Shown here piece after piece: positions 1 to 64,000 of a DNA stretch of 64,000 nucleotides (positions are counted from its first letter, which is position 1; each line of letters begins with the position of its first letter). The stretch is from an uncultured Bacteroidota bacterium (GTDB lineage: Bacteria > Bacteroidota > Bacteroidia > Flavobacteriales_F > PHOS-HE28). The position numbers and the translations under genes are program-made. The stretch spans positions 372,001 to 436,000 of the forward strand of contig CADEDY010000001.1 in NCBI GenBank assembly GCA_902826215.1, written 5' to 3'. The notes beneath the pieces are model-generated. The model did not search any database. It had not been told where the DNA came from and was given only the letters and a program-made list of their open reading frames with translations.

Positions 1-1
1 G

Positions 2-1915
2 CATTATTACGAACGCATCCTGCGATGGTGCTTGGATCATAAGGCGGCCTTCCTGTCGATACCGGTCGTGATCGTGTTGTTCGGTGCCATGATCTGGCTC
101 GGCTTCGGGCGCGTATTCTCACCACTGTCGAAAGCCGCGAACGCTCTGGGCTGGTCGATCGAGACGTCATCGCCTTGGAACTCAATGGCGCAATCCTTCC
201 CCGGTGTTGGCAAGGAATTCATGCCCTCGTTGGACGAAGGCAGTTTCCTGTTGATGCCTACAAGCATGCCGCATGCGGGTGTAGAACAGAACACGCGTGT
301 GGTGCAGCAATTGGACATGCGCGTGGCGGCGATCCCGGAAGTGGAAATGGTGGTCGGTAAAATGGGGCGCGCGGAGACCGCCTTGGACCCCGCGCCGATC
401 AGCATGTACGAGAACATCATCAACTACCGGTCGGAGTATGTCGTGAACGAGAAGGGGCATCGACAGACCTTCAAGGTGGATAGCAAGGATCGCTTCATCC
501 TCAGTACGGGCGATACACTCAGCCAAGAGGAAGCACTTACCGCCGACTTCGATCGAAGCACTTTGATCCCCGCGGATCGCGGTCGCTATTTCCGCAACTG
601 GCGCGCGCACATCAATACCACATCGGACATCTGGGACGAAGTGGTCCAAGCCACCAAGTTGCCCGGCGTCACTTCCGCACCCAAGTTGCAACCCATCGAA
701 ACGCGCTTGGTGATGCTGCAGACCGGCATGCGCGCGCCCATGGGCATCAAGGTCTTCGGGCCCGACCTGCCAACGATCGAGGCCTTCGGTCGCGAGTTGG
801 AGAGCATATTGAAGCAAGTGCCTTCCGTGAAAGCCGAAGCCGCTTTCGCGGACCGGATCGTCGGCAAGCCCTACTTGCAGTTGCGCATCGATCGCGAGGC
901 GATCGGACGTTACGGCCTCACCGTGGAGGACATGCAACGCACCATCGAGACCGCGATCGGGGGCATGGTCAACACCACCACCGTGGAAGGACGTGAACGC
1001 TATCCGGTGCGCGTGCGGTATCCACGCGAACTGCGCGATTCCCCTGACAAGCTTGCGCGGATCCTGGTGCCTACACCTACCGGCGTGCAGGTGCCGCTCG
1101 GCGAATTGGTGCATGTGGAATACGAACGCGGCCCACAAATGATCAAGAGCGAGGACACCTTCCTCGTGGGCTATGTGCTCTTTGATAAACGCGAAGGATA
1201 CGCGGAAGTGGATGTCGTGGAGGATGCACAACGCGCGATCCAGCAGCGTTTGGACAAAGGCGAACTGACCTTGCCTGCCGGTGTGAGCTACCGCTTCTCG
1301 GGCAGCTACGAGAACCAGGTGCGCGCGGAGAAACGCCTGGCCATCGTGGTACCGCTGGTCCTCGTCATCATCTTTCTCATCCTCTATTTCCAATTCAATT
1401 CGGTCACCACGTCGCTCATGGTATTCACCGGTATCGCAGTCGCTTTCGCCGGTGGCTTCATGATGATCTGGTTATATGGGCAGGACTGGTTCCTCAATAT
1501 GAACGTCGCGGGTGCGAACCTCCGCGATCTGTTCCAGATGCATACAGTGAACCTCAGTGTTGCTGTGTGGGTGGGATTCATCGCGCTCTTCGGCATCGCC
1601 ACAGATGACGGTGTGCTCATGGCCACCTACCTCGATCAGAACTTCGCGAAAATGCCCACCGAGGATCGCAAGGGCATACGAACAGCCGTTGTAGCCGCCG
1701 GAAAGAAACGTGTGCGCCCGGCACTGATGACAACCGCGACCACCTTGATCGCCTTGCTCCCTGTGCTCACATCCACCGGTCGTGGTGCAGATATCCTGGT
1801 GCCAATGGCCATCCCATCCTTCGGCGGCATGGTCGTCGCCATCATCACCATTTTCGTTGTTCCCGTGCTGTACAGTGCGCGCATGGAACGGCGGATCAAA
1901 CGGACTGCGTCATGA
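2..1915 (+). CDS. CusA/CzcA-family heavy-metal RND efflux pump (5' end outside window)
   Basis: This is the C-terminal part of an inner-membrane heavy-metal-efflux RND pump, which drives Cu(I)/Ag(I) or a divalent metal from periplasm or cytoplasm through a tripartite complex using proton motive force. The reading frame is open from base 2 without a start, and the first residues (HYYERILRWCLDHK) are internal to the family, so roughly 400 or more N-terminal residues lie upstream. One hydrophobic segment lies near the left edge; after the periplasmic loop come several more (about residues 440-625), including the charged ATDDG motif of the proton-relay helix. It overlaps the next gene (TolC family) by ATGA. 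Copper rather than zinc as substrate is inferred from the neighbours. CusA versus CzcA cannot be settled from this part alone. Confidence 0.93.
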   Translation, partial: HYYERILRWCLDHKAAFLSIPVVIVLFGAMIWLGFGRVFSPLSKAANALGWSIETSSPWNSMAQSFPGVGKEFMPSLDEGSFLLMPTSMPHAGVEQNTRVVQQLDMRVAAIPEVEMVVGKMGRAETALDPAPISMYENIINYRSEYVVNEKGHRQTFKVDSKDRFILSTGDTLSQEEALTADFDRSTLIPADRGRYFRNWRAHINTTSDIWDEVVQATKLPGVTSAPKLQPIETRLVMLQTGMRAPMGIKVFGPDLPTIEAFGRELESILKQVPSVKAEAAFADRIVGKPYLQLRIDREAIGRYGLTVEDMQRTIETAIGGMVNTTTVEGRERYPVRVRYPRELRDSPDKLARILVPTPTGVQVPLGELVHVEYERGPQMIKSEDTFLVGYVLFDKREGYAEVDVVEDAQRAIQQRLDKGELTLPAGVSYRFSGSYENQVRAEKRLAIVVPLVLVIIFLILYFQFNSVTTSLMVFTGIAVAFAGGFMMIWLYGQDWFLNMNVAGANLRDLFQMHTVNLSVAVWVGFIALFGIATDDGVLMATYLDQNFAKMPTEDRKGIRTAVVAAGKKRVRPALMTTATTLIALLPVLTSTGRGADILVPMAIPSFGGMVVAIITIFVVPVLYSARMERRIKRTAS

Positions 1916-3144
1916 GAACGGCCATCCTACTTTTTCTGTTCTCGGTCACGCTTTTGAACGCGCATGCACAGGATCTGAGTGCTCATCTGCAAGCCGCTGC
2001 GGAATTGAATCCGGGTGTGCAGGCGCGTTATGCGGAGTTCGAGGCGGCGATGAAGCGCTCCGCCCAAGTCCGTGGACTGCCGGATCCATCGCTCACTGTC
2101 GGGTACTTCATCAGTCCGGTGGAAACACGCATCGGTCCGCAACGGGCGCGCTTCTCGTTGGTGCAGATGTTCCCGTGGTTCGGCACCCTGGGCGCACAGG
2201 CCGAAGTGGCCGATCGACAAGCCGAGGCACGTTACGAAGCCTTCCTCGAGGCGCGTAACGAACTCTTCTTCAAAGTGCGCGCGGCCTACTATCCATTGCA
2301 CGAATTGGAGCGGGCCATCGCTTTGGAACGGTCCGACCTGGAGATCCTACGCACCTATCGCGCCTTCGCGTTGGCACGCTTCCAAGGTGGCACGGGAAGC
2401 ATGGTGGACGTACTCCGCACGGACATGATGATCAATACGGAAAGCACCGACATCACGATCCTGGAAGAACGCCGCAAGCCTTTGCTCGAGAGCTTCTCGA
2501 ATGCGGTCGGTTACCCGGACCCAGCAGTGGTGAACGTCACCGACAGCTTGCTGCTCGTGGACCTGACGACTTACGCGATCGACAGCATTGCGATGAATCC
2601 GAAGTTGAGCGAATTGGACCATCGTTCGGCAGCGGCGCTTGCACAGGGAGAAGCTGCGCGGAAGATGGGTCTGCCAAAATTCGGGCTGGGACTGGACTAC
2701 ATGGTCGTAGGTGAACGCACGGATATGAATGTGCCGGAGAACGGACGCGATGCCATTATGCCCATGCTCAGCATGAGCCTGCCGATCTATCGGAACAAGT
2801 ACCGCAGTGCGGTGGAAGAAGCGCAGGACCTGAACCGTGCCTTGGAGGCCATGCGTGTGCAAACGGACAACGAACTGCACACCGCCTACGAGCTGGCCTA
2901 CTTCGAGGCGCACAAAGCCGCGCTCAATGTGCAACTGATGGACCGCCAGATCGCGATCGCCACCCAGGCGCTCGACCTCTTGCTCAGCGCGTACAGCAAC
3001 AGCGGGAAGGAATTGGAGGAAGTGCTGCGCATGCAGGAACAAGTACTGACCTACAAACTGATGCGCCTCTCCGAACTGAGTATGCACCACACGGCAGTTG
3101 CCAAGCTGGACCACCTGACCGCGAAGCGGATCATCGCACCTTGA
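1912..3144 (+). CDS. TolC-family outer-membrane efflux protein
   Basis: This is the outer-membrane channel partner of the upstream RND pump. The 410-residue protein starts with a signal peptide (MRTAILLFLFSVTLLNAHAQ) and shows the family's two-repeat pattern of long helices with the typical N-terminal motif of helices around an ALELNPG-like segment (here AAELNPGV). The start overlaps the stop of the pump gene by four bases (ATGA), so the two are translationally coupled. The matching periplasmic adaptor is not adjacent but lies at 6893-8173 in the same island. Family is clear; metal specificity is inferred from context. Confidence 0.92.
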   Translation: MRTAILLFLFSVTLLNAHAQDLSAHLQAAAELNPGVQARYAEFEAAMKRSAQVRGLPDPSLTVGYFISPVETRIGPQRARFSLVQMFPWFGTLGAQAEVADRQAEARYEAFLEARNELFFKVRAAYYPLHELERAIALERSDLEILRTYRAFALARFQGGTGSMVDVLRTDMMINTESTDITILEERRKPLLESFSNAVGYPDPAVVNVTDSLLLVDLTTYAIDSIAMNPKLSELDHRSAAALAQGEAARKMGLPKFGLGLDYMVVGERTDMNVPENGRDAIMPMLSMSLPIYRNKYRSAVEEAQDLNRALEAMRVQTDNELHTAYELAYFEAHKAALNVQLMDRQIAIATQALDLLLSAYSNSGKELEEVLRMQEQVLTYKLMRLSELSMHHTAVAKLDHLTAKRIIAP

Positions 3145-3182
3145 ACAGAACCATTTTCAAACAACCAAACAACCCAATTACC

Positions 3183-3464
3183 ATGAAGACCAAGAACCTT
3201 TTTACCACTGGCCTGATGGCTTTTGCGATGATCGCTTTCACCGCTTGCGGCGGCGCCGATGACCAAGGGCATAACGATAACGGCGATCACAACGAGCACA
3301 TGAACAGCGATAGCACGGGCCACATGCACAGTGATGGTGCGGACCACATGCATGAAGCGCATGCTGCGGCCTACCAGTGCCCGATGAAGTGCGAAGGCGA
3401 TAAGACCTATGCGGAGGCGGGACGGTGTCCTGTGTGCAATATGGACTTGAAGGAGGTGGAATAG
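3183..3464 (+). CDS. small lipoprotein with heavy-metal-binding (HMBD) domain
   Basis: A 93-residue predicted lipoprotein. The signal peptide ends in a lipobox (FTAC, Cys about residue 19), followed by a linker with many His-Met/Asp pairs (HNDN, HMNSD, HMHSD, HMHEAH) and a C-terminal heavy-metal-binding domain of the YQCPMKC...CPVCNMDL type. It probably holds copper in the periplasm and hands it to the efflux system. The same HMBD is fused to the adaptor at 6893-8173. I chose the ATG at 3183 because the signal peptide begins there; an in-frame upstream start at 3141 would add 14 residues ahead of it. Confidence 0.85.
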   Translation: MKTKNLFTTGLMAFAMIAFTACGGADDQGHNDNGDHNEHMNSDSTGHMHSDGADHMHEAHAAAYQCPMKCEGDKTYAEAGRCPVCNMDLKEVE

Positions 3465-3511
3465 AGGTGTCGTTCCTCTTAAAGAAGGATCCTCGAACCG
3501 ATCAACATTGA

Positions 3512-4807
3512 ATGAACGATTACAAGAAGAACAGCCTAAGCTTATCGGGTGCCGTAGGCCTCGGTACGGGTGTCATGATCGGTGCAGGGATCTTTGCCCT
3601 GCTCGGTCAAGTCGCTGAGCTTGCCGGTGTCTGGTTCCCCTATGTCTTCGTTATCGGGGCGATCATCTCGGGGTTCAGCGCCTACTCCTATATCAAGGTT
3701 TCCGATGCCTATCCTTCCGCAGGCGGCATCGGCATGATCTTGAAAAAGGCGTACGGGGCCACCACGATCACCGGGGCTGCCGCGCTTATGATGGCCATTA
3801 CCATGGTGATCAGTGAGAGTCTGGTGGCGCGAACATTCGGCTCCTACACCTTGCAGCTGTTCAATGTGGACAGCTCCTCGTTCTGGCAACCGGCCTTGGG
3901 CGTGGGCCTACTGATCGTTGCGTACATCATCAATGTCTCCGGGAACAAGGTGATCGGTAGGTCAGCGCAGGTAATGGCCGGGTTGAAGATCGCGGGGATC
4001 GCGGTATTCGCCGCCGGTGGTCTTTGGGCAGCTAACATCGCACTAAGCGACCTGCTACCGAAAGCAACGGAATTGCAAGATCATTCGATCGTGCAATACG
4101 TCGCCGCTCTGGCACTGACCATCCTCGCCTACAAAGGCTTCACTACCATCACGAACAGCGGGGATGAGATCAAGGATCCACACAAGAACGTCGGTCGGGC
4201 GATCATCATTTCCTTGGTCATCTGTGCCGTGCTGTACTTCCTGGTGGCATTGACGGTAGGGTCCAGTCTGTCCGTTGCACAGATCATCACGGCAAAGGAT
4301 TATTCGTTGGCGGAAGCGGCACGACCTGCATTCGGGAATGTCGGTCTGTATTTCACCGTGGGTATCGCGATCATCGCCACCATCTCGGGGGTGGTCGCCA
4401 GCCTCTTCGCCGTTTCCCGAATGACCGCGATGCTCACCGAGATGAAGCTGATGCCCCACAGCCACCTGGGCATGTCGGGCAGTGTGCAAAAGCACATGTT
4501 GATCTATGTGGTGGTGATCGCCATCATCCTGACCATTCTGTTCGACCTGTCGCGGATCGCTTCCATAGGGGCGATCCTGTATCTGGTCATGGACATGATC
4601 GTCCACTGGGGCGTTCTGCGGCATTTGAGGAAGGACGTGCATGCGAGTGGCATAGTGGTGATCTCGGCAATACTGCTGGATTGCACGGTGCTGGCCGCCT
4701 TTCTATGGGTGAAGGTCGGGAACGATCCGCTGGTGGTCATCGTGTCGTTGGCCATGATCGTGGTGGTTTTCGCAAGCGAGAAGTGGTTCTTGTCCAGAAC
4801 GGAATGA
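3512..4807 (+). CDS. APC-superfamily amino-acid/polyamine permease
   Basis: A 431-residue inner-membrane protein with about 12 hydrophobic segments. The N-terminus has the APC signature in TM1 (GVMIGAGIFALLGQ), which forms the unwound substrate site, and the protein continues with a TM-rich body of family length. It should import or exchange amino acids or related amines. It sits between copper-resistance genes, 47 bases after the HMBD lipoprotein and 46 bases before the ATPase, on the same strand. A role in copper stress is possible but nothing in the sequence shows it. Substrate unknown. Confidence 0.85.
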   Translation: MNDYKKNSLSLSGAVGLGTGVMIGAGIFALLGQVAELAGVWFPYVFVIGAIISGFSAYSYIKVSDAYPSAGGIGMILKKAYGATTITGAAALMMAITMVISESLVARTFGSYTLQLFNVDSSSFWQPALGVGLLIVAYIINVSGNKVIGRSAQVMAGLKIAGIAVFAAGGLWAANIALSDLLPKATELQDHSIVQYVAALALTILAYKGFTTITNSGDEIKDPHKNVGRAIIISLVICAVLYFLVALTVGSSLSVAQIITAKDYSLAEAARPAFGNVGLYFTVGIAIIATISGVVASLFAVSRMTAMLTEMKLMPHSHLGMSGSVQKHMLIYVVVIAIILTILFDLSRIASIGAILYLVMDMIVHWGVLRHLRKDVHASGIVVISAILLDCTVLAAFLWVKVGNDPLVVIVSLAMIVVVFASEKWFLSRTE

Positions 4808-4853
4808 TGAGCAGTGCATTTTGAATGATCGCATCAAGCAACAACCAACAACA

Positions 4854-6896
4854 ATGAAGGACCACACGGCTCACCAGTCCATGCAACATGGAACAGCTGA
4901 ACACGATCAGCACAACCCCGCACACGGTATGGCCGGCCACGACCATCATGCCATGATGATCGCCGATTTCCGCATGCGCTTCTGGGTCTCACTCGGGATC
5001 ACGATCCCTGTGCTGCTGCTATCTCCCATGATCCAGGAATTCCTGGGCTTGGACATCACCTTCCCCGGATCCTTGTACGTGCTCTTCGGGTTGTCCACCG
5101 TGGCGTATTTCCACGGTGGCTGGCCCTTCTTGACGGGAGCGGCGAAGGAGATCCGCTCCGCTGCACCGGGCATGATGACCCTGATCGCCGTGGCCATCTC
5201 CGTGGCATACGCATACAGTTCAGCCGTGGTGTTCGGGTTGGAGGGCAAGCTCTTCTTCTGGGAACTGGTCACGCTGATCGTGATCATGCTGCTGGGGCAT
5301 TGGATCGAGATGCGTTCCGTGCTGGGTGCATCCAAGGCCTTGCAATTGCTGGTGAGTTTGATGCCTGCCGAGGCGCACGTGATGGAGAACGATACGGTGC
5401 GCGACGTACCCTTGGCCGAGTTGAAGAGTGGCGCACGCATCCTCGTCAAGCCCGGCGAGAAGGTGCCTGCGGACGGCGTGATCGACAAAGGAGAAAGCAA
5501 CTTGAACGAGAGCATGCTCACCGGCGAATCCGTTCCGGTGAAGAAGGGAAAGGGAGAGCAGGTGATCGGTGGTGCGATCAATGGCAACGGTGCCTTGGAA
5601 GTGGTCGTGGAGCACACCGGCAAGGACAGTTACTTGAACAAGGTGATCACCTTGGTAAGTGAGGCACAGAAGACCAAATCGAAAACACAGCACCTCGCCG
5701 ATCGCGCTGCGAAATGGCTCACCTACGTCGCGCTCTTCAGTGGCTTCGCCACGCTGGCCGTCTGGTTGTTGGTGGGCAAGGAATTCGTCTTCGCGCTGGA
5801 ACGCATGGTCACCGTGATGGTGATCTCCTGTCCGCATGCCTTGGGACTCGCGATCCCCCTGGTGGTCGCGATCTCCACGGCGATCAGCGCGCAGCATGGT
5901 CTGCTGATCCGGAACCGCACGGCCTTCGAGAATTCGCGGAAGATCACCGCGATCGTCTTCGACAAGACCGGCACGCTCACTACAGGTGAGTTCGGCGTAA
6001 CGCGCATCGCACCCCTATCCGGTGGAATGGACGAGAAGGAATTGCTTCGGCTCGCCGCGGCCCTCGAACAGAACTCGGAACATCCGATCGCAGTGGGCAT
6101 CATGACCCGTGCGAAGAAGGATGGCATCGAAGTCCCAGCGGCGGAGAAGTTCGAAGCCATCACCGGCAAAGGCGTGCAGGCCACGGTGGATGGGCGCGAA
6201 GTGGCGGTGGTATCACCGGGCTATCTGAAGGAGAAGAACATCGCGCTACCGACCGAAGGGTCAACGGGTGCCGCAGAAACGGTGGTGCACGTGCTGGTCG
6301 ATGGCAAGCTCGCTGGGTCCATCGCACTCGCCGACGCCATTCGCGAAAGCTCGGCCGATGCGATCAAGCAATTCCGCGAGCAAGGCATCAAGACCTACAT
6401 GGCCACGGGCGACAACAAGCAAGTGGGCAAGGCGGTAAGCGATGCGCTTGGCCTGGATGGTTTCTACGCCGAAGTGTTGCCGCACGAGAAAGTGGATCTG
6501 ATCAAGGAACTGCAGGCGAAAGGTGAGTTCGTGGCCATGACCGGTGATGGCGTGAACGATGCACCTGCCTTGGCTCAGGCCGATGTGGGCATTGCGGTGG
6601 GCTCCGGAACGGATGTGGCCGCAGAGACCGCCGACATCATCCTAGTGAAAAGCGATCCGCGCGACATCCTCGGTCTGATCCTCTTCGGCAAAGCCACTTA
6701 CAACAAGATGATCCAGAACCTGATCTGGGCCACCGGCTACAACGCCATCGCCATTCCGTTGGCGGCCGGCGTGCTCTACTCGTTCGACTTCCTGCTCAGT
6801 CCCGCAGTTGGTGCCGGGTTGATGTCGCTCAGCACCGTGGTGGTGGCCATCAATGCACAACTGCTGAAACGCAGCCTAAAGACCGCTAACTCATGA
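4854..6896 (+). CDS. CPH-type heavy-metal P-type ATPase (CopB-like)
   Basis: A P1B-type ATPase of 680 residues that exports copper or silver from the cytoplasm using ATP. The N-terminus is His/Met-rich (residues 1-40) and has no CxxC metal-binding domain. Recognised in order: actuator loop TGES (about residue 222), transmembrane metal site CPH (about 325), phosphorylation motif DKTGT (about 368), SEHP of the nucleotide-binding domain, and GDGVND (about 563). The CPH instead of CPC motif places it in the CopB/P1B-3 group, unlike the second ATPase in this island (8710-11175). A TTG 33 bases upstream is in frame, but the ATG at 4854 is the better start. It overlaps the next gene by ATGA. Confidence 0.93.
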   Translation: MKDHTAHQSMQHGTAEHDQHNPAHGMAGHDHHAMMIADFRMRFWVSLGITIPVLLLSPMIQEFLGLDITFPGSLYVLFGLSTVAYFHGGWPFLTGAAKEIRSAAPGMMTLIAVAISVAYAYSSAVVFGLEGKLFFWELVTLIVIMLLGHWIEMRSVLGASKALQLLVSLMPAEAHVMENDTVRDVPLAELKSGARILVKPGEKVPADGVIDKGESNLNESMLTGESVPVKKGKGEQVIGGAINGNGALEVVVEHTGKDSYLNKVITLVSEAQKTKSKTQHLADRAAKWLTYVALFSGFATLAVWLLVGKEFVFALERMVTVMVISCPHALGLAIPLVVAISTAISAQHGLLIRNRTAFENSRKITAIVFDKTGTLTTGEFGVTRIAPLSGGMDEKELLRLAAALEQNSEHPIAVGIMTRAKKDGIEVPAAEKFEAITGKGVQATVDGREVAVVSPGYLKEKNIALPTEGSTGAAETVVHVLVDGKLAGSIALADAIRESSADAIKQFREQGIKTYMATGDNKQVGKAVSDALGLDGFYAEVLPHEKVDLIKELQAKGEFVAMTGDGVNDAPALAQADVGIAVGSGTDVAAETADIILVKSDPRDILGLILFGKATYNKMIQNLIWATGYNAIAIPLAAGVLYSFDFLLSPAVGAGLMSLSTVVVAINAQLLKRSLKTANS

Positions 6897-8173
6897 AGAC
6901 CCCCGCTTTCCTTTCGCGTTACCGTACCACCTTGATCGTTCTCGGCACCCTTGTGGTAGGCCTCTTCCTCGGCTGGGCCATCTTCGGCGGTGGCGCCTCG
7001 GAAACATCCATGGCGACCCATGAAGGACATGGCGAGCAAGGCCAGATCTGGACCTGCTCCATGCACCCGCAGATCCGCATGAACGAACCCGGACAGTGCC
7101 CGATCTGCGGCATGGACCTGATCCCCGCTGCTTCCGGTGATGCGGAAATGGACCCCATGACGGTAGGACTAACGGAGCATGCCATGAAGCTCGCCAACGT
7201 GCAAACGATGATCGCCGGGATCGGCGGTGGCACAGGCAGCGTGCGGCTCACCGGCAAAGTGGTGCCCGATGAACGACGCGTGTATTCGCAGGCCACGCAT
7301 GTAGCGGGCAGGGTGGAAGAGCTGTTCGTGAACTACACCGGCGAGGCCGTGCACAAGGGCCAGGAATTGGCGCGGTTATATGCGCCAGAACTGGTCACTG
7401 CACAAGAGGAATTGCTGCAAGCGGCGCGGGTCCGTGAATTGCAACCCGCGTTGTATGCGGCGGCGCGCGAGAAATTGCGCAACTGGAAACTGACCGATGC
7501 ACAGATCGATGCGATCATCGCAGCGAACGCGGCCAGCGGCACGGTATCCATTCTGGCGGATGTGAGCGGCGTGGTCGTGGAGAAACGTGCTGAACTTGGC
7601 GATTACCTGAAACGCGGAGAGGTGCTTTACGATGTGACCGACCTCTCCAAATTGTGGGTGCAGTTCGATCTGTACGAAAGCGATCTCGCTGCCATGCACG
7701 TCGGCGATACCGTCCGCTACACGGTGCGCTCCGTTCCCGGCAAGACCTTCAAGGGGCGCATCACCTTCATCGATCCGGTGGTGGATCCCGCCACCCGCGT
7801 GGCCCGTGCCCGCGTGGAATTGGCCGGTGCAGATGGTACCTTGAAACCGGGCATGTTCGCCATTGGAACGGTGCAGGCCAAACATGGGCATGGAACCGCG
7901 ATAGTGGTGCCGCGTTCTGCCGTGCTATGGACCGGTCCACGTTCGGTGGTATACGTAAAAGAAGGTGAAGGACGATTCCGCATGCGGGAAGTAGTGTTGG
8001 GCGCCGCGATGGGCGATGACATCACGATCGCTTCGGGCTTGGAGGTCGGCGAGGAGATAGTGGTCAACGGTACCTTCAGCGTGGATGCGGCTGCGCAACT
8101 GAACGGCGTTCCCAGTATGATGTCGCCACAAGGTGGTCCAATGCCGAAGGGACATGATCATGGAGCAATGTAA
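6893..8173 (+). CDS. CusB-type RND periplasmic adaptor with N-terminal HMBD
   Basis: The membrane-fusion protein that links the CusA-type pump to the TolC-type channel. The 426-residue protein has an N-terminal membrane anchor (about residues 10-30), a heavy-metal-binding domain (residues 50-80, CSMHP...CPICGMDL), then the barrel-sandwich/lipoyl and hairpin regions (from about residue 125, ATHVAGRVEELFVNYTG) and a C-terminal membrane-proximal domain. The tail is again rich in Met/His (MPKGHDHGAM), fitting metal transfer. It overlaps the ATPase gene by ATGA. It is separated from cusA/tolC by three genes, so the efflux trio is split within one island. Confidence 0.92.
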   Translation: MKTPAFLSRYRTTLIVLGTLVVGLFLGWAIFGGGASETSMATHEGHGEQGQIWTCSMHPQIRMNEPGQCPICGMDLIPAASGDAEMDPMTVGLTEHAMKLANVQTMIAGIGGGTGSVRLTGKVVPDERRVYSQATHVAGRVEELFVNYTGEAVHKGQELARLYAPELVTAQEELLQAARVRELQPALYAAAREKLRNWKLTDAQIDAIIAANAASGTVSILADVSGVVVEKRAELGDYLKRGEVLYDVTDLSKLWVQFDLYESDLAAMHVGDTVRYTVRSVPGKTFKGRITFIDPVVDPATRVARARVELAGADGTLKPGMFAIGTVQAKHGHGTAIVVPRSAVLWTGPRSVVYVKEGEGRFRMREVVLGAAMGDDITIASGLEVGEEIVVNGTFSVDAAAQLNGVPSMMSPQGGPMPKGHDHGAM

Positions 8174-8272
8174 TGATGCGTTTGCTTGGACCGATATAAG
8201 TCTTCCCCACAATGATGTAACGCCCAGCCCTCGTGCTCTCCCGTGCTTTGTAGCGTTAAGTACACAACAACC

Positions 8273-8698
8273 ATGAACACCAACATCTCCCTCCCACTTA
8301 TCGATGTGAACAGCGCGCACTGCGCACTTCGCGTCGAGAACGCGATCAAGACCGTTCCCGCCCTTGCCGAAAGCAACGTGGACCTAGAGCGGCACATCGC
8401 CAACCTCTCCAGCACCGCCACCGCACAGAATGTGCGCGATGCGGTGACCGCCATTCGCGAGGCCGGGTACAACGTGGCGACCGACACGCGCACCTTCGAT
8501 ACCACCGGGATCAGCTGCGGTGGTTGTGTGAACAGCGTCACCAAGATTCTCAATGGCCTACCCGGCGTTCTAGCACTAAGTGTGGATGTATCGGGAAGGA
8601 CCGCGACCGTGGAAGTGGTGCACGGTTCAGTTCCATATGAGGAGCTGACGACCGCGCTCAAACCCACCGGCTACCGGCTAAGCCCACAAGCCGCCTAA
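8273..8698 (+). CDS. two-HMA-domain protein resembling the CopA N-terminus
   Basis: A 141-residue cytoplasmic protein made of two ferredoxin-like HMA domains. The first has SAHC (about residue 15-18) where CxxC is expected, so one ligand Cys is replaced by Ser; the second has an intact CGGC (about residue 82). The neighbouring CopA begins with the same arrangement, SEHC then CASC at almost the same positions, so this looks like a stand-alone relative of the CopA metal-binding region that may work as a copper chaperone. I chose the ATG at 8273 (TACACAACAACC just before it); an upstream in-frame start at 8243 adds ten residues that do not resemble the family. Confidence 0.8.
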   Translation: MNTNISLPLIDVNSAHCALRVENAIKTVPALAESNVDLERHIANLSSTATAQNVRDAVTAIREAGYNVATDTRTFDTTGISCGGCVNSVTKILNGLPGVLALSVDVSGRTATVEVVHGSVPYEELTTALKPTGYRLSPQAA

Positions 8699-8709
8699 CT
8701 TCAAGCACC

Positions 8710-11175
8710 ATGGCAACCGAACCCACCACCATCCTCCTTCCCGTGGAGAACATGGACAGCGAGCATTGCGCGCTGATCGTGGACAAGGCTGTGGGCACCG
8801 TGCCCGAAGTGGCCGAGCACCACGTGGAGCTCAACAATCGCCGCGCTGTGATCACCAGCACCAAGCCGATGGAGGCCGTGCTGCACACCGTGAAGGCCAT
8901 CCGCGACAGCGGCTACGACGTGCTGACGATGAAGCGCACCTTCCCTGTAACGGACATGACCTGCGCCAGCTGCGTGGCCAGCGTGGAGAGCATGCTGCTG
9001 GCACAACCAGGCGTGTTGAAGGCCGCGGTGAACCTCGCGACGAACTCGGTGCAGGTGGAGTACGTGCCCGGCGTGATCGACGAGCGCGCCATGCGCACCG
9101 CGATCCAGAGCATCGGCTACGACCTCCTGATCGGCGATGAGCACGATGCCGACACCGACCTCGAGGAGTTGCAACGCGAACGCATGAAGGTGCTGAAGCA
9201 AAAGCTCTTCGCCAGCATCGCGCTCAGCATCCCGCTAGTGGTCATCGGCATGTTCATGATGCACGAACCCTGGGCCAACTTCGTGATGTGGATCCTCGCC
9301 ACGCCCGTGGTGCTGGTCTTCGGCCGCCAGTTCTTCATCAACGCATGGAAACAGGCGAAGCACCGCAGCGCCAACATGGACACGCTCGTGGCGCTGAGTA
9401 CCGGTGTGGCTTATGGCTTCAGCGTCTTCAACACTTTGGACCCGGCCTTCTGGACCGACCGCGGACTGGAGCCGCACGTGTACTTCGAAGCGGCCGCCGT
9501 GGTGATCACCTTCATCCTGCTCGGCAAGTTCCTAGAGGAGAAGGCCAAGGCTGGCACCAGCAGCGCCATCAAAAAGCTGATGGGCCTGCGACCGAACACC
9601 GTGCTGCGCGAGAAGAACGGACGGACCGAACAGGTCGCCATCGACCAGGTGAACGTGGACGACATCCTCGTGGTGCGTCCCGGCGAAAGCATCGCGGTGG
9701 ACGGCGTGGTGATCGACGGCGAGAGCTACGTGGACGAAAGCATGATCAGCGGCGAACCGATCCCCGTGCTCAAGACGAAAGGCGAAGGATTGCTCGCGGG
9801 CACCATCAACCAGAAGGGCAGCTTGCGGATGAGCGCACAGAAGGTCGGTGCCGCCACCTTGCTCGCGCAGATCGTGCGCACCGTGCAGGAAGCCCAGGGC
9901 AGCAAGGCCCCCGTGCAGCAGCTCGTGGATAAGGTCGCGGCCATCTTCGTGCCCATCGTCATCGGCATCGCCGTGCTCAGCGCCATCGTGTGGTGGACCG
10001 TCGGCGGCGAACATGCCTTCACACAGGGCCTGCTCGCGCTCGTCACCGTGCTGGTGATCGCCTGCCCCTGCGCCTTGGGCCTCGCCACGCCCACCGCTAT
10101 CATGGCCGGCATGGGTAAGGGCGCCGAGAACGGCATCCTCATCAAGGATGCCGAAAGTCTGGAGCGCGCGCGCAACATCACCGCCATCGTTCTGGACAAG
10201 ACCGGCACCATCACCGAAGGAAAACCCGAGGTCATCGAAGCCCTGGGCCTGGAAGACCAAGAAGTGGCCAGCGCCTTGTTGGCGATCGAATCACGATCCA
10301 CACATCCGTTGGCGGAGGCAGTAGTACGCCATTTACAAAGCGCCTACGTTGGCCACGAAGATCCAGTAGCGTCGACCCACCGGGTCGACAATGCCGGATC
10401 TGCGATCACCAACTACGAGGATCTGACCGGCAAAGGCGTCAAGGCCACCATCAACGGCACCACCTGGTTTGTCGGTAGCCGCCGCTTGTTGGAGGAGAAC
10501 GGAGTCCGCATCGGTCCGGAATACCGAGACAAGGAAAAGGCTTGGCAGGAACAAGCGCACACCGTCATCTGGTTCGCCGATGGCAGCACCGTACGCGCAG
10601 CCATCGCCATCGCGGACACCATCAAGCCATCGGCCGCCGAAGCCATCGCGCGCCTGCAAAAAGCCGGCATCCAGGTCTACATGCAGACCGGCGACACGCG
10701 CCGCTCCGCCGAGGCAGTCGCCAAAGCCGTGGGCATCACCCATGTGCGCAGCGAAGTACTGCCCAAGGACAAGGCCGCCTTCGTCACCGGGCTACAACAG
10801 CAGGGGCACGTCGTCGCCATGGTCGGCGATGGCATCAACGACAGCGAAGCGCTCGCCAAGGCCGACGTCAGCATAGCCATGGGCAAGGGCAGCGACATCG
10901 CCATGGACGTCGCGCGCATGACCCTCATCAGCACCGATCTGAACACCATCCCGCGCGCCATCACCCTCTCGCGCAAGACCGTCCGCCTCATCCGCCAGAA
11001 CCTCTTCTGGGCCTTCATCTATAACATCATCGGCATCCCTATCGCGGCGGGGTTGTTGTACCCGTTCAACGGGTTTCTCCTCAATCCCATGATCGCCGGT
11101 GCGGCCATGGCCTTCAGCAGTGTAAGCGTGGTGAGCAACAGCCTGCGCTTGCGATGGGCGAATTTGAACAACTGA
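8710..11175 (+). CDS. copA: copper-exporting P-type ATPase CopA
   Basis: An 821-residue P1B-1 ATPase that exports Cu(I) from the cytoplasm. Domains in order: a degenerate HMA domain (SEHC, about residues 17-20), an intact HMA domain (CASC, about residue 85), transmembrane helices from about residue 160, the actuator loop (SGEPIPV), the CPC metal site (about 451), DKTGT (about 495), and GDGIND (about 705). It starts 11 bases after the two-HMA protein, whose domain layout it shares. The island therefore encodes two different copper ATPases, CPH- and CPC-type. Its 3' end overlaps only an unlikely in-frame extension of the next gene. Confidence 0.95.
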   Translation: MATEPTTILLPVENMDSEHCALIVDKAVGTVPEVAEHHVELNNRRAVITSTKPMEAVLHTVKAIRDSGYDVLTMKRTFPVTDMTCASCVASVESMLLAQPGVLKAAVNLATNSVQVEYVPGVIDERAMRTAIQSIGYDLLIGDEHDADTDLEELQRERMKVLKQKLFASIALSIPLVVIGMFMMHEPWANFVMWILATPVVLVFGRQFFINAWKQAKHRSANMDTLVALSTGVAYGFSVFNTLDPAFWTDRGLEPHVYFEAAAVVITFILLGKFLEEKAKAGTSSAIKKLMGLRPNTVLREKNGRTEQVAIDQVNVDDILVVRPGESIAVDGVVIDGESYVDESMISGEPIPVLKTKGEGLLAGTINQKGSLRMSAQKVGAATLLAQIVRTVQEAQGSKAPVQQLVDKVAAIFVPIVIGIAVLSAIVWWTVGGEHAFTQGLLALVTVLVIACPCALGLATPTAIMAGMGKGAENGILIKDAESLERARNITAIVLDKTGTITEGKPEVIEALGLEDQEVASALLAIESRSTHPLAEAVVRHLQSAYVGHEDPVASTHRVDNAGSAITNYEDLTGKGVKATINGTTWFVGSRRLLEENGVRIGPEYRDKEKAWQEQAHTVIWFADGSTVRAAIAIADTIKPSAAEAIARLQKAGIQVYMQTGDTRRSAEAVAKAVGITHVRSEVLPKDKAAFVTGLQQQGHVVAMVGDGINDSEALAKADVSIAMGKGSDIAMDVARMTLISTDLNTIPRAITLSRKTVRLIRQNLFWAFIYNIIGIPIAAGLLYPFNGFLLNPMIAGAAMAFSSVSVVSNSLRLRWANLNN

Positions 11176-11195
11176 CCGAAACGACAACTGAGATC

Positions 11196-12080
11196 ATGAA
11201 AACCCTGAACTATCTCCTTCCAATGCTCCTGCTCAACGTCCCCTTCGGATGCAGCGCGCAGGTCAACCACGCCATCACGACCACTGTGAAGATCGACGGC
11301 GACTGCGGCATGTGCGAAACAACCATCGAGAAGGTCGGCTCCGTGAAGGGGGAAAGCGAAGTGGACTGGGACGTGGATACGCACATGGCGCGCGTCACTT
11401 TCGATAGCACGCGTACGAACCTCGACGCCATCCTGCAACGGGTGGCGCAAGCAGGCTACGACAACGAACGCTACCTCGCACCGAAAGAAGCGTACAGCAA
11501 ATTGCCGGGTTGCTGCCAGTACGAGCGCAGCTTGGTACATGCGCCCGTGAAGAATGTGGAGCTACAAATTTCCGCCGGTGGTGATGCGCACCAGCATGGG
11601 GACGCGGAAGATCACGCCGGACATGGGGAAATGGCGATGGTGCAGGACACAGCTGTGGATCACTTGAAGCCGGTGTTCGACGCCTACTTCAAACTGAAGG
11701 ATGCCCTGGTGGCGAGCGACGGCAACAAAGCGAAGCAGGCGGCCTCGGCCTTCGATGACAGCGTGCATGGCGTGCCGATGGAGAAGTTGGACCACACGGT
11801 ACACATGGTGTGGATGAAGGTGATGGAGCAGTTGATGGAGCCCACGCATATGATGGCGAAGACGACGGATATCGAGGCGCAACGCAAGCAGTTCGCGATC
11901 CTGACGGCCCCGCTGTTGGAGCTGGCCAAGGCCGCGCCGCAGGGCACGATCTACGTGGACCATTGCCCGATGTACGAGGGGGGCGCCGACTGGCTGAGCC
12001 TGGAGAAGCCGATCAAGAACCCCTTCTACGGCAGCATGATGTTGAGCTGCGGTAGTGTGAAAGAAACTTTGGTGAAGTGA
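11196..12080 (+). CDS. secreted HMA-DUF3347 fusion protein
   Basis: A 294-residue exported protein. A signal peptide (residues 1-22, ending near CSAQ) is followed by an HMA domain with CGMC (about residue 37), a His/Met-rich linker (DAHQHGDAEDHAGHGEM), and a C-terminal DUF3347 domain (from about residue 150) ending with the conserved CPMYEGGADWLS region. Both domain types bind copper or occur with copper genes, so a periplasmic copper-binding or delivery role is likely. The start overlaps the oxidase that follows (TGATG), indicating coupled translation and possibly delivery of copper to that enzyme. The ATG at 11196 was chosen because the signal peptide begins there. Confidence 0.82.
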   Translation: MKTLNYLLPMLLLNVPFGCSAQVNHAITTTVKIDGDCGMCETTIEKVGSVKGESEVDWDVDTHMARVTFDSTRTNLDAILQRVAQAGYDNERYLAPKEAYSKLPGCCQYERSLVHAPVKNVELQISAGGDAHQHGDAEDHAGHGEMAMVQDTAVDHLKPVFDAYFKLKDALVASDGNKAKQAASAFDDSVHGVPMEKLDHTVHMVWMKVMEQLMEPTHMMAKTTDIEAQRKQFAILTAPLLELAKAAPQGTIYVDHCPMYEGGADWLSLEKPIKNPFYGSMMLSCGSVKETLVK

Positions 12081-14380
12081 TGTTGCGCGCGATCATTTCC
12101 GGCTCGATGCTGGCGATCGCTTCGATCGCAGTGGGGCAGCACGACCACGCGGCGATGCGTCCGCTGGGCACTTCGGTCCCCCAAGGCGACTTTACGCCGA
12201 AGACCACGCGCTACGACCTATACGTGAACGACACGATCGTGAACTACACGGGCAAGGACCGCAAGGCCTTCGCGGTGAACGGCCAGAATCCGATGCCGAC
12301 GCTGGAGTTCGTGGAAGGCGACACGGCCTTGATCTACGTGCACAACCGCATGGCGAAGGACGAGACCTCGTTGCACTGGCACGGCCTGATCCTGCCGAAC
12401 GAGTTCGACGGCGTGCCCTATCTCACCACCGCGCCGATCAAGGCCGGCGAGACGCAGGTGTACAAGTTCCCGCTGGTGCAGCACGGCACCTACTGGTACC
12501 ATTCGCACACCCAATTGCAGGAGCAGAACGGCATGTACGGCGCGCTGATCATCCACGAGCGCAACGCTGATCCAATACCTGAGTACACCCTCGTGCTGAG
12601 TGAGTGGACGGACATGAAGCCCTTCGAAGTGCACCGTCGATTGCACAACGCGAACGACTGGTTCGCGATCCAGAAGAACCAGTTGCGGCCCGGCACCACG
12701 CAGAGTTATTGGGACGCGATCAAGGAGGGGAAGGTGGGCACCAAGCTCGGCAACGAGTGGAAGCGCATGAACGCGATGGACGTGAGCGACGTGTATTACG
12801 ATGCCTTCTTCGCCAACGGCAAACCGATCGTTGAAGCACCGCAGTTCAAGGCCGGTGATCGCGTGCGCATGCGGATCGTCAACGGCAGCGCGAGCACCTA
12901 CTTCTGGCTCACCTACGCGGGTGGCAAGATGACCGTGATCGCCAGCGATGGCGCCGATGTGGAACCCGTGGAGGTGGACCGCTTCATCATGGGCATCGCC
13001 GAGACCTACGACGTGATCGTGACCATACCCGCCGACAGCACGGCCTTCGAATTCCTCGCGACATCAGAGGACCGCACGCGTTCGGCATCGGTGTGGCTTG
13101 GGAAAGGCATCAAGCAACTCGCCACACCGCTGCAGCCGCTCAAGTACTTCGCCGGTATGAAGATGATGAACGGCATGATGAAGATGAACGGCGACCTCGA
13201 CGACATGGGCATGAACATGAGTTTGCAGCAAATGGACATGAACGTGGTGATGTATCCGGAGATCACGGGAGCTAAGAAAGATCGCTTAGCAAAGCCTCGC
13301 GATGACGGGCATAGTGGGATGGATCACGGCGATGCGGGTGGCATGTACAAGAGCAATGCGCTGTCGGATATCGTGACGCTGAACTACGCCATGCTACGGT
13401 CGCCGACGAGCACCGCGCTGCCGCCGGGGCCGGTGACGGAGCTGCGTTTCGAGCTCACCGGCAACATGAACCGCTACCTCTGGGCCATCGACAACAAGAC
13501 CATTTCGGAGACCGACAAGATCATGATCCGCAAGGGCGAGAACGTGCGCATCATCATCTACAACAACTCCATGATGCGCCACCCGATGCACCTGCACGGC
13601 CACTTCTTTCGTGTGCTGAATGGGCAGGGCGATCACGCACCGCTGAAGAACGTGTTGGACATCATGCCAATGGAGACCGACACCATCGAGTTCCTCGGCA
13701 CCGAGGAGGGCGACTGGTTCTTCCACTGCCACATCCTCTACCACATGATGAGCGGGATGGGTCGCGTGTTCAGCTATGAAGATGCACCCGCCAACCCCGC
13801 GTTACCGCTGCCGAAGAACAGCTGGCGCACCTTCCTGAAGGACGACAAAAGCTGGCACTTCATGTTCCAGAACGACATCGCCACCAACGGCAACGACGGC
13901 GAGATGATGCTGCAGAACAAGCGCTGGAACCTACAAGCGGAATGGCGCCTGGGCTACATGGAGGAACACGGTCAGGAAGTGGAAACGCACTTCGGTCGCT
14001 ACCTCGGAAAGATGCAATGGCTCTTTCCGTACGTCGGCATTGATTGGCGCACGCGCACTGAGGAACACGGCATGGCGGAGGACAACCTCTTCCAACAGAC
14101 CAACACCAAGGACAGTCGGAGCGCGGTCTGTTTTGGTGTGCAATACACACTGCCCATGCTACTCGTTGCCGACCTGCGCATCGACACTGACGAACGCTTC
14201 CGGCTGCAACTGATGCGCGAGGACATTCCGCTGTCACCGCGCCTGCGATTGGACATGATGGGCAACAGCGATCTGGAGTACATGGGTCGGTTGCGTTACA
14301 TCACCACCAAGTGGCTGGCGGTCTCCACACACTACGACAGCGATATGGGGCTGGGTGTGGGGGTGACGGTGAGTTATTGA
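12080..14380 (+). CDS. CopA-type multicopper oxidase with C-terminal CopB-like barrel extension
   Basis: A 766-residue secreted protein. After a signal peptide come cupredoxin domains with all four copper-ligand motifs: HWHG (about residue 98), HSH (about 141), HPMHLHGH (about 500) and HCHILYHMMSGM (about 548). It should oxidise Cu(I) to less toxic Cu(II) with oxygen as acceptor. A Met-rich insert (about residues 355-395, many MM, MKM and MDM groups) may add copper sites. From about residue 590 to the end, the sequence changes to alternating amphipathic strands ending in VTVSY, like the outer-membrane protein CopB, so the oxidase appears fused to a barrel. GTG at 12077 is an alternative start. 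Confidence 0.88.
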   Translation: MLRAIISGSMLAIASIAVGQHDHAAMRPLGTSVPQGDFTPKTTRYDLYVNDTIVNYTGKDRKAFAVNGQNPMPTLEFVEGDTALIYVHNRMAKDETSLHWHGLILPNEFDGVPYLTTAPIKAGETQVYKFPLVQHGTYWYHSHTQLQEQNGMYGALIIHERNADPIPEYTLVLSEWTDMKPFEVHRRLHNANDWFAIQKNQLRPGTTQSYWDAIKEGKVGTKLGNEWKRMNAMDVSDVYYDAFFANGKPIVEAPQFKAGDRVRMRIVNGSASTYFWLTYAGGKMTVIASDGADVEPVEVDRFIMGIAETYDVIVTIPADSTAFEFLATSEDRTRSASVWLGKGIKQLATPLQPLKYFAGMKMMNGMMKMNGDLDDMGMNMSLQQMDMNVVMYPEITGAKKDRLAKPRDDGHSGMDHGDAGGMYKSNALSDIVTLNYAMLRSPTSTALPPGPVTELRFELTGNMNRYLWAIDNKTISETDKIMIRKGENVRIIIYNNSMMRHPMHLHGHFFRVLNGQGDHAPLKNVLDIMPMETDTIEFLGTEEGDWFFHCHILYHMMSGMGRVFSYEDAPANPALPLPKNSWRTFLKDDKSWHFMFQNDIATNGNDGEMMLQNKRWNLQAEWRLGYMEEHGQEVETHFGRYLGKMQWLFPYVGIDWRTRTEEHGMAEDNLFQQTNTKDSRSAVCFGVQYTLPMLLVADLRIDTDERFRLQLMREDIPLSPRLRLDMMGNSDLEYMGRLRYITTKWLAVSTHYDSDMGLGVGVTVSY

Positions 14381-14390
14381 GGGAGTGCTC

Positions 14391-14412
14391 GGTTCGGAGT
14401 ACCGGACCTTCT
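14391..14412 (+). terminator. hairpin after the copper island
   Basis: GGTTCGG, a four-base loop AGTA, then CCGGACC (one G:U pair) and TTCT, 10 bases after the oxidase stop. It could end transcription of the copper island. The T tract is weak. Confidence 0.4.
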
Positions 14413-14431
14413 CCCCAGCTAACTTGCCCGC

Positions 14432-15361
14432 ATGTTCACTCCCCGAGAGAAGGCGGACCTGATCAAGAGGGAGGCGAAGCGTTCCGGCTTTCTCGCTTGT
14501 GGTATCGCGCACGCCGAATTCTTGGAAGAAGAGGCCCCACGTTTGGAGCGTTGGTTGCGTGATGGCAAGCACGGCACCATGGGCTACATGGCCAACCATT
14601 TCGATCTGCGGCTGGATCCACGAAAGCTCGTGCCCGGTGCGAAGAGCGTGATCAGCTTGGCTTACAACTATTTCACGGAGCCGAAGCAGGTTGATCCCGA
14701 AGCGCCGAAGCTGAGCACCTATGCTTACGGCCGCGATTACCACAAGGTGGTGAAGCAGCGATTGAAGCCTTTGGTGGCATTCATCCAAGAGCAGTTCGGT
14801 GACGTCGAGTTCCGCACCTTCGTGGATAGCGCACCGTTGATGGAGAAGGCTTGGGCGCAGCGTAGTGGCATCGGTTGGATGGGAAAGCACACCAACGTGA
14901 TACGGCAGGGTACAGGCTCCTTCTTCTTCTTGTGCGAGATCATACTGGATCTCGAACTCGAGCCCGACGCACCGGCGACGGACCATTGCGGCACCTGCCG
15001 GCGTTGCATTGATGCATGCCCTACCGATGCCATCACCCCTTACGGCGTGGATGGAAGTAAATGCATCAGCTACCTCACCATCGAATTGAAGGACATGATC
15101 CCCGATGAATTCACAGGGCGCATGGAAGGCTGGGCCTTTGGTTGCGACATCTGCCAACAGGTATGTCCATGGAACCGTTTCAGCACACCGCACAGCGAAC
15201 CGGAATTCATGCCCAAGTCCGAGTTGATGGGACTGTCAGCCGATGATTGGCACGGGATGACCGAGGTCGTCTTCGATCGACTGTTCGAAGGCAGCGCAGT
15301 GAAACGAACGAAGTATGCGGGGCTGAAGCGGAACGTTCGCTTCCTACGAGAAGATCCTTGA
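14432..15361 (+). CDS. queG: epoxyqueuosine reductase QueG
   Basis: Catalyses the last step of queuosine synthesis, reduction of epoxyqueuosine to queuosine in tRNA, with a cobalamin cofactor and two [4Fe-4S] clusters. The 309-residue protein has the cluster motifs CGTCRRCIDACP (about residue 186) and CDICQQVCPWN (about residue 238), plus a conserved N-terminal catalytic half (VISLAYNYF, DSAPLMEKAWAQRSGIGWMGKH). It lacks the C-terminal HEAT repeats of longer homologues, as in other short QueG proteins. A TAACTTG element five bases before the ATG (14420-14426) may be its -7 promoter element. Confidence 0.94.
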   Translation: MFTPREKADLIKREAKRSGFLACGIAHAEFLEEEAPRLERWLRDGKHGTMGYMANHFDLRLDPRKLVPGAKSVISLAYNYFTEPKQVDPEAPKLSTYAYGRDYHKVVKQRLKPLVAFIQEQFGDVEFRTFVDSAPLMEKAWAQRSGIGWMGKHTNVIRQGTGSFFFLCEIILDLELEPDAPATDHCGTCRRCIDACPTDAITPYGVDGSKCISYLTIELKDMIPDEFTGRMEGWAFGCDICQQVCPWNRFSTPHSEPEFMPKSELMGLSADDWHGMTEVVFDRLFEGSAVKRTKYAGLKRNVRFLREDP

Positions 15362-15365
15362 GCCG

Positions 15366-15560
15366 TCAGGTACGCATCGTGGTCTGGAAGACCTCGATGA
15401 TCACATCCTTGTACATGTGACCGAAGGTGGCAAGACACCATGCTTTCAGAACCAACTGGTCATGTTGACCGACCCATCGTCGGGCCTTGATGAGTTCTTT
15501 CCTGAAGAGGAGTTTATCGAAGCTGACTTTCTGGAGCACCTGTTTGCTGAACTCCATCAT
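15366..15560 (-). CDS. small conserved hypothetical protein
   Basis: A 64-residue basic soluble protein (MMEFSKQVLQKVSFDKLLFRK...) convergent with queG, their stops five bases apart. The composition is protein-like, and the sequence resembles short uncharacterised proteins I associate with Bacteroidota, though I cannot name a family. A GGAAGAAAG sequence directly upstream favours the start at 15560; ATGs at 15581 and 15578 would add six or seven residues. No function can be assigned. Confidence 0.6.
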   Translation of the reverse strand: MMEFSKQVLQKVSFDKLLFRKELIKARRWVGQHDQLVLKAWCLATFGHMYKDVIIEVFQTTMRT

Positions 15561-15734
15561 CTTTCTTCCCTGGTCCATCATTCACGGTTCGGCTTAAGCG
15601 AGGTTGAAGGTAATACAACAACAAGGCGTTCGGGGCTGATCGTGTCGAAGGGTTTTCCACCGCCGATCCCACCTGTGGACAAGGCTAACGATTGTATCCC
15701 TTGATCCGTGCCGGAAAAGTGCCAAAAAGTGTTG

Positions 15735-16589
15735 TCAGGGCTGGAATTTGCCCTCTTCGACCTGCATCACCTCATAGGATGAGGTTTCGTAGACATAGGC
15801 CACCAATGCACAGTTCTCTCCGACCCATGCACTGTTCAAAGGAAAATTCGGATAAGAGAAGGTGAGGGTGTCCCCTACGGAAGCATTCCCTGTAACGACC
15901 GGAACGCCCCACGTGCCATTCAGATTGGTGCGCAGCACGTGCCGATGTTCATAATTCGGGACGTTCGGGGGAGTGGCTTGATTGTCCAACTGCCAATCAA
16001 TGATGTGGTCCTCGGTCAGGTAGATGGTCAGATTATGATCTCCGGTGATCGGGTTCAGCACGGCAACTTTCACCTCCGCCGAAACGGTGTTCGCGGTCCC
16101 ATTGAAGTCCAGTTGGCTGAACCAGATATCGAAGTCGGCTTCTTGCCCCACCAGATCCGCAACAGCGCTGCCCCATGCGGATTGACCTAAGAGCAGGCTG
16201 CTATTGAAGACTTTCCTGCTGATGGCCCCGTTGGGCAGGAAATTCACGCCCAAGGCATTCTCGTACGCATCGCCTGCCGGTGTTCGGAAATCGGTTGAAT
16301 AGCTGCCATCGGCGTTGGGAGGTGAGGAAGGTGAGGCAAAATCAAAGGTGCAGTGAACTCCCACGATCACGAGCTCTTCCCCGTAGAGTGCCTGCAGGTC
16401 CGCCGCTGTTCTCGCGGCTTCTGGACAGTTGTTACAACGATGTCCAGTGAAATCCTCCAACAGGACCTTACGCGAAACACCTTCGCCTGGAGTCACCCCT
16501 TGTCCGGGGGCTACAACGGGGTCCTTCACAACGTCACATGCAACGGACGAGATCAGGAGAAGTGCGATGAGCAAGTGTTCGGTCTTCAT
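15735..16589 (-). CDS. Omp28-family outer-membrane lipoprotein
   Basis: A 284-residue lipoprotein (lipobox SVAC, Cys about residue 19) of the Omp28-related family. It has a thioredoxin-like first half with a CNNC motif (HRCNNCPEAA, about residue 55) and a beta-rich second half. The family is typical of Bacteroidota outer membranes; its biochemical role is not established. It is the last gene of a minus-strand operon: TlpA-type thioredoxin, DUF6029 protein, this gene, with spacers of about 7 and 12 bases. The shared theme is extracytoplasmic thiol chemistry. Confidence 0.85.
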   Translation of the reverse strand: MKTEHLLIALLLISSVACDVVKDPVVAPGQGVTPGEGVSRKVLLEDFTGHRCNNCPEAARTAADLQALYGEELVIVGVHCTFDFASPSSPPNADGSYSTDFRTPAGDAYENALGVNFLPNGAISRKVFNSSLLLGQSAWGSAVADLVGQEADFDIWFSQLDFNGTANTVSAEVKVAVLNPITGDHNLTIYLTEDHIIDWQLDNQATPPNVPNYEHRHVLRTNLNGTWGVPVVTGNASVGDTLTFSYPNFPLNSAWVGENCALVAYVYETSSYEVMQVEEGKFQP

Positions 16590-16601
16590 GCGAATGCGGA
16601 T

Positions 16602-18305
16602 CTAGAACGTTGTGGTAACGGACAACGAAAGGCCGTTGGAAGCAGGCACCGTGCGGCAAACTCCACCGACACAGAAGATCCCGGCCCGTTGACGACCGTA
16701 GTTCACTTGGAAACGCGTTCCCGAGCGGATGTAGCCCACTGACCCGATCGGATAATGGAAGCGCTCAGGAGAAACTTCCTCCTTACCATCCTTCAGGAAG
16801 GTGTCATTGAAGGTGACATAGTTGTATTGATCCATGGCAGCCACGAACCAGTGCGGGCTGAATGTGAATTCCACCAAGGCCGTTGCCCAATTGCCATGAT
16901 CCTGTTCGGTACTCAGGTGCTGTGCTTCGAAACGAACGGAGTTCCGGTCCGTGAAGTTGTGCAGGCCTTCCAGGATGAAGATGTTCGCGTGCACGGTCGG
17001 TTTGCCCGGTTTGCCTTGGATGATGTCGATGTCGTACAGGATGTTCAAGTAAGTAAGCGCGAATTGCCAGGTGGCACTTACGTTCTTTCGGATCTCCACA
17101 TTGAAGTCCTGGAAGTACTGGCGGTTCCCGGGCTGGAAGAACTTGGAGGAATAACCCAAGCGCCGGGTCGTGTCGTCAGCAAGGCCAAGGTGCATCGTAT
17201 CCAAAGCATAGGCAGTGGAGAAGTTGACAGCCAACTTGGTTCCCCGTTTTCCGCCTAGAAATGTGCCCTTCTTCCATTTATAGAAGATCTCGCCTTGTGC
17301 AGAGACCTCACCATTGGGCTGGGTAGCGTAAGGGTATAACGTTGCTGGGAGATTGTACGTGTGTTGCTTCGTGAGAGGCGGCAGGAAGTTGATGTTCATA
17401 TCGAACGGCGTTGGGGCCGAGCGATCGCTTTGGTAGAACATGTTATCGATGCTGTGCGCGCCAGCACTGATACCGAGGCCCTTCACCGAATACGTTGCGT
17501 TCAGGTGAAGTGCTTGGCCATTCTTGTAAACGAATCCATTACGGCCGTTCGGGTCGTTGACCTTGTAGGCATACTCGGCATAGACGTTCCATTTCGGCGA
17601 GGTGAAGTTCGCACGAACAGCACCCGCAGCAACGTTCTCGGGAAGGTCGAGCAATGGATCGCGGTCCTCTTGGTATTTGCTCACGAAACTGCCGCCAATG
17701 ATCAGGTTGTTCGCGCTGGTCCAAGCACTGTCGAGCAGTTCACTGAGGCTCACCTCGGCATCGATGCCACGCACGATACCGACACCCTTGACAAGTCCGT
17801 TGTTGAATCCGAAACGTTGCCTACCGATCACGGTCTTCAAGTACACCCCGCGATATGGTTTGTACTTCAATCGTACCCCATCCATGGCATTGTCCACGCC
17901 GAGGTAACGCTCCTCGTAACAGCGAAAGACCAAGCCTTGACCGAACTGTTCGAAGAAGTTGCCAGCCGTTATCTCCAGATCACTCACCTTGAACTTCACG
18001 TAGCGATATCCGAGACCACTGCCCGAATAGGCTTGGCCGGCAGGATACCCCGCCAAGCTGGGCTCGTAGCTCTCCATACGACCGCCCGCTTCGAAGTTGT
18101 TGTTGGTGTAGATGATGTTGGCCCAAGCGTTGGCCGCCAGCCGTTCTGGCGGAAGCACTGCGCCAATTGCCGAGTCGGTGTTATAGAACTGGGCATCCAT
18201 GCTGAAGTTGCCATGGAGTTGCCCACCATCTTGGGAGACAACCCTATCAGTAAGGAAAACAGTTGAAAGAAGTGCTATCGAATAGCGCAGAACGATCCTG
18301 GTCAT
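16602..18305 (-). CDS. DUF6029-family outer-membrane protein
   Basis: A 567-residue protein with a signal peptide (RIVLRYSIALLSTVFLTDRV) and a beta-rich body of amphipathic strands ending in SLSVTTTF, a terminal aromatic expected of an outer-membrane barrel. I assign it to DUF6029, a Bacteroidota family found next to Omp28 and TlpA genes. Function unknown. The ATG at 18305 lies 8 bases after the TlpA stop and begins the signal peptide; the alternative at 18326 would overlap tlpA. Confidence 0.8.
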   Translation of the reverse strand: MTRIVLRYSIALLSTVFLTDRVVSQDGGQLHGNFSMDAQFYNTDSAIGAVLPPERLAANAWANIIYTNNNFEAGGRMESYEPSLAGYPAGQAYSGSGLGYRYVKFKVSDLEITAGNFFEQFGQGLVFRCYEERYLGVDNAMDGVRLKYKPYRGVYLKTVIGRQRFGFNNGLVKGVGIVRGIDAEVSLSELLDSAWTSANNLIIGGSFVSKYQEDRDPLLDLPENVAAGAVRANFTSPKWNVYAEYAYKVNDPNGRNGFVYKNGQALHLNATYSVKGLGISAGAHSIDNMFYQSDRSAPTPFDMNINFLPPLTKQHTYNLPATLYPYATQPNGEVSAQGEIFYKWKKGTFLGGKRGTKLAVNFSTAYALDTMHLGLADDTTRRLGYSSKFFQPGNRQYFQDFNVEIRKNVSATWQFALTYLNILYDIDIIQGKPGKPTVHANIFILEGLHNFTDRNSVRFEAQHLSTEQDHGNWATALVEFTFSPHWFVAAMDQYNYVTFNDTFLKDGKEEVSPERFHYPIGSVGYIRSGTRFQVNYGRQRAGIFCVGGVCRTVPASNGLSLSVTTTF

Positions 18306-18312
18306 GCGGTCA

Positions 18313-18813
18313 TCACTTCTTGCCAACGAGTGCTTTCACCTTCGCATACAATTCCTTCTCGTCCCCGGGTTCGTAATTGTTGTGTTGGTAAACGATCTCG
18401 CCATCCCCGTTGAGCAGGAAAGTGTGCGGAACGTTGTTGACGTTCAAGGCGCGCTTCAGATCGCCGTTCGGATCGAGTAGCACTTCGTAATCCCAGCCTT
18501 GACCATTGACGTATGGGGCGACACGGGCCATGCTCCGCGCATCGTCGATGGAGACCGCAATGAGCTTCACCCCGGTTTCCTCTTGCCACGTTTCATAGAC
18601 CTCTGCAATGGTGGCTAGTTCTCTTTTGCAAGGAGCGCACCACGTGGCCCAGAAGTTCACGATGATCGGCTTGCCGTCATTGCTCAGTGTTCTCGTGTCC
18701 ACTTTCTTGCCGGCCATGGTCTGCACCTGCACGCTGGGCAGCTTGGCACCGGTTTGTGCAGAGGTTGAAAGGCTCAGGCAGGCGGCGGTGAGCAAAGGGA
18801 GTAGGATCTTCAT
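18313..18813 (-). CDS. TlpA-family thioredoxin-like disulfide reductase
   Basis: A 166-residue exported thioredoxin-fold protein. The signal peptide (MKILLPLLTAACLSLSTSAQ) is followed by the redoxin fold with active site WCAPC (about residue 56) and the late cis-proline region (VPHTFLLNGDGEIV). It should reduce disulfides in periplasmic or surface proteins. It is the first gene of the operon with DUF6029 and Omp28. Confidence 0.9.
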   Translation of the reverse strand: MKILLPLLTAACLSLSTSAQTGAKLPSVQVQTMAGKKVDTRTLSNDGKPIIVNFWATWCAPCKRELATIAEVYETWQEETGVKLIAVSIDDARSMARVAPYVNGQGWDYEVLLDPNGDLKRALNVNNVPHTFLLNGDGEIVYQHNNYEPGDEKELYAKVKALVGKK

Positions 18814-18840
18814 TGCGGGTTGAATGTAGGGGTGACAAGC

Positions 18841-18889
18841 GAAAGGTCAGCGATCACAGGCAACAGATGTGCCGGATCGCTGACCTTTC
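18841..18889. terminator. 15-bp perfect inverted repeat between two minus-strand genes
   Basis: GAAAGGTCAGCGATC (18841-18855) is repeated in inverse at 18875-18889, with a 19-base spacer. It lies just after the stop of the T9SS gene at 18914 (minus strand) and before tlpA. It probably terminates the T9SS transcript; no long T run follows, so a protein-binding or RNA role is also possible. Confidence 0.55.
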
Positions 18890-18913
18890 AAGTGTCGTCT
18901 AGGCGTTCTTCAC

Positions 18914-20368
18914 TTAGTGGGTGATGGTGACCTTTCGGGCGGCGGTCATGCCATCGGCCAAAATGTTCAAGGTGTACGTACCCTGCGCAACGCTGCTCAG
19001 GTCCAAGGTCACCGTCTGTGAACCAGCGCTGTAGGCCCTCACTTCCTGAAGAACAACAGCACCAAGGATGTTTGTCAAGGTCATTCCCACTTTGGTGGCG
19101 CTAGGCAGGTTCAAGGAAACATTGAGGCGTCCTTCGGTCGGGTTCGGGAACACCGATAGTCCGTTCTCAAGTACGTTCTCCTCAACTGCAGCAGTGATGC
19201 TGGTCTTGAAAGGCTTCACGTCGTCATCACCGAAGGAAGTCCCCGTGATCACCGTGTTGCCGTTCACTTTCAACTTATAGAAGCCATTTCCAAAGCCACA
19301 GCAGATGCCGTCACCGTACGCATCATAGATCTCAAAGCGGTAGCACTCGTTGTCGTTCAAAGTCCAGTTCACCACGTTCAAGGAGTTGGCGGCGTATGGG
19401 GTGTTAGGACTTTCATCAAGTACATTGTTGTCGCCATCGTACATGATCCAGCTCGTCTCACCTGGGTATTGATCGGTTTGGAGTTCCAAGGTCACTTCAA
19501 CACCGGGCATGATCGTATTGGCCGCGGTAACGGAGCCATTCGCCGTGTTGTTCGTCGCTTCGTCATCTGTAGAGAGCACCGTGAAGACGATGTTGTTCGC
19601 TGCCGAAGTCGGGGTGAAAGGCGTGACATTCACCGTTGCGACTTCATACGTGTCGAGGTTACCGGTCCAATCCTGGGTGCCGAGAACCGTGGTTCCACGC
19701 TTAGCTTCGATCGTTGCGCTGGTCAATGGGCTCGTGCCCGTGTTCTGGAGACGAATGCTGAGGTCGACCGGGCTGCCGATGCAGGTGATCGAGTTGGAAA
19801 TGTTCGGCAAAAGGGAGCCGTCGGCAGGCGAGTCGGCAATGTACTTGTCGCATTGATCTACCGAGGTCCACAAAGCACTCGCGCTGGCTTGGCCGATCTC
19901 CGTGATCAAACGGTTCGGGCAGACTTTATAAACGGTCGGAAAGTAACCGGTCTGCAACAGATCACCGATCGAGGCATCGTCAATGATCGGATAGGTGGTG
20001 CCAGCTACCCAATTCCCTTGGGAGAACAGAGCACCTGAACCCGAAGTGCCGGTCAACTGGGCGCCGGTGTTCTGGCTTTCTCCTTCGATGAAGAACACCA
20101 TCACCTTATCCTCAGCAGTGCCAGGGCCATAGTTGTCATATACATCACGCAGGGCGTGAGTGTTGTGGTAGCTCCAGCACGGTCCGCACCAGGCAGCGCT
20201 AACGTCGATGAAAACAGTGTACCCCTGATCCAAGTAGGTGTACAGGTTGTGAGTACCGCCATTAAGGTCGGTGCCGGTCCAATCCGGACAAATGGAGTTA
20301 TCCGGCATCTGCGCGGAAACGCTGGCAGCAAGGGCCACAGCTGTCGACAAGAGTAGGGTCTTTTTCAT
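18914..20368 (-). CDS. secreted T9SS cargo with thioredoxin-like domain
   Basis: A 484-residue secreted protein. Signal peptide (MKKTLLLSTAVALAASVSAQ), then a thioredoxin-like domain with WCGPC (about residue 63), a central Ig/CARDB-like region (LSIRLQNTGTSPL), and a C-terminal T9SS type A sorting domain (about residues 405-484, LSVFPNPTEGRLNVS ending in KVTITH). The enzyme fold is exported and likely anchored at the cell surface by T9SS, whose translocon gene sprA lies nearby. The ATG at 20368 is chosen because the signal peptide starts there. Divergent from the T9SS protein at 20596. Confidence 0.88.
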   Translation of the reverse strand: MKKTLLLSTAVALAASVSAQMPDNSICPDWTGTDLNGGTHNLYTYLDQGYTVFIDVSAAWCGPCWSYHNTHALRDVYDNYGPGTAEDKVMVFFIEGESQNTGAQLTGTSGSGALFSQGNWVAGTTYPIIDDASIGDLLQTGYFPTVYKVCPNRLITEIGQASASALWTSVDQCDKYIADSPADGSLLPNISNSITCIGSPVDLSIRLQNTGTSPLTSATIEAKRGTTVLGTQDWTGNLDTYEVATVNVTPFTPTSAANNIVFTVLSTDDEATNNTANGSVTAANTIMPGVEVTLELQTDQYPGETSWIMYDGDNNVLDESPNTPYAANSLNVVNWTLNDNECYRFEIYDAYGDGICCGFGNGFYKLKVNGNTVITGTSFGDDDVKPFKTSITAAVEENVLENGLSVFPNPTEGRLNVSLNLPSATKVGMTLTNILGAVVLQEVRAYSAGSQTVTLDLSSVAQGTYTLNILADGMTAARKVTITH

Positions 20369-20479
20369 GAGTGAGCGATTGGGATGATTGAAGAATTCCT
20401 TGCGAAGAACCGAAATGCAGGACGCATCTTCGGATGCCGAAAGTAGATGGTGCGGAGCCCTGAGCAAGTTCCGGTTAAG

Positions 20480-20504
20480 GATCTGATTGGAATCCTATCA
20501 GATC
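20480..20504. promoter_or_regulatory. inverted repeat between divergent T9SS genes
   Basis: GATCTGAT and ATCAGATC separated by nine bases lie in the 227-base region between two divergent T9SS cargo genes. A shared operator is possible; the regulator is unknown. Confidence 0.3.
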
Positions 20505-20595
20505 AAGGGTGGCGCGGATCCGAGGCCAAGCTAATGGGAAGTGTTCGCTCAGGAGTTACCTTTGGACTGCAACCCGGACGAACGTCACCTTCCCC

Positions 20596-21348
20596 ATGAA
20601 GAAACTCATCTACGCAGCAGTTACATTTCTCATCTCGAACGTGGTCAGTGCTCAAGAACCTGTTGTGGTACTTGCTGACGAGGAAGGCAACATCGTGAAC
20701 GAAACCGTGGTAACGGTGGCGAGTGCTACTTGGCATGACACCGATACACTGAGCCTGCTTGCAACGCTAACGGGTGAGACGGAGCGTACCATCAACCTGC
20801 GCCGATACGAAGTGGACGTGTTGTCGAGTACCCGCAATTTCTACTGCTGGGGCGTGTGCTACACCTCGCAGGCAGCAGGTAATTTGCCTGTGTGGGAGAG
20901 TGCCCACCCGGTCTCCATGTCACCTGGTGTTGAGGTGAACAATTTCCACGGCTATTACAAGCCGATGGGTCAGGCGGGGTCTTCACTGTTCCGTTTCGTG
21001 TGGTTCGATACCGAGAACACCAACGACAGCACATGGGTCGACATCTTGTTCGATGCGCAAGTGGGAATTTCGGAACGATCCAACGGTCTCGTTTCGTTCG
21101 ATGCGTTCCCGAATCCAGCGACGGAGGGCCCCTTGAACGTTCGTTACGCGCTGGAGCCTGGTGTGGTAGGGGCCCAATTGGTCCTTTACAACACCTTGGG
21201 CAGCAAGATCCAGAACCGTTCGCTGCGGGGCACTTCAGGTACCGTGGTCGTGCAACGTGCCGAACTGGAGCCGGGCGTCTACTTCATCAACTTGGAAGTA
21301 GGTGGGCGTGCGTTAGCAACTCGCCGACTGGTCGTTGGATCGCGCTAA
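20596..21348 (+). CDS. secreted T9SS cargo protein, unknown function
   Basis: A 250-residue secreted protein with a signal peptide (MKKLIYAAVTFLISNVVSAQ), a beta-rich N-terminal region containing two close Cys (YCWGVC, about residue 82), and a C-terminal type A sorting domain (from about residue 172, FDAFPNPATEGPLNVRY). No catalytic motif is visible. The start at 20596 fits the signal peptide; the open frame extends further upstream without a plausible start. Its stop codon overlaps that of the convergent sirtuin gene within four bases (CTAA). Confidence 0.82.
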   Translation: MKKLIYAAVTFLISNVVSAQEPVVVLADEEGNIVNETVVTVASATWHDTDTLSLLATLTGETERTINLRRYEVDVLSSTRNFYCWGVCYTSQAAGNLPVWESAHPVSMSPGVEVNNFHGYYKPMGQAGSSLFRFVWFDTENTNDSTWVDILFDAQVGISERSNGLVSFDAFPNPATEGPLNVRYALEPGVVGAQLVLYNTLGSKIQNRSLRGTSGTVVVQRAELEPGVYFINLEVGGRALATRRLVVGSR

Positions 21349-22037
21349 GCACTTGACGACCAGCGGTCTAGAAGAATTTTCATGCCTTCGGATGCCTTCA
21401 TGGGCAGCAGTTCTGCGCGACTGTGAACGGTAGCAGCTAGTGCTGGGTCCACTACGTGAAGCGGACTCTCATCGGGAAGGAGGTGGATGAGACCGGCGGC
21501 AGGATACACCTGTAAAGAGGTGCCGATCACGATACATCGATCTGCACGTTCCATTTCACGAGCGGCGACTTCCAGCATAGGGACCTCCTCTCCGAACCAA
21601 ACGATGTGCGGACGCAGTTGGGATCCCAGCGGGCAGTGATCACCGAGTTGAAGTGATGGTCCGTTCAAACGTGTGACGTAGGAGGGGTCGGTCGTGCTCC
21701 GGACCTTCAGGATCTCCCCGTGAAGGTGGATCACGTGGGTGCTTCCGGCACGCTCGTGCAGGTCGTCGATGTTCTGGGTGATCACGACCACTTCGAAGCA
21801 GCGCTCCAACTCTGCGATGGCAAGGTGGGCCGTATTCGGCTGAGCCGCAAGGACGTGTGCACGACGGAGGTCGTAGAAATGCAGCACGTTCGCAGGATCG
21901 CGTGCCCATGCTTCCGGGGTGGCCACATCCTCGATGCGGTAGTTCTCCCAAAGCCCGTCGCTGTCGCGGAAGGTGCGCAAGCCACTTTCGGCGCTCACGC
22001 CAGCCCCCGAGAAGACCACAAGACAAGGTTTGGACAT
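21345..22037 (-). CDS. NAD-dependent protein deacylase (sirtuin, CobB-like)
   Basis: A 230-residue Sir2-family enzyme that removes acyl groups from lysines using NAD. Motifs in order: GAGVSAESGLRTFRD (about residues 11-25), the catalytic TQNIDDLHERAG with HLHGE (about 93-116), RPHIVWFGE, and GTSLQVYPAAGL. A Y-x-x-R pair (FYDLRR, about residue 54) is the class III signature for succinyl/malonyl-lysine, so desuccinylase activity is likely. Only one Cys (DHCPLG) remains in the region where zinc-binding sirtuins carry four, so the structural zinc is probably absent. Confidence 0.92.
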   Translation of the reverse strand: MSKPCLVVFSGAGVSAESGLRTFRDSDGLWENYRIEDVATPEAWARDPANVLHFYDLRRAHVLAAQPNTAHLAIAELERCFEVVVITQNIDDLHERAGSTHVIHLHGEILKVRSTTDPSYVTRLNGPSLQLGDHCPLGSQLRPHIVWFGEEVPMLEVAAREMERADRCIVIGTSLQVYPAAGLIHLLPDESPLHVVDPALAATVHSRAELLPMKASEGMKILLDRWSSSA

Positions 22038-22118
22038 GGTGCGAACGATCGGTGATCGGTCAAGTACCGCCCGAAATTAGGCTGTACAAGTAACTGTGCC
22101 ATGTCGCAGGCATTCCGT

Positions 22119-22126
22119 TATTTTCG
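22119..22126 (+). promoter_or_regulatory. Bacteroidota-type -7 element upstream of ruvA
   Basis: TATTTTCG matches TAnnTT(T/C)G, 85 bases before the ruvA start, in the region shared with the divergent sirtuin gene. Confidence 0.4.
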
Positions 22127-22211
22127 CGCCTCTTTGGTTGGACCTTGATCCTCGCGCATAGTAGCACGTTACGCCCCTTTTCATTGATCGACCCAATTCG
22201 CGGGGGACAGG

Positions 22212-22820
22212 ATGATCGACAGCCTGAATGGTGATGTATTGGAAATAGGCGTGGACCATGTGGTCCTCGATTGCCATGGCGTAGGCTATTTGGTGAATGC
22301 ACCGGCTACCACGCTGTCGCGCCTTCCCAAACAACAAAAGGTACGCCTTTATGTTCACTACTCCGTATCGGTGGACGTCCGCTCGGGTTCCAGTGATCAT
22401 CGGCTCTTCGGCTTCTTGGACAAGGACGATCGCCAGTTGTTCCGTAGACTGATCGATGTGCAAGGTGTCAGCGCCACCATCGGCATGATGATCATGAGTG
22501 CGCGGTCGGCCCAAGAGGTGCACACCGCGATACTCGTCGGCGATGAATCCATGTTGAAGGGCGTGAAGGGCATCGGCCCCAAGCTGGCCCAGCGCATCAT
22601 CACGGAGCTTCAAGGCAAGTTGGCAGGCGCGCCACTGCCAAGTTCGGGTGGGCTTCCGACCGGAGGCAATACGCCGAAGGCGGAAGCGTTATCGGCCTTG
22701 ACTTCCTTGGGGGTGGATCGCTTGAAGGCGGAACGGGCACTGAATGCAGTGCTGCAGGACCGTGCCGGAGAGACACCAGCTGTGGAGGAGCTGATCAAAT
22801 TGACCCTCAAGAATCTCTGA
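22212..22820 (+). CDS. ruvA: Holliday junction DNA helicase subunit RuvA
   Basis: RuvA binds Holliday junctions and loads the RuvB motor for branch migration. The 202-residue protein has the N-terminal OB-fold domain (MIDSLNGDVLEIGVDHVVLDC...), the helix-hairpin-helix pair in the middle (LIDVQGVSATIGMMIM and VKGIGPKLAQRI, where K replaces the more usual residue), and the C-terminal RuvB-interacting domain after a flexible linker (about residues 140-155). Length is normal. It lies 14 bases before sprA, a pairing I recall from other Bacteroidota. Confidence 0.96.
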   Translation: MIDSLNGDVLEIGVDHVVLDCHGVGYLVNAPATTLSRLPKQQKVRLYVHYSVSVDVRSGSSDHRLFGFLDKDDRQLFRRLIDVQGVSATIGMMIMSARSAQEVHTAILVGDESMLKGVKGIGPKLAQRIITELQGKLAGAPLPSSGGLPTGGNTPKAEALSALTSLGVDRLKAERALNAVLQDRAGETPAVEELIKLTLKNL

Positions 22821-22834
22821 GCACCCGGCAGGCG

Positions 22835-25800
22835 ATGATCCGCGATCTTCTTCCACAACGCATTTGGGGCATGCTGGCCAGGATGTCCATCCTGTTCATC
22901 GTTGCCTTTTTTGCCGACGATGCGAAGGGACGGGCACTGGCGTACTCGGTTCTGATCCTGCAAGTGGACTCTCCGGAAGTGGAGTTGCAGTACCCGTTGA
23001 CGGATCCACTCACTCCGGGTGGTACCTCGACCGGTAACATCAACCTCGGCGATCCGGCCAACATCCAGAACAACGTTGTGTATGACCCGGTCACGGGGCA
23101 GTACATCATGCAGAGCACGGTCGGCGGCTCCTTCGATTACCGCCCACCCATGAGCATGTCGTTGGAGGAATACCTGAACTACGACATGGAGCGTAGCATG
23201 GAGAATTACTGGCTCGACCGGGTAGAGGAGGACAGTGAGAGCGCGCAAAAGGACCTGATCCCGAAGATCAAGGTGCGAGGTGAAGCATTCGACCGGATCT
23301 TCGGCGGCAACACGATCGACATCAAGCCGCGCGGTTCGGCGGAAGTCATCTTCGGTGTGAACATCAGCAAGACCGAGAACCCGCGGATACCGATCAACCA
23401 ACGGCGGATCACCACCTTCAACTTCGATCAGCGCATCCAGCTGAACCTGGTCGGGAATATCGGGGAGAAGCTGAAGATCAATACGAACTACAACACCCAA
23501 GCCACCTTCGATTTCGAGAACCAAGTGAAGTTGGATTATACCGGCTACGAGGACGAGATCATCCAGAAGATCGAAGCGGGTAACGTGAGTCTTCCGTTGC
23601 GAGGGACGCTCATCCAAGGCAGCCAAAGTTTGTTCGGTCTGAAGACGGAGTTGCGCTTCGGCAAGCTCACCGCTACGGCGATCTTCAGCCAAGAGAAAGG
23701 GCAACGTCGCAACGTGCAAGCTCAAGGCGGTGCGCAGACCACCACTTTCGATATCCGTGCCGATGAGTATGAAGTGAACAAACACTATTTTCTGAGCCAT
23801 TATTTCCGGGACAGGTACGATGCTGCGCTGCGCACTCTGCCTACCGTGAACAGCGGGGTGCTGATCCAACGTATCGAGGTATGGGTCACCAACACGCGGC
23901 AGGACTTCCAACAAACGAGGAACTTCGTGGCCTTCACTGATCTTGGTGAAGATGGCTCGGCTGCTGCACTTGCGGCTGGGCATTTCAGCGCCGACCTGCC
24001 ACCAGGCCTCGTGCAGGATCTGCCGAACAGCGACATCGCGAACAACAATGCGAATTCGCTCTACCAAACGGTGAGCACCAATTCGGGCATTGTCAGTTTC
24101 GTGAATTCCAGTGAAGCTTTGCAGAGCCTCGGGCTTGTTGCGGCGCGACACTACGAGAAGGTGGAGAGCGCTCGTTTGCTCACCGCCAGTGAATACACCG
24201 TGAACCAGCGATTGGGTTTCATCACCCTGAACCAGTCGTTGAACAACGATGAAGTCCTTGCGGTCTCCTATCAATACACGTTGGATGGGCAGACCTACCA
24301 AGTCGGTCAGTTCGCGCAGGATGGGGTCTTCAACGACGGCACAGGGACTCCGGATGAGAACACGGTAGGTCCTGCGGGAACCGAGGCGCTCGTGCTGCGC
24401 TTGCTCAAGGCCACGATCACGAACCCGCGCATTCCGCTGTGGGATCTGATGATGAAGAACGTCTACTCGTTGGGTGCGTTCCAAGTGAATCGCGAGAACT
24501 TCCGATTGGACCTGATCTACAACAACCCGGTAACGGGCGTTGATGTGAACTACATCCCGCGTGCACCGGTGGATCAGATCCCGTTGTTGCAAACGTTGGC
24601 GATGGACCGTTTGGATCCGAACAACGCCCCCAACCCGGACGGCTGGTTCGACTTCATTGATGGAGCGGCCACCGTTGGTGGAACCATCCAGTCTCAGAGC
24701 GGCCGCATCTATTTCACGACCGTGGAGCCTTTCGGAAGTTACCTCGATTCCAAGCTCGTCGGGGTGGACCCGAACATCAAACGCACCATCGTCTACCAGC
24801 AACTCTACGACAGCACCAAGACCGCGGCGCAGAACATCCCGGAGCTGAACCGTTTCAAATTGAAGGGCAGTTACAGGTCCGCGAGCAGCGATGTCATCTC
24901 CCTCAACTCCGTGAACATTCCGCAAGGTTCGGTGAGCGTTACGGCGGGTGGTGTGCGCTTGATCGAGAACCAAGATTACACCGTCGACTATAACTTGGGT
25001 CGTGTGCGGATCCTGAACCAAGGGATCTTGGAGAGCGGTACACCGATCAACATCGCCCTGGAGAGCAACTCCCTCTTCAGTATCCAGACCAAGACCTTGG
25101 CCGGCGCTCGCTTCGACTACAAAGTGAATAAGGATCTTGTTCTGGGCGGCACCATCATGAACTTGTACGAGCGACCGCTCACTCAGAAAGTGAACGTGGG
25201 GGATGAGCCGATCCGCAACACCATGCTCGGCGTGGATGCGAACTGGCAGACCAAGTCGCAGTGGCTCACGGACATGGTGGACAAGTTGCCGTTCTACGCC
25301 ACCAAGCAAGAGAGCAGCATCAGCGCGAGCATGGAAGGCGCCTACCTCATACCCGGGCACAGCAAGGCCATCGGCAACGCAGGGACCAGCTACATCGATG
25401 ACTTCGAGGGCAGTGTGAGCGTGATCGACATGCGCACGCAGAGCCTTTGGTTCCATTCCGCAGTGCCGCAAGGGCTGCCTTCGCTATTCCCCGAAGGTGA
25501 CCTGGTCAACGATCTGGGTGCTGGTTTCCGACGCGCGCAATTGGCGTGGTACGTGATCGATCCCTTGTTCTTCCGGAACAACACGCTCACACCGGATAAC
25601 ATCCGGAACAGCACGGCGATCCGCAGTGACAACAGGCAGCGTGAGGTGCTCGAGCAAGAGGTGTTCCCGAACCGTCAGTTGGCAGCAGGTACTCCCACGA
25701 ACATTCCCGTTCTGGACCTCAGTTATTATCCATCGGAACGCGGGCCGTACAACTACAATCCGAACCTCACGGATCAAGGAACATTGTTCACGCCGGAGAA

Positions 25801-28800
25801 CAATTGGGCAGGTATCACGCGGCGGATCACCACCACGGATTTCGAGGCCAGCAACATCGAAACGGTCCAGTTCTGGATCATGGACCCTTTCTTCAACGCG
25901 AGCAATAACGTTGGCGAACCGGCCACCAACGCGAACTCGGTGAACAGTACCGGTGGTGATCTCTACTTGGATCTCGGTAACATCAGCGAGGATGTGTTGC
26001 GCGATGGCCGCAAATCCTTCGAGAACGGACTGCCGAACACGGCGGACAACCTTTCCTCCGAAACGGATCAGACCACATGGGGCATCGTGCCCGCCACGCA
26101 GAGTGTGGTGAACGCATTCGCGATCACCGAGACGAACAGCAACAAATTCCAGGATGTTGGATTGGACGGATTGGGAAGCCCTGGATCGAACATTCCTGGA
26201 CGCAACGAATCCGATTTCTTCCAGAGCTACCTGGGCTTGCTCAATCCGGGGGCACAGGCGATCTGGCAGAATGACCCTTCGAACGATGACTATCGCTTCT
26301 TCCGCGGACAGGCCTATGACGATGCCGGTGCGGATATCCTTCAGCGGTACAAGCGTTTCAATGCACCGGAAGGAAACTCGGTGACCGATGAGGATTCTCC
26401 TGAGGACTTCCCAACGCAGCAGACCACCTTGCCAACAACCGAGGACATCAACCAGGATCAGAACCTCGGGGAAAGCGAGAGCTACTTCCACTACAAGGTG
26501 AGCCTGCGTCCGCAGGACATGGTGGTGGGGCAGGGCTTCATCACGGACCGCATTCTCGCCACAGCGAATACGCCCGAAGGACCCAAGCAGGTCTATTGGT
26601 ACCAGTTCAAGGTGCCCATCCGCCAACCCACCGCACAGGTCAATGGCATCCAGGATTTCCGGAGCATCCGCTTCATGCGCCTGTACCTGCACAACTGGCA
26701 ACAAGAGGCTACGCTGCGTTTTGCGCGCCTTGAATTCGTGCGCGGCGAATGGCGTAAGTACCTGTTGAGCCTGGAGACCCCGGGTGAAGGGTTCGGCGGC
26801 GACCCGGACCCCACGACCTTCCAGATCGCCGCGGTGAACATCGAGGAGAACGGCAACCGCACACCGATCAACTACGTGCTGCCACCGGGCATCAACAAAG
26901 AGATCGACGTGGCCAGTGCGAACCTGCGTAACCTCAACGAGCAGTCTTTGCAATACAAGGTGTGCAATCTGCGCGATGGCGATGCGCGTGCCGGTTTCCG
27001 CAATGTTCAATTCGACATCCGCAGCTACAAGAAGTTGCGCATGTACATCCACGCGGAGAGCAGCGACCCCAACAACCCGATCGAATACGGCGATGCGTCG
27101 GTCTTCGTGCGGTTGGGCAACGACTTCGATCAGAACTACTACGAGTACGAGGTGCCGGTGGTGCCTTCCACCTTCTTCAGTCGCGACCCTTACAATGTTT
27201 GGCCCGAGGCCAACGACATGATCATCGAGTTCGCGAAGCTCAACGATCTGAAGTTGCAACGCGATGCTTCTGGAGCAGCCCGGAATGTGCGCTATGCGGG
27301 CACGGATGGCGACCGCCGGGTTTTCGTGAAGGGCAGTCCGAACCTGAGCCAAATGCGCACGATCATGATCGGGATACGCAACCCGAAGCGGGAAGGCGAA
27401 GAGGCCAACCCGTGGGCGCAGGATGATGGATTGGCGAAGTGTCTGGAGGTGTGGGTGAACGAATTGCGACTGACGGATTTCGATCAAAGCGGAGGCTGGG
27501 CGGCCTTGGCCCGTGTGAACGCGCAACTCGCAGACCTCGGTAGCGTGAGCGTCGCTGGTAACTACAGCACGCCGTTCTGGGGCAGCATCGACAAGCGCGT
27601 CAGCGAACGTCAGCGTGACACCCGATACGGGGTGGATGTGAGCGCGAATCTGGAGATGGGCAAATTCCTGCCGGAAGCATCGAAGGTGAAGGTGCCGCTC
27701 TATATGGGCTACTCCGAGCAGATCATCAACCCGCAGTTCGACCCGCTCAGTCCGGATATCACCTTCAGCGATGCAACACGAACGCTCACGCGCGATGAAC
27801 GCAAGGAGCGATTGAAGCAGTCGCGCACTTACACGCGAAGGCGAAGCATCAACCTCACCAACGTGCGCAAGGAACGCGAACCTGGAAGTAAGGAGCAGTT
27901 CTTCGATGTGGAGAACCTGAGCCTCACGTACGCGTACAGCGATCAGGAGTACTACGACATCAACACGGCGTACGAGAACACACGTACCTACCGCGGATCA
28001 CTCGCATACGTGCACAGCCCGAAGCCAAGGCCGATCGAACCGTTCGCGGGGATCGGGTTCGTGAGCAAGAGCAAGTGGCTGAAGCTGATCAAGGACTTCA
28101 ACGTCAACATGGGCTTCAAGCAGATCAGCATGCGCACCTCCATCGACCGCATGTACCTGGAACGCTTGGTGCGACCCAACCCGGACATCGAAACGCTGCC
28201 GCCGCGTCCGACCTACAACAAGAACTTCAACTGGGCGAGCCAGTACGGGTTCCGCTACGACATCACGAAGTCCTTGAAGCTCGATTTCAACGCGAACAAT
28301 CTGGCTTTCATCGGTGAAACGCCGGGTCGTGTCAACGCCAAGGACCGGGACGACTATTCCCTTTGGAAAGACAGCGTGCTCACGAGCATCAAGAGCTTCG
28401 GCGAGGTAACGCGGTACGACCATACCATCGGGCTCACGTACACATTGCCGCTCGATAAGCTGCCTTTGACGGACTGGATGACCGTGAATACCGGATACAC
28501 AGCGGGCTACCAGTGGGACCGCGCACCGTTGACGCAGGACACGCTCGGAGCAGTGGTGCAGAACTCGCAGAACATCTCGGTGAACGGCCAGTTGAACTTC
28601 GTGAGCCTGTACAACAAGTCGAAGTACCTGAAGAAGATCAACGACAAGGGCAAGGGCCGTTCATCTTCGCGAAGCGCTTCAACGAAATCGCCGAGGTCCA
28701 AGCCGGACAGTACAGCCACGGCACCCAAAGGAGAACCGATCAATATCCTCGAAGGGCTGTCGCGCATCCTGATGACGTTGCGAACGGGAACGATCACGTA

Positions 28801-30115
28801 CAGCCAGACATCCGGCATATTGCTGCCAGGCTATGCACCACGGACCAATATCCTGGGCATGGACAACTTCGGGGCACCGGGTTTCGGATTCATCACAGGT
28901 CAACAGAACCACAACTTGGCGGGTGATATCGTTCGCGACTTTGCGACCACGGCCGGGCGGAACGGTTGGCTTGTTCGAACGCCGTCCATCTTCACCCCAT
29001 ACACCAACACGCGCAACGAAACCATCAATGCGCGGATCAGTTTGGAGCCTTTCCGGGGCATGCGGATCGAACTGATGGCCAACCGCACCAAGGCGGATAA
29101 CAGTTCTTCCTTCTTCCGCTACAACCGGGAAGAGGACCGCTACGTGAACGACAGCCCACGTGACCAAGGCAGCTTCAGTGTGAGCATGCTCAACTGGCGC
29201 ACCACGTTCGCCAGCGACGATGGCGACTTCGTGAACTCGGTCTTCGAACAATTGTTGGCGAACCGGACAACGATCAGTGCGCGGTTGGCGGAAGGAACAG
29301 GTGCAGTGCTGGACACGGAGACAGGCTATTACCAAGGCTTCGGGCCTACCAACCAAGATGTGGTGGTGCCATCTTTCTTGGCCGCATACACAGGCAAGAG
29401 CGCCGACAATGTGAAGTTGGATCCGTTGAGCTTGTTACCCGCTCCGAACTGGGACATCACGTACGACGGTCTAACGAAGTTGCCCGTGGTTGCCAAGATG
29501 TTCCGCACGTTGACCATGAAGAACAGCTACCGTTCCACCTTCAATGTGGCGAGCTACCAGACCAACCTGCTGTACGTGGAAGGAGGCAACGTGAGGGATC
29601 AAGCGGGCAACTTCATCCCGCAGAAACAGATCGCGGTCATCACCATTCAGGAATCGATGCGCCCGTTCATCGGGTTCGATGCCACACTTAAGAACAGTCT
29701 GCTCGCCAAGTTCGAGTACAACCGCGATCGCAGCCTCAGCCTGAGCCTCACCAACAACCAAGTGACGGAGGTTCGAGGTAAGGAATTCGTGATCGGTACG
29801 GGTTACCGGTTGAAGGATGTGAAGTTCCCGTTCACCATCGGTGGAAGCACGCCGAAGAGCGACCTCAACCTGCGGATCGATCTCAGCTTGCGCGAGAACG
29901 CCACGGTGATCCGCAAGATCCAAGAACAACAGAACCAACCGACGGCGGGGCAGAACATCATCTCCATCAAGACCTCTGCGGATTACGTCATCAACCAGAA
30001 GCTCAACGTGCGGGCGTTCTACGAGCGGGTGGTGAACACGCCGGTCATCTCCACGTCGTTCCCTTCGGCCAACACCAATGCGGGCATCAGCCTTCGATTC
30101 ACCTTGGCCCAATAG
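22835..30115 (+). CDS. sprA: T9SS outer-membrane translocon SprA (Sov)
   Basis: A 2426-residue outer-membrane protein, the pore of the type IX secretion system through which folded proteins with C-terminal sorting domains cross the outer membrane. In this family a very large barrel works with PorV and a plug protein. The length fits the family, the N-terminus carries a hydrophobic export segment (about residues 12-26), and the body is beta-rich with the family's long N/Q-rich loops and a final strand ending in FTLAQ. Many T9SS cargo genes in this window would depend on it. It is by far the largest gene here. Confidence 0.95.
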
Positions 30116-30142
30116 TCGTGCTCGTCCGTTCGACCCAAGCGC

Positions 30143-30150
30143 TACTTTCG
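30143..30150 (+). promoter_or_regulatory. Bacteroidota-type -7 element upstream of gcvH
   Basis: TACTTTCG lies 24 bases before the gcvH ATG and 27 bases after the sprA stop, so gcvH probably has its own promoter. Confidence 0.45.
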
Positions 30151-30174
30151 CACCTTCGCAACCCATCCCCATCC

Positions 30175-30555
30175 ATGAACATCCCCGCAGAACTGCGTTA
30201 CACCAAGGACCATGAATGGGTCCGTATCGAAGGCAACGAAGCCATCATCGGCATCACCGATTTCGCGCAGGGCGAGTTGGGTGACATCGTCTTCATCGAC
30301 ATCGGCAGCGAAGGGCAGGACTTGGCCCACGAGGCGGTGTTCGGCACCGTGGAAGCCGTGAAGACCGTAAGCGACCTCTTCATGCCCGTGAGTGGAACCG
30401 TGACCACCGTGAACCCGGACCTGACCAACGACCCGGCTGCCGTGAACACCGATCCCTACGGCAAAGGCTGGATGGTGAAAGTGACCATGAGCGACGCCAA
30501 AGAGGTGGAAGGTCTCTTGAGCGCGGACCAATACAAGGCACTTCTCGGAGCCTGA
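30175..30555 (+). CDS. gcvH: glycine cleavage system H protein
   Basis: A 126-residue lipoyl carrier that shuttles the aminomethyl group between the P, T and L proteins of glycine cleavage. The lipoylation motif VEAVKTVSD places the modified Lys near residue 63, and the flanking motifs YTKDHEWV and [15 protein letters not shown] are canonical. The start at 30175 matches the family; an upstream frame adds 19 atypical residues. The P and T genes are not in this window. Confidence 0.96.
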
Positions 30556-30565
30556 GCGCGAGCGG

Positions 30566-30958
30566 ATGCCCCGCTTCCTTCTTGCAGCACTGGCCTGGGC
30601 CGTTTGGATCGGCGTGCTATGCCTGACCCCGAGCGACGCGATCCCCAGCTGGGAATGGGCCGACCTGCTCAGTGTGGACAAGATGGTCCATGCCGTGATG
30701 TTCGGTGTACTTACCGCCCTGCTAGCGCGCGGTTTGCGTGATCGGAAGGGCAATGAACGTCCTGACCTGCAACTCCTGTTCCTTGCAGGAGCCGCTTCCG
30801 TAGGGTACGGGGGGCTCATGGAGTTGCTTCAAGGGATCCCCGGAATGGGTCGCCAAGGCGATTGGGTGGACATGACCGCCAATACGGTAGGTGCGGTGTT
30901 GGGTATTTTCTGGACCCGGCGGCGTTGGAACAGGCAACGGCACACAATACATGCCTAG
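30566..30958 (+). CDS. VanZ-family membrane protein
   Basis: A 130-residue protein with about four hydrophobic segments and the VanZ pattern (DKMVHAVMFGVLTALLARG; GLMELLQ; DMTANTVGAVLG). The family is named for a teicoplanin-resistance protein, but in Bacteroidota its role is unknown. It starts 10 bases after gcvH, so the two are likely co-transcribed. Confidence 0.85.
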   Translation: MPRFLLAALAWAVWIGVLCLTPSDAIPSWEWADLLSVDKMVHAVMFGVLTALLARGLRDRKGNERPDLQLLFLAGAASVGYGGLMELLQGIPGMGRQGDWVDMTANTVGAVLGIFWTRRRWNRQRHTIHA

Positions 30959-31015
30959 GATGTTTAGTTTTGAACCTTGAAGCCCGTCGCGGGTACAGCA
31001 GGAAAACAACGCATC

Positions 31016-31678
31016 ATGGAAGCCAAGAAAACAGAAGAGGCGAACCTGGAGAAACGCAAAGGCAGTTTCATGCTTATTGGCGTGCTTACAGCCTTGGCCG
31101 TAACCCTCGTGGCGTTCGAATGGACCGCCTTCGAAGAGAAGAACACGGACATGGGTAAATTGGAGCTGGACTTCTTGGAAGAGGAAGTGATCCCAGCAAG
31201 CGTGACGCCCCCGCCGCCCCCGCCGCCACCTCCAGCACCGACCACCGTTCTCGAGATCGTTGAGGATGAGGTCGTGGTAGAGGAGAAGGAGCAGGTCGAC
31301 CAAGAAGTGAAGGAAGAGACCAAGGTGGTGGTGCAACAGCGTGAGGAAGAGGTGGAGGAGGAGCAGGTCTTCACCATCGTGGAGGACATGCCCACGTTCC
31401 CTGGCGGAGAAGCCGAACTGTTCAAGTACCTCGGCAAGACCATCAAGTACCCACAGATGGCGCAGGACGCATCCATCTCTGGTGTGGTCTATGTCACCTT
31501 CGTGGTCGGCAAGGACGGCAAGATCAGCGATGCCAAAGTGCTTCGTGGTATCGGCGGTGGTTGCGATGAAGAAGCCCTCCGTGTGGTGCGCGCGATGCCA
31601 ACATGGAAACCCGGCAAGCAACGCGGCAAACCGGTTACCGTGCAATACAACCTGCCGATCCGCTTCACCCTCCGGTGA
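31016..31678 (+). CDS. TonB-family energy transducer
   Basis: A 220-residue inner-membrane-anchored protein that transmits proton-motive energy to outer-membrane receptors. An N-terminal helix (about residues 17-35) is followed by a run of nine prolines (about residues 64-72), an acidic E/V-rich spacer, and a C-terminal TonB domain (about residues 128-220, FPGGEAELFKYLGKTIKYP ... GCDEEALRVV ... YNLPIRFTL). The ATG at 31016 is preferred over the upstream in-frame TTG at 30977. A clear terminator follows. Confidence 0.92.
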   Translation: MEAKKTEEANLEKRKGSFMLIGVLTALAVTLVAFEWTAFEEKNTDMGKLELDFLEEEVIPASVTPPPPPPPPPAPTTVLEIVEDEVVVEEKEQVDQEVKEETKVVVQQREEEVEEEQVFTIVEDMPTFPGGEAELFKYLGKTIKYPQMAQDASISGVVYVTFVVGKDGKISDAKVLRGIGGGCDEEALRVVRAMPTWKPGKQRGKPVTVQYNLPIRFTLR

Positions 31679-31702
31679 TCGATCCTCGAATACCAACAGA
31701 AG

Positions 31703-31730
31703 GCCCCGGCAACGGGGCTTTCTTCTTTTT
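31703..31730 (+). terminator. intrinsic terminator after tonB
   Basis: Stem GCCCCG/CGGGGC closed by a GCAA (GNRA-type) tetraloop and followed by TTTCTTCTTTTT, 24 bases after the TonB stop. This is the most canonical intrinsic terminator in the window. Confidence 0.88.
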
Positions 31731-31820
31731 GGGCCATCGGGTCGCGCCGTGTCTTGTTGCACCGCATCGGTATCTTTAGCCACCACCGGATCAGCAGTCA
31801 TTCCTTTCGGTGGTAGGCCC

Positions 31821-32747
31821 ATGGCAACCAAGACCAGTACCACATCGCGTCCCTTGTTCGACCCACGCATGACCCCGACCATCGATCAGGTCGGTATCGA
31901 AGAGCGTGTGGCGCGCATCAAGACGCGCAGCATCAAGAAGGAAACGAAAGTGCAGGGCATGAAGCTCGCGCTGAACATGATCGACCTTACCACCTTGGAA
32001 GGAGCTGATACGCCGAGCAAGGTGAAGCAGCTCTGCTACAAGGGCATGCACCTGCACGACAGTCTACCTGGTCTTCCAACGGTTGCGGCCATCTGCGTGT
32101 ATCCCACCATGGTGAAAGTGGCGAAGAAGGCCCTAGGCGATAGCGGCGTGAAGGTCGCTTCGGTATCAACGGCCTTCCCCAGCGGACAAGCACCCAAGGC
32201 TGTGAAGATCGCCGATACCAAATTCGCCGTGAACGAAGGCGCGGATGAGATCGACATGGTGATAAGCCGTGGGCACTTCCACAGCGGCGACTACAACTTC
32301 GTGTTCGATGAGATCGCCGCGATCAAGGAAGCGTGCGGCTATGCACGCTTGAAGGTGATCCTCGAGACCGGTGAGTTGGGAACGTATGATAAGGTGCGTC
32401 TCGCCAGCGACATCGCCATTGCAGCGGGCGCCGATTTCATCAAGACCAGTACGGGTAAGATCAATCCGGCGGCCACCATGGAAGTGACGCTGGTGATGCT
32501 GCACGCCATCCGCGACCACTACCTCAAGACCGGCGAGATGATCGCCATGAAACCGGCCGGCGGTATTCGCACCAGCAAGCAGGCCCTGCACTATCTCATG
32601 ATGGTCAAGGAAGAGCTCGGCGAGGAATGGCTCAGCAACCACTGGTTCCGTTTCGGCGCCAGCAGCTTGGCGAACGACATCCTTATGCAGTTGCAGAAGG
32701 AAGCCGACGGGCACTACCAGAGCGCGGATTACTTCAGTGTGGATTGA
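31821..32747 (+). CDS. deoC: deoxyribose-phosphate aldolase
   Basis: Cleaves 2-deoxyribose-5-phosphate to acetaldehyde and glyceraldehyde-3-phosphate in deoxynucleoside catabolism. The 308-residue protein contains the TIM-barrel core with the Schiff-base Lys in FIKTSTGK (about residue 208) and the phosphate-binding MKPAGGIRTS region (about residue 249). It carries about 60 extra N-terminal residues, as in the longer DeoC subgroup. The ATG at 31821 begins MATKTSTTSRP; the open frame upstream overlaps tonB and its terminator. A TATCTTTA element at 31771 may be the promoter. Confidence 0.95.
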   Translation: MATKTSTTSRPLFDPRMTPTIDQVGIEERVARIKTRSIKKETKVQGMKLALNMIDLTTLEGADTPSKVKQLCYKGMHLHDSLPGLPTVAAICVYPTMVKVAKKALGDSGVKVASVSTAFPSGQAPKAVKIADTKFAVNEGADEIDMVISRGHFHSGDYNFVFDEIAAIKEACGYARLKVILETGELGTYDKVRLASDIAIAAGADFIKTSTGKINPAATMEVTLVMLHAIRDHYLKTGEMIAMKPAGGIRTSKQALHYLMMVKEELGEEWLSNHWFRFGASSLANDILMQLQKEADGHYQSADYFSVD

Positions 32748-32910
32748 GCTTCAGCGCTTTGGTGCATCGCCTGACGACCCTGATCCGCTGAGCGGTTCCA
32801 GGTGGGTTCAGGTAGAACTGGTGGCCCTGATCCACTTGCCCATTGCGGGTTGAAGAATTCCATGGCCGCCCATCGCGCCGATATTCTACATTCGGCAGGC
32901 GGAAAAAGTC

Positions 32911-34017
32911 ATGAAATCGGATCTGACCGGATCGGGCGGTGCCGTGCTCCCCAGTGGTTCGCACCGCTGGCAGCGCGTGGACATGCTGCGTGGTATCGCC
33001 GTCCTGCTCGTCATCTGCCACCATCATCCGGGCATACCCGTGTTGCAGGCCATCGGGTGGATCGGTGTGGATCTCTTCTTCGTGCTCAGCGGTTTCCTTG
33101 TTTCGGGTCTGGTGTTCGATGAGTACCGGCGCACCCGTTCATTCGCACCGTTCCGTTTCCTCATACGGCGCGGGTTCAAGATCTACCCGTCGTTCTATAC
33201 GCTGATCCTCGTCACCACCATTCTGCTATGGATCACGGATCGAACGGATCCGATCATGAACTACGTGGCCGAACTATTCTTCTTCCAGAACTACCACGAA
33301 GGTTTGTGGATGCACACGTGGTCGCTCGCTGTGGAAGAGCATTTCTACTTCCTACTGGTGATCGTAGCTGGACTTCTCATCAGTTTCAAGGTCGGCCTGC
33401 GTTGGAAAGGCTTCGTGGGCATCTGCATCGGCGTCTTCCTCCTCGTGCTCTTCCTTCGCTGGAATGATTTCCGGATGCTCGCCCCCGGAGAACTTTACCG
33501 CAAGTTCCCAACGCATCTGCGCCTCGATGCTTTGTTGTCCGGTGTGCTATTGGCCGGGTGGCACCGCTTCCGCCACGCCTCTTTCCAAGCGTCCTTCGGC
33601 GGTCGCATGTACGTGCCGCTGATCCTTCTAACTGGCTTTCTTGCCTTCGTCAAGATCTCGCAAAGCGTGGATGCCATCGGCTATGTCTATGGCCTCACGG
33701 CGGCCTACCTCGCATCCATGGTCGCCGTTGGTTTGTGCGTTGGCCAAGGAGCATCGGGCGAAGTGCGCGGGCTATGGACATGGCTCGTGCGGCCGATAGC
33801 GTGGGTGGGCCGGATATCCTATAACACCTACCTCTGGCACCTCTTGGTGATCCTGATCGTGGAGCAGCTCTTCGAACGGATCGGGACGCACGGCAGCTTC
33901 ATGGAGTTCGCGACGGTCGTCGGCAGCGCTGTGCTGGTCGGAGTCGTAGCCACCAAGGCCATCGAACAACCGTTCCTTCGCATGCGCGAACGTATGTTCC
34001 CTGCGAAGAGCAGATAG
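32911..34017 (+). CDS. acyltransferase-3 family membrane protein (OafA/YrhL-like)
   Basis: A 368-residue inner-membrane protein with about ten hydrophobic segments. It shows the family signatures: RVDMLRGIAVLLVICHHH near the N-terminus with the catalytic His, WIGVDLFFVLSGFLVS, and HTWSLAVEEHFYF. It should O-acetylate or acylate a carbohydrate of the envelope. A TACATTCG element (32887-32894) 16 bases before the ATG fits the local promoter type. Confidence 0.9.
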   Translation: MKSDLTGSGGAVLPSGSHRWQRVDMLRGIAVLLVICHHHPGIPVLQAIGWIGVDLFFVLSGFLVSGLVFDEYRRTRSFAPFRFLIRRGFKIYPSFYTLILVTTILLWITDRTDPIMNYVAELFFFQNYHEGLWMHTWSLAVEEHFYFLLVIVAGLLISFKVGLRWKGFVGICIGVFLLVLFLRWNDFRMLAPGELYRKFPTHLRLDALLSGVLLAGWHRFRHASFQASFGGRMYVPLILLTGFLAFVKISQSVDAIGYVYGLTAAYLASMVAVGLCVGQGASGEVRGLWTWLVRPIAWVGRISYNTYLWHLLVILIVEQLFERIGTHGSFMEFATVVGSAVLVGVVATKAIEQPFLRMRERMFPAKSR

Positions 34018-34094
34018 GAAATAGTGGACTTGAACACGCTAGGCTACCGTGCACGAACTTCGACCCCGCACGATCTGAAAAGGAACCGACACCC

Positions 34095-34583
34095 ATGAGC
34101 GACCAACAAGGACTATTCGTGAAAATGGCGCTCGACGCCTGGAACAACGAGATCAAATTCACCAACGCGCTGCTGGACAAGCTCACCGATGAACAGTTCA
34201 TGCACGAGGTAGCGCCAACGCGGAACCGGGGCATCTACCTGCTCGGCCACTTGACCGCCGTGCACGATCGCTTACTGCCCTTATTGCGCTTTCAGGATGT
34301 CATGTATCCAGACCTGAGCAAGCCGTTCCTTGACGAAGCCGACAAGGCCGTGGCGGACCTGCCGTCGGTAGTACAGCTCCGTGAACAGTGGAAGGCGGTG
34401 AACACCACCTTGACCGACCACATGGGGCGGCTTCCGGCGGCGGATTGGTTCACGCGACACGCCAGTATTTCCGAAGAGGACTTCGCGAAGGAGCCGCACC
34501 GCAATCGGTTGAACGTGGTGCTCAGTCGCACGAGCCACTTGGCCAATCACCGCGGGCAGTTGGTGTTGTTGACCCTGCGGTAG
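34095..34583 (+). CDS. DinB-family protein
   Basis: A 162-residue four-helix-bundle protein of the DinB/YfiT superfamily, whose members are metal-dependent thiol transferases or hydrolases. The metal-binding His pattern is present: His in the GHLTAVHDRLL helix (about residue 55) and in SHLANHRGQL near the C-terminus (about residue 150). The substrate is unknown. Monocistronic by appearance. Confidence 0.85.
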   Translation: MSDQQGLFVKMALDAWNNEIKFTNALLDKLTDEQFMHEVAPTRNRGIYLLGHLTAVHDRLLPLLRFQDVMYPDLSKPFLDEADKAVADLPSVVQLREQWKAVNTTLTDHMGRLPAADWFTRHASISEEDFAKEPHRNRLNVVLSRTSHLANHRGQLVLLTLR

Positions 34584-34646
34584 GCAGGCCCCATGGTGAC
34601 AACCAACGGTGATGCGGGATCGACGTCCGTAGCCGAACTTTGGTGC

Positions 34647-35540
34647 ATGATGACCATGTCTTTCCGTCCCCTGCGAGCTTTAGTACTTCTACTGTGTTGT
34701 TTCCCGGCCATGGCTGCACTGGCCCAGGATCCTCGTGGCGCTTGCTCCATCATATTGCTTTCCGATGAAAGCACACTGGGCCAGGCCTGGTGTCTGGAAA
34801 CACCCGTTGCCACCATCGAACCCATCGTGTGGTTGGTGGAGGGCACTGGCGTGCAGGTGGTCTATCTACCGCTTGGTGTTACCGCCGTGCTGTCCAACGA
34901 TACCCTGACCGTCTCCGGAACCATAGCTGAGGAAGGGATCCACTTCGCGCAGATCACGACAAGCGAAGGCTGTACTTCGGTAAATATGTACATGGGCATG
35001 TCCGTGATCGTGGAACCGGAATTCTCGTGCGAAGTGGAAGGGCAGGACGTGATCCTGCATTGGCCCGGCATGCACTCGCTGATGGAGTACGGAGACGAGA
35101 TCTTTTTGGACTGCTCTACACCGGATGGGTTCTTCGATCTGCAGGTCCTGTTCCTGCCTTGTCCCGACTCCTTGGTCTGGAGCGGACTTCCCGTGAATAC
35201 CGAGTTGACCTTCGGGCTGCACGGCAGTGGACTGCCCTATTGTTTCCCCGGCTCTTACACCTCCACCTGCACTATCATCAGCACGGACGTGATCGATCAC
35301 GAACAAGATGACCTGGTGGTGCGTGCCATACGGCGCGGCGAAACGCTCGAACTCTCAGCACCCGTTTCGTTGAGCGACGTGCGCATCTATGACATGCTCG
35401 GGGGCCTTGTCGCCTCGCAAAGCGTGAACGCACGCACGGCCAACATCCCGATCACTTCATTGACTTCTGGAGCCTTCCTGCTGCGCGTGGTCGGTGCAGA
35501 TGGGCGGGTTTCGGTGCAGCGCTTCATCAAGGAACGATGA
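34647..35540 (+). CDS. secreted T9SS cargo protein (tandem paralogue 1)
   Basis: A 297-residue secreted protein with a signal peptide (SFRPLRALVLLLCCFPAMAALAQ), an N-terminal Ig/cadherin-like beta region (GVTAVLSNDTLTVSGTI), several Cys, and a C-terminal T9SS sorting domain (VRIYDMLGGLVASQSV ... FIKER). It is paralogous to the next gene along its whole length (shared GxCSI, GVTA-L-DTLTxxGTI, TCTIIS and C-terminal block) and overlaps it by ATGA. The ligand or role is unknown. Starts at 34647, 34650 or 34656 are all possible. Confidence 0.82.
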   Translation: MMTMSFRPLRALVLLLCCFPAMAALAQDPRGACSIILLSDESTLGQAWCLETPVATIEPIVWLVEGTGVQVVYLPLGVTAVLSNDTLTVSGTIAEEGIHFAQITTSEGCTSVNMYMGMSVIVEPEFSCEVEGQDVILHWPGMHSLMEYGDEIFLDCSTPDGFFDLQVLFLPCPDSLVWSGLPVNTELTFGLHGSGLPYCFPGSYTSTCTIISTDVIDHEQDDLVVRAIRRGETLELSAPVSLSDVRIYDMLGGLVASQSVNARTANIPITSLTSGAFLLRVVGADGRVSVQRFIKER

Positions 35541-36409
35541 TCATGAAACAGCTCTTCCCCATCTTTTTCATACTGCCTCTTTTCGTCTGTGCGCAAGGTC
35601 CAAGAGGTGGCTGCTCCATCACTCTGGTCTCTGCAGAGGCGACCACTCAGCAGGGCTTCTGCGTAACGCCGGTCAACGTCACCATCGAGCCGGTCGTTTA
35701 CGCGATCCAAGGAACTGGCTTCCAGATCGAACCCCTTCCACCTGGCGTCACTGCAACGCTCGTGGACGATACGCTCACCATCGCCGGTACCATCACCACA
35801 CCCGGTGTCTGGTCGCCGGATTTTTCCGTGAGCGAGGGATGCTGGGACTTCGGTCCATACATCGCCGTATCGCAGATCGTCGATCCCGGACTGACCTGCA
35901 CGGTGGTGGGGGATAGCATCACGGTGAGTTGGCCGGGCTTGGAGGCACCGGCGCAGTACGATGGCACCATGTTCCTGTTCTGGACGGACGGCGAGGACCT
36001 TGTTGGCGATATGGTGTTCTTCCTACCCTGTCCCTGGTCCGTCAATGTGGGCGGCCTGCCAACGAACACGCCGATCACATTCTATCTATCCCTGGTAAGT
36101 GGTAACCCGAACTGCTTCAACGGGGATTACGAGACCACCTGCACCATCATAAGTGCAGGCATCGGCGATGCCGAAGAGGATGCTCTTGACGTGCGCGCGG
36201 TGCCGCGTGGTGATGTGCTTGAACTATCCGCTCCTGTGGGGTTGAACGATGTGCGCATCTACGACATGCTCGGCTCACTGAAACTGTCACCAGTGGTGAA
36301 TGCGAACACCGCGCGTATTCCGATCAACGCCTTGCCGACGGGGAGCTACCTGGTCAGGGTGGTCGGTGCCGACGATCGGGTAGCGGTGCAGCGCTTCATC
36401 AAGGAGTGA
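35537..36409 (+). CDS. secreted T9SS cargo protein (tandem paralogue 2)
   Basis: A 290-residue secreted protein and tandem duplicate of the upstream gene. Signal peptide (KQLFPIFFILPLFVCAQ), beta-rich repeats and a T9SS C-terminal domain (VRIYDMLGSLKLSPVV ... FIKE). The ATGA overlap shows coupled translation, and a strong terminator follows. The divergence between the pair suggests an old duplication with both copies retained. Confidence 0.82.
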   Translation: MIMKQLFPIFFILPLFVCAQGPRGGCSITLVSAEATTQQGFCVTPVNVTIEPVVYAIQGTGFQIEPLPPGVTATLVDDTLTIAGTITTPGVWSPDFSVSEGCWDFGPYIAVSQIVDPGLTCTVVGDSITVSWPGLEAPAQYDGTMFLFWTDGEDLVGDMVFFLPCPWSVNVGGLPTNTPITFYLSLVSGNPNCFNGDYETTCTIISAGIGDAEEDALDVRAVPRGDVLELSAPVGLNDVRIYDMLGSLKLSPVVNANTARIPINALPTGSYLVRVVGADDRVAVQRFIKE

Positions 36410-36418
36410 TCACCACGA

Positions 36419-36453
36419 ACGGCAACGGCGGGGTGGAGCCCCGCCGTCGCCGT
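36419..36453. terminator. bidirectional terminator between convergent genes
   Basis: CGGCGGGG and CCCCGCCG around a five-base loop (TGGAG), extended by an outer ACGGC/GCCGT pair. It sits 10 bases after the plus-strand stop at 36409 and 16 bases beyond the minus-strand stop at 36469, so it can serve both. Confidence 0.75.
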
Positions 36454-36468
36454 CCGATCGTTGTCCGA

Positions 36469-37029
36469 TCACTTCTTTGCCGGACCGCCCATCATGCCGA
36501 GCTGCTCCATCATCTTCATCTCTTCGATGTATCCCCAGTGCTCCACGATCTTCCCATTCTCGAACCGGAGGATGTCCACACAGCTCACATCCACCGGCAG
36601 GTTGGTGGCAGGCATGCCTTCCATCATAGCGCCGGTGTTCTTTCCCTTCCAGCGGTAATGGGCGATGACCCGGTCGCTCTCGGCCGTTAGGTGCTGGTCC
36701 TCCGCCTTGCTTTCGGTGAAGGCCGAGGTGGATCTGGCGATCATGTCCTTCAGCTGCTGGATGCCGGTGGAGCTGACGCCCGGCATGGACATGTGGGTCG
36801 TGAAGTTCTCGGCCACGATCTCTTCGAGGTCATCGGTCTTTCCGGTCCACCAAGCGTCGAGGAAGCGCTGGGTCGCCTGCTTCATCTGGTCCGTGGCCGC
36901 CTTGTTGGCACTGTCGGCCGCGTGAATGGCGGCGTGTTCGGTCATCATCTTATCATGCTCCGGGCTGGAGCTACCTCCGCAAGCGACGAGCGCCGCCAGC
37001 GGGAAAGCGAGGAAAGCGTATTTCATCAT
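36469..37029 (-). CDS. SnoaL/NTF2-like lipoprotein
   Basis: A 186-residue lipoprotein (lipobox LVAC, Cys about residue 17) with an NTF2-like fold of the ester-cyclase/SnoaL group (RFLDAWWTGKTDDLEEIVAENFTTH ... VDILRFENGKIVEHWGYIEEM). Such domains bind small ligands or act as cyclases or isomerases; no substrate can be named. Starts at 37029 and 37026 are both ATG. A CGAAGATA sequence at 37057-37064 reads TATCTTCG on this strand and fits the local -7 element. The longer open frame upstream is the shadow of the aldehyde dehydrogenase gene. Confidence 0.82.
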   Translation of the reverse strand: MMKYAFLAFPLAALVACGGSSSPEHDKMMTEHAAIHAADSANKAATDQMKQATQRFLDAWWTGKTDDLEEIVAENFTTHMSMPGVSSTGIQQLKDMIARSTSAFTESKAEDQHLTAESDRVIAHYRWKGKNTGAMMEGMPATNLPVDVSCVDILRFENGKIVEHWGYIEEMKMMEQLGMMGGPAKK

Positions 37030-37131
37030 GGAATTGGGGAATTGGTGAACGTGGCCCGAAGATATTTGGACGCCGCGGATCGGCAAGAGTCTGCGTGCTG
37101 AGCCGATCGCGGTGTACGCTGCGCGGCCTGC

Positions 37132-37139
37132 TATCTTCG
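37132..37139 (+). promoter_or_regulatory. -7 element four bases before the aldehyde dehydrogenase start
   Basis: TATCTTCG lies only four bases before the ATG at 37144, so transcription would begin at or next to the start codon. Confidence 0.45.
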
Positions 37140-37143
37140 CTCC

Positions 37144-38607
37144 ATGGCCACCAAGACCAAGAAGCAAGCTTTCGACTGGCAGCTCGCCCCAGCCCCCGAA
37201 TCCAAGGACCACTTCACCCTCAAGAGTGAATACGACCTCTTCATCGGCGGCAAATGGGTCAAGCCCAAGAGCGGGAAGTACTTCGACACCATCAACCCCG
37301 CCAACGAGCAGAAGATCGCGCGCATCGCCGAGGCCAACCAAGCCGATGTGGACGCTGCCGTGAAAGCCGCGCGCAAGGCCTACGACAATGTGTGGAGCAA
37401 GATGCCCGCGGCCGAGCGCGCCAAGTACATCTACCGCATCGCGCGCCTGCTGCAGGAGAAGGCCCGCCAGTTCGCCGTGGTCGAAAGCATGGACGGCGGT
37501 AAGGCCATTCGTGAAAGTCGCGATGTGGACGTGCCCCTCGCCGCCGCGCACTTCTTCTACTACGCCGGTTGGGCCGACAAGCTCGGCTACGCCTTCCCCG
37601 GAAAAACACCCAGCGCATTGGGCGTCGCCGGGCAGATCATCCCGTGGAACTTCCCGCTGCTCATGGCCGCGTGGAAGATCGCGCCCGCGCTCGCCTGCGG
37701 CAACACCGTGGTGCTGAAACCCGCCGAGACCACACCGCTCACCTCCCTGCTGCTCGCCGAGCTCATCCAGGAAGCCGAACTGCCCGATGGCGTCGTGAAC
37801 ATAATTACCGGTGCGGGGGCCACGGGCGCGGCGCTCGTCAACCATCCGGGCATCGACAAGATCGCCTTCACCGGCAGCACCGGCGTGGGCAAGCTCATCC
37901 AGAAGAGCATCGCAGGCACCGGCAAAAAGGCCACGCTCGAACTCGGCGGCAAAGCGGCCAACATCATCTTCGCCGACGCCACCATCGACCAGGCCGTCGA
38001 AGGCATCATCAACGGCATCTACTTCAACCAGGGCCACGTGTGCTGCGCCGGCAGCCGCCTCTTCGTGGAGGAAGGTGTGCACGACGAAGTGATCCGCAAG
38101 CTCAAGCACCGCATGCGCTCCCTCGTCGTGGGCGATCCGCTCGACAAGAACACGGACATCGGCGCCATCAACAGCAAGGAGCAGCTCGGCACCATCAACA
38201 AATACCTCAAGGTGGGCGTGGCCGATGGCGCGGAGATGTACCAGCCCGCCTGCGAGCTTCCCAGCAAAGGCTTCTGGTGCCGCCCCACGCTCTTCCTCAA
38301 CGTAGCGCAGAGCGCGCGCATCGCGCAGGAGGAGATCTTCGGCCCCGTGCTCGCCGTGCAGACCTTCCGCACCGTGGACGAGGTGATCCAGAAAGCCAAC
38401 AACACGCTCTACGGCCTCAGCGCCGGCGTGTGGACGGACAAGGGCAGCAAGATCTTCAACCTCACCAGCAAATTGCGCGCGGGCGTCATCTGGGCCAACA
38501 CCTACAACAAGTTCGATCCCACCTCACCCTTCGGCGGCTACAAGGAAAGCGGCTACGGCCGCGAAGGCGGCTTGCACGGCTTGAGCGCGTACTTGAATTT
38601 GAGTTGA
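37144..38607 (+). CDS. aldehyde dehydrogenase (NAD(P)-dependent), full length
   Basis: A 487-residue ALDH-superfamily enzyme oxidising an aldehyde to its acid. It contains IIPWNFPLLMAAWKIAPAL in the cofactor region, the FTGSTGVGK loop, the general base Glu in LELGGKAAN (about residue 263) and the nucleophile Cys in GHVCCAGSR (about residue 300). Length is normal. A second, truncated ALDH without these catalytic residues lies at 57014-57976; in some Bacteroidota I recall such a short paralogue next to a full one, but here they are 18 kb apart. Confidence 0.95.
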   Translation: MATKTKKQAFDWQLAPAPESKDHFTLKSEYDLFIGGKWVKPKSGKYFDTINPANEQKIARIAEANQADVDAAVKAARKAYDNVWSKMPAAERAKYIYRIARLLQEKARQFAVVESMDGGKAIRESRDVDVPLAAAHFFYYAGWADKLGYAFPGKTPSALGVAGQIIPWNFPLLMAAWKIAPALACGNTVVLKPAETTPLTSLLLAELIQEAELPDGVVNIITGAGATGAALVNHPGIDKIAFTGSTGVGKLIQKSIAGTGKKATLELGGKAANIIFADATIDQAVEGIINGIYFNQGHVCCAGSRLFVEEGVHDEVIRKLKHRMRSLVVGDPLDKNTDIGAINSKEQLGTINKYLKVGVADGAEMYQPACELPSKGFWCRPTLFLNVAQSARIAQEEIFGPVLAVQTFRTVDEVIQKANNTLYGLSAGVWTDKGSKIFNLTSKLRAGVIWANTYNKFDPTSPFGGYKESGYGREGGLHGLSAYLNLS

Positions 38608-38614
38608 GTGGTTT

Positions 38615-38722
38615 GGGCGTGCCCCCTCGCAAAGCCTCGGGGTCCGGCTTTCCGCTGCAAGTCCGCACTCGTCGTTCCTCCTCGCTTGCGGGCTTTCCGC
38701 TGCAATCCGTCACGCGAAGCGG
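38615..38722. repeat. REP-like intergenic element
   Basis: A non-coding stretch after the ALDH gene with a short palindrome (GGGCGTGCCCC) and two related units around GGCTTTCCGCTGCAA (38646 and 38691). From memory this GGGCGTGCCCC / GGCTTTCCGCT arrangement is an interspersed element in many Bacteroidota genomes; I cannot check its copy number here. It marks the left border of the accessory region. Confidence 0.55.
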
Positions 38723-38744
38723 CTCATGACAGCGATGCCATGCG

Positions 38745-39491
38745 TCAGAATGGAAGCTTCTCGAACCATCGGGGCCTCTTTCCAATCGCGTTGAAGAAGT
38801 AGTCCATCAGCGCCGTTGCCACCTTGTAGGTATCCGGGAGCGGGTCTTGCAATACCTCGTTCCAGATTGAGCTAGCAGTCCGTGCATCACCTTGAAACAA
38901 CCGATCAGCGGTCTTCATGTGGATGATGCGAGCGCGAAGGTCAAAGAGCCTTCGACAGGGTTCCCAAAGCACTCCTCCCTTAGGCGTTGTTACGCCAATA
39001 GCATTGGGCAGCACATCCCCCAGTTTCTCCTTTGGTCCAAACCTGCGCTCGATTTCTTCCTTGTCGTACTTGTGGTCCACCCCCTTTTTGGTGAGTACGT
39101 GAACGTACGTGTCGGGAATCAACTCGTTCGCAAGAGCTTCCAGCGCAGTGCAGGCGAAAATCACCGAGGCCATGTAGTGTTCAATGGCTCCGAATGAATC
39201 AATCTCGGGAAGATGTCCGTGAGGGTCTACGCTCTGTTGGCACTGAGCAACGCAAGCATTGGCGCTATCCAAATGCGTCTTCGAGAGGTCAAGGAAGAGA
39301 GCGGTGGCATTCGGAATACTGATTCCACCGGACTTGTTGCCAAGGTTTAGCAAGGCAGCCTGCATTACAGCTTGCCCAGCAGGAATTGTTCTTCCTGTCT
39401 TCGGGTCAACGAAGGATGCCGTGGTCCACGTCATGTTGTTAATCCTCCAATCCATTGCTTCAACATTCGCGGGCGGTTTCGGGCTTGTCAT
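38745..39491 (-). CDS. hypothetical HEPN-like protein, divergent partner of an Abi gene
   Basis: A 248-residue soluble helical protein not confidently placed in a named family. Near the C-terminus it has RARIIH (about residues 186-191), an R-x4-H motif as in HEPN ribonucleases, within helices of fitting length. It ends in FEKLPF. It is divergent from the Abi gene at 39552 with 60 bases between the starts, so both may respond together. The ATG at 39491 is chosen because a start at 39647 would run into the neighbour. The HEPN assignment is inference from one motif. Codon choice (more ATT and GTT) differs from the core genes, suggesting transfer. Confidence 0.6.
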   Translation of the reverse strand: MTSPKPPANVEAMDWRINNMTWTTASFVDPKTGRTIPAGQAVMQAALLNLGNKSGGISIPNATALFLDLSKTHLDSANACVAQCQQSVDPHGHLPEIDSFGAIEHYMASVIFACTALEALANELIPDTYVHVLTKKGVDHKYDKEEIERRFGPKEKLGDVLPNAIGVTTPKGGVLWEPCRRLFDLRARIIHMKTADRLFQGDARTASSIWNEVLQDPLPDTYKVATALMDYFFNAIGKRPRWFEKLPF

Positions 39492-39536
39492 AATGTTCTC
39501 TGGTTCAGTTGTGAATGTAGCGCGCAACCGCAGGCG

Positions 39537-39544
39537 TAGTTTTG
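39537..39544 (+). promoter_or_regulatory. -7 element upstream of the Abi gene
   Basis: TAGTTTTG matches TAnnTTTG exactly and ends seven bases before the ATG at 39552, giving a very short leader. Confidence 0.5.
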
Positions 39545-39551
39545 GGGGCTC

Positions 39552-40358
39552 ATGGCAGACCTGACTCCACTTGAGAAGCGCAGCTTGGAAAGGCTGTTTG
39601 GAATGGGCGGAGGCTACGTGCTGAACTTTTCGAACAGGACCTTCCAAGAGTTCGTACTTGACACTGTTGGGAAGGATATTGACGACGCTAAGTACAACTG
39701 CGCGAGTGGCTCGAAGGCAAATCGTTTGCGCGGATTTTGGACCTCCGAGCAGAACCTAATTGTAGGCCGGCTGTTGTCCGCTCTGATTGAGTACGGGCAA
39801 GCAGACACCGCATTTGCACCTGACCTTCTTTCTCAGTGCCGGGGTATCGTCAATCGCCTCTTGCAGGAGCTTCCCGTGCGCGAGATTGAGGCTCTTACAT
39901 CGGTCACGAACGAGAAGGAGTTCGAGCATCTCGAAAGATCCGTTCGGGATGCCGTTGAACGGAGTAACCCTGAATCCGGACTGGACCATTTGCACACCTA
40001 CCTCGTCAAGTTTGTTCGGGTAAGGTGTGAACGCCGAGGCATCGACATCACAAAGGAGAAGCCTCTGCATAGTCTCTTTGGGGAGTATATCAAACACCTT
40101 AGGGAGGAGGGATTGATTGAATCGGAAATGACCGAGCGGATATTGAAGTCTTCCATCTCCCACATGGAGGCATTCAACCATGTTCGCAACAACAAGAGCC
40201 TTGCCCACGACAACAAGGTTCTGGGCTATGAAGAAGCACTCTTCATAATGAATGCCGTGACGAGCTCTATTCGGTTTGTACGCTCGGTCGATCCTGACAA
40301 TGCCAAGCCGAAGACAGTGCTGAGTACTGTGAGCGACGACGATGACCTTCCGTTTTGA
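39552..40358 (+). CDS. abortive infection family protein (Abi C-terminal HEPN domain)
   Basis: A 268-residue protein whose C-terminal third matches the Abi C-terminal family: HVRNNKSLAHDNKVL followed by EEALFIMNAVTSSIRFV. The RNNKSLAH segment (R212, H219) is an R-x6-H HEPN motif, so ribonuclease activity that halts phage-infected cells is expected. The N-terminal two thirds are helical and may sense the trigger. The last residues, SDDDDLPF, copy the acidic tail of bacterial single-stranded DNA-binding protein (DDDxPF), an unusual feature. It is divergent from another HEPN-like gene. AT-richer codon use than the neighbours suggests horizontal origin. Confidence 0.75.
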   Translation: MADLTPLEKRSLERLFGMGGGYVLNFSNRTFQEFVLDTVGKDIDDAKYNCASGSKANRLRGFWTSEQNLIVGRLLSALIEYGQADTAFAPDLLSQCRGIVNRLLQELPVREIEALTSVTNEKEFEHLERSVRDAVERSNPESGLDHLHTYLVKFVRVRCERRGIDITKEKPLHSLFGEYIKHLREEGLIESEMTERILKSSISHMEAFNHVRNNKSLAHDNKVLGYEEALFIMNAVTSSIRFVRSVDPDNAKPKTVLSTVSDDDDLPF

Positions 40359-40392
40359 AAGGGTTCAACATTGATGCTCAGCAAGGACCAAG

Positions 40393-40434
40393 ATGGACAA
40401 CACAAGGGTCTTCCGGATGTCGTTCGCGAGCGGT
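40393..40434 (+). pseudogene. 5' fragment of a DUF2200 gene
   Basis: The first 13 codons read MDNTRVFRMSFAS, matching the N-terminus of DUF2200 proteins (the intact copy at 43540 reads [12 protein letters not shown]). Homology stops there and an unrelated lipoprotein frame continues without a break. It is one of several gene-end fragments in this region. Confidence 0.7.
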
Positions 40435-40902
40435 ATGGTGCTCAGCCTGGTCTGCTTGCTCTCCTGCTCAAGGAGCGGTAGTGAGAAGTCGGGTCAAGGT
40501 CTGGACAATCTCAGAGGAAGCGATACGCTGATCTTGAGAGGACACTTCGCTGATTGCGGTGAATGGGGTGGGCACCACGAAGTGATCAGGATCTATAGAC
40601 AGGACAACGCTCTGCGTGCTACTTACGAGAGGGACACAGTGAAATGTCCGGACCCGTCGTACTTCAACCGTCGAATCGTTGAGAGCTTGGAAGGGCAACT
40701 TGACCAGTCTATGGAGAAAAGGATTGTTGCCTATTTACAGAGTCTGACAGAACGAACGTTCCTCGACGAGGGCATCAGCAATGCTGGTGACGTGTACGCG
40801 GCAACCAGAGAGGATATGGGATTGGAGCTTGTCTATCGGAACTACAACCAGAACTGGAACGGGTTTGCGGAGTTGAAGCGCAGCTTGTTCGGTGACCAAT
40901 AG
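40435..40902 (+). CDS. hypothetical lipoprotein
   Basis: A predicted lipoprotein of 155 residues if started at the ATG at 40435 (MVLSLVCLLSCSRSG, lipobox LLSC). The open frame begins 42 bases earlier at 40393, but those codons belong to a DUF2200 fragment fused in frame, so translation may start at either site; with the fragment the protein has 169 residues. The mature part has paired Cys and no recognised family. It lies between the Abi gene and a DHFR-family fragment (40912). Confidence 0.6.
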   Translation: MVLSLVCLLSCSRSGSEKSGQGLDNLRGSDTLILRGHFADCGEWGGHHEVIRIYRQDNALRATYERDTVKCPDPSYFNRRIVESLEGQLDQSMEKRIVAYLQSLTERTFLDEGISNAGDVYAATREDMGLELVYRNYNQNWNGFAELKRSLFGDQ

Positions 40903-40911
40903 TTACCCACC

Positions 40912-40983
40912 ATGCCCCGCCTCATCGTCCACGGCTTCACCATCTCGCTCGACGGCTACGGGGCCGGCCCGCAACGATCAGTG
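40912..40983 (+). pseudogene. 5' fragment of a DHFR-family gene, copy A1
   Basis: ATG plus about 22 codons (MPRLIVHGFTISLDGYGAGP...) of a dihydrofolate-reductase/RibD-C-domain gene, then loss of homology and a stop at 41008-41010. The first 33 bases are almost identical to copies at 41702, 42231 and 42791. It lies nine bases after the stop of the lipoprotein gene. Confidence 0.75.
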
Positions 40984-41014
40984 GCGCAAAATGCTGAGTT
41001 AGCACATTGAGGGA

Positions 41015-41641
41015 ATGACCTGGAGACCGTCCCTTAGAGACATTACAGGAGTGGAAATACTGCTCGTGTATGCACTTGCAGTAATATCCGTCCTCGCATT
41101 GGGTTGGTGGCTGTTCCGCGTGCTCAAGGCATATCGCACGGGCGGAAAGCGCAGCGCGGTCCTTCAACCAAGCTTGGCGGTTGTCTTGTTCCTTGCCCTC
41201 ACATGGTTGTATGTCTCTTTCGAAAGGACCTCAGGCGTTCTGCCTACGGGTGGTCTGCACTATCTGAAAGGCTATCTCTGTTGGCCATACAATGTCAGTG
41301 TCTTTTCCATTGATGACGTGAAGCTTGATTCAGCATTCTATCGCTATCCCCTCGACGACTACCTTCTCAAAAGTGGAGAGTATGGGATCACACGTTGGAC
41401 GAACTACAGTCCGATCGATACCGTGATTTGGTACGGAATGGACAGCACGTTGAAGGGATGCAACGACCACAACGACCTGTACGATGCTTTGATGAGAGGC
41501 GATTCCCTCTATTTCGCGGGCACGTATAGGAACATGATCGTTCCGAACGGTAGTCGGAAGCAGGCCTACGAGCGCATAATATTCCTTGACGTGACCCGGA
41601 AGCGGCTCCACATATTCAAGGATATCAATAAGGTGTTCTAG
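41015..41641 (+). CDS. hypothetical membrane protein
   Basis: A 208-residue protein with two N-terminal transmembrane helices (about residues 15-38 and 51-70) and a C-terminal soluble domain of about 135 residues with aromatic and acidic residues (WYGMDSTLKGCNDHNDLYD). No family recognised. It lies between DHFR-family fragments A1 and A2 and is probably accessory cargo. Confidence 0.65.
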   Translation: MTWRPSLRDITGVEILLVYALAVISVLALGWWLFRVLKAYRTGGKRSAVLQPSLAVVLFLALTWLYVSFERTSGVLPTGGLHYLKGYLCWPYNVSVFSIDDVKLDSAFYRYPLDDYLLKSGEYGITRWTNYSPIDTVIWYGMDSTLKGCNDHNDLYDALMRGDSLYFAGTYRNMIVPNGSRKQAYERIIFLDVTRKRLHIFKDINKVF

Positions 41642-41701
41642 CCCTCGGTGGTCTTCGGGTGCTCCCACAACGTTCGAACTGACCTTGTAGCACGACCTGC
41701 C

Positions 41702-41734
41702 ATGCCCCGCCTCATCGTCCACGGTTTCACCATC
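41702..41734 (+). pseudogene. 5' fragment of a DHFR-family gene, copy A2
   Basis: Eleven codons, MPRLIVHGFTI, identical in protein sequence to copy A1 and differing by one synonymous base (GGT for GGC). Homology ends sharply at 41734. Confidence 0.7.
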
Positions 41735-41904
41735 CTCGGGACCTTTAGCCATAAGGCGTTTCGTAGCCACGATACTGTGCGTGCTCGATGCAGGTGCCCG
41801 CTTCATCACACGGCCTATCACTTGGGTGCGAACGGAGCAATTCTGCTTTTGCATGCACGTTGATGGAATCGGTCCACGAACACCACATCGGGGCCACCTC
41901 AACC

Positions 41905-42138
41905 ATGCATCGCTTTTCCATCCTCTTGTTCATCTGTATGCTCGGCACCGCAAGTGCAGCACCGCTCAGGGCCAGTGCCCCTCCTGACCAGCATCACGTG
42001 ATGTGGACCACGGAAAAGGGCGCTCGCAAGTGCATCACGAAGAAGACCCGCGAGAAGGCGGAAAAGGCAGCTGCGCTTTTGCGGAAGATCTCCTTTTTCA
42101 AGGATATCCAAGTACTCCCGGGGAAGTGCGATAAGTGA
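41905..42138 (+). CDS. small secreted protein, unknown
   Basis: A 77-residue protein with a signal peptide (MHRFSILLFICMLGTASA) and a short basic mature part (KKTREKAEKAAALLRKISFFKDIQVLPGKCDK). No family recognised. It sits between fragments A2 and A3. The open frame continues upstream to 41788, but the signal peptide fixes the start at 41905. Confidence 0.55.
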   Translation: MHRFSILLFICMLGTASAAPLRASAPPDQHHVMWTTEKGARKCITKKTREKAEKAAALLRKISFFKDIQVLPGKCDK

Positions 42139-42173
42139 GCATGTCTGGGCGGCGGCTTCGATCCCCCGACTTT

Positions 42174-42197
42174 GGCACGAGCGTCCACGCTCGTGGG
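42174..42197. repeat. hairpin CACGAGCG-TCCA-CGCTCGTG
   Basis: A perfect 8-bp stem with a four-base loop, 35 bases after the small secreted protein gene. It may be a terminator or a copy of a dispersed palindrome. No T run follows. Confidence 0.4.
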
Positions 42198-42230
42198 CTA
42201 GGGCCAACTTCGATCCGCAATCATCCCCCC

Positions 42231-42350
42231 GCGCCCCGCCTCATCGTCCACGGTTTCACCATCTCGCTCGACGGCTTCGGCGCCGGTCCGCAACAATCGT
42301 TGGAGGCCCCTCTCGGCATCGGCGGTGAGGCCTTGCACGACTGGATCGTC
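42231..42350 (+). pseudogene. 5' fragment of a DHFR-family gene, copy A3 (longest)
   Basis: Forty codons of the same DHFR-family N-terminus, through SLEAPLGIGGEALHDWIV; the first codon is GCG instead of ATG, so it cannot start translation. Homology ends within a few bases of the convergent lipoprotein gene at 42355. Confidence 0.78.
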
Positions 42351-42354
42351 TTAC

Positions 42355-42696
42355 CTATTTGATCAGCTCGTAGGTCATCTCGTCGAGCGAATAGAACGTG
42401 CCTGATCCTCTGTTCGCAACCATCGGATCGATGTCAGCCTCTGTGATCAATGTTTTGCGCAGGATCCCTGAAACACGAACCCGCTGTCCTCGGTATTCCT
42501 CCAAGCCCCACGCATCCACGCCCTCCACTTGTGGGCACTTGGTGTTGGTAACGACACCTTCTAACACGACCCGTTCCCCCACTTGCTGCTCCAGATCACG
42601 GTCGGCCGCTGATGCCGGGGCTGTAACCGATGTGGACCGGCATCCAACGAAACCAGCGGTAGTGAGAAGGAGAGTGAATATCAACGCGGCACGCAT
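42355..42696 (-). CDS. small lipoprotein, unknown
   Basis: A 113-residue lipoprotein (MRAALIFTLLLTTAGFVGC, lipobox at about Cys19). The mature part (VGERVVLEGVVTNTKCPQVEG ... RGQRVRVSGILRK) has the strand pattern of a small OB-like barrel, which is inference. Opposite in strand to the flanking fragments A3 and A4. Confidence 0.6.
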   Translation of the reverse strand: MRAALIFTLLLTTAGFVGCRSTSVTAPASAADRDLEQQVGERVVLEGVVTNTKCPQVEGVDAWGLEEYRGQRVRVSGILRKTLITEADIDPMVANRGSGTFYSLDEMTYELIK

Positions 42697-42790
42697 GGTG
42701 AGTAGCAGGCAGGCCCAAAGTACAATGGTGTCGAGCGGCCCCATGCAACGGCTGGGTTGAACCCCCCAATCCGATCCCTAACCTCCCACG

Positions 42791-42823
42791 ACGCCCCGCC
42801 TAATCGTCCACGGTTTCACCATC
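42791..42823 (+). pseudogene. 5' fragment of a DHFR-family gene, copy A4
   Basis: Eleven codons (TPRLIVHGFTI) with ATG changed to ACG and one synonymous change (CTA). Homology ends at the same base of the gene as copy A2. Confidence 0.7.
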
Positions 42824-42863
42824 TGGCCTGCCTCCGGAAGGCAGGCTCGCGTCACCCGGCGTT

Positions 42864-43223
42864 CTACTCCAACTTCCGTTGCCGCACACGTGGCGGATCG
42901 AACACGGTGATCCGTCCCGACAGGTCTGCTTCCGGGTTGGCGGCGAGGTAGTCCAAGAGCATGCGCGCTGGAGTGTCCGGCTTGTAGCTGAACAACCGGA
43001 AGTAGACAATGCCGCCATGAGCCGGTTGGTTGCGTGCGATCGCCAAAGTGCCGAGGTCACTATCGAATGTGAGGATGGTGCGGCCGCTCACATTGGCGCG
43101 CTTCACCACATCCTCATCCACTGAGCCAACTGCTATATCGCCGATGTGTTGGACGTCGTGACCCGCTTCGCGAAGCACGATAACGCTCGGCATCGGAAAG
43201 TTCTCGTCGGCAAGAAATTTCAT
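42864..43223 (-). CDS. DUF5615 PIN-like toxin
   Basis: A 119-residue PIN-like protein of the DUF5615 family. The acidic residues expected of the nuclease site are visible: LADENFP at the N-terminus, SVDEDVV and LTFDSDLG in the middle. It is probably the RNase toxin of a type II system, since its start overlaps (ATGA) the DUF433 gene upstream in the same operon. It lies between a DHFR fragment and the intact DUF2200 gene. Confidence 0.85.
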   Translation of the reverse strand: MKFLADENFPMPSVIVLREAGHDVQHIGDIAVGSVDEDVVKRANVSGRTILTFDSDLGTLAIARNQPAHGGIVYFRLFSYKPDTPARMLLDYLAANPEADLSGRITVFDPPRVRQRKLE

Positions 43224-43462
43224 TCCGCCTTGCCAGGAAGGGGCCACATGAGCATACCGTCCACCATGCACTCCAGCACGAAGGCATGCACGGCCTGGAT
43301 GTGCTCCGGCTTCAAACTCGGGAAGCTCTCCAGCAACATGTCGTTGCTCCATCCATCGGCCAAGCGACCTTGGATGTGCTCCACGGCCAGACGCGTACCC
43401 TTGATTATGGGCTTGCCCCCAAGGATCGCTTTGTCGCTGGTGATGTGCTGCTGCCAGTTCAT
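43220..43462 (-). CDS. DUF433 antitoxin
   Basis: An 80-residue DUF433 protein ([31 protein letters not shown]) with a helix-turn-helix-like fold. DUF433 proteins are regularly paired with PIN-like DUF5615 proteins, acting as antitoxin and autorepressor. It is first in the operon and overlaps the toxin gene by four bases. Confidence 0.87.
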
Positions 43463-43539
43463 GCCCCGAAGTTAGGATGATCGTACATTCCAGTGTAGCG
43501 CAGCCTGGTCTGAATGAAAGCGCCCAACTTTGCGGAGCA

Positions 43540-43902
43540 ATGAAACCCGGAGCCAACAACGAACGCGTGTATCGCATGTCCTTCGCCAGTGTGTACCCGC
43601 ACTACGTCACCAAGGTGGAGAAGAAGGGCCGCACCAAGGAGGAGTTGCACACCGTGATCCACTGGCTCACGGGCTACCCGGAGAAAGGCCTCGCCAAGGT
43701 GATCGCCGACAAGATCGACTTCGAGACCTTCTTCGCCAAAGCGCCACGGATGCATGCGAACGCACACCTGATCACGGGCATGATCTGCGGTTATCGCATC
43801 GAAGAGATCGAGGACCCCGTCATGCGGCAGGTGCGTTACCTGGACAAGCTGGTGGATGAGCTGGCGAAGGGTAGGGCCATGGAGAAGATCCTGCGGAAAT
43901 GA
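43540..43902 (+). CDS. DUF2200 family protein, intact
   Basis: A 120-residue soluble protein of the DUF2200 family ([27 protein letters not shown] ... [18 protein letters not shown] ... [16 protein letters not shown]). Function unknown. This is the only full copy here; an N-terminal fragment lies 3.1 kb upstream (40393) and C-terminal fragments lie 0.8 and 2.1 kb downstream (44546, 45906). The start at 43540 follows an AACTTTG element by seven bases; the frame opens upstream but without family similarity. Confidence 0.85.
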
Positions 43903-43931
43903 TCGGCCCTGCACATACCTTGGTGGACACC

Positions 43932-44456
43932 ATGCGCACCTTCATCCTGGCCGCAACCCTCTGCCTTCTCCACGCGAGCGGTAGCGCGCAAGTGACGGTC
44001 ATCGACATGCCGCCTGAGCGTCCTCCGCGCCCCTTGGTGGACATAAGCATCGGCGAGTACGAACGCCAGGAGGACGGCAGCCTGCAGGTGGAGTTCCGGA
44101 TCATGAACAGTTCGCCCGACACGGTCCACTACCTCATGATGTCCTGCTCCACGGAAGACCTTCTGATGCTGGATACGCTATCCTGCTTCGAATTGGTTCC
44201 AAGTGTCTGTGATAAGAACGTCCCACAACGGAGTACGCTACCACCAGGGAAGCTCTCGGTATATCGGTTCACAATGAAGCCCCTCCAGGTGGGGCGACGG
44301 GGTGGGCGCTATGTGCGGGGCATGGTAGGGTGGCGCTATGTGCCCGTGCCGCCAGGCACGGACCTGTCCACCGCCTTTGAACAGCGCGAGCAGCTAGGCT
44401 CCATCGTTTGGTCCGAGCCGCTCCCCAACTGGAGTTGGCAGCCGAGTCGCCCCTGA
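43932..44456 (+). CDS. secreted beta-rich protein, unknown
   Basis: A 174-residue protein with a signal peptide ([20 protein letters not shown]) and a single beta-sandwich-like domain ([22 protein letters not shown] ... VHYLMMSC ... YRFTMKPL). It may resemble Ig-like inhibitor folds, but that is a guess. It lies between the intact DUF2200 gene and its first tail fragment. The ATG at 43932 fits the signal peptide. Confidence 0.6.
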
Positions 44457-44545
44457 TGCGATCTGGAATGCACGTTGAACCGAAGAGCAGCTTCTCTGAC
44501 CTTGCGACCGGAGCACGGATCACTAGGACCTCCGCATTCATGGTC

Positions 44546-44722
44546 ACAGGCTTGGCCAAGGCTCCAAGCCTCAACACGAACGTCTCGAGCGTCGCCGGCG
44601 TCATCTGCGGTTACCGCATCGAAGAGTTCGAGGACCCTATCATGCGGCAGGTGCGCTACCTGGACAAGCTGGTGGATGAGCTGGCGAAGGGCAGGGCGAT
44701 GGAGAAGATCTTGAGGAAGTAA
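44546..44722 (+). pseudogene. 3' fragment of a DUF2200 gene, copy B1
   Basis: About 58 codons matching the C-terminal half of DUF2200 ([29 protein letters not shown]... to the stop). The last 80 bases are about 90% identical to the intact gene; farther upstream the match is at protein level only. Its TAA overlaps the ATG of the Crp/Fnr gene (TAATG). Confidence 0.78.
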
Positions 44723-45309
44723 TGACCGATCCACACGAGGTTCTCTGTGTGCACTTCGATCGCTACCTGGCCCTGGACCCGGCCGAGCAATCGGCGCTGA
44801 AGGAACGCAGTCGTGTGCGCCGCCTGAAACGGCGCGGCTTCCTGTTGCAGGAGGGCGAAGTGTGTCGGTCGTATGCTTTTGTGGTGGAGGGCTGTTTGCG
44901 GATGTACGAGATCGACGAGAAAGGCGTGGAGCACAACCTGCAGTTCGCGCAGGAGAACGAGTGGATCGTGGACATCGGCAGCTTCCACGCGGAGAAGCCG
45001 AGCAGCCTCTTCATCGAAGCCTTGGAACCGAGCACGGTCGTATGCATCGAGCATCCCGACCTGCTTTGGCTCTACACCGAGCACCCGAAGTTCGACCGCA
45101 ACTTCCGGGTGATCATCGAGGACCTGTTCGTGGAACTGCAACAGCGGCTGCTTCGCCGCAATGCTTCCAGTGCCGAACAGCGTTACGCGCATTTCGTTCA
45201 GCACCATCCGGGCTTGGCGGCGCGCGTCCCCGGCGTGCACATCGCCTCCTACCTGGGCGTCACACCGGAGTTCCTCAGTCGCCTGCGGGCGAAGACGAGC
45301 AAGCACTGA
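44722..45309 (+). CDS. Crp/Fnr-family transcriptional regulator
   Basis: A 195-residue regulator with an N-terminal cyclic-nucleotide-binding-like beta roll (about residues 20-120) and a C-terminal winged helix. The recognition helix reads VTPEFLSRLR, an E-x-x-S-R pattern as in FNR, which reads TTGAT half-sites; a perfect TTGAT-N4-ATCAA palindrome begins five bases after the stop. No N-terminal Cys cluster like that of oxygen-sensing FNR is evident. The start overlaps the stop of the DUF2200 fragment. It probably controls the SnoaL-like gene that follows. Confidence 0.85.
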   Translation: MTDPHEVLCVHFDRYLALDPAEQSALKERSRVRRLKRRGFLLQEGEVCRSYAFVVEGCLRMYEIDEKGVEHNLQFAQENEWIVDIGSFHAEKPSSLFIEALEPSTVVCIEHPDLLWLYTEHPKFDRNFRVIIEDLFVELQQRLLRRNASSAEQRYAHFVQHHPGLAARVPGVHIASYLGVTPEFLSRLRAKTSKH

Positions 45310-45310
45310 A

Positions 45311-45330
45311 ACCTTGATCTGGATCAAGGT
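45311..45330. promoter_or_regulatory. FNR-type operator palindrome
   Basis: ACCTTGATCTGGATCAAGGT is a perfect palindrome with 8-base arms containing the FNR consensus TTGAT-N4-ATCAA. It lies between the Crp/Fnr gene and the SnoaL-like gene, 70 bases before the latter's start. Confidence 0.72.
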
Positions 45331-45400
45331 CATTTCTTGATCCGCTCCATGGCGGCGCCCGTGCAGTGAGGCCAACCTTTGTCCTGTCAACGGATCGACC

Positions 45401-45889
45401 ATGAAACACAACATTCTCCTCGCGCTATCAGCGGTCATGCTAGTGAGCTGCCAAGCGCCCAACCCGGAAACCACAACGGACCTGAACACCGCCGAAACCA
45501 TGAACACCGCCAACGATCAGACCGCGATCAAGGACCTTCTCTTCGCATACCGCGATGCCCTCAACGCCTCCAGTGTGGACCAGGTTCTCCCGCTCTACAC
45601 GACCGATGGCGTGTTCATGCCAACAGGCTTCCCGACAGCCGTCGGAACGGAGCAGGTGAAGGGTGCATACGCCGGTGTATTCTCCATGATCAAGCTGAAC
45701 ATCGAGTTCTTCATCGATGAGATCGAAGTGGATGGCGACCATGCTTTCGCCCGCACCACCTCGCGCGGCACCACCTTGATCCACGCCACGGGCGAGACCG
45801 TTCCCGAAGAGAACCGGGAGCTGTTCGTGCTTCAACGCACCGACGGCGGCTGGAAGATCGCGCGGTACATGTTCAACAAGATGAAGTGA
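45401..45889 (+). CDS. SnoaL/SgcJ-like NTF2-fold lipoprotein
   Basis: A 162-residue lipoprotein (MKHNILLALSAVMLVSC, Cys17) with an NTF2-like domain (DQTAIKDLLFAYRDALNASSVDQVLPLYTTDGVFMPTG ... FVLQRTDGGWKIARYMFNKM). It belongs to the SgcJ/EcaC group; substrate unknown. It is probably regulated by the adjacent Crp/Fnr protein through the palindrome at 45311-45330. Confidence 0.82.
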   Translation: MKHNILLALSAVMLVSCQAPNPETTTDLNTAETMNTANDQTAIKDLLFAYRDALNASSVDQVLPLYTTDGVFMPTGFPTAVGTEQVKGAYAGVFSMIKLNIEFFIDEIEVDGDHAFARTTSRGTTLIHATGETVPEENRELFVLQRTDGGWKIARYMFNKMK

Positions 45890-45905
45890 TCGGTGATCCA
45901 TCACC

Positions 45906-45955
45906 TCGATGAACTGGCCAAGGGCAGGGCCATGGAGAAGATACTGCGGAAGTGA
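45906..45955 (+). pseudogene. 3' fragment of a DUF2200 gene, copy B2
   Basis: The last 16 codons of DUF2200 ([16 protein letters not shown] and stop). In the final 48 bases it differs from the intact gene at five positions, all synonymous. It starts 16 bases after the stop of the SnoaL-like gene. Confidence 0.75.
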
Positions 45956-45965
45956 GCGGGCTCGC

Positions 45966-46598
45966 CTACTTCTTGAAAAGGATCCGCCCGCAAGGGACCA
46001 TTGCGTAGTGCTGCGGTGGGTCGATCGCTATGCCGAAGATGAGGTCGAGTTCATCCCCCCTGCTTTGTGCCGGTGGGTATGGATCCTTTCGGAAAGAATA
46101 AGGGATCGGGCGTTCGACCATCGATGAACAGTTCTGCACGTCCAACTCCATCTGGAGGAAGGACCACACCGATGTATAGGAGATGATCTTCTCCGGGCAG
46201 GATCGTTGTTCGCGGCGATGTAGGTCCATCTGGACGTGCGCTCAAGTAGACCTCCGATCCTTTGATCCCGAAATTGAGGACGTCCGGTGCTGTGTCCGGG
46301 TGATCTCGTCAGGGAAGAGGAAAACGCTGGGGTGCTTAACGGAGTCTGGCAGCATGGTGATGGGGCCGCCGGGAAAGTCCATTGCCAACTCGACGGGAAT
46401 GGTCGTGTCGTTCATTACGTGTACCCTGTAGATCCAGTACCCAAGCACTTTTCCATTTGCATCGGTATAGCCACCGCTTCTCGGTCCGTGGGTCTGTAGC
46501 ACGATACCGTGGTAGGTGTTCGGATGATGGGATGCCTTGTCGGTCCAGGAGCAACTGACCGCCACAACGAACAGGATCAGGCTCCAATGTTCCCTCAT
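45966..46598 (-). pseudogene. secreted hypothetical protein with two apparent frameshifts
   Basis: Three overlapping minus-strand frames together read as one protein. The first part (46598 to about 46295) has an export/lipoprotein signal (MREHWSLILFVVAVSC) and ends near SVFLFPDEITR; it continues in another frame (APDVLNFGIKGSEVYLSARP ... ELFIDGRTPDPLFFP, to about 46085); and finishes in a third (GDELDLIFGIAIDPPQHYAMV ... LFKK). Either the gene is decayed or the sequence has two indel errors. No family recognised. It follows DUF2200 fragment B2. Confidence 0.6.
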
Positions 46599-46661
46599 CT
46601 ATCGCAGGCGTTGTGCACTAGACTACGGATGATCCCAAGGAAGTGAAGCTACCGCTTGACC

Positions 46662-47351
46662 TCACACCGCCGACACCACCAATCTGTACCCGCGCCCATG
46701 CACGTTGTGCAACACCACGCCGGGATCGAACCGTAGGTGCTTCCTGATGCGTGTGAGGTAAACGTCCAGGCTCTTGCTGTGGAAGGGATCGTCCTTGCCC
46801 CACACGCGTTCCAGCAGCTCGGTTCGCGTAACCACTTCGTTCGGATGGGAACCGAGGATCTGGAGTATGCGCACTTCCTTCTCGGTCAGTTCCACGCGTT
46901 GCTTCCCGAGCATGAGCGATCGGCTGCGCAGGTCCAGCGTGAGCCGGCCTAATTGGATCAGGGGGGCCCGGTGCAGGCGTGGCCCCGCAGTGCGTTCCAT
47001 GATCGCATTGATCCTGAGGAGAAGCTCGTGGACTTCGAAGGGCTTGGTCACGTAATCATCGCAGCCTACATTGAAGCCCTGGGTCTTGTCCATCAAGGTG
47101 TTCTTCGCCGTGAGGAAAATGAACGCCGCCGTGGGATCGAGTTCCCTGATCTCCCGTGCCACCTGGAACCCGTCTTTCTTCGGCATCATTGCATCGAGGA
47201 TGCAGAGGTCGATCGCCTCTGAAGCGAAGAGGCGACGCGCATCAGCGCCGTCAACTGCGAGCAGGGTCTCATATCCGGCCATCCGCAGGTTCTCCTCCAG
47301 CAATGAGCCCATGTTCGGGTCATCCTCTGCGATCAACACGCGCCTTTGCAT
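46662..47351 (-). CDS. OmpR-family response regulator
   Basis: A 229-residue response regulator: receiver domain with the acidic pair (AEDD, residues 8-11), phospho-acceptor Asp in CILDAMMP (about residue 52) and Lys in VTKPFEV (about 103), then a C-terminal winged helix (LTEKEVRILQILGSHPNEVVTRTELLERVW). Its start lies inside the 3' end of the kinase gene (32-base overlap), so the two are coupled. Target genes unknown. Confidence 0.93.
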   Translation of the reverse strand: MQRRVLIAEDDPNMGSLLEENLRMAGYETLLAVDGADARRLFASEAIDLCILDAMMPKKDGFQVAREIRELDPTAAFIFLTAKNTLMDKTQGFNVGCDDYVTKPFEVHELLLRINAIMERTAGPRLHRAPLIQLGRLTLDLRSRSLMLGKQRVELTEKEVRILQILGSHPNEVVTRTELLERVWGKDDPFHSKSLDVYLTRIRKHLRFDPGVVLHNVHGRGYRLVVSAV

Positions 47352-48852
47352 CGCTGTGGGGTTCGTGGGGTATGAACATCCGTAACGTGGTGCCGCGTGA
47401 TATGGGCTTCGCGATGCGCACCCAACCACCGTGCGCCTCCACTACACGTCTCGCATAGAAGAGACCGATCCCAGTGCCTTTCACGGAGTATCGGTCCGTT
47501 GATCGCACCCGATAGAACTTCTCGAACACGAGTTCACGGTCTTCGCTCGGGATGCCCGGGCCATTGTCCCGAACCTCGATCATCACACCGCCATCGAGGT
47601 CTTCGGTGGTCAGCGCAATGTGGACGCCCTCACCGCCATACTTCACGGCGTTGTCCAGCACGCATTGGAACACATTGCCCAGGTACGTGTGGTCCACGCT
47701 GGCCCATGAATGTTGGGCGTTCAATCGCTTGGTCAATTCGCCGTGCTGCCGTGTCAATGCCAGTTCGAAGGTGTTGGTCGCGCCGGACAGGATCGCGTTC
47801 ACATCGTGATGCTCACGCTCCAGCACCAGCTGTCCGCCTTCGAGCATGCTCACATCCAGGACCTTCTTGATGTTCGCGTGCAGGCGCTTGTTCTCCACGT
47901 GCACGATGTCCCAGATGCGGTCGTTGCTGAGGCGTGAGCCCATGGTCGGCGCCTTCTTCAAGGTCTCCAAAGCCAGCGCGATGTTGGCGATGGGCGTGTT
48001 GAACTCGTGGGTGATGTTGCTCACGAGGTCCATCTGCATTTGCGCGAGCTTGTTCTTCGCCTGCATGGCGCGCAGGCTTTGCCGGACGACGAACGCCAAT
48101 CCACCGAGCAATGCAACGAACAACAGCAGGATCGGAAGTTCGCTGCGCGCCACGATCATCGCCGCACCTGGATAGCGTGCCACCAATACGACCGGCGGAC
48201 CGGGATGCTCCGAAGTGAACAAAGGGACCATATTCCCTTCTTCGAACAGTTCGTTGGTGTCACAGGGGGGCGAAGCGAACACGGTGCTGCGTTGCAGGGT
48301 ATCGTACAATGCGAACTCCACCTCCGTGAACAAGGTGGTATGCATGTGCGTGCGGATCTGCTCACTGATGTAAGCCGTGTCCAACCAGGTCCAGACTTCC
48401 GCTTCCTGCCCGCCCTGCCCGGGGGCACCCCCGGCCAGCAGTCCTTCGTTGCGTGCCTTGGCCAAGGCTTCCGGCGAAACGAACTCGAACCGGAGCGTCA
48501 TGTCCACGATCGCCGGCTGCCCGAGCGGGATCAAGGGCATGTGGAGCAGTGTATCGCGCATAGCGGTTCTTCCTGTGTATTGCGTTATGGTATCCAGTGT
48601 GCCTGCTCGTTGCTCATTGGGCACCAGCAGGAAGAACGGCGAACTGCCGTTCATGGTCCGCTTCGCATGGAGTTGAACACAGGTCGCGCGATCCCTCAGC
48701 GCGGTGGCGACCAGTTCAAGCCGCTCCTGGCGATCCACGCTTGCCCTTGCGATCTTGGACCTCACCGTTCCGCTCCACACCGCAGAACCTGTGAGCAGTA
48801 TGGCGACCAAAAGGGCAGGCAGCCAGATCTTGATATGGGTGGATCGACTCAA
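47320..48852 (-). CDS. sensor histidine kinase
   Basis: A 510-residue membrane kinase: TM helix near the N-terminus (about 9-28), a periplasmic sensor of about 200 residues, a second TM (about 233-252), then the H-box NITHEFNTPIANI (His about 280), the N-box DNAVKYGG and the G-boxes DNGPGIPSEDRELVFEKF and GTGIGLFYARRVV. It phosphorylates the response regulator encoded downstream. The start codon appears to be TTG at 48852, directly before the first helix; no better ATG is near. Confidence 0.92.
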   Translation of the reverse strand: MSRSTHIKIWLPALLVAILLTGSAVWSGTVRSKIARASVDRQERLELVATALRDRATCVQLHAKRTMNGSSPFFLLVPNEQRAGTLDTITQYTGRTAMRDTLLHMPLIPLGQPAIVDMTLRFEFVSPEALAKARNEGLLAGGAPGQGGQEAEVWTWLDTAYISEQIRTHMHTTLFTEVEFALYDTLQRSTVFASPPCDTNELFEEGNMVPLFTSEHPGPPVVLVARYPGAAMIVARSELPILLLFVALLGGLAFVVRQSLRAMQAKNKLAQMQMDLVSNITHEFNTPIANIALALETLKKAPTMGSRLSNDRIWDIVHVENKRLHANIKKVLDVSMLEGGQLVLEREHHDVNAILSGATNTFELALTRQHGELTKRLNAQHSWASVDHTYLGNVFQCVLDNAVKYGGEGVHIALTTEDLDGGVMIEVRDNGPGIPSEDRELVFEKFYRVRSTDRYSVKGTGIGLFYARRVVEAHGGWVRIAKPISRGTTLRMFIPHEPHSDAKARVDRRG

Positions 48853-48931
48853 GGCTCCAGAGTGACGATGACTTCCGTTCGGACGTTGGTCTCAGCGAGC
48901 GAACGCTTGTCAATGATCGCGACAAGGGACA

Positions 48932-50605
48932 TCAGTCTTGTACCACCCATCGCAGCGATCGTGTTGCATGACCGTTGCTGAGTGTCACGAGGTAGACGCC
49001 TGCTCTTGGATCGGCCATCCCTACAGGATCCCCGTTGACAAGACCCGCACGCTGTTGCACTACACGGCCGAGTCCGTCATGCACGGTCATCTGCCAGGGG
49101 CCGGGAGCTAGCACCAATCGAGCATCGCTCCCGTTCGATGGGTTCGGTACGATGTCCGCCGCGAGTTCGTTGGTCGTGCCAGCGATGGCCGTGTTCAGAT
49201 CGCATGCACCGCACGAGGGATCCGGCGTAAAGCGCCATAGATCGCTGTACCACTGCGGTGTTCCTATAGTGGCACCGCCGAAGAGGTATAGATCGCCGTT
49301 CGGTGTGGTCCACCAACTTCCATTGTCCCGGCCGGGTGGGAGATTGGTAGGAGCACTTACGCCGATGGTTCCCCAGTTCCCGGGAGGATCGATCGTCGTC
49401 GGGCCGTGCACCCAAGTCCATTCCAAGGTGGATGGACAAAAGGTCCATAGATCGCTTCGCGTGAAATTCTGGTTTGGATTTCCGCTGGTGGAAACAAGGC
49501 CGAACGACCACATGCGCCCATCGGGAGTCTGCCACGTGGGGCTGAGCAGGCGCTTTCCAGGGTCGTTCGTAGTGTCAGGGAAGCAGAGTGAACCATAAGA
49601 TGGTTGTGGAAGCGCAGCCGAAGACCCGGACATCCATGTCCACTGCCCTGTACTGGGATCCAATCGCCAGAGATCCCCCCAGCCATAGTAGCTGCCGATG
49701 TACCCACCACCTTGCAACCAGAGTTTGCCATCTGCATCCTTGCCAAGGGATACAGCGGTCCGTCCGCCAGGTGTGTTCGCGGCTGACGGGACACCTTGTG
49801 TTCCATAGACCGCGCTGGCGTCGGGGGTTTGTGATCCGTTCATCCAGGTCCATGTGTTCGTGGGGATATCGTAGCGCCAGAGATCGTCGGACTCACCGCC
49901 CGGCACAACACCACCGAACAGCCATAGGTCACCTTCGTCATCGACCCATGTCGCATAACCGTTGGCGCGCGCGGGAGGTTGGTTGTTCACGTCTGGAACA
50001 CCCAGTGTACCCCACACCGCCGGCTGGTCATCCATGTTCGCCCCTTTCATCCAGGTCCACATGTTCGTCAACGGATCGTACTTCCAGAGATCGTTGTTCA
50101 TGTTCCCGTTGTAGTTGTCCCCGTTCTCGGCGCCGTACATCCAGAAGTTCCCGTTCAGGTCCACCCAGCTGTTCCCGCCGAACGTTTTCGCAGGCGGCAG
50201 GTTGGTGGCGGATGCCACACCTTGTGTGCCCCATTCACCGGTGAAGCCGAAGGTGTTCGGTCCCTTCATCCAGGTCCACATGTTCGTGGCCGGATCGTAC
50301 TTCCAAAGTGCCGAGAGACCATTGGAATGATGGTCCTGGCCTCCATAGAGCCATAAGGTCCCGTCCAATGCAGTCCAGCTGAACTGGTTCACCATTGCCG
50401 GAGGACGGTTGGCTGCTGCGGCAACGCCCTGCGTACCGAAGACACCCTCGCCGTTGGGGACCTGGGGCCCCTTCAACCACGTCCACATACCGCTTTGAGA
50501 AAGCACATTGCATGGCGATGTGATCAACAGCGAGAGTGCTATGGCAAAGCCAGTGAAGTGTGGTGACCGCGGGATGCGTGCGGTCAGGCGATCGCGCGAC
50601 TTCAT
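48932..50605 (-). CDS. kelch-repeat T9SS cargo protein
   Basis: A 557-residue secreted protein with a signal sequence (about residues 14-34), six or seven kelch units with a strong repeat (DLWKYDPxTNMWTWMKG, W-x-x-LDG-L-W-L-Y-GG), forming a propeller, and a C-terminal T9SS sorting domain (from about residue 480, DIVPNPSNGSDARLVLAPG). Likely surface-exposed and binding. Its start overlaps the stop of the upstream kelch gene (ATGA). The long frame upstream of 50605 is a shadow. Confidence 0.88.
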   Translation of the reverse strand: MKSRDRLTARIPRSPHFTGFAIALSLLITSPCNVLSQSGMWTWLKGPQVPNGEGVFGTQGVAAAANRPPAMVNQFSWTALDGTLWLYGGQDHHSNGLSALWKYDPATNMWTWMKGPNTFGFTGEWGTQGVASATNLPPAKTFGGNSWVDLNGNFWMYGAENGDNYNGNMNNDLWKYDPLTNMWTWMKGANMDDQPAVWGTLGVPDVNNQPPARANGYATWVDDEGDLWLFGGVVPGGESDDLWRYDIPTNTWTWMNGSQTPDASAVYGTQGVPSAANTPGGRTAVSLGKDADGKLWLQGGGYIGSYYGWGDLWRLDPSTGQWTWMSGSSAALPQPSYGSLCFPDTTNDPGKRLLSPTWQTPDGRMWSFGLVSTSGNPNQNFTRSDLWTFCPSTLEWTWVHGPTTIDPPGNWGTIGVSAPTNLPPGRDNGSWWTTPNGDLYLFGGATIGTPQWYSDLWRFTPDPSCGACDLNTAIAGTTNELAADIVPNPSNGSDARLVLAPGPWQMTVHDGLGRVVQQRAGLVNGDPVGMADPRAGVYLVTLSNGHATRSLRWVVQD

Positions 50606-51783
50606 TGCTTCATGAGTTTGCTCGTGTACGTGCTTCCGCTCGTTCCAATGAAGCGCACGCTGTATATACCGGAAGCCAGGTCGCTGATGTCCAGATCGAT
50701 CCGGTCCCCTGCCATCGATGAACTCAAGACCATGCTGCCAGCGATGTCGAACAGTTGAACGTTGCCGACGTCGGGCCGGGCGAGGGATAGTGTCACCACA
50801 TCGGTGGCAGGCATGGGTGCTATGCGGAGTGTCGTCGCATCGGCGACCTCGTCGATACCGACCAGGCCGGCGTTCGACCACCAGTCACCGTTGGGGCTGA
50901 AGTTGAGATCATAGCCGGCTCCCATGTACACCACGCCATTGTAGCTCGCAGCCACGGGAACGATGCGGTTGCCACCGGGGAAACTCCCCGCTAAGCTCCA
51001 TGTGTTCGCGACAGGATCATAGCGATAGAAGTTGCTATAGCCCGTGGTGAAGCCGGCATGCCCCATGCCCACAAGGGCTTTGCCATCCACCACCACGCCC
51101 ACGGCGCTTTGCCGCCCACCGCCGGGGAAGGACGTCCTGGCCAGCCATGTGTTCGTAATGGGATCGTACCGGTGCAACGCTGGCGTTTCATTCCCGAAAC
51201 CGAAGTAACCACCGTAGACATATCCATAGCTGCCTATGGCGAAGCCGGTGGCGAACCCGCGGGTGCCCGTTGGCAGTTGGGTGTTCACCAAGGCCCATAC
51301 GTTCCCCACGGGATCATAGCTGTACACATCCGAGAACGTCGGCCCGGTGCTCGTTCCACCACACACGTACGCCTTGTTGTTCACCACGAACGTGGCGCAT
51401 CCACCGCGCGCTGTTCCGGGGAACGAGGCCTTGGTGGTCCATGAGTTCGTCACGGCATCGTACGCGTGCAGATCGGTGCGGAAGATGTTGCCATTGGTGA
51501 TCCCCAGGCCTACATAGGCCGTGTTACCGATCACGAACGCGCTGGCCCAGCCGCGATCATCTCCCTCACCTGGGAAAGGCGCGCGCGTCTGCCAAGTGCC
51601 GGCAACGGGGTCGTAGGCGAAGAGCGCATCGCCTGCGCCCACGTAGACCTTGCCACCCAGCGTGAAGGAGTACCCCCCGTCGAACGGTGCCGTGGGGATG
51701 TCGAGTTCAGCGACCCATTGTGCCATGCTCGCGAGCGGCACGGCGCAGAGCATGATCGCCATCGTGTACAGTTTCAAGTTCAT
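50602..51783 (-). CDS. kelch-repeat T9SS cargo protein
   Basis: A 393-residue secreted protein: signal peptide (MAIMLCAVPLASMAQ), about six kelch units (VYVGAGDALFAYDPVAGTW, HRYDPITNTWLARTSFP) and a C-terminal sorting domain (residues 315-393, LFDIAGSMVLSSSM ... SKLMKQ). First gene of an operon with the kelch gene at 48932, to which it is distantly paralogous. The start at 51783 begins the signal peptide (MNLKLYTM). Confidence 0.88.
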   Translation of the reverse strand: MNLKLYTMAIMLCAVPLASMAQWVAELDIPTAPFDGGYSFTLGGKVYVGAGDALFAYDPVAGTWQTRAPFPGEGDDRGWASAFVIGNTAYVGLGITNGNIFRTDLHAYDAVTNSWTTKASFPGTARGGCATFVVNNKAYVCGGTSTGPTFSDVYSYDPVGNVWALVNTQLPTGTRGFATGFAIGSYGYVYGGYFGFGNETPALHRYDPITNTWLARTSFPGGGRQSAVGVVVDGKALVGMGHAGFTTGYSNFYRYDPVANTWSLAGSFPGGNRIVPVAASYNGVVYMGAGYDLNFSPNGDWWSNAGLVGIDEVADATTLRIAPMPATDVVTLSLARPDVGNVQLFDIAGSMVLSSSMAGDRIDLDISDLASGIYSVRFIGTSGSTYTSKLMKQ

Positions 51784-51951
51784 TTGCGAAGGAGTTTGCA
51801 AGTAGACGGCGACCGCTCCGGGCAAGTGTGCCATCAATACTTAATTCGGTCTTAAACGACCGCGCCCTGTTCCGCAGAACATGAGCGATCAGCAGGAATG
51901 CTGCTCGCGCAGTTGCTCAGATCGAACGCCTGAGCTGCGTCCAGAAGTGGA

Positions 51952-52509
51952 TCACCTCTTGACTGCGTACCGCATCGCCACCGCCCCCGAGCCAAACTCC
52001 TCGCGGCCCACGAGCTTCAGGTCCACCATCTTCGATAGTCCAGCGAACAAGGTGGGCCCTCGACCGATGATCCGCGGATGCACCACGAACTGGTACTCAT
52101 CGATCAAGCCCAGCTCCGTCAGAGCCATCGCCAACTGCACGCCACCCACACCGATGCCCTTGCCCGGTTGCTGTTTGAGCTGATGAACGAAGGTGGCCAG
52201 ATCGCCGCGTACCATTTCGGTGTTCCACTCCTTGGTGTCCACGGTGCTGGACACGAGGTATTTTTTCGCCGCGTCCACCGTCTTGGCGAACGGCTGCATC
52301 CACGGCGGCATCCAATCCGGCCATGTTCCGCTCGGTGGCATGCGCCACGCCTCCTCCATCATCTGGTAGGTGACCCGGCCGAAGAGGAGGTCATCGCACC
52401 CGGCGATGTACTCCATGGCGTTGCGGTGCAGGTCCTCGTCCGCGATCCCCACGGTGTGGTCGTAGCAGCCGTCCAAGGTGACGTTGAGGGAAAAGCGGAG
52501 GGGGCGCAT
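51952..52509 (-). CDS. DHFR/RibD-C-family reductase
   Basis: A 185-residue protein of the dihydrofolate-reductase-like superfamily (RibD C-terminal type): MRPLRFSLNVTLDGCYDH at the N-terminus, DLLFGRVTYQMMEEAW in the middle, GIGVGGVQLAMALTELGLIDEYQF and the VHPRIIGRGPTLF segment near the end. These are NADPH-binding folds of mostly unknown substrate. A second copy of the first 20 codons lies 440 bases upstream (52890-52951), on the other side of an unrelated gene. Confidence 0.88.
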   Translation of the reverse strand: MRPLRFSLNVTLDGCYDHTVGIADEDLHRNAMEYIAGCDDLLFGRVTYQMMEEAWRMPPSGTWPDWMPPWMQPFAKTVDAAKKYLVSSTVDTKEWNTEMVRGDLATFVHQLKQQPGKGIGVGGVQLAMALTELGLIDEYQFVVHPRIIGRGPTLFAGLSKMVDLKLVGREEFGSGAVAMRYAVKR

Positions 52510-52552
52510 TTGGGACTGGATTTGGTGTGTTGCTGATGCGGCGCTTTGGGCA

Positions 52553-52825
52553 CTAGATGTAGTGCACGGTACATTCAGCCTTGGTCCGCTCATAACAACG
52601 ATGACAGATGATCTCGATGTTCACCCCGACTTCCGAGGCCTCGTTCCATTCTCCTTCGCGCTCATATGCCACATGGCATTTGCCACACCACGCATCTGGC
52701 CATGGACTCTCTTTGTCTGGTCGTCGTGAGCACCAAGACAGACCAGACGCTTTTACCAAGTGCTCGCACACGTATGCTTCGTTTGCCTCTCCATGCGTTG
52801 TGCAATGGAACTTCTCTTCGCTCAT
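52553..52825 (-). CDS. Cys/His-rich hypothetical protein
   Basis: A 90-residue protein with probable zinc-binding Cys/His pairs (FHCTTHGE, YVCEHL, WCGKCHVAYE, IICHRCYE). It resembles a family of short uncharacterised proteins with a PDAWC core, but I cannot name it. It lies between a 5' DHFR fragment and the intact DHFR gene, starting three bases after the stop of the fragment. Confidence 0.7.
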   Translation of the reverse strand: MSEEKFHCTTHGEANEAYVCEHLVKASGLSWCSRRPDKESPWPDAWCGKCHVAYEREGEWNEASEVGVNIEIICHRCYERTKAECTVHYI

Positions 52826-52828
52826 GTG

Positions 52829-52951
52829 TCACTTAGGTTCAACTACGCCAGTGACATCCTTCAAGTCTTGCAGTATTGCCTTCTTGATCATGCCCTCATG
52901 ATCGTAGCATCCGGCCAAGTTGACATTGATGGAGAAGCGGAGGGGGCGCAT
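52829..52951 (-). pseudogene. 5' fragment of a DHFR-family gene, copy C1
   Basis: A 40-codon frame whose first 18-20 codons (MRPLRFSINVNLAGCYDHEG) match the start of the intact DHFR-family gene at 52509, about 85% at base level; the rest is unrelated. It lies 18 bases after the stop of the gene at 52970. Confidence 0.72.
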
Positions 52952-52969
52952 TCAGTGGATGATGGGTGG

Positions 52970-53299
52970 TCAAAGAAGTTCATGTTCCGTGAGCGCATCG
53001 CTCCAGATCACATCAGCGTTCTCTCGAAAGTATTTCCGCAAGATGTCCTCGACCTGAAGGGCCTCAAAGTCACCACTAGCTATCGAGTTCAAAAGTGAAC
53101 GCGAAGCCTCTGCATTCATCTTCGTAGTGGACTCTTTGGGTTCGCAACAGCCAAAGCCATCGAACGAGATACGACGAAGGGAAACAATGCCAGAATCGTC
53201 CGTGTTGAAGTCGGCGAAGACGCTGCCTCCCTGTAGGCAAAGACAAAAGCTACAAGGGCGGGTCGGCATCATCGGATATGTCTCGATCGCGATGCTCAT
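52970..53299 (-). CDS. hypothetical protein, end of a coupled operon
   Basis: A 109-residue soluble protein with a Cys-rich N-terminal part (PCSFCLCLQGG, FGCCEPKE) and a helical acidic C-terminus. No family recognised. Its start overlaps the stop of a 41-codon frame by ATGA, continuing a chain of four-base overlaps from the DHFR gene at 54373. Confidence 0.55.
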   Translation of the reverse strand: MSIAIETYPMMPTRPCSFCLCLQGGSVFADFNTDDSGIVSLRRISFDGFGCCEPKESTTKMNAEASRSLLNSIASGDFEALQVEDILRKYFRENADVIWSDALTEHELL

Positions 53300-53421
53300 G
53301 ACAATCCATTTTCAACCGCGGACTTGATATGGTTCAGGTCTAGGCGGATGGCCTTTTTGAACAACACTCCTCGGACCTTTGGCCTTGATCCGTTGATGTT
53401 TGCTCTTGCGCTTGCGGTCAT
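53296..53421 (-). CDS. 41-residue basic peptide in coupled operon
   Basis: A short frame (MTASARANINGSRPKVRG ... KSAVENGLS) overlapping both neighbours by exactly four bases (ATGA at each end). The overlap pattern and high Lys/Arg content suggest a real small gene. Function unknown. Confidence 0.5.
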   Translation of the reverse strand: MTASARANINGSRPKVRGVLFKKAIRLDLNHIKSAVENGLS

Positions 53422-53795
53422 GGTTTCGGGGCACAGCGGACGAGCGCGTCGTGAAGTTCTTTCATTGTGAGATCACGATAACGAGGTTCGGAGGTTTCTG
53501 GTGGATTGAATACCCATCGTATTAGTGCACTGATTCCGGGGATCTCTAAGCCCTCGCCATGGAACAGGTACTCATTCTCCGCAAGTCCGAACGTCCGGCG
53601 AACCCCATGTACTGGGTCTGCAAGCTGGACCCCGAAATGAGCGGATGCTTTCTCAAGGAGCTCAGTGCCGTCATCGCCAGTAATGCGGAGGTCCGCCTCC
53701 AGGCGCGTATCCGGCGTTACGACTTGTTTTCGCCGCAATCCCGCAAAGTCCCGCACGAAGGCTTCGACGTCTTGAAAAGTTGGGTAAGTGTTCAT
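53418..53795 (-). CDS. DUF1493-family protein
   Basis: A 125-residue protein of the DUF1493 family, which resembles acyl carrier proteins in pattern (VTPDTRLEADLRITGDDGTELLEKASAHFGV ... YRDLTMKELHDAL). No Ser of a phosphopantetheine site is visible at the usual place, so it is probably not a carrier. It overlaps the DHFR-family gene upstream and the 41-residue frame downstream by ATGA. Confidence 0.68.
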   Translation of the reverse strand: MNTYPTFQDVEAFVRDFAGLRRKQVVTPDTRLEADLRITGDDGTELLEKASAHFGVQLADPVHGVRRTFGLAENEYLFHGEGLEIPGISALIRWVFNPPETSEPRYRDLTMKELHDALVRCAPKP

Positions 53796-54373
53796 TCCTG
53801 AGATCGCAGCGCCCCAACATAACGATACCTGTTCATCAGCAATCCCGTGGGCGTATTCATCGTGCTAACGAAAGCGAGTTCGCACGCATCGACACTATCC
53901 GAAAAGAAGCGCTTGCCCTTGCCCAACAAGACCGGGTACGTGATCAGCACCACCTCGTCGACCAGTCCCTGTTCGAGCAGCACGGAGGTCAACGTCGAAC
54001 TTCCCCAGAGTACCAGATCCGGTCCGTCCATTGACTTGATGCCGCGAACACCTGCTAGGATGTCCGTACCGAGGTCCTTCGCCGGACCCCATGCAAGGCT
54101 TTCCGGCCGATGGGTCGCAACGTATTTCGTCGCGGCGTTGATCTTGTCCGCAAACGGACCGCCGCTCATCTTCGGCCAATGGCCGGACCATAGATCGTAG
54201 GTCTTGCGGCCCAACAGCAGATCGAAGTTCGCGCCTTGTGCCTCGGCGACGGCTGCCGCTCCCTGCGGGCTTCGATACGCCGCCGTCCATCCGCCGTTCG
54301 CGTAGTCGTCATTGCCGGGTGGCGCGATCACGCCGTCCAGCGAGATGTGTTCCATCATTCGGATCTTTCTCAT
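53792..54373 (-). CDS. DHFR/RibD-C-family reductase
   Basis: A 193-residue DHFR-like protein (MEHISLDGVIAPPGNDDYANGG ... DLLLGRKTYDLWSGHWP ... DLVLWGSSTLTSVLLEQGLVDEVVLITYPVLLGKGKRFF). NADPH-dependent reductase fold with unknown substrate. First of four genes on this strand linked by ATGA overlaps. Confidence 0.9.
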   Translation of the reverse strand: MRKIRMMEHISLDGVIAPPGNDDYANGGWTAAYRSPQGAAAVAEAQGANFDLLLGRKTYDLWSGHWPKMSGGPFADKINAATKYVATHRPESLAWGPAKDLGTDILAGVRGIKSMDGPDLVLWGSSTLTSVLLEQGLVDEVVLITYPVLLGKGKRFFSDSVDACELAFVSTMNTPTGLLMNRYRYVGALRSQE

Positions 54374-54403
54374 TGGCGTTCTGCGATCGTGGCAATCGAA
54401 TCG

Positions 54404-54808
54404 TTAGGCAACATGCTCCAGACTCACGGTTGTTTTCTCTGTTGCATACTCATAGTCGAGCACAAGGGCCTGACCGTTGGAGAATAGGATTGTGGCTCTT
54501 GCGCTGATGCCTGAGTTGTTCTCAGACAGGCTTTCAATCACTCGGTCCCTTAGTGGGAAGCGCGTGAACATATCGGTGGATGGATAGCTGAACTCGAAAT
54601 CGCATTCCGCCCTGCCGGGTGTGGGCAGTTCGTGTTCCTGCTCCCACTTCCACGTGTCGTCTTCATCATCGAGATAGAATTTCCAAACGTCTCTGTGATC
54701 ATCCTCGAGGAAGATGGCGCAGAACTCGTCGACCTGGCGGCCTGAGCGCCAGAATTCTCGGGCTACGAGCTTCTCGCAACGTCGGCCAATCAAGGCTGCT
54801 TCGTTCAT
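54404..54808 (-). CDS. hypothetical protein
   Basis: A 134-residue soluble acidic protein (DEFCAIFLEDDHRDVWKFYLDDEDDTWKWEQEHELPT). No family recognised. It lies between the VOC gene (stop 54833) and the DHFR gene (start 54373), and its stop falls inside the sequence GCCTAAC. More use of TTT and GAT codons than its neighbours suggests it is acquired. Confidence 0.65.
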   Translation of the reverse strand: MNEAALIGRRCEKLVAREFWRSGRQVDEFCAIFLEDDHRDVWKFYLDDEDDTWKWEQEHELPTPGRAECDFEFSYPSTDMFTRFPLRDRVIESLSENNSGISARATILFSNGQALVLDYEYATEKTTVSLEHVA

Positions 54809-54832
54809 ACCTTTAAGGAAGCAAGACAGTGA

Positions 54833-55186
54833 CTACTTCGGCTCCCACAACTCGATCTTGTTCCCTTCCGGATCGTACACCCATGCGAAGCGGCCGTAGC
54901 CCTCATCCTGGCGCTTGGGATCGATGCGCACACCGGCTTCCTCCAGTTTCTTCAGCAGACCATCCATGTCCTGCACACGCAGGTTCAGCATGAATTGCTG
55001 CTTCGCGTCGAAGTAGTCGGTGTCACGCTTGAACGGCGAGAACACCGTGGGGCCGGCATCCTGTTGCCAGATCCAGCCGTTCTCCTGGTCGTTGATGCCG
55101 AAGTGCTTGTTGTACCAGCTGGCGAGTGCCTTGTGGTCGTCCGCGCGGAAGAAGAATCCGCCGATGCCTGTGACGTGTCGTGACAT
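54833..55186 (-). CDS. VOC-family (glyoxalase/bleomycin-resistance fold) protein
   Basis: A 117-residue VOC protein with the two beta-alpha-beta-beta-beta modules (GIGGFFFRADDHKALASWYNKHFGI; WVYDPEGNKIELWEP) and the Glu metal ligand near the C-terminus. Activity unknown: lyase, dioxygenase or thiol-transfer members exist. Divergent from a second VOC gene, 48 bases between the starts. Confidence 0.9.
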   Translation of the reverse strand: MSRHVTGIGGFFFRADDHKALASWYNKHFGINDQENGWIWQQDAGPTVFSPFKRDTDYFDAKQQFMLNLRVQDMDGLLKKLEEAGVRIDPKRQDEGYGRFAWVYDPEGNKIELWEPK

Positions 55187-55221
55187 GGGTTGGTGATCGA
55201 TCCTGCCAAGGTAAGAGTGGA

Positions 55222-55229
55222 TAGCTTTG
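55222..55229 (+). promoter_or_regulatory. -7 element five bases before a VOC gene
   Basis: TAGCTTTG matches TAnnTTTG; the ATG follows at 55235, implying a leaderless or nearly leaderless transcript. Confidence 0.5.
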
Positions 55230-55234
55230 GCCGA

Positions 55235-55660
55235 ATGCAAGCCCGCCTCACCTTCATCACCCTCGGAGTATCTGACCTCGACAGGTCTAAAGCTTTCTAC
55301 AACGATGTGCTCGGCTGGAAACCCTTCCAGGATACAGGCGGTATCGTCATGTACAAGCTCAACGGCATGATCCTCTCCCTATTCCCGCAACATGAACTAA
55401 CAGCGGATGCGCAGGTCAAGAATGAAGGCACTGGTTCACGCTTCACACTGGCGCAATGCCTGCACTCCACAGAGGAAGTGGATGCGTTCTTCGCCGAACT
55501 GAAGAAGCACGGCGTCACCATCCCCAAGGAACCGGTGAAAGTGTTCTGGGGCGGTTACAGCGGCTACTTCGCCGACCCGGATGGGCACCTGTGGGAGATC
55601 GCGCACAACCCGTTCTTGGACATGGATGCGGACGGGAACGTGATCGGCATGAAGCAATAG
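55235..55660 (+). CDS. VOC-family protein
   Basis: A 141-residue VOC protein (FITLGVSDLDRSKAFYNDVLGW ... YFADPDGHLWEIAHNPF) with His and Glu metal ligands in the usual places (WEIAHN). Substrate unknown. Divergently transcribed from the VOC gene at 54833, possibly an ancient duplicate pair. Confidence 0.92.
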   Translation: MQARLTFITLGVSDLDRSKAFYNDVLGWKPFQDTGGIVMYKLNGMILSLFPQHELTADAQVKNEGTGSRFTLAQCLHSTEEVDAFFAELKKHGVTIPKEPVKVFWGGYSGYFADPDGHLWEIAHNPFLDMDADGNVIGMKQ

Positions 55661-55727
55661 GAACGTCTTGATCACCTTCCGATCGAACTTTCTTTGCATC
55701 AACGTTTACTGAAAGGAAATTCCTCCC

Positions 55728-56900
55728 ATGCGCCATTCGATCCTCGTGCTCTCGCTGTTCGTCACCCACATCGCATTCGCCCAAGGCGTATGGGCGCAGC
55801 TCGCGGCACACCCCGGCGGGCAGCGTTATGCGCAGGCCGCCTTCAGCATCGGCACCAAGGGCTACGTGTGCACGGGTTTCAACGGAAGCCAGAACACCGC
55901 GGCCCTGTGGGAGTACGACGCAACAACGGCCACATGGACCGAGAGAGCCTCCTTGCCCGGCGGTGCGCGCCAGTATGCCAGCGCCTTCGCCATTGGTGAT
56001 ATGGGGTACGTCATGTGCGGTTGGGACAACGTGAACGAGATCGACTACAACGACCTCTGGGCCTATTACCCCGAGACGGATACCTGGGAGCAGAAAGCTT
56101 CACTCCCCGCGAATCCGCGCTATGCAGGCGTGGCCTTCAGCATCGACGGCATCGGCTACTTCGGCACTGGCGCCGCGAACGCCGTTTGGTACAACGACTT
56201 CCACGCCTACGACCCGACCACCGACACGTGGACGCAACGGGCGAACTTCCCGGGCAATCCGCGACGCTGGGCGGTGGGCTTCGCGAGCGAAGGGAAGGGC
56301 TACATCGGCACAGGCGAAAGCAGCGGCGTGCGCTATCGTGACTTCTACGCCTACGATCCGTTAAGCAACACGTGGACGCAGCGCGCGAACCTCGGCAGCA
56401 ACAACCGTCGCAATGCCTTCACGTTCACCATCAACGACGAAGGCTATGTGGGCGGTGGTGTCGACTTCGTAGAGAACTGGAACGATTTCAACCGCTACGA
56501 TGTGGCCACCAACACCTGGCAACCAGTGGCCTCCTTTCCGCTGCCGGTTCGGAGGAACGGCGTGAGCTTCGCGGTGGCCGACAGTGCGTACATCGTCGGT
56601 GGCAACGGCCAATCGCCGATCCTGGACGAAGTGTGGCGCTTCGGCCCGGAAGTCAATACCAGCGTGGCTGAAGAAGTTGAAGTTGGCATACAGGCCTACC
56701 CGAATCCAGTCTCTGATCGGCTATGGATCCGAAGCCCCGATCAGGTGCGCTTCACCATTACGAACATCACCGGCGCAGTGGTCGCCACGGGTCGAACAAG
56801 CACCGGGGTCGACACACGCGATCTGCCCAATGGGGTCTATGTACTGATGCTCGATCGGGAAGGTATTCGCTCCAACGCGCGTGTCGTGGTGCAGCACTGA
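55728..56900 (+). CDS. kelch-repeat T9SS cargo protein
   Basis: A 390-residue secreted protein with a signal peptide (RHSILVLSLFVTHIAFAQ), six kelch units (WEYDATTATWTERASLPGG, YDPTTDTWTQRANFPGN) and a T9SS C-terminal domain (about residues 320-390, QAYPNPVSDRLWIRS). It is closely similar in layout to the kelch genes at 48932 and 50602. Confidence 0.9.
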   Translation: MRHSILVLSLFVTHIAFAQGVWAQLAAHPGGQRYAQAAFSIGTKGYVCTGFNGSQNTAALWEYDATTATWTERASLPGGARQYASAFAIGDMGYVMCGWDNVNEIDYNDLWAYYPETDTWEQKASLPANPRYAGVAFSIDGIGYFGTGAANAVWYNDFHAYDPTTDTWTQRANFPGNPRRWAVGFASEGKGYIGTGESSGVRYRDFYAYDPLSNTWTQRANLGSNNRRNAFTFTINDEGYVGGGVDFVENWNDFNRYDVATNTWQPVASFPLPVRRNGVSFAVADSAYIVGGNGQSPILDEVWRFGPEVNTSVAEEVEVGIQAYPNPVSDRLWIRSPDQVRFTITNITGAVVATGRTSTGVDTRDLPNGVYVLMLDREGIRSNARVVVQH

Positions 56901-56950
56901 TCGAGCTTGTTGTTCACGACCGGAATTGGAGCGCTTGTGTCCAGCATCGT

Positions 56951-56958
56951 TAGCTTTG
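56951..56958 (+). promoter_or_regulatory. -7 element upstream of the truncated ALDH gene
   Basis: TAGCTTTG, 55 bases before the ATG at 57014. Confidence 0.4.
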
Positions 56959-57013
56959 GCTTCGAGCACCGTTGACGCAACGATCCACTGCGTTGACAGG
57001 TGTAGAGGAAACG

Positions 57014-57976
57014 ATGAGCAAGACGACCACGAAGCCCACCGCCGTCAAGGCCGACCTGAACGGCCACAGCACCAACGGCGCTGCCAAGAAAGCCGAACGT
57101 GTTCCGGTGATGAAGACCTACAAGATCTTCATCGGCGGCAAGTTCCCGCGCACCGAGAGCGGACGCTACTATCAGCCCTTGGACCACGATGGCAAACCGC
57201 TGGCGAACATCTGCCGAAGTAGCCGCAAGGATGTGCGCGAAAGCGTGATCGCTGCGCGCAAGGCCTTGGGCGATTGGTCCAACCGAAGCGCCTTCAACCG
57301 CGGGCAGATCCTCTACCGCATCGGCGAGATGCTCGAAGGCCGCAGCGCGCAATTCGTGCATGAACTGAAGTTGCATGGCGCTACGCAGAACCAAGCCGAA
57401 GCCGAGGTGGCCACCGCCATCGACCGCTGGCTCCACTACGCCGGTTGGTGCGACAAGTACCAAGCGGTCTTCAGCAGCGTGAACCCCACGAACAGCTCGC
57501 ACTTCAACTTCAGCGTGCAGGAACCCACCGGTGTGGTGGGCGTGATGGCACCAGACAACACGGGCCTCTTGGGTCTGGTGAGCATGATCGCTCCCGTGAT
57601 CACCGGCGGCAACACCTGCGTGGTGGTGGCCAGCGAAAGCAAGCCCTTGCCCGCCGTCACCTTTGCTGAAGTGCTTGCCACCAGCGACCTCCCCGGCGGC
57701 GTGGTGAACCTGCTGACCGGTTTCCGCAAGGAGCTGCTGAAGCCCTTGGTAGCGCACATGGACATCAACGCCATCGCCATTGCCGATACCACGAAGGAAG
57801 AGCGCACCATGCTCGAACAGGAAGCGACCTGCAACCTCAAGCGTGTGGTCTATCCGAAGGTGAGCGATTGGATGAAGGAGGATGGTCAGAGCCCGTATAT
57901 GATCCTCGATACACAAGAAGTGAAGACCACGTGGCACCCGATCGAGCGGGGGCAGGGTGGGGGTGGTGGATATTGA
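57014..57976 (+). CDS. truncated aldehyde-dehydrogenase-like protein lacking the catalytic domain
   Basis: A 320-residue ALDH-superfamily protein containing only the cofactor-binding half (YKIFIGGKFPRTESGRYY ... EPTGVVGVMAPDNTGLLGLVSMIAPVI ... SKPLPAVTFAEVLATSDLPGGVVNLLTG). The LELGG Glu and the catalytic Cys loop are absent, so it is unlikely to oxidise aldehydes. The C-terminal VKTTWHPIERG region looks like a natural end of this subfamily, so it is a shortened paralogue rather than a broken gene. Its last codons recur twice downstream (58729, 59241). A TTG at 56972 is an alternative start. Confidence 0.85.
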   Translation: MSKTTTKPTAVKADLNGHSTNGAAKKAERVPVMKTYKIFIGGKFPRTESGRYYQPLDHDGKPLANICRSSRKDVRESVIAARKALGDWSNRSAFNRGQILYRIGEMLEGRSAQFVHELKLHGATQNQAEAEVATAIDRWLHYAGWCDKYQAVFSSVNPTNSSHFNFSVQEPTGVVGVMAPDNTGLLGLVSMIAPVITGGNTCVVVASESKPLPAVTFAEVLATSDLPGGVVNLLTGFRKELLKPLVAHMDINAIAIADTTKEERTMLEQEATCNLKRVVYPKVSDWMKEDGQSPYMILDTQEVKTTWHPIERGQGGGGGY

Positions 57977-57992
57977 CCCGGCCGCGAGCACT

Positions 57993-58298
57993 ATGCCCAA
58001 GCTCTACGAGTACTTCGGAATGGTCTTTCTGATGTTCAGCAATGAACACAGCCCGATCCATGTCCATGTTCGGTATGGCTCGTACGAATCCGTGCTCGAG
58101 TTGATCATGTTAGAAGGGCAACTCGTGGACGTGGTCTTCCGGAAGTTGAGCAACAAGCGCGTACTGCCCTTGGCGCAACAGCGTGAAGCCGAGGTCTTCG
58201 TTCGTGCCAAGGCAATGGACATCGTCCGGAAGTGGAATGATTACTTTGTACTACATAAGCACGTTGCACCCGAGCGCATTACCAAGCGCATCAAGTAA
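57993..58298 (+). CDS. DUF4160 family protein
   Basis: A 101-residue DUF4160 protein (LYEYFGMVFLMFSNEHSPIHVHVRYGSYE; ... VLPLAQQREAEVFVRAK). DUF4160 genes are commonly paired with DUF2442 genes, as here, and the pair is suspected to be a toxin-antitoxin-like module. Its TAA overlaps the next start (TAATG). It lies 17 bases after the ALDH stop, between the ALDH gene and the first copy of its tail. Confidence 0.85.
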   Translation: MPKLYEYFGMVFLMFSNEHSPIHVHVRYGSYESVLELIMLEGQLVDVVFRKLSNKRVLPLAQQREAEVFVRAKAMDIVRKWNDYFVLHKHVAPERITKRIK

Positions 58299-58705
58299 TG
58301 ACCATCCCGGAGAACGTTTTCGTCAAGAATGCCAAGTATGTGGGCGACTATCGCATTGCGTTCCGCTTCAGCGATGGGCATGCTTCCGAAATAGATTTCC
58401 ACACCTTCCTGACCGCCCCTGCGCAGAACCCCATGGTGTCGCAGTTCATGGACGTTACCCGCTTCAAGGATTTCACCATCGAAGACCGTGCAGACATCGT
58501 TTGGGGCGATTGGGAGATGTGCTTTCCGTTCGCTGCACTTTATGCGGGTGACCTCGCTGTGGATTCGCTGGGGAAGAAGCGGGGTAGAAGTGCCGGTCAG
58601 GTTCGAACGCGACCGAACATCCCACTAGGAACTTCCACTGCACGGCGCAAGAAGAAAGTGGTGAGCAACAGCAAACGTTCTATTCGGAAAGCCCCCAAGA
58701 AGTAA
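58298..58705 (+). CDS. DUF2442 family protein with basic tail
   Basis: A 135-residue protein: DUF2442 domain (residues 8-92, YRIAFRFSDGHASEIDF ... RADIVWGDWEMCFPFAALYAG) followed by a Lys/Arg-rich tail of about 40 residues that could bind nucleic acid. Partner of the overlapping DUF4160 gene. Confidence 0.83.
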   Translation: MTIPENVFVKNAKYVGDYRIAFRFSDGHASEIDFHTFLTAPAQNPMVSQFMDVTRFKDFTIEDRADIVWGDWEMCFPFAALYAGDLAVDSLGKKRGRSAGQVRTRPNIPLGTSTARRKKKVVSNSKRSIRKAPKK

Positions 58706-58728
58706 TGGGTGACAGTTCCATCGTATAT

Positions 58729-58782
58729 GCGCAGAAGGTGAAGACCACTGGGCAGCCGATCGAACGGGGCGGAGAATATTGA
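58729..58782 (+). pseudogene. 3' fragment of the ALDH-like gene, copy D1
   Basis: Seventeen codons and stop (AQKVKTTGQPIERGGEY) matching the last codons of the gene at 57014 (TQEVKTTWHPIERG...GY and stop). A TATATG match just upstream suggests the homology runs a little farther with a small deletion. Confidence 0.72.
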
Positions 58783-58785
58783 TGA

Positions 58786-59235
58786 ATGTTGATCATGCGC
58801 TTGGTGCTGCTCATGACCGTTTACTTGTCGTTGACCGCGATGGTCACGGACGGCGGCAATTCGTCAAGCCGCATTGACTTTACGAACGATGAGTCGGTGG
58901 TTTTTATGACCGAGACCGTAGTCGAACTGATCGGCCCGCCTCACTTAACGCCGGATTGTGGGTACTTCGCTTTCGAGTCTGCCATGCTGTTCAAAGTGGT
59001 TCAAAGTGAAAAGTACATGTCTGAAGGAGATAGCGTGGTCATGATCTTCCGGTGTCCTGAGGGGTATGGTCCGGATTTCTTCGAACGTACGCGCCAATAC
59101 GTGGTGGAGCTTGTAGATGCTGCACCGGAAACTGGTTTCGGCTGGTCTACACTCAACGTGTACAAAGACGCGAAACTTCGGACTTTCTGGGCGACTTCGT
59201 GCAAGCCGCGTTTCTTTTCGGGGCCATTGCGATGA
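58786..59235 (+). CDS. small secreted protein, unknown
   Basis: A 149-residue protein with an N-terminal export signal (MRLVLLMTVYLSLTAM from the ATG at 58795, or three residues longer from 58786). The mature part contains Asp/Glu-rich strands and two Cys (PDCGYFAFE, FRCPEGYG). No family recognised. It starts four bases after fragment D1 and ends six bases before fragment D2. Confidence 0.6.
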   Translation: MLIMRLVLLMTVYLSLTAMVTDGGNSSSRIDFTNDESVVFMTETVVELIGPPHLTPDCGYFAFESAMLFKVVQSEKYMSEGDSVVMIFRCPEGYGPDFFERTRQYVVELVDAAPETGFGWSTLNVYKDAKLRTFWATSCKPRFFSGPLR

Positions 59236-59240
59236 ATAAT

Positions 59241-59292
59241 GAAGTGAACGTCACCTAGCTCCTGATCGAGAGAGGGCGGGTGGTGGTATTGA
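59241..59292 (+). pseudogene. 3' fragment of the ALDH-like gene, copy D2
   Basis: Matches the last 17 codons of the gene at 57014 at base level (GAAGTGAA ... GATCGAG ... GGTGGTATTGA) but with an in-frame TAG replacing TGG, so it is more decayed than D1. Confidence 0.6.
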
Positions 59293-59317
59293 ACCGAATT
59301 TTCAATTCTTCTGGACT

Positions 59318-59842
59318 GTGCAACACAAGATCTACTGCACCGAGTTGGCTCAAGAAGCGTTCATTTCCCGCGTACATGGGTTGACGATCGTGGAGAACGA
59401 CCGATCAATGGTTCGCTTCATGTTTTCGCCTTTCATGTCTACCGAAATCGATGATGGCACCAAGCCACTTTACGGGAGCATTGCGGCAAGTTCTTTCAAG
59501 TTGTGGGAGAATTCATGGTTCTGGAGTGGTGCTGCACTCACATACATCCACGGGGTTTGGAGCACACATGGATCAGGGTTGAGATTGATCATGCGACCAC
59601 GAAGAAGTCCCATACTGAAGGTGCTCGTGTTGTTGCCATTGTTGGCCGTAGTCAGCTTCTATTGGAGCTTGCGCGATGACTTCCCTAGCATGACGCTCTT
59701 CGGCCAAGTGGTCGGCCCACTTATCGGTCTTGTGATCGGCTTCTGCTTCTGGCTTCCTCTGTGGTTGGTGCACCGTGTCCAAAGCAGAGGCCTCATTCAA
59801 TTCTTGCAGAAGGAATTGGGATTGAAGGAAGCCGATTCTTGA
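59318..59842 (+). CDS. hypothetical membrane protein
   Basis: A 174-residue protein if started at the GTG at 59318: a soluble N-terminal half and two transmembrane helices (about residues 102-117 and 128-150). The start is uncertain. No family recognised. It follows ALDH fragment D2 and is likely cargo of the same accretion site. Confidence 0.55.
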   Translation: MQHKIYCTELAQEAFISRVHGLTIVENDRSMVRFMFSPFMSTEIDDGTKPLYGSIAASSFKLWENSWFWSGAALTYIHGVWSTHGSGLRLIMRPRRSPILKVLVLLPLLAVVSFYWSLRDDFPSMTLFGQVVGPLIGLVIGFCFWLPLWLVHRVQSRGLIQFLQKELGLKEADS

Positions 59843-59959
59843 CGGGTTGTTTCGGGAATAGATACCCGGTTTTCGCAGATATGCGATCTGTGGTTCATCG
59901 CCGTTCGATGACCATGTGACGTGGCTCGGCCATTATTGATCATTCTTTCGCAACTTTAC

Positions 59960-59986
59960 ATTCAACCAAAAGGTTGAATATATTTG
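59960..59986 (+). promoter_or_regulatory. ArsR-type operator overlapping a Bacteroidota -7 element
   Basis: ATTCAACCAAAAGGTTGAAT (59960-59979) is a perfect palindrome with 8-base arms. Its last T begins TATATTTG (59979-59986), an exact TAnnTTTG element, six bases before the ArsR ATG at 59993. A bound repressor would block initiation, and the mRNA would have almost no leader. Confidence 0.75.
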
Positions 59987-59992
59987 TACCCG

Positions 59993-60328
59993 ATGGCAGC
60001 ACCACGAACACTTGATCGCACACTCACCGCACTCGCGGATCCAACACGTCGCGCGATCTTACGACGCCTCTCCTCTGGCGAAGCACGCGTGACCGAAGTG
60101 GCTCGTCCGTTCAGCATATCGTTGAACGCGATCTCCAAACACATCCTCGTACTAGAGCGCGCGAAACTCGTGAAGCGTCGTAAGGTGGGTCGTGATCACT
60201 TCATCAGCTATCGGTCCGAGCCTTTGGATGCGGCGGCGAAATGGATCGATGAGACCCGCAACTTCTGGGCATCGCGATTGGACACTTTGGAACAACTGCT
60301 GCGGGAAGAGGACGCGGCCAACAAGTAA
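59993..60328 (+). CDS. ArsR-family transcriptional repressor
   Basis: A 111-residue winged-helix repressor of the ArsR/SmtB type (LTALADPTRRAILRRLSSGEARVTEVARPFSISLNAISKHILVLERAKLVKRRKVGRDHFI). It has no metal-binding ELCVCDL motif, like the ArsR proteins paired with SRPBCC genes, so it probably senses something else. It likely binds its own operator at 59960. The SRPBCC gene starts 19 bases after its stop. Confidence 0.93.
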   Translation: MAAPRTLDRTLTALADPTRRAILRRLSSGEARVTEVARPFSISLNAISKHILVLERAKLVKRRKVGRDHFISYRSEPLDAAAKWIDETRNFWASRLDTLEQLLREEDAANK

Positions 60329-60347
60329 CGCTTCAACACCAATTCAC

Positions 60348-60875
60348 ATGGATAACTACGGAACCGTCACCGCACCCAACACCATCCGCTTCGAACGCCT
60401 CTTACCTGGACCCATCGAACGCGTGTGGGCATACCTCACGGAATCGGACAAGCGCGCCAAGTGGCTCGCCAGTGGCGACATGGATCTGCACGTCGGCGGC
60501 GATGTGAATTTGTTCTGGTTGCACAGCACGTTGGATACAGCGCCCAGCGAAACGCCGGAGAAGTACGCGAACGGTCACCGCATGACCGCGAAGATCACGC
60601 GCTGTGAGCCTCCGCATGTGCTGGGTTATTCGTGGGGTGCTCGGGAGGACGCCTTATCCGAAGTGGTCTTCGAACTTTCCAAAAAGGGAGATGAGGTGCT
60701 CCTCGTGCTCACGCATCATCGCTTGCCCAACCCCAACGACCTGCTCGGCGTTTCCGGTGGTTGGCACACGCACTTGGATGTCCTCGTGGAACATTTGAAC
60801 GGACGCGTGGCACCTGCATTCTGGGAGAAGCACGACGTGCTCAACGCCGAGTACAAGCAGCGGCAGGGTAGCTAA
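60348..60875 (+). CDS. SRPBCC (AHSA1-like) protein
   Basis: A 175-residue START-like domain protein (IRFERLLPGPIERVWAYLTESDKRAKWLASGDMDLHVGG ... GVSGGWHTHLDVLVEHL). The fold has a deep hydrophobic pocket for a ligand. It is cotranscribed with the ArsR gene, a common pairing whose ligand is unknown. Confidence 0.9.
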   Translation: MDNYGTVTAPNTIRFERLLPGPIERVWAYLTESDKRAKWLASGDMDLHVGGDVNLFWLHSTLDTAPSETPEKYANGHRMTAKITRCEPPHVLGYSWGAREDALSEVVFELSKKGDEVLLVLTHHRLPNPNDLLGVSGGWHTHLDVLVEHLNGRVAPAFWEKHDVLNAEYKQRQGS

Positions 60876-60896
60876 CGTATCATCGACAACCGTCTA

Positions 60897-61232
60897 ATGG
60901 AACCCATCACCTGGAACGATTTCGAGAAAGTGCACCTGTGTGTCGGGACAGTATTGACCGCCGCGGATCTTCCCAACGCACGCAAGCCGGCCTACGTCCT
61001 TACCATCGACTTCGGTCTGTACGGCACCAAGCGCAGCAGTGCGCAGATCACGAAGCACTATTCCAAGGCAGAACTCATCGACAAGCAGGTCGTGGCGGTG
61101 ATCAACTTTCCGGAGAAGCAGATCGGGAGCATCATGAGCCAGTGCTTGGTCACCGGTTTCGCGGATGCGGATGGCGATATTGTCCTTGCGGCGGTTGAAC
61201 GACCTGTCCCCAACGGGACGCGGCTGATCTGA
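60897..61232 (+). CDS. CsaA-like tRNA-binding-domain protein
   Basis: A 111-residue OB-fold protein of the CsaA/EMAP-II-like group (WNDFEKVHLCVGTVLTA ... PAYVLTIDFGLYGTKRSSAQITKHY ... VVAVINFPEKQIGSIMSQCLVTGF). CsaA binds tRNA or unfolded proteins as a small export-related chaperone; which applies here is not visible. It starts 21 bases after the SRPBCC gene, so the three may form one operon. Confidence 0.9.
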   Translation: MEPITWNDFEKVHLCVGTVLTAADLPNARKPAYVLTIDFGLYGTKRSSAQITKHYSKAELIDKQVVAVINFPEKQIGSIMSQCLVTGFADADGDIVLAAVERPVPNGTRLI

Positions 61233-61236
61233 TCGA

Positions 61237-62274
61237 TCAATGCATCACTTGGAAGCGCTGCACCTGTGCGGTTCCATCGATCCAGGTCGATCGTAGGGAA
61301 TAGGATCCATTTGCCCAGTCTGCAACCTGTATGCGGATCGCTGTCCCGGAAAGCGAGCCTTGGTGAACCGCGCGACCAGCTGGGTCGAATACGGTGAATG
61401 TCCCTTTGCGGCCGTTCGCATTCAATACCACATGGTCCGTGGCCGGCGAGGGTGATAGCAGAATGGATCCCTGCGCCGGTCGGTTCAGGACCGCCGTGTT
61501 CATATCGAAGGCATACTTGAAAATGGTCTGGAATGCGAACGCTGATCCTCCTGATCGGTTTACGACCAAGTAAAGGAATTCGCCGTCCCAGAAAAGTCCT
61601 CGGGGAGATTGGTCGCCATCGGACGTCATGTCCGGTAGATCGACGGATCCGAGGTCCTGATCGGTGTTCAGGTCGTACAGGTAGATCCGTTCGGGGTCAT
61701 TGTCGTTGTTGTCCATCACGTAGATCAACGTGTCGCCTTTCAGCGCGATACCCATGGGTTGCGCCCCGAGCATGGGCACCGTGTCGATCGGTGTCGGATC
61801 ACCCGGTATCCACTTGTAGGCGTATGCGAATGGGTAGGTATCGAAGTCGGGGTAGTACATGGTGTACCAGATCGCATCACCATCGGAATAGATCCCTCCG
61901 ATGCCCGATGAATGTCCACCGATCACATCGGGGAATGTCCACGTGTTCAGGAGGGTACCGTTCAAGGCCACTTCGTACAAGTGGGCACCATTCGTCGTGT
62001 AGTCTTGCGCGATCAGGTACGACGCAGGCTTGCGGATCAATCCGTGGTTGAAGGTGAAGCCCGTGGGTTGCTGCCCGATCAGGTTGCCATCGTGATCACT
62101 GAAGTAGACATCCCCGGAGAAGTCTGCCCCGAGGAATAGGGTATCTGCATTCACGTGGATGCCCCAGAATCCTTGGTTGGTCGAGGGGTAGGGAATACTG
62201 TCCACCAGGACTTGAGCGGAGACCGGGCCTTGAACAAAGGCGGCGATAAGCAAGAAGGAGAACGGTTTCATCAT
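61237..62274 (-). CDS. secreted T9SS cargo protein, propeller-like
   Basis: A 345-residue secreted protein with a signal peptide (MKPFSFLLIAAFVQGPVSAQ), a repeated beta pattern (DTLFLGADFSGDVYFSDHDGN, IYLYDLNTDQDLGSVDLP) fitting a beta propeller, and a C-terminal T9SS sorting domain (from about residue 265). No active site seen. Starts at 62280 and 62271 are also possible. Convergent with csaA, four bases between the stops. Confidence 0.82.
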   Translation of the reverse strand: MMKPFSFLLIAAFVQGPVSAQVLVDSIPYPSTNQGFWGIHVNADTLFLGADFSGDVYFSDHDGNLIGQQPTGFTFNHGLIRKPASYLIAQDYTTNGAHLYEVALNGTLLNTWTFPDVIGGHSSGIGGIYSDGDAIWYTMYYPDFDTYPFAYAYKWIPGDPTPIDTVPMLGAQPMGIALKGDTLIYVMDNNDNDPERIYLYDLNTDQDLGSVDLPDMTSDGDQSPRGLFWDGEFLYLVVNRSGGSAFAFQTIFKYAFDMNTAVLNRPAQGSILLSPSPATDHVVLNANGRKGTFTVFDPAGRAVHQGSLSGTAIRIQVADWANGSYSLRSTWIDGTAQVQRFQVMH

Positions 62275-62362
62275 GGCCATGGCTTGGATGGTGAAACTAC
62301 AAAAGGAAGGAAACACGGGGCGGATGCACACGCGATCGGATAGAACAATAGTCTTCGGGACA

Positions 62363-63043
62363 TCACCCCGGCTTGATGACCTGCGCGACGAAGTACGCCC
62401 CGCCGCGCATGTGCGCGACGTTCACAGGTTGGCCAAGGTCCTTCAGCAGCACGAGCGGCTCCATGTCCGGATCGCCCAGCACCGTGGATTCCAAGAACCA
62501 ACGGATCGTGGGCAACACGGGTCGGACCAACGCTCGCGACGAGGGCGGTAGCTGACCATCCAGCACCACCATTCGGCCACCAGGAGCGAGCATCTCCCAC
62601 GCGTGGTGCAGCATGTCCGCAGGTTGCCCGAATGAGGTGAGCGAGAAACTGAAGAGGATGGCATTGAAGGGGGCGGTGCCGCGGTACGTCAACGCATCGG
62701 TTCTCAGCAGTTCGATGTTCTGCAGTCCATGTCGTTCATTCTGCCTTTGGGCGAAGTCCAGCATGCGCTGTGAAAGATCCACCCCGACCACTTGACCTTG
62801 TGCGCCAACGATGCGTCCGATCTCAGGTAGAAGGGGGCCTCGGCCACATCCGATGCTCAGGACGCGGTTACCTGCTTGCAAGTTCAACTGGTCGAGCGCC
62901 GATCGACGGGCACTTTTCGGGACCAGGAAAGCCGTTTCGAAAAGCGGATAGCACCACGCCACACGATCGAAGCGTGCCGCCACCCATGCAGGGTCAAGCC
63001 GCGGATTCTCTCGGGAGGGCAATATGGATAGGGTGTTGTTCAC
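62363..63043 (-). CDS. class I SAM-dependent methyltransferase
   Basis: A 226-residue methyltransferase with motif I VLSIGCGRGPLLPEIG (about residues 59-74), the acidic end of strand 2 (VVGVDLSQRMLDFAQ) and the later LAPGGRMVVLDG motif. Substrate unknown; the sequence somewhat resembles UbiE-type enzymes. The start codon is GTG at 63043. Confidence 0.88.
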   Translation of the reverse strand: MNNTLSILPSRENPRLDPAWVAARFDRVAWCYPLFETAFLVPKSARRSALDQLNLQAGNRVLSIGCGRGPLLPEIGRIVGAQGQVVGVDLSQRMLDFAQRQNERHGLQNIELLRTDALTYRGTAPFNAILFSFSLTSFGQPADMLHHAWEMLAPGGRMVVLDGQLPPSSRALVRPVLPTIRWFLESTVLGDPDMEPLVLLKDLGQPVNVAHMRGGAYFVAQVIKPG

Positions 63044-63155
63044 TCCAACAAATTTACTTCAGGCCTAGGGCCGCTTGAAGTCGATCTGCTTTTGCTGGTC
63101 GGCGGGACCATTTCTATTCGAGGCACACGTACATTCGTTCAAAGATCCAAAGACC

Positions 63156-63587
63156 ATGCGCCTCGCAACCTATTTCGCCGTCCTGTCATTCTTCTTTCTT
63201 CCGTGCATCGCTGTCGCGCAAACCGGCGCGCAGGGAGGTGCAGCGCTGTCCAACCCGCACGAGGTGTTCTTCACGGCAGGGATGACGAAATCCGACCTTG
63301 AACGGATCAAAGCCGATGAGAAGGCCCTTGGGACCGACTTGGAATACAGTGATCTAAAATGGGATGAGGCGGGGGGACTTGTAGGTCTTGGGATCAAGGT
63401 GAAAGGGGAGGGGGCCAATGGATCCGCGTCCGTGGATGCTCTGGAAGCCAACAAGCAGTTCGGTTACCACATCGACCGCAGCCCGAAGGCGGAGATGCCA
63501 TTCAGTATTGGGGTCCTGTACGTGGATGGTCAGCCAACATGGCGGCCCCGAATGGCTCCTGTGGTGCGCCCGAGCAGCGACCGATAA
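63156..63587 (+). CDS. secreted protein, unknown
   Basis: A 143-residue protein with a signal peptide (RLATYFAVLSFFFLPCIAVAQ) and a short mature domain (MTKSDLERIKADEKALGTDLEYSDLKWDEAGGLVGLGIKV). No family recognised, no sorting domain. The start at 63156 fits the signal peptide. Confidence 0.65.
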   Translation: MRLATYFAVLSFFFLPCIAVAQTGAQGGAALSNPHEVFFTAGMTKSDLERIKADEKALGTDLEYSDLKWDEAGGLVGLGIKVKGEGANGSASVDALEANKQFGYHIDRSPKAEMPFSIGVLYVDGQPTWRPRMAPVVRPSSDR

Positions 63588-63724
63588 GCCCCGTTGACCT
63601 TTTTACAGGGGTCCTGGATGTTGATAACCCTTCAGTGGATCCAGGCGGGATTCCCGATCGTGCCGATTACCTTGGCGTCACGTTCAACCCGTTCGTCGAA
63701 GGGCGAACCCTAAAATCCAAGACC

Positions 63725-63874
63725 ATGGCTGTGGAAGCATATTGTGTAAAGTGCAAGGCGAAGCGTGACATGAAGAACGCCGCTGAAGTGACCATGGCCA
63801 ATGGCCGTAAAGCAATGAAGGGTACATGCCCGACCTGCGGTACAGGCATGTTCAAGATCATGGGCAAGGCCTGA
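63725..63874 (+). CDS. DUF5679 zinc-ribbon protein
   Basis: A 49-residue protein with two CxxC motifs (YCVKCKAK and TCPTCGT), a zinc ribbon of the DUF5679 family (VKCKAKRDMKNAAEVTMANGRKAMKGTCP). Function unknown. An in-frame opening at 63539 lies upstream, but the family starts at MAVEAYC. Confidence 0.85.
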   Translation: MAVEAYCVKCKAKRDMKNAAEVTMANGRKAMKGTCPTCGTGMFKIMGKA

Positions 63875-63897
63875 TCCAACTTCTCTTTTTTCGTGTG

Positions 63898-63934
63898 AAC
63901 GGATCCTTCTGGTCTTGGCCAGAACGGGTCCGTT
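63898..63934. terminator. long hairpin after the DUF5679 gene
   Basis: AACGGA/TCCGTT outer and TTCTGG/CCAGAA inner stems, 23 bases after the stop. A T run lies before rather than after the stem, so factor-independent termination is uncertain. Confidence 0.4.
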
Positions 63935-64000
63935 CGTCATTTGCGGGGTCGAGCTATGAACATCTGCCGTTGATAGCCGGTCCGGTTGCCGTGAAGCCAC

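Follow-up and report, generated by a model that had tools for sequence, protein, structure and literature searches.

The locus described here is probably a hot spot at which species of a single genus gain DNA from one another by additive recombination, with a few resident genes serving as anchors. It lies in the window, the stretch of 64,000 nucleotides that was analysed, which belongs to genome G000 (other G-numbers denote the further genomes of the comparison). The conserved scaffold around it reads ALDH1 - DHFR - DUF2200 - VOC (minus strand) - ALDH2, and the anchors belong to the ALDH, RibD_C/DHFR, DUF2200 and VOC families. Among them stand small cargo genes with their own reading frames and pieces of anchor genes, which we call heads (5' ends) and tails (3' ends):

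37144..38607, plus strand: ALDH1, left anchor of the scaffold
40393..40902, plus strand: lipoprotein gene (cargo), without Pfam family
40906..40979, plus strand: DHFR-family head 1
41015..41641, plus strand: small protein (cargo), without Pfam family
41700..41734, plus strand: DHFR-family head 2 (33 nt, counted from its start codon)
42211..42346, plus strand: DHFR-family head 3 (about 116 nt, counted from its start codon, which is mutated), with an upstream leader common to head 4
42355..42744, minus strand: small protein (cargo), no Pfam family above cut-off
42772..42827, plus strand: DHFR-family head 4 (34 nt, counted from its start codon, likewise mutated), with the upstream leader
42864..43462, minus strand: DUF433 / DUF5615 (PIN-like) pair (cargo), PF04255 and PF18480
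43540..43902, plus strand: DUF2200, intact anchor, PF09966 (E 2.6e-54)
43899..44456, plus strand: cargo p43932, downstream of DUF2200
44546..44722, plus strand: DUF2200 tail 1, still joined to crp
44722..45309, plus strand: Crp/Fnr-type regulator (crp, cargo), PF00027
45401..45889, plus strand: SnoaL-like lipoprotein (cargo), PF13577, adjoining crp in all four crp genomes
45908..45955, plus strand: DUF2200 tail 2, which has kept its junction with the c4 pair, 43/48 identical to the window's own DUF2200
45966..46598, minus strand: c4 pair (two small genes, cargo), without Pfam family
51952..52509, minus strand: second DHFR-family gene, intact, PF01872
52899..52952, minus strand: head piece matching the second DHFR gene (87% over 54 nt) and lying upstream of it
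54833..55240, minus strand: VOC (glyoxalase-like) scaffold gene
57014..57976, plus strand: ALDH2, right scaffold anchor, PF00171
58720..58782, plus strand: ALDH2 tail 1, 76% over 50 nt
59226..59292, plus strand: ALDH2 tail 2, a weak, decayed match, 60% over 50 nt

An earlier note on this DNA had described small unrelated genes alternating with end fragments of DHFR and DUF2200. The pattern is real and recurs genus-wide, and its counts hold: the DHFR 5' end occurs four times, DUF2200 is intact once (43540-43902) with its 3' end twice (44546-44722, 45908-45955), and its 5' end occurs once, as the first 13 codons of the 40393 gene. The same layout indeed returns at the different DHFR gene (head piece at 52899-52951) and at an ALDH gene, where tails end at 58782 and 59292, the latter match being weak. 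The DUF433 / DUF5615 pair is presumably an antitoxin and a toxin, a role suggested by the families.

All five DUF2200 tails tested (two in the window, the others in G003, G062 and G026) are colinear with a relative through the stop codon and into the neighbour of its DUF2200. The next 150 nt are 85, 79, 92, 86 and 66% identical, against a background of 200 random 150-mer pairs with a median of 51% and a maximum of 58%. The 100 nt preceding the tails are at background level, 44-59% in 40/40 comparisons (five tails against eight relatives). At this other end all five are joined without homology, the weak likeness of tail 1 reaching 51 nt further. Judged from these alignments, a DUF2200 tail is the stump of an old gene beside its old neighbour, and the displaced gene end is still attached to that neighbour, as in rhs-type arrays. 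Since homology runs through the stop codon and the DNA ahead of the tail stays at background, neither start nor stop codon marks the junction. Fragments had been said to stop exactly at these codons: the edges are real, but the sharp edge is not where recombination joined the DNA.

Tail 1 is 113/126 identical to the window's own intact DUF2200 over its last 126 nt and 27/51 over its first 51 nt. Its homology fades with no abrupt stop, the first 51 nt being weakly DUF2200-like, which counts against our explanation. Compared with G008, the last 126 nt are 81% and the next 150 nt 85% identical; tail 2 is 94% identical to G005, with 79% over the next 150 nt. In G008 an intact DUF2200 is directly followed by crp-SnoaL, and in five relatives (G005, G018, G024, G025, G059) a DUF2200 is directly followed by the c4 pair. 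A crp orthologue (88% or more; next best match 43%) is found in 4/45 genomes, 4/4 at this locus and downstream of DUF2200 except in G021, where it lies upstream. The window thus orders as DUF2200 - cargo - tail - crp/SnoaL (G008-like) - tail - c4 pair (G005-like), with inserts between direct repeats of their target. For these two blocks the expectation that cargo should stand beside an intact anchor elsewhere was borne out; for p43932 and the proteins at 40393 and 41015 it was not. No close relative of p43932 was found beside another DUF2200; it occurs in 2/45 genomes, and the match in the second of them, G007, is remote. The 40393 and 41015 proteins had no matches in the 31 loci in which this DHFR-side cargo was searched. 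The DUF2200 of G059 carries a frame slip.

The crp-SnoaL and c4 blocks support the earlier suggestion that DNA was imported with a gene X and its neighbour and repeatedly recombined at X, each time leaving a head or a tail. In our proposal, donor DNA would carry anchor gene X and the donor's own neighbour, and a homologous crossover within X would link the recipient's X to the donor's, so that X would stay whole. At its far end the donor DNA would be joined illegitimately inside the remaining recipient X; alternatively, a circle with part of X and cargo would integrate via one crossover. The product would read X - cargo - tail of old X - old neighbour or, at the other gene end, old neighbour - head of old X - cargo - X. 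Repeated events would stack cargo with one remnant each, the newest adjoining the intact gene. We infer the crossover inside X, the form of the donor (linear or circular), the succession of events and natural transformation as the route of import. The crossover itself was not seen: for the hybrid X that would be expected, the contrast is too weak, the window's own DUF2200 being 94% identical to that of G060 over the first 200 nt and 91% over the last 126 nt. DprA and ComEC are present but are no proof of competence, because control genomes matched them too, 11 of 14 for DprA and 10 of 14 for ComEC.

One side of each event is illegitimate, as homology-assisted end joining by Ku would have it, and end joining was among the alternatives raised earlier. 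Yet Ku is absent from the window genome and from 40/44 genus genomes searched (present in 4/44). This route therefore fares worse than additive recombination and is very improbable.

The circular form, modelled on what was published for rhs (in the excerpt of PMC2935791 used here), would let two direct gene-end repeats recombine into a circle of cargo and part of X, which one crossover then inserts into X elsewhere. We give it a real chance, though not an even one, and its odds overlap with those of our main explanation because it is a sub-form of it. Candidate blocks exist: DUF2200 - cargo - tail in the window genome and ALDH1 head - c33 - ALDH1 in G023, c33 also lying between an ALDH1 piece and ALDH1 in G010. 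Moreover, crp-SnoaL is followed by a DUF2200 tail in the window genome and, by eye, in G008, yet the window's c4 pair was not found at the G008 locus. But no circle was seen, the first bracketed copy would still require an illegitimate event, and no mosaic structure could be made out in tail 1.

Scaffold-gene pieces occur in 23/32 same-genus genomes mapped, most of which had been picked because of matches to the DUF2200 or DHFR-head search. The named relatives are mostly MAGs, which might suggest an artefact of the metagenome bin. Yet the layouts occur in many separate assemblies, including G004 (4 contigs) and G066 (9 contigs), and an artefact is barely conceivable. ALDH1 precedes DUF2200 in the same orientation in 19/19 loci holding both. 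Polarity is as predicted for 28/28 pieces, heads upstream and tails downstream of the intact copy, in a list made by eye that covers pieces with an intact copy at the same locus and whose entries are not independent events. The 15 heads belong to ALDH1 (7), DUF2200 (5), VOC (2) and the second DHFR gene (1), the 13 tails to DUF2200 (6), VOC (4), ALDH2 (2) and ALDH1 (1). Pieces are stacked: ALDH1 heads lie upstream of ALDH1 in G004, G023, G060 and G066, three in a row in G060 and two in G004. VOC tails were found in G003, G008, G059 and G066, and VOC heads in G026 and G028. An ALDH1 piece in G010 (codons 42-86) reaches no gene end, which our explanation does not predict.

The clustering of gene-end pieces is local. 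Outside the locus, a count based on home-made gene calls and a table read by eye gave one gene-edge pair in about 430 kb of the window genome and three in 400 kb of G010; for G054, a same-class control, the figure was 2 to 4 in 400 kb. Since such pairs are rare in this sample, it shows no genome-wide excess.

DHFR-family heads in the window start at 40912, 41702, 42231 and 42791. A 27-mer of the head (at most 3 mismatches) matches 19/45 genus genomes, in two of which the match is the intact gene, and the reversed pattern has 0 matches in the same 45, so chance resemblance, the worry raised earlier, is ruled out. Some features of these heads recall an integron-like cassette system, in which a recombinase would act on a site within the DHFR or DUF2200 ends. 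Matches lie on one contig and one strand per genome, the 40 heads in 22 loci outnumber the intact anchor (2/45 genomes only), and 7/40 break exactly at +40 (P about 1e-5 if breaks were uniform from +20 to +100). This uneven spread argues against our explanation. So does the absence of heads at both loci with an intact DHFR anchor, which leaves X staying whole a prediction in the case of DHFR. Yet the 40 break points range from +16 to at least +160, with no fixed crossover point, several unrelated genes act as anchors, and the gene end is not the junction. The integron integrase model TIGR02249 gave nothing over cut-off in the window genome, only 7 weaker matches of a kind seen in 14/14 control genomes, and one XerCD-like query had no match in 36 loci (612 kb); the second query of that search is probably not a recombinase. 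A site-specific system is hence quite unlikely, and a recombinase using gene ends as its sites, as once suggested, fares worse than additive recombination.

By alignment, most remnants differ from the intact copy as much as species differ from each other. In ten pairs, identity is 76-91%, and differences number 48/28/85 at codon positions 1/2/3 (one pair at 70% left out of this count); an 11th pair has 0/2/5. The intact ALDH1 of G008 and its long tail share 90.2% identity, and for each a closer match exists in another species. Synonymous differences had been taken to mean once-functional homologues and not decay. The third-position excess agrees with the first half of this claim; but decay in place also happened, since nonsynonymous codons are nearly as many as synonymous ones (58 vs 68 in the ten pairs). 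Local duplication, then decay and shuffling within one genome, would suit the direct, closely spaced gene-end repeats and the G023 ALDH1 head, whose 96% identity to the intact copy would also fit a recent duplication. Against it, no cargo copy stands beside gene ends in the window, ten remnants are 9-24% off with a third-position excess, and tails adjoin neighbours that sit by DUF2200 in other species. We consider it quite improbable.

One-sided (additive) recombination is known from laboratory transformation, and its natural products are hard to tell from other insertions. Homology-facilitated illegitimate recombination uses micro-homology of 3-10 bp at the illegitimate joint; the original papers reportedly date from 2002-2003. 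This process and rhs tip displacement are the closest known kinds. For rhs, Jackson et al. (2009, PMC2935791), who name mafB of Neisseria meningitidis as an analogue, describe C-terminal tip displacement arrays with, as we see here, serial homologous insertion at a resident gene, a displaced old end left silent downstream and remnant arrays. There, the exchanged part is the anchor's own C-terminal tip, the 3' end is used and core pieces are always identical to the intact copy. Here, by contrast, the cargo is a separate neighbour gene, both gene ends are used, several unrelated adjacent anchors take part, most remnants are 9-24% different, and the anchors are not rhs-type genes whose own C-terminus varies. 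Homology-facilitated illegitimate recombination, as portrayed in the excerpt of PMC3240628, likewise has one illegitimate end and inserts of about 1 kb, its other, homologous end corresponding to the crossover that we propose, but in the laboratory it usually deletes about as much as it inserts. At our locus no more than part of the anchor gene seems to be lost, and the events pile up in one place.

Insertion with long target duplication was reportedly described by Nobusato et al. in 2000 for restriction-modification genes of Helicobacter pylori. Here, cargo is mixed and small, events stack and remnants are mostly not identical to the target copy: the near-identity expected of new repeat copies is approached by the G023 ALDH1 pair (96%), the ten other pairs being at 76-91%. 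In the minimal mobile elements of Neisseria, one gene set or another stands between conserved genes and moves by homologous recombination; these sets replace each other between two conserved genes and, unlike our locus, are not known to leave serial remnants. An integron cassette array resembles it in its ordered small unrelated genes with repeats between them, but here no integrase exceeds the cut-off, there is no fixed site, and the repeats are coding-gene ends of several genes. The H. pylori case, as cited in the part of PMC4978471 consulted, shares the long direct target repeat flanking inserted genes. The hot spots of a 2017 paper (PMC5635113, in excerpt) similarly hold accessory genes without recognised mobile-element genes and use conserved genes as homology, but a clean exchange at both flanks would not have to leave gene ends behind, whereas one-anchor addition leaves a scar. 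Small variable segments have been attributed to illegitimate recombination, with homology assistance as an option (PMC2884548, reportedly Touzain et al. 2010). The same type of joining is thus proposed for natural genome diversity, but those segments are mostly small and single, and the excerpt describes no gene-end stacks.

Ordinary genes are here repeated landing sites, and neither integrase nor transposon is needed to add small accessory genes. With each gain, a head or tail of the resident gene seems to stay behind as a coding remnant touching its former neighbour, so that the stacked pieces resemble a log of earlier imports and the order and source of gene gains become readable in single genomes. 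In uncultured bacteria the locus thereby offers a place to count such events, with their frequency, their break points and their donors. More speculatively, and on balance we doubt it, the array could be a recombinase-free cassette system, the five-anchor scaffold a docking station shared across the genus, and heads repeatedly the starts of cargo genes lacking their own. Cargo bracketed by two X-end copies would have arms that fit any relative's single X, and nothing beyond ordinary homologous recombination would be needed for it to be excised, exchanged or inserted. If this held, insertion would work whatever lies beyond X, and heads could bring leader, start codon and about 13 codons to cargo genes.

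A route for recycling a gene start as the N-terminus of a new protein is in any case visible, as six in-frame fusions of heads to cargo genes were found. With the window's own DUF2200 head as sole query, the match in the 40393 lipoprotein gene falls short of significance (E 0.096, against 0.006 for the best among 20 shuffled heads), and identity to that copy is 24/36. The head is instead a G013-like allele, 34/39 nt identical to the G013 DUF2200 start, a score that is always below 25/39 elsewhere in the window. It is fused in frame to a signal-peptide-like stretch, with MDNTRVFRMSFAS on one side of the fusion point and GMVLSLV on the other.

Across the genus, one scaffold recurs in 36 mapped loci from 32 genomes: ALDH1(+), one or more DHFR heads or the DHFR gene, DUF2200(+), often a pair of small genes (c4), VOC(-) and ALDH2(+), where heads and tails are partial copies of the 5' and 3' ends of a gene. 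In all 19 loci with both genes, ALDH1 lies before DUF2200, in the same orientation. Of the 32 genomes, 23 carry one or more pieces of scaffold genes, a rate biased by the choice of most of the 32 through DUF2200 or DHFR-head search matches. There are 40 DHFR heads in 22 loci, whereas 2 of 45 genomes have an intact DHFR-family gene; a 27-mer DHFR-head pattern matches 19 of these 45 and the reversed pattern none. In the source genome (G000, 4.16 Mb in 51 contigs, the window being bases 372001-436000 of contig C1), whose genus is, judged by named relatives, one of uncultured Flavobacteriales MAGs, we recovered the repeats and gene ends described in the earlier note: four heads of the DHFR family, an intact DUF2200 with two tails, one head of a second DHFR gene and two ALDH2 tails, the second one weak. 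The reported DUF2200 5' end forms the beginning of a lipoprotein gene (40393); it shares 34/39 nt with the DUF2200 start of the relative G013 and 24/36 with the window's own. A gene with an Abi_C domain (PF14355) lies at 39552-40358, between ALDH1 and the DHFR heads.

The earlier note described fragments that stop exactly at start or stop codons. Yet, the junction does not lie at the gene end. For each of the five DUF2200 tails tested, a relative holds DUF2200 colinear, past the stop codon, with the same downstream neighbour. Hence, the edge at the stop codon is the point beyond which two copies no longer have a common neighbour, not the place of a DNA break.

DUF2200 tails and relatives with the same downstream neighbour (identity over the next 150 nt; random pairs give at most 58%)
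44546-44722, window tail 1: neighbour crp, as in G008, 85%
45908-45955, window tail 2: neighbour c4, as in G005, 79%; also G018, G024, G025 and G059, at 70-77%
G003 tail: neighbour crp, as in G008, 92%
G062 tail: neighbour c4, as in G025, 86%
G026 tail: as in G023, 66%

The 100 bases upstream of the tails give 44-59% in 40 of 40 comparisons. The break of tail 1 is blurred, because a weak likeness to DUF2200 (27/51) runs 51 bases further upstream.

The order of the cargo, i.e. the small genes between these pieces, varies among genomes. In the window it is DUF2200, p43932 (43899-44456), tail 1, crp, SnoaL, tail 2 and the c4 pair. The crp-SnoaL genes directly follow DUF2200, with an overlapping TAATGA, in G008 (where an additional DUF2200-like tail was seen by eye after SnoaL), in G003 have another cargo plus a tail before them, and in G021 stand upstream of DUF2200 and behind two heads, one of DUF2200 and one of DHFR. 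On the simplest reading, we infer that c4 would be the older neighbour, followed by crp-SnoaL and lastly by p43932, for which a donor search gave none.

The pieces are also polarised. Among the 28 for which the locus also has an intact copy, counted by eye from tables and not independent events, all 15 heads lie upstream and all 13 tails downstream of it; this set includes short matches, e.g. G023 DUF2200 codons 1-20 (E 0.002) and G060 ALDH1 codons 5-22 (E 4e-4). The count covers neither repeat pairs lacking a gene-end assignment (e.g. L035 at 1386, L037, L049, L051 and L053, L-numbers being loci from these genomes), nor pieces lacking an intact copy in the locus, nor the frame-slipped G059 DUF2200, nor the internal ALDH1 piece of G010 (codons 42-86), which touches no gene end.

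In 10 pairs, the remnant and the intact copy of one genome differ by 9-24%, with differences spread 48/28/85 over the codon positions and 68 synonymous versus 58 nonsynonymous codons. The intact ALDH1 of G008 shares 90.2% identity with the long ALDH1 tail there, and each of the two is closer to other species. This divergence pattern and the affinities of the G008 copies favour import from related species, with decay afterwards, over duplication within one genome. The ALDH1 head of G023, 96% identical to the intact copy, could be either imported or duplicated at home.

The source genome encodes DprA and ComEC, both common elsewhere. Ku was found neither there nor in 40 of 44 genus genomes, and Ku end joining was rejected for its absence. 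An integron was rejected given the scattered break points and the lack of any integrase match over the cut-off in G000, as was a tRNA-targeted island, the window holding no tRNA. A recombinase search with one XerCD-like query gave no match in the 36 loci. These results leave ordinary homologous recombination plus one illegitimate step as the simplest route. We also rejected a structured RNA repeat (no Rfam match across 36000-62000) and a defence island (PADLOC on 10 proteins gave two weak matches only, besides the Abi_C domain at 39552-40358).

The DHFR heads break from +16 to at least +160, and exactly at +40 in 7 of 40 (P ~1e-5, uniform model). This cluster may stem from selection for fusions keeping a hydrophobic N-terminus or from a preferred break; open fusions make up 4 of the 10 heads read as breaking at +40. 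The signal for selection of an early stop is too weak to support a claim: in frames 0, 1 and 2, respectively, 12, 9 and 5 of 28 heads have their first stop at most 8 codons past the junction (28 of the 40 heads used, junctions by eye). Six cargo genes are fused in frame to a head, borrowing about 13 codons, from DUF2200 in the window (40393) and from DHFR elsewhere (two in G007, one each in G026, G025 and G003). By eye, several products resemble signal peptides or lipoproteins, and selection may have favoured a borrowed start in cargo that had lost its own. A leader like CCCAACTTTGAT..GCAAC, which we take to resemble the Bacteroidota -7 promoter motif, stands upstream of the intact DHFR gene of G067, of several heads and of DUF2200 itself (43524-43539). 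Internal head variants, CACGGYCGTGATCTCG and CACAGC-AACCATCTCG, are common to several species, which suggests that heads may themselves be inherited or exchanged as units.

Fused cargo genes, leaders and shared variants of heads
40393-40431, window: fused cargo gene
L042, 9676, minus: fused cargo gene
L042, 10185, minus: fused cargo gene
L044, 2577, plus: fused cargo gene
L037, 16541, minus: fused cargo gene
L118, 3393, plus: fused cargo gene
L044, 2545-2576: leader upstream of DHFR head
L042, 10186-10220: leader upstream of DHFR head
L115, upstream of 9912, minus: leader upstream of DHFR head
L041, 4934, minus: head with shared variants
L035, 12414, plus: head with shared variants
L040, 5812, plus: head with shared variants
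L044, 2999, plus: head with shared variants

The nearest published phenomenon found is rhs tip displacement (PMC2935791), then homology-facilitated illegitimate recombination (PMC3240628), insertion with long target duplication and core-gene-flanked hot spots (PMC5635113). Searches of open-licence PMC papers turned up no account of gene-end remnants stacked at ordinary genes.

The clustering of gene-edge pairs at this locus is striking. A home-made scan found one pair outside the window in ~430 kb of G000, 3 in 400 kb of G010 and 2 to 4 in 400 kb of the same-class control G054; the count proposed in the earlier note thus bears out local clustering, but yields no genome-wide excess in this sample. 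A second repeat-rich stretch of G000 (L223:4560-7750, C1 ~224560-227750), with neither gene calls nor an Rfam match, holds three copies of a 35-nt block and five of a 55-nt block around GGTCTTCCGTCTTCGG, and is possibly another array.

A PF09720 addiction-module antitoxin occurs in nine mapped loci of the hot spot (L041 5275-5523, L048, L049, L050, L040, L045, L120, L043 and L039), less than 300 nt from a DHFR head in G005, G028, G004 and G006, and shortly upstream of DUF2200 in G024, G009 and G002.

Follow-up and report, generated by a model that had tools for sequence, protein, structure and literature searches.

Displaced ends of conserved genes in a genus of uncultured Flavobacteriales suggest serial insertion of small cargo modules, including many toxin-antitoxin pairs

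Among the closest described systems is the C-terminal displacement of Rhs genes (Jackson et al. 2009; PMC2935791), where the intact gene is followed by strings of core fragments that vary in length. The sites described here are alike in that incoming DNA, anchored by homology to a conserved gene, appears to push the old gene end downstream. However, the part displaced in Rhs is the variable toxic tip of a polymorphic toxin, whereas our anchors are conserved genes of metabolism or housekeeping whose product is unchanged, and the cargo consists of separate genes. For the T6SS immunity-gene arrays of Vibrio cholerae, one-sided homology and homology-facilitated illegitimate recombination have been proposed (Kirchberger et al. 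2017; PMC5361080). These arrays share with our sites the sequential insertion beside a homologous anchor and the remnants of replaced 3' ends left between modules, but their cargo is of the effector/immunity type, while we find toxin-antitoxin, TIR-like and secreted-protein genes at several unrelated anchors. In Escherichia coli, a single crossover with a circularised piece produced partial 3' duplications of lacZ, of 109-950 bp, and linear events mostly deleted (PMC3240628). One-sided homology and partial 3' duplications are again the common features; the difference is that those laboratory events were mostly deletions, whereas we observe an evolutionary series with duplications. Integron gene cassettes also are small, mobile-looking modules with many toxin-antitoxin pairs and a changing order, but at the present sites no integrase gene or attC core was seen, and the repeats are pieces of the anchor gene. 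Our literature search found no precedent for a displaced-tail pattern with toxin-antitoxin cargo. The process is thus known in kind from Rhs and the T6SS arrays; what differs here is the metabolic anchors with restored product, the toxin-antitoxin cargo and the several anchors within one genus.

In the window, i.e. the whole 64 kb stretch of DNA analysed, the anchor is an ALDH-like gene (57014-57976, forward strand like all features of this site) that matches Pfam Aldedh (positions 15-233 of 461). Its 320 aa are the natural length of this protein in the genus, most genomes of which carry full-length relatives of the same length, and an accidentally truncated ALDH is thereby ruled out. The initial annotation had proposed that the 3' end of the gene recurs twice downstream, and this is borne out. 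Taking the last 75 nt of the intact gene (57902-57976) as reference, a scan of both strands of the whole window gave scores of 58 and 57 for two displaced tails, D2 and D1 respectively, against 36 for the best unrelated place; D1 and D2 are the only good matches. D1 (58705-58782) is a mini-ORF of 25 codons, MGDSSIVYAQKVKTTGQPIERGGEY*, ending in TGA; its homologous part (58720-58782) is 76% identical to the ALDH tail across 50 nt. D2 (59232-59292) is homologous from 59236 to its final TGA, with an ungapped identity of about 60% and a shortened G-run. A detail that goes beyond the initial annotation is that each tail is joined in frame to a start codon overlapping the stop of the preceding cargo gene: TAATG at 58703-58707 for D1, ATGA at 59232-59235 for D2. 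The annotation had itself raised the objection that the similarity might be limited to low-complexity G-rich sequence. This is not so: the copies share the core GTGAAGACCAC..GGCA.CCGATCGA.CGGGG, about 35 nt of the homologous part fall outside the G-run, and in D1 the G-run is nearly gone; low complexity as the source of the repeats is also rejected by the scores of the window-wide scan.

The G-run is nevertheless a feature of the intact gene in its own right. The end of ALDH (57943-57976) reads GGG CAG GGY GGG GGY GGG GGG TAT TGA and is G-quadruplex-like, GGG making up 57% of the glycine codons in the tail versus 9% in the rest of the gene. This codon pattern is the same in 29 ALDH genes (the window's and those of 28 relatives) and is conserved at synonymous positions, which points to a selection acting on DNA or RNA, as judged from codon usage. 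The conserved tract is strong at ALDH and, by inspection, weaker at the other two anchors discussed below (MCM and DUF2200), so that a G-quadruplex was rejected as a general cause. In a Phycisphaerales genome (L099), from an unrelated phylum, we also noticed a tandem repeat of about the last 29 nt of the ALDH homologue just behind its stop.

Two cargo blocks separate the three gene ends. The first holds a DUF4160 gene (57993-58298; Pfam E 4e-10, above its cut-off) and a DUF2442-like gene (58298-58705), whose start overlaps the DUF4160 stop (TAATG); the DUF2442 match is weak, 21 bits for a curated cut-off of 23.9. This pair of domains is dhiTA, predicted and named in Dickeya (PMC8198452); in Thermus, a pair of this type carried on a plasmid made the plasmid more persistent (PMC12724237). 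The domains, their order and the overlap of the genes are the same in our case; unlike in those reports, the pairs lie in chromosomal cassettes behind conserved genes of Flavobacteriales. The window pair has the layout of a dhiTA-like module, with DUF4160 as its first gene, and its role as toxin-antitoxin is predicted. The second block is a gene for a secreted-like protein of 149 aa (58786-59235) without Pfam match. Behind D2 come an ORF of 174 aa with hydrophobic stretches (59318-59842), also without Pfam match and membrane-like by inspection, then a block ArsR-HTH / AHSA1 / CsaA (tRNA_bind) at 59984-61232. The layout first described, a DUF4160/DUF2442 pair and a small secreted protein between the tails, followed by a membrane protein, therefore stands, with the weakness of the DUF2442 match and the membrane label by inspection kept in mind. 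The ArsR-HTH / AHSA1 / CsaA block is found some kb behind ALDH in several relatives, and CsaA directly behind it in L032 and L048.

An extra ALDH tail copy behind the gene occurs in five of the 45 genus genomes: that of the window, G062, G019, G026 and G027. G062 (L047) has the same DUF4160/DUF2442 pair as cargo, with DUF4160 directly behind ALDH and a displaced ALDH tail after the pair; the cargo of G019 (L044), G026 (L045) and G027 (L049) consists of a small gene and a PIN-domain gene, which by inspection we take to be laid out as a VapBC-type antitoxin/PIN pair, again followed by a displaced tail. The tails of L044 and L049 are almost identical within the conserved part. Other relatives display the uninserted states: in L033, ALDH directly adjoins the genes located after the displaced tail in L047, and L043, L050 and L051 are the states without the PIN-pair insertions of L044, L045 and L049, all six sharing a conserved neighbour, presumably transglutaminase-like, that in the latter three lies after the displaced tail. 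In L035 the ALDH stop is directly followed by a homologue (65% identity) of the window's secreted-protein gene. From L035, L033 and L043/L050/L051 it follows that the displaced tails once were real gene ends. A search of the relatives for each cargo gene directly behind the ALDH stop, as had been suggested, succeeded for two of the three genes, DUF4160 in L047 and the secreted-protein gene in L035, while no relative examined was found to have the gene after D2 behind ALDH.

The relatives thus support the serial accretion put forward in the initial annotation, and the position of the newest cargo nearest the anchor fits. The secreted-protein gene is probably older at this place than the DUF4160/DUF2442 pair, and was the native neighbour of ALDH before the pair came. 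As for the tails, the in-frame stop reported for D2 is present (TAG) and favours events of different age; that D2 is the older one is plausible rather than proven, and the divergence of D1 and D2 from the main ALDH is not a clean clock since the end of the main gene is exchanged anew every time.

The DUF2200 site of the window, at 43-46 kb, behaves like the ALDH site. Behind what we take to be a DUF2200-like gene (43540-43902, forward strand) lies a cargo gene (43899-44456, forward) whose start overlaps the DUF2200 stop (ATGA), then a displaced DUF2200 tail (44455-44722, forward; homology 44592-44722), which reads in frame from an ATG at the stop of the cargo gene. This tail keeps its native TAATG junction with a regulator gene (44722-45309). 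The uninserted state is found in G008 (L340), where an intact DUF2200 gene is followed directly by the regulator through the junction TAATGACC, the same as that of the displaced tail in the window. A third tail piece (45893-45955, forward; homology from 45908) lies behind the gene at 45401-45889, in frame with a GTG. Upstream, at 40905-42827, we observed a mirror image, with gene heads repeated in place of tails. Small cargo genes are separated there by four copies of the start (44-79 nt) of a gene resembling the RibD/DHFR family of reductases (MPRLIVHGFTISLDG..), and no full-length RibD/DHFR-like gene was seen in this interval.

The claim that the process is not tied to one gene family holds beyond the DUF2200 site and its own uninserted state. 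Across the genus—species-level assemblies, mostly MAGs—the DUF4160/DUF2442 cassette lies directly behind the methylmalonyl-CoA mutase gene (MCM) in five species, behind ALDH in two, behind NuoN in one, and behind or slightly downstream of UvrC in two. The MCM tail was found in 31 of 45 genomes, 18 of which have displaced MCM tails, up to three copies in a row. Between these copies lie PIN-domain pairs, a HicA-like gene with a partner, DUF2281, a ThsB-like TIR protein, and secreted or presumably lipoprotein-like genes, the latter label being given by inspection. A gene-agnostic census of local repeats, over about 400-456 kb each of G000, G010 and an outgroup, returned few such sites each; the process is therefore focused on certain anchors and not genome-wide. 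Some observations on MCM itself may be added: many genus genomes have two or more copies of the gene, and its C-terminal body is 93-95% identical on average between species, far over ALDH (about 80%), the last 300 nt falling to 74-85%. In G019 (L290, 5814-6663, oriented) two adjacent TIR-like genes follow a displaced MCM tail, the first of them matching ThsB_TIR with 48 bits; they possibly form a defence module within the stack.

The explanation that we favour, and hold to be likely, is that foreign DNA is inserted serially, held by homology on one side only, and pushes the recipient's old gene end downstream. The incoming piece would stem from a related species and span the 3' portion of a conserved gene (ALDH, MCM, DUF2200) together with the sequence behind it there; it would recombine by homology inside the recipient's copy. 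The anchor would thereby keep a complete, now donor-derived end, with the donor cargo as next gene; the other end of the piece, devoid of homology, would join within the same gene or just behind, for which it would suffice that a linear piece is joined illegitimately or that a circularised one enters by a single crossover. At an illegitimate junction 3-10 bp of microhomology would be expected; by inspection, TTCG is common to some MCM junctions. The old gene end, still linked to its native neighbour, would be shifted downstream and decay, and a later event at the same anchor would stack new cargo in front. We infer the uptake route and the joining enzyme: homologues of DprA and ComEC are present in the window's genome, so that uptake by transformation is possible, while Ku is absent from this genome and from 40 of 44 genus genomes, which leads us to reject a Ku-dependent end joining. 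What counts against the model is that experimental homology-facilitated illegitimate recombination usually deletes recipient DNA (PMC3240628), whereas the events here duplicate. In its favor, the G022 and G062 sequences reveal a breakpoint inside MCM: identity is 75-82% upstream of it and rises to about 99.7% in the final 310 nt and in the cassette; this is one clear case, which may also reflect a later exchange between two pre-existing cassettes. In addition, G002 carries the displaced tail and cassette of G022 (92.8% identity, for a background of 74-82% and 74% between their ALDH genes) behind a newer, presumably lipoprotein-like gene, G022 being the uninserted state.

A simpler reading would be a target-site or tandem duplication within one genome, the insertion of cargo or slippage doubling the anchor tail, with copies identical at the start. 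The best-scoring tail D2 scores best with the window's own ALDH, and the own MCM is the closest match for 5 of the 18 displaced MCM copies of at least 80 nt; these five may be internal duplications or older events. For the other 13, however, the MCM of another species is the better match, and for 9 of the 18 the own gene even ranks 28 or lower out of about 42, i.e. in the bottom third. Among the long copies, that of G010 is 81% identical to its own gene versus 87% to another species, and that of G021 75% versus 91%. Most displaced MCM tails are therefore not simple internal duplications, and we consider this reading improbable as a general explanation. The argument for a foreign origin rests on MCM, the ALDH tails being too short for a phylogeny or for assigning donor and recipient.

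Equally improbable in our opinion are site-specific cassettes, mobilised by an integrase acting in trans on an attachment site in the anchor 3' end and leaving attL/attR-like repeats, in the manner of tRNA-gene islands or integron cassettes. Insertion does always occur at the anchor 3' end, toxin-antitoxin modules reassort like cassettes behind MCM, and the copy starts cluster near -36 and -84 to -96 from the stop, where a REP-like hairpin precedes several copies. This clustering is partly a matter of shared ancestry and may partly reflect a sequence preference. But the copies span 33 to 467 nt (starts from -34 to -467, almost always reaching the stop), no constant core repeat was found at both element ends, the anchors are several and unrelated, and the hairpin is absent, by inspection, at ALDH and DUF2200. 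The repeats of one locus differ by 10-25% and often stem from different lineages, at odds with the short identical repeats of fixed length that sign transposition, and no recombinase or mobility gene was recognised among the cargo ORFs scanned with Pfam (those of the window and ten others). It is slightly less probable still that the tails are selected small genes, translated mini-ORFs that keep the anchor C-terminal peptide with a new start coupled to the cargo stop. A start codon in frame, placed at the stop of the cargo gene before the tail, occurs in all ALDH copies, in one of the two copies at DUF2200 and in around half of those MCM copies that have forward cargo, more than the roughly 10% expected for an ATG there, an imperfect null since the tails may extend upstream beyond detectable homology, raising the chance of an in-frame start. 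The near identity of the L044 and L049 tails also speaks for selection; against it, the new N-terminus is not conserved, and stops or frameshifts interrupt D2 and the copies of L310, L318 and L294.

The hairpin of the MCM sites deserves description. A long REP-like hairpin with the loop GAGGNACGA stands directly before the MCM tail copies of G010 (L238), L283, L290, L292, L293, L314 and L318, some of these hairpin-preceded copies being only about 80 nt behind the intact gene. In the window, a tandem palindromic repeat, GGATTGCAGCGGAAAGCCCGCAAGCGAGGAGGAACGACGAGTGCGG, at 38635-38716, has its loop motif in common with the MCM hairpins, and it is present in other genus genomes.

To return to the homology-anchored insertion of foreign DNA, toxin-antitoxin genes would be enriched in the cargo because they resist loss. 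A further idea, tentative and rather doubtful as it stands, is that a cargo lying between anchor and displaced tail owns two homology arms and might move by ordinary homologous recombination into any species with the gene, whatever lies downstream. Such cassettes, recombinase-free and stabilised by toxin-antitoxin pairs, would home to gene ends, perhaps helped by the G-tract at ALDH.

In this genus of uncultured Flavobacteriales, the same conserved genes have repeatedly received imported genes immediately behind them, including many toxin-antitoxin pairs. In most insertions the former gene end stays stranded downstream as a scar, so that the order of arrival is legible at sites with no visible integrase or transposon. 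For annotation this is a warning: a short ORF that looks like the C-terminus of an adjacent enzyme can be such a scar. The entry of small modules into chromosomes without phage, transposon or integrase has so far been largely inferred; here the displaced gene ends record single events, their order and sometimes the donor lineage, at several anchors across the genus. Gene gain driven by recombination, and its preference for toxin-antitoxin cargo, thus become directly countable.
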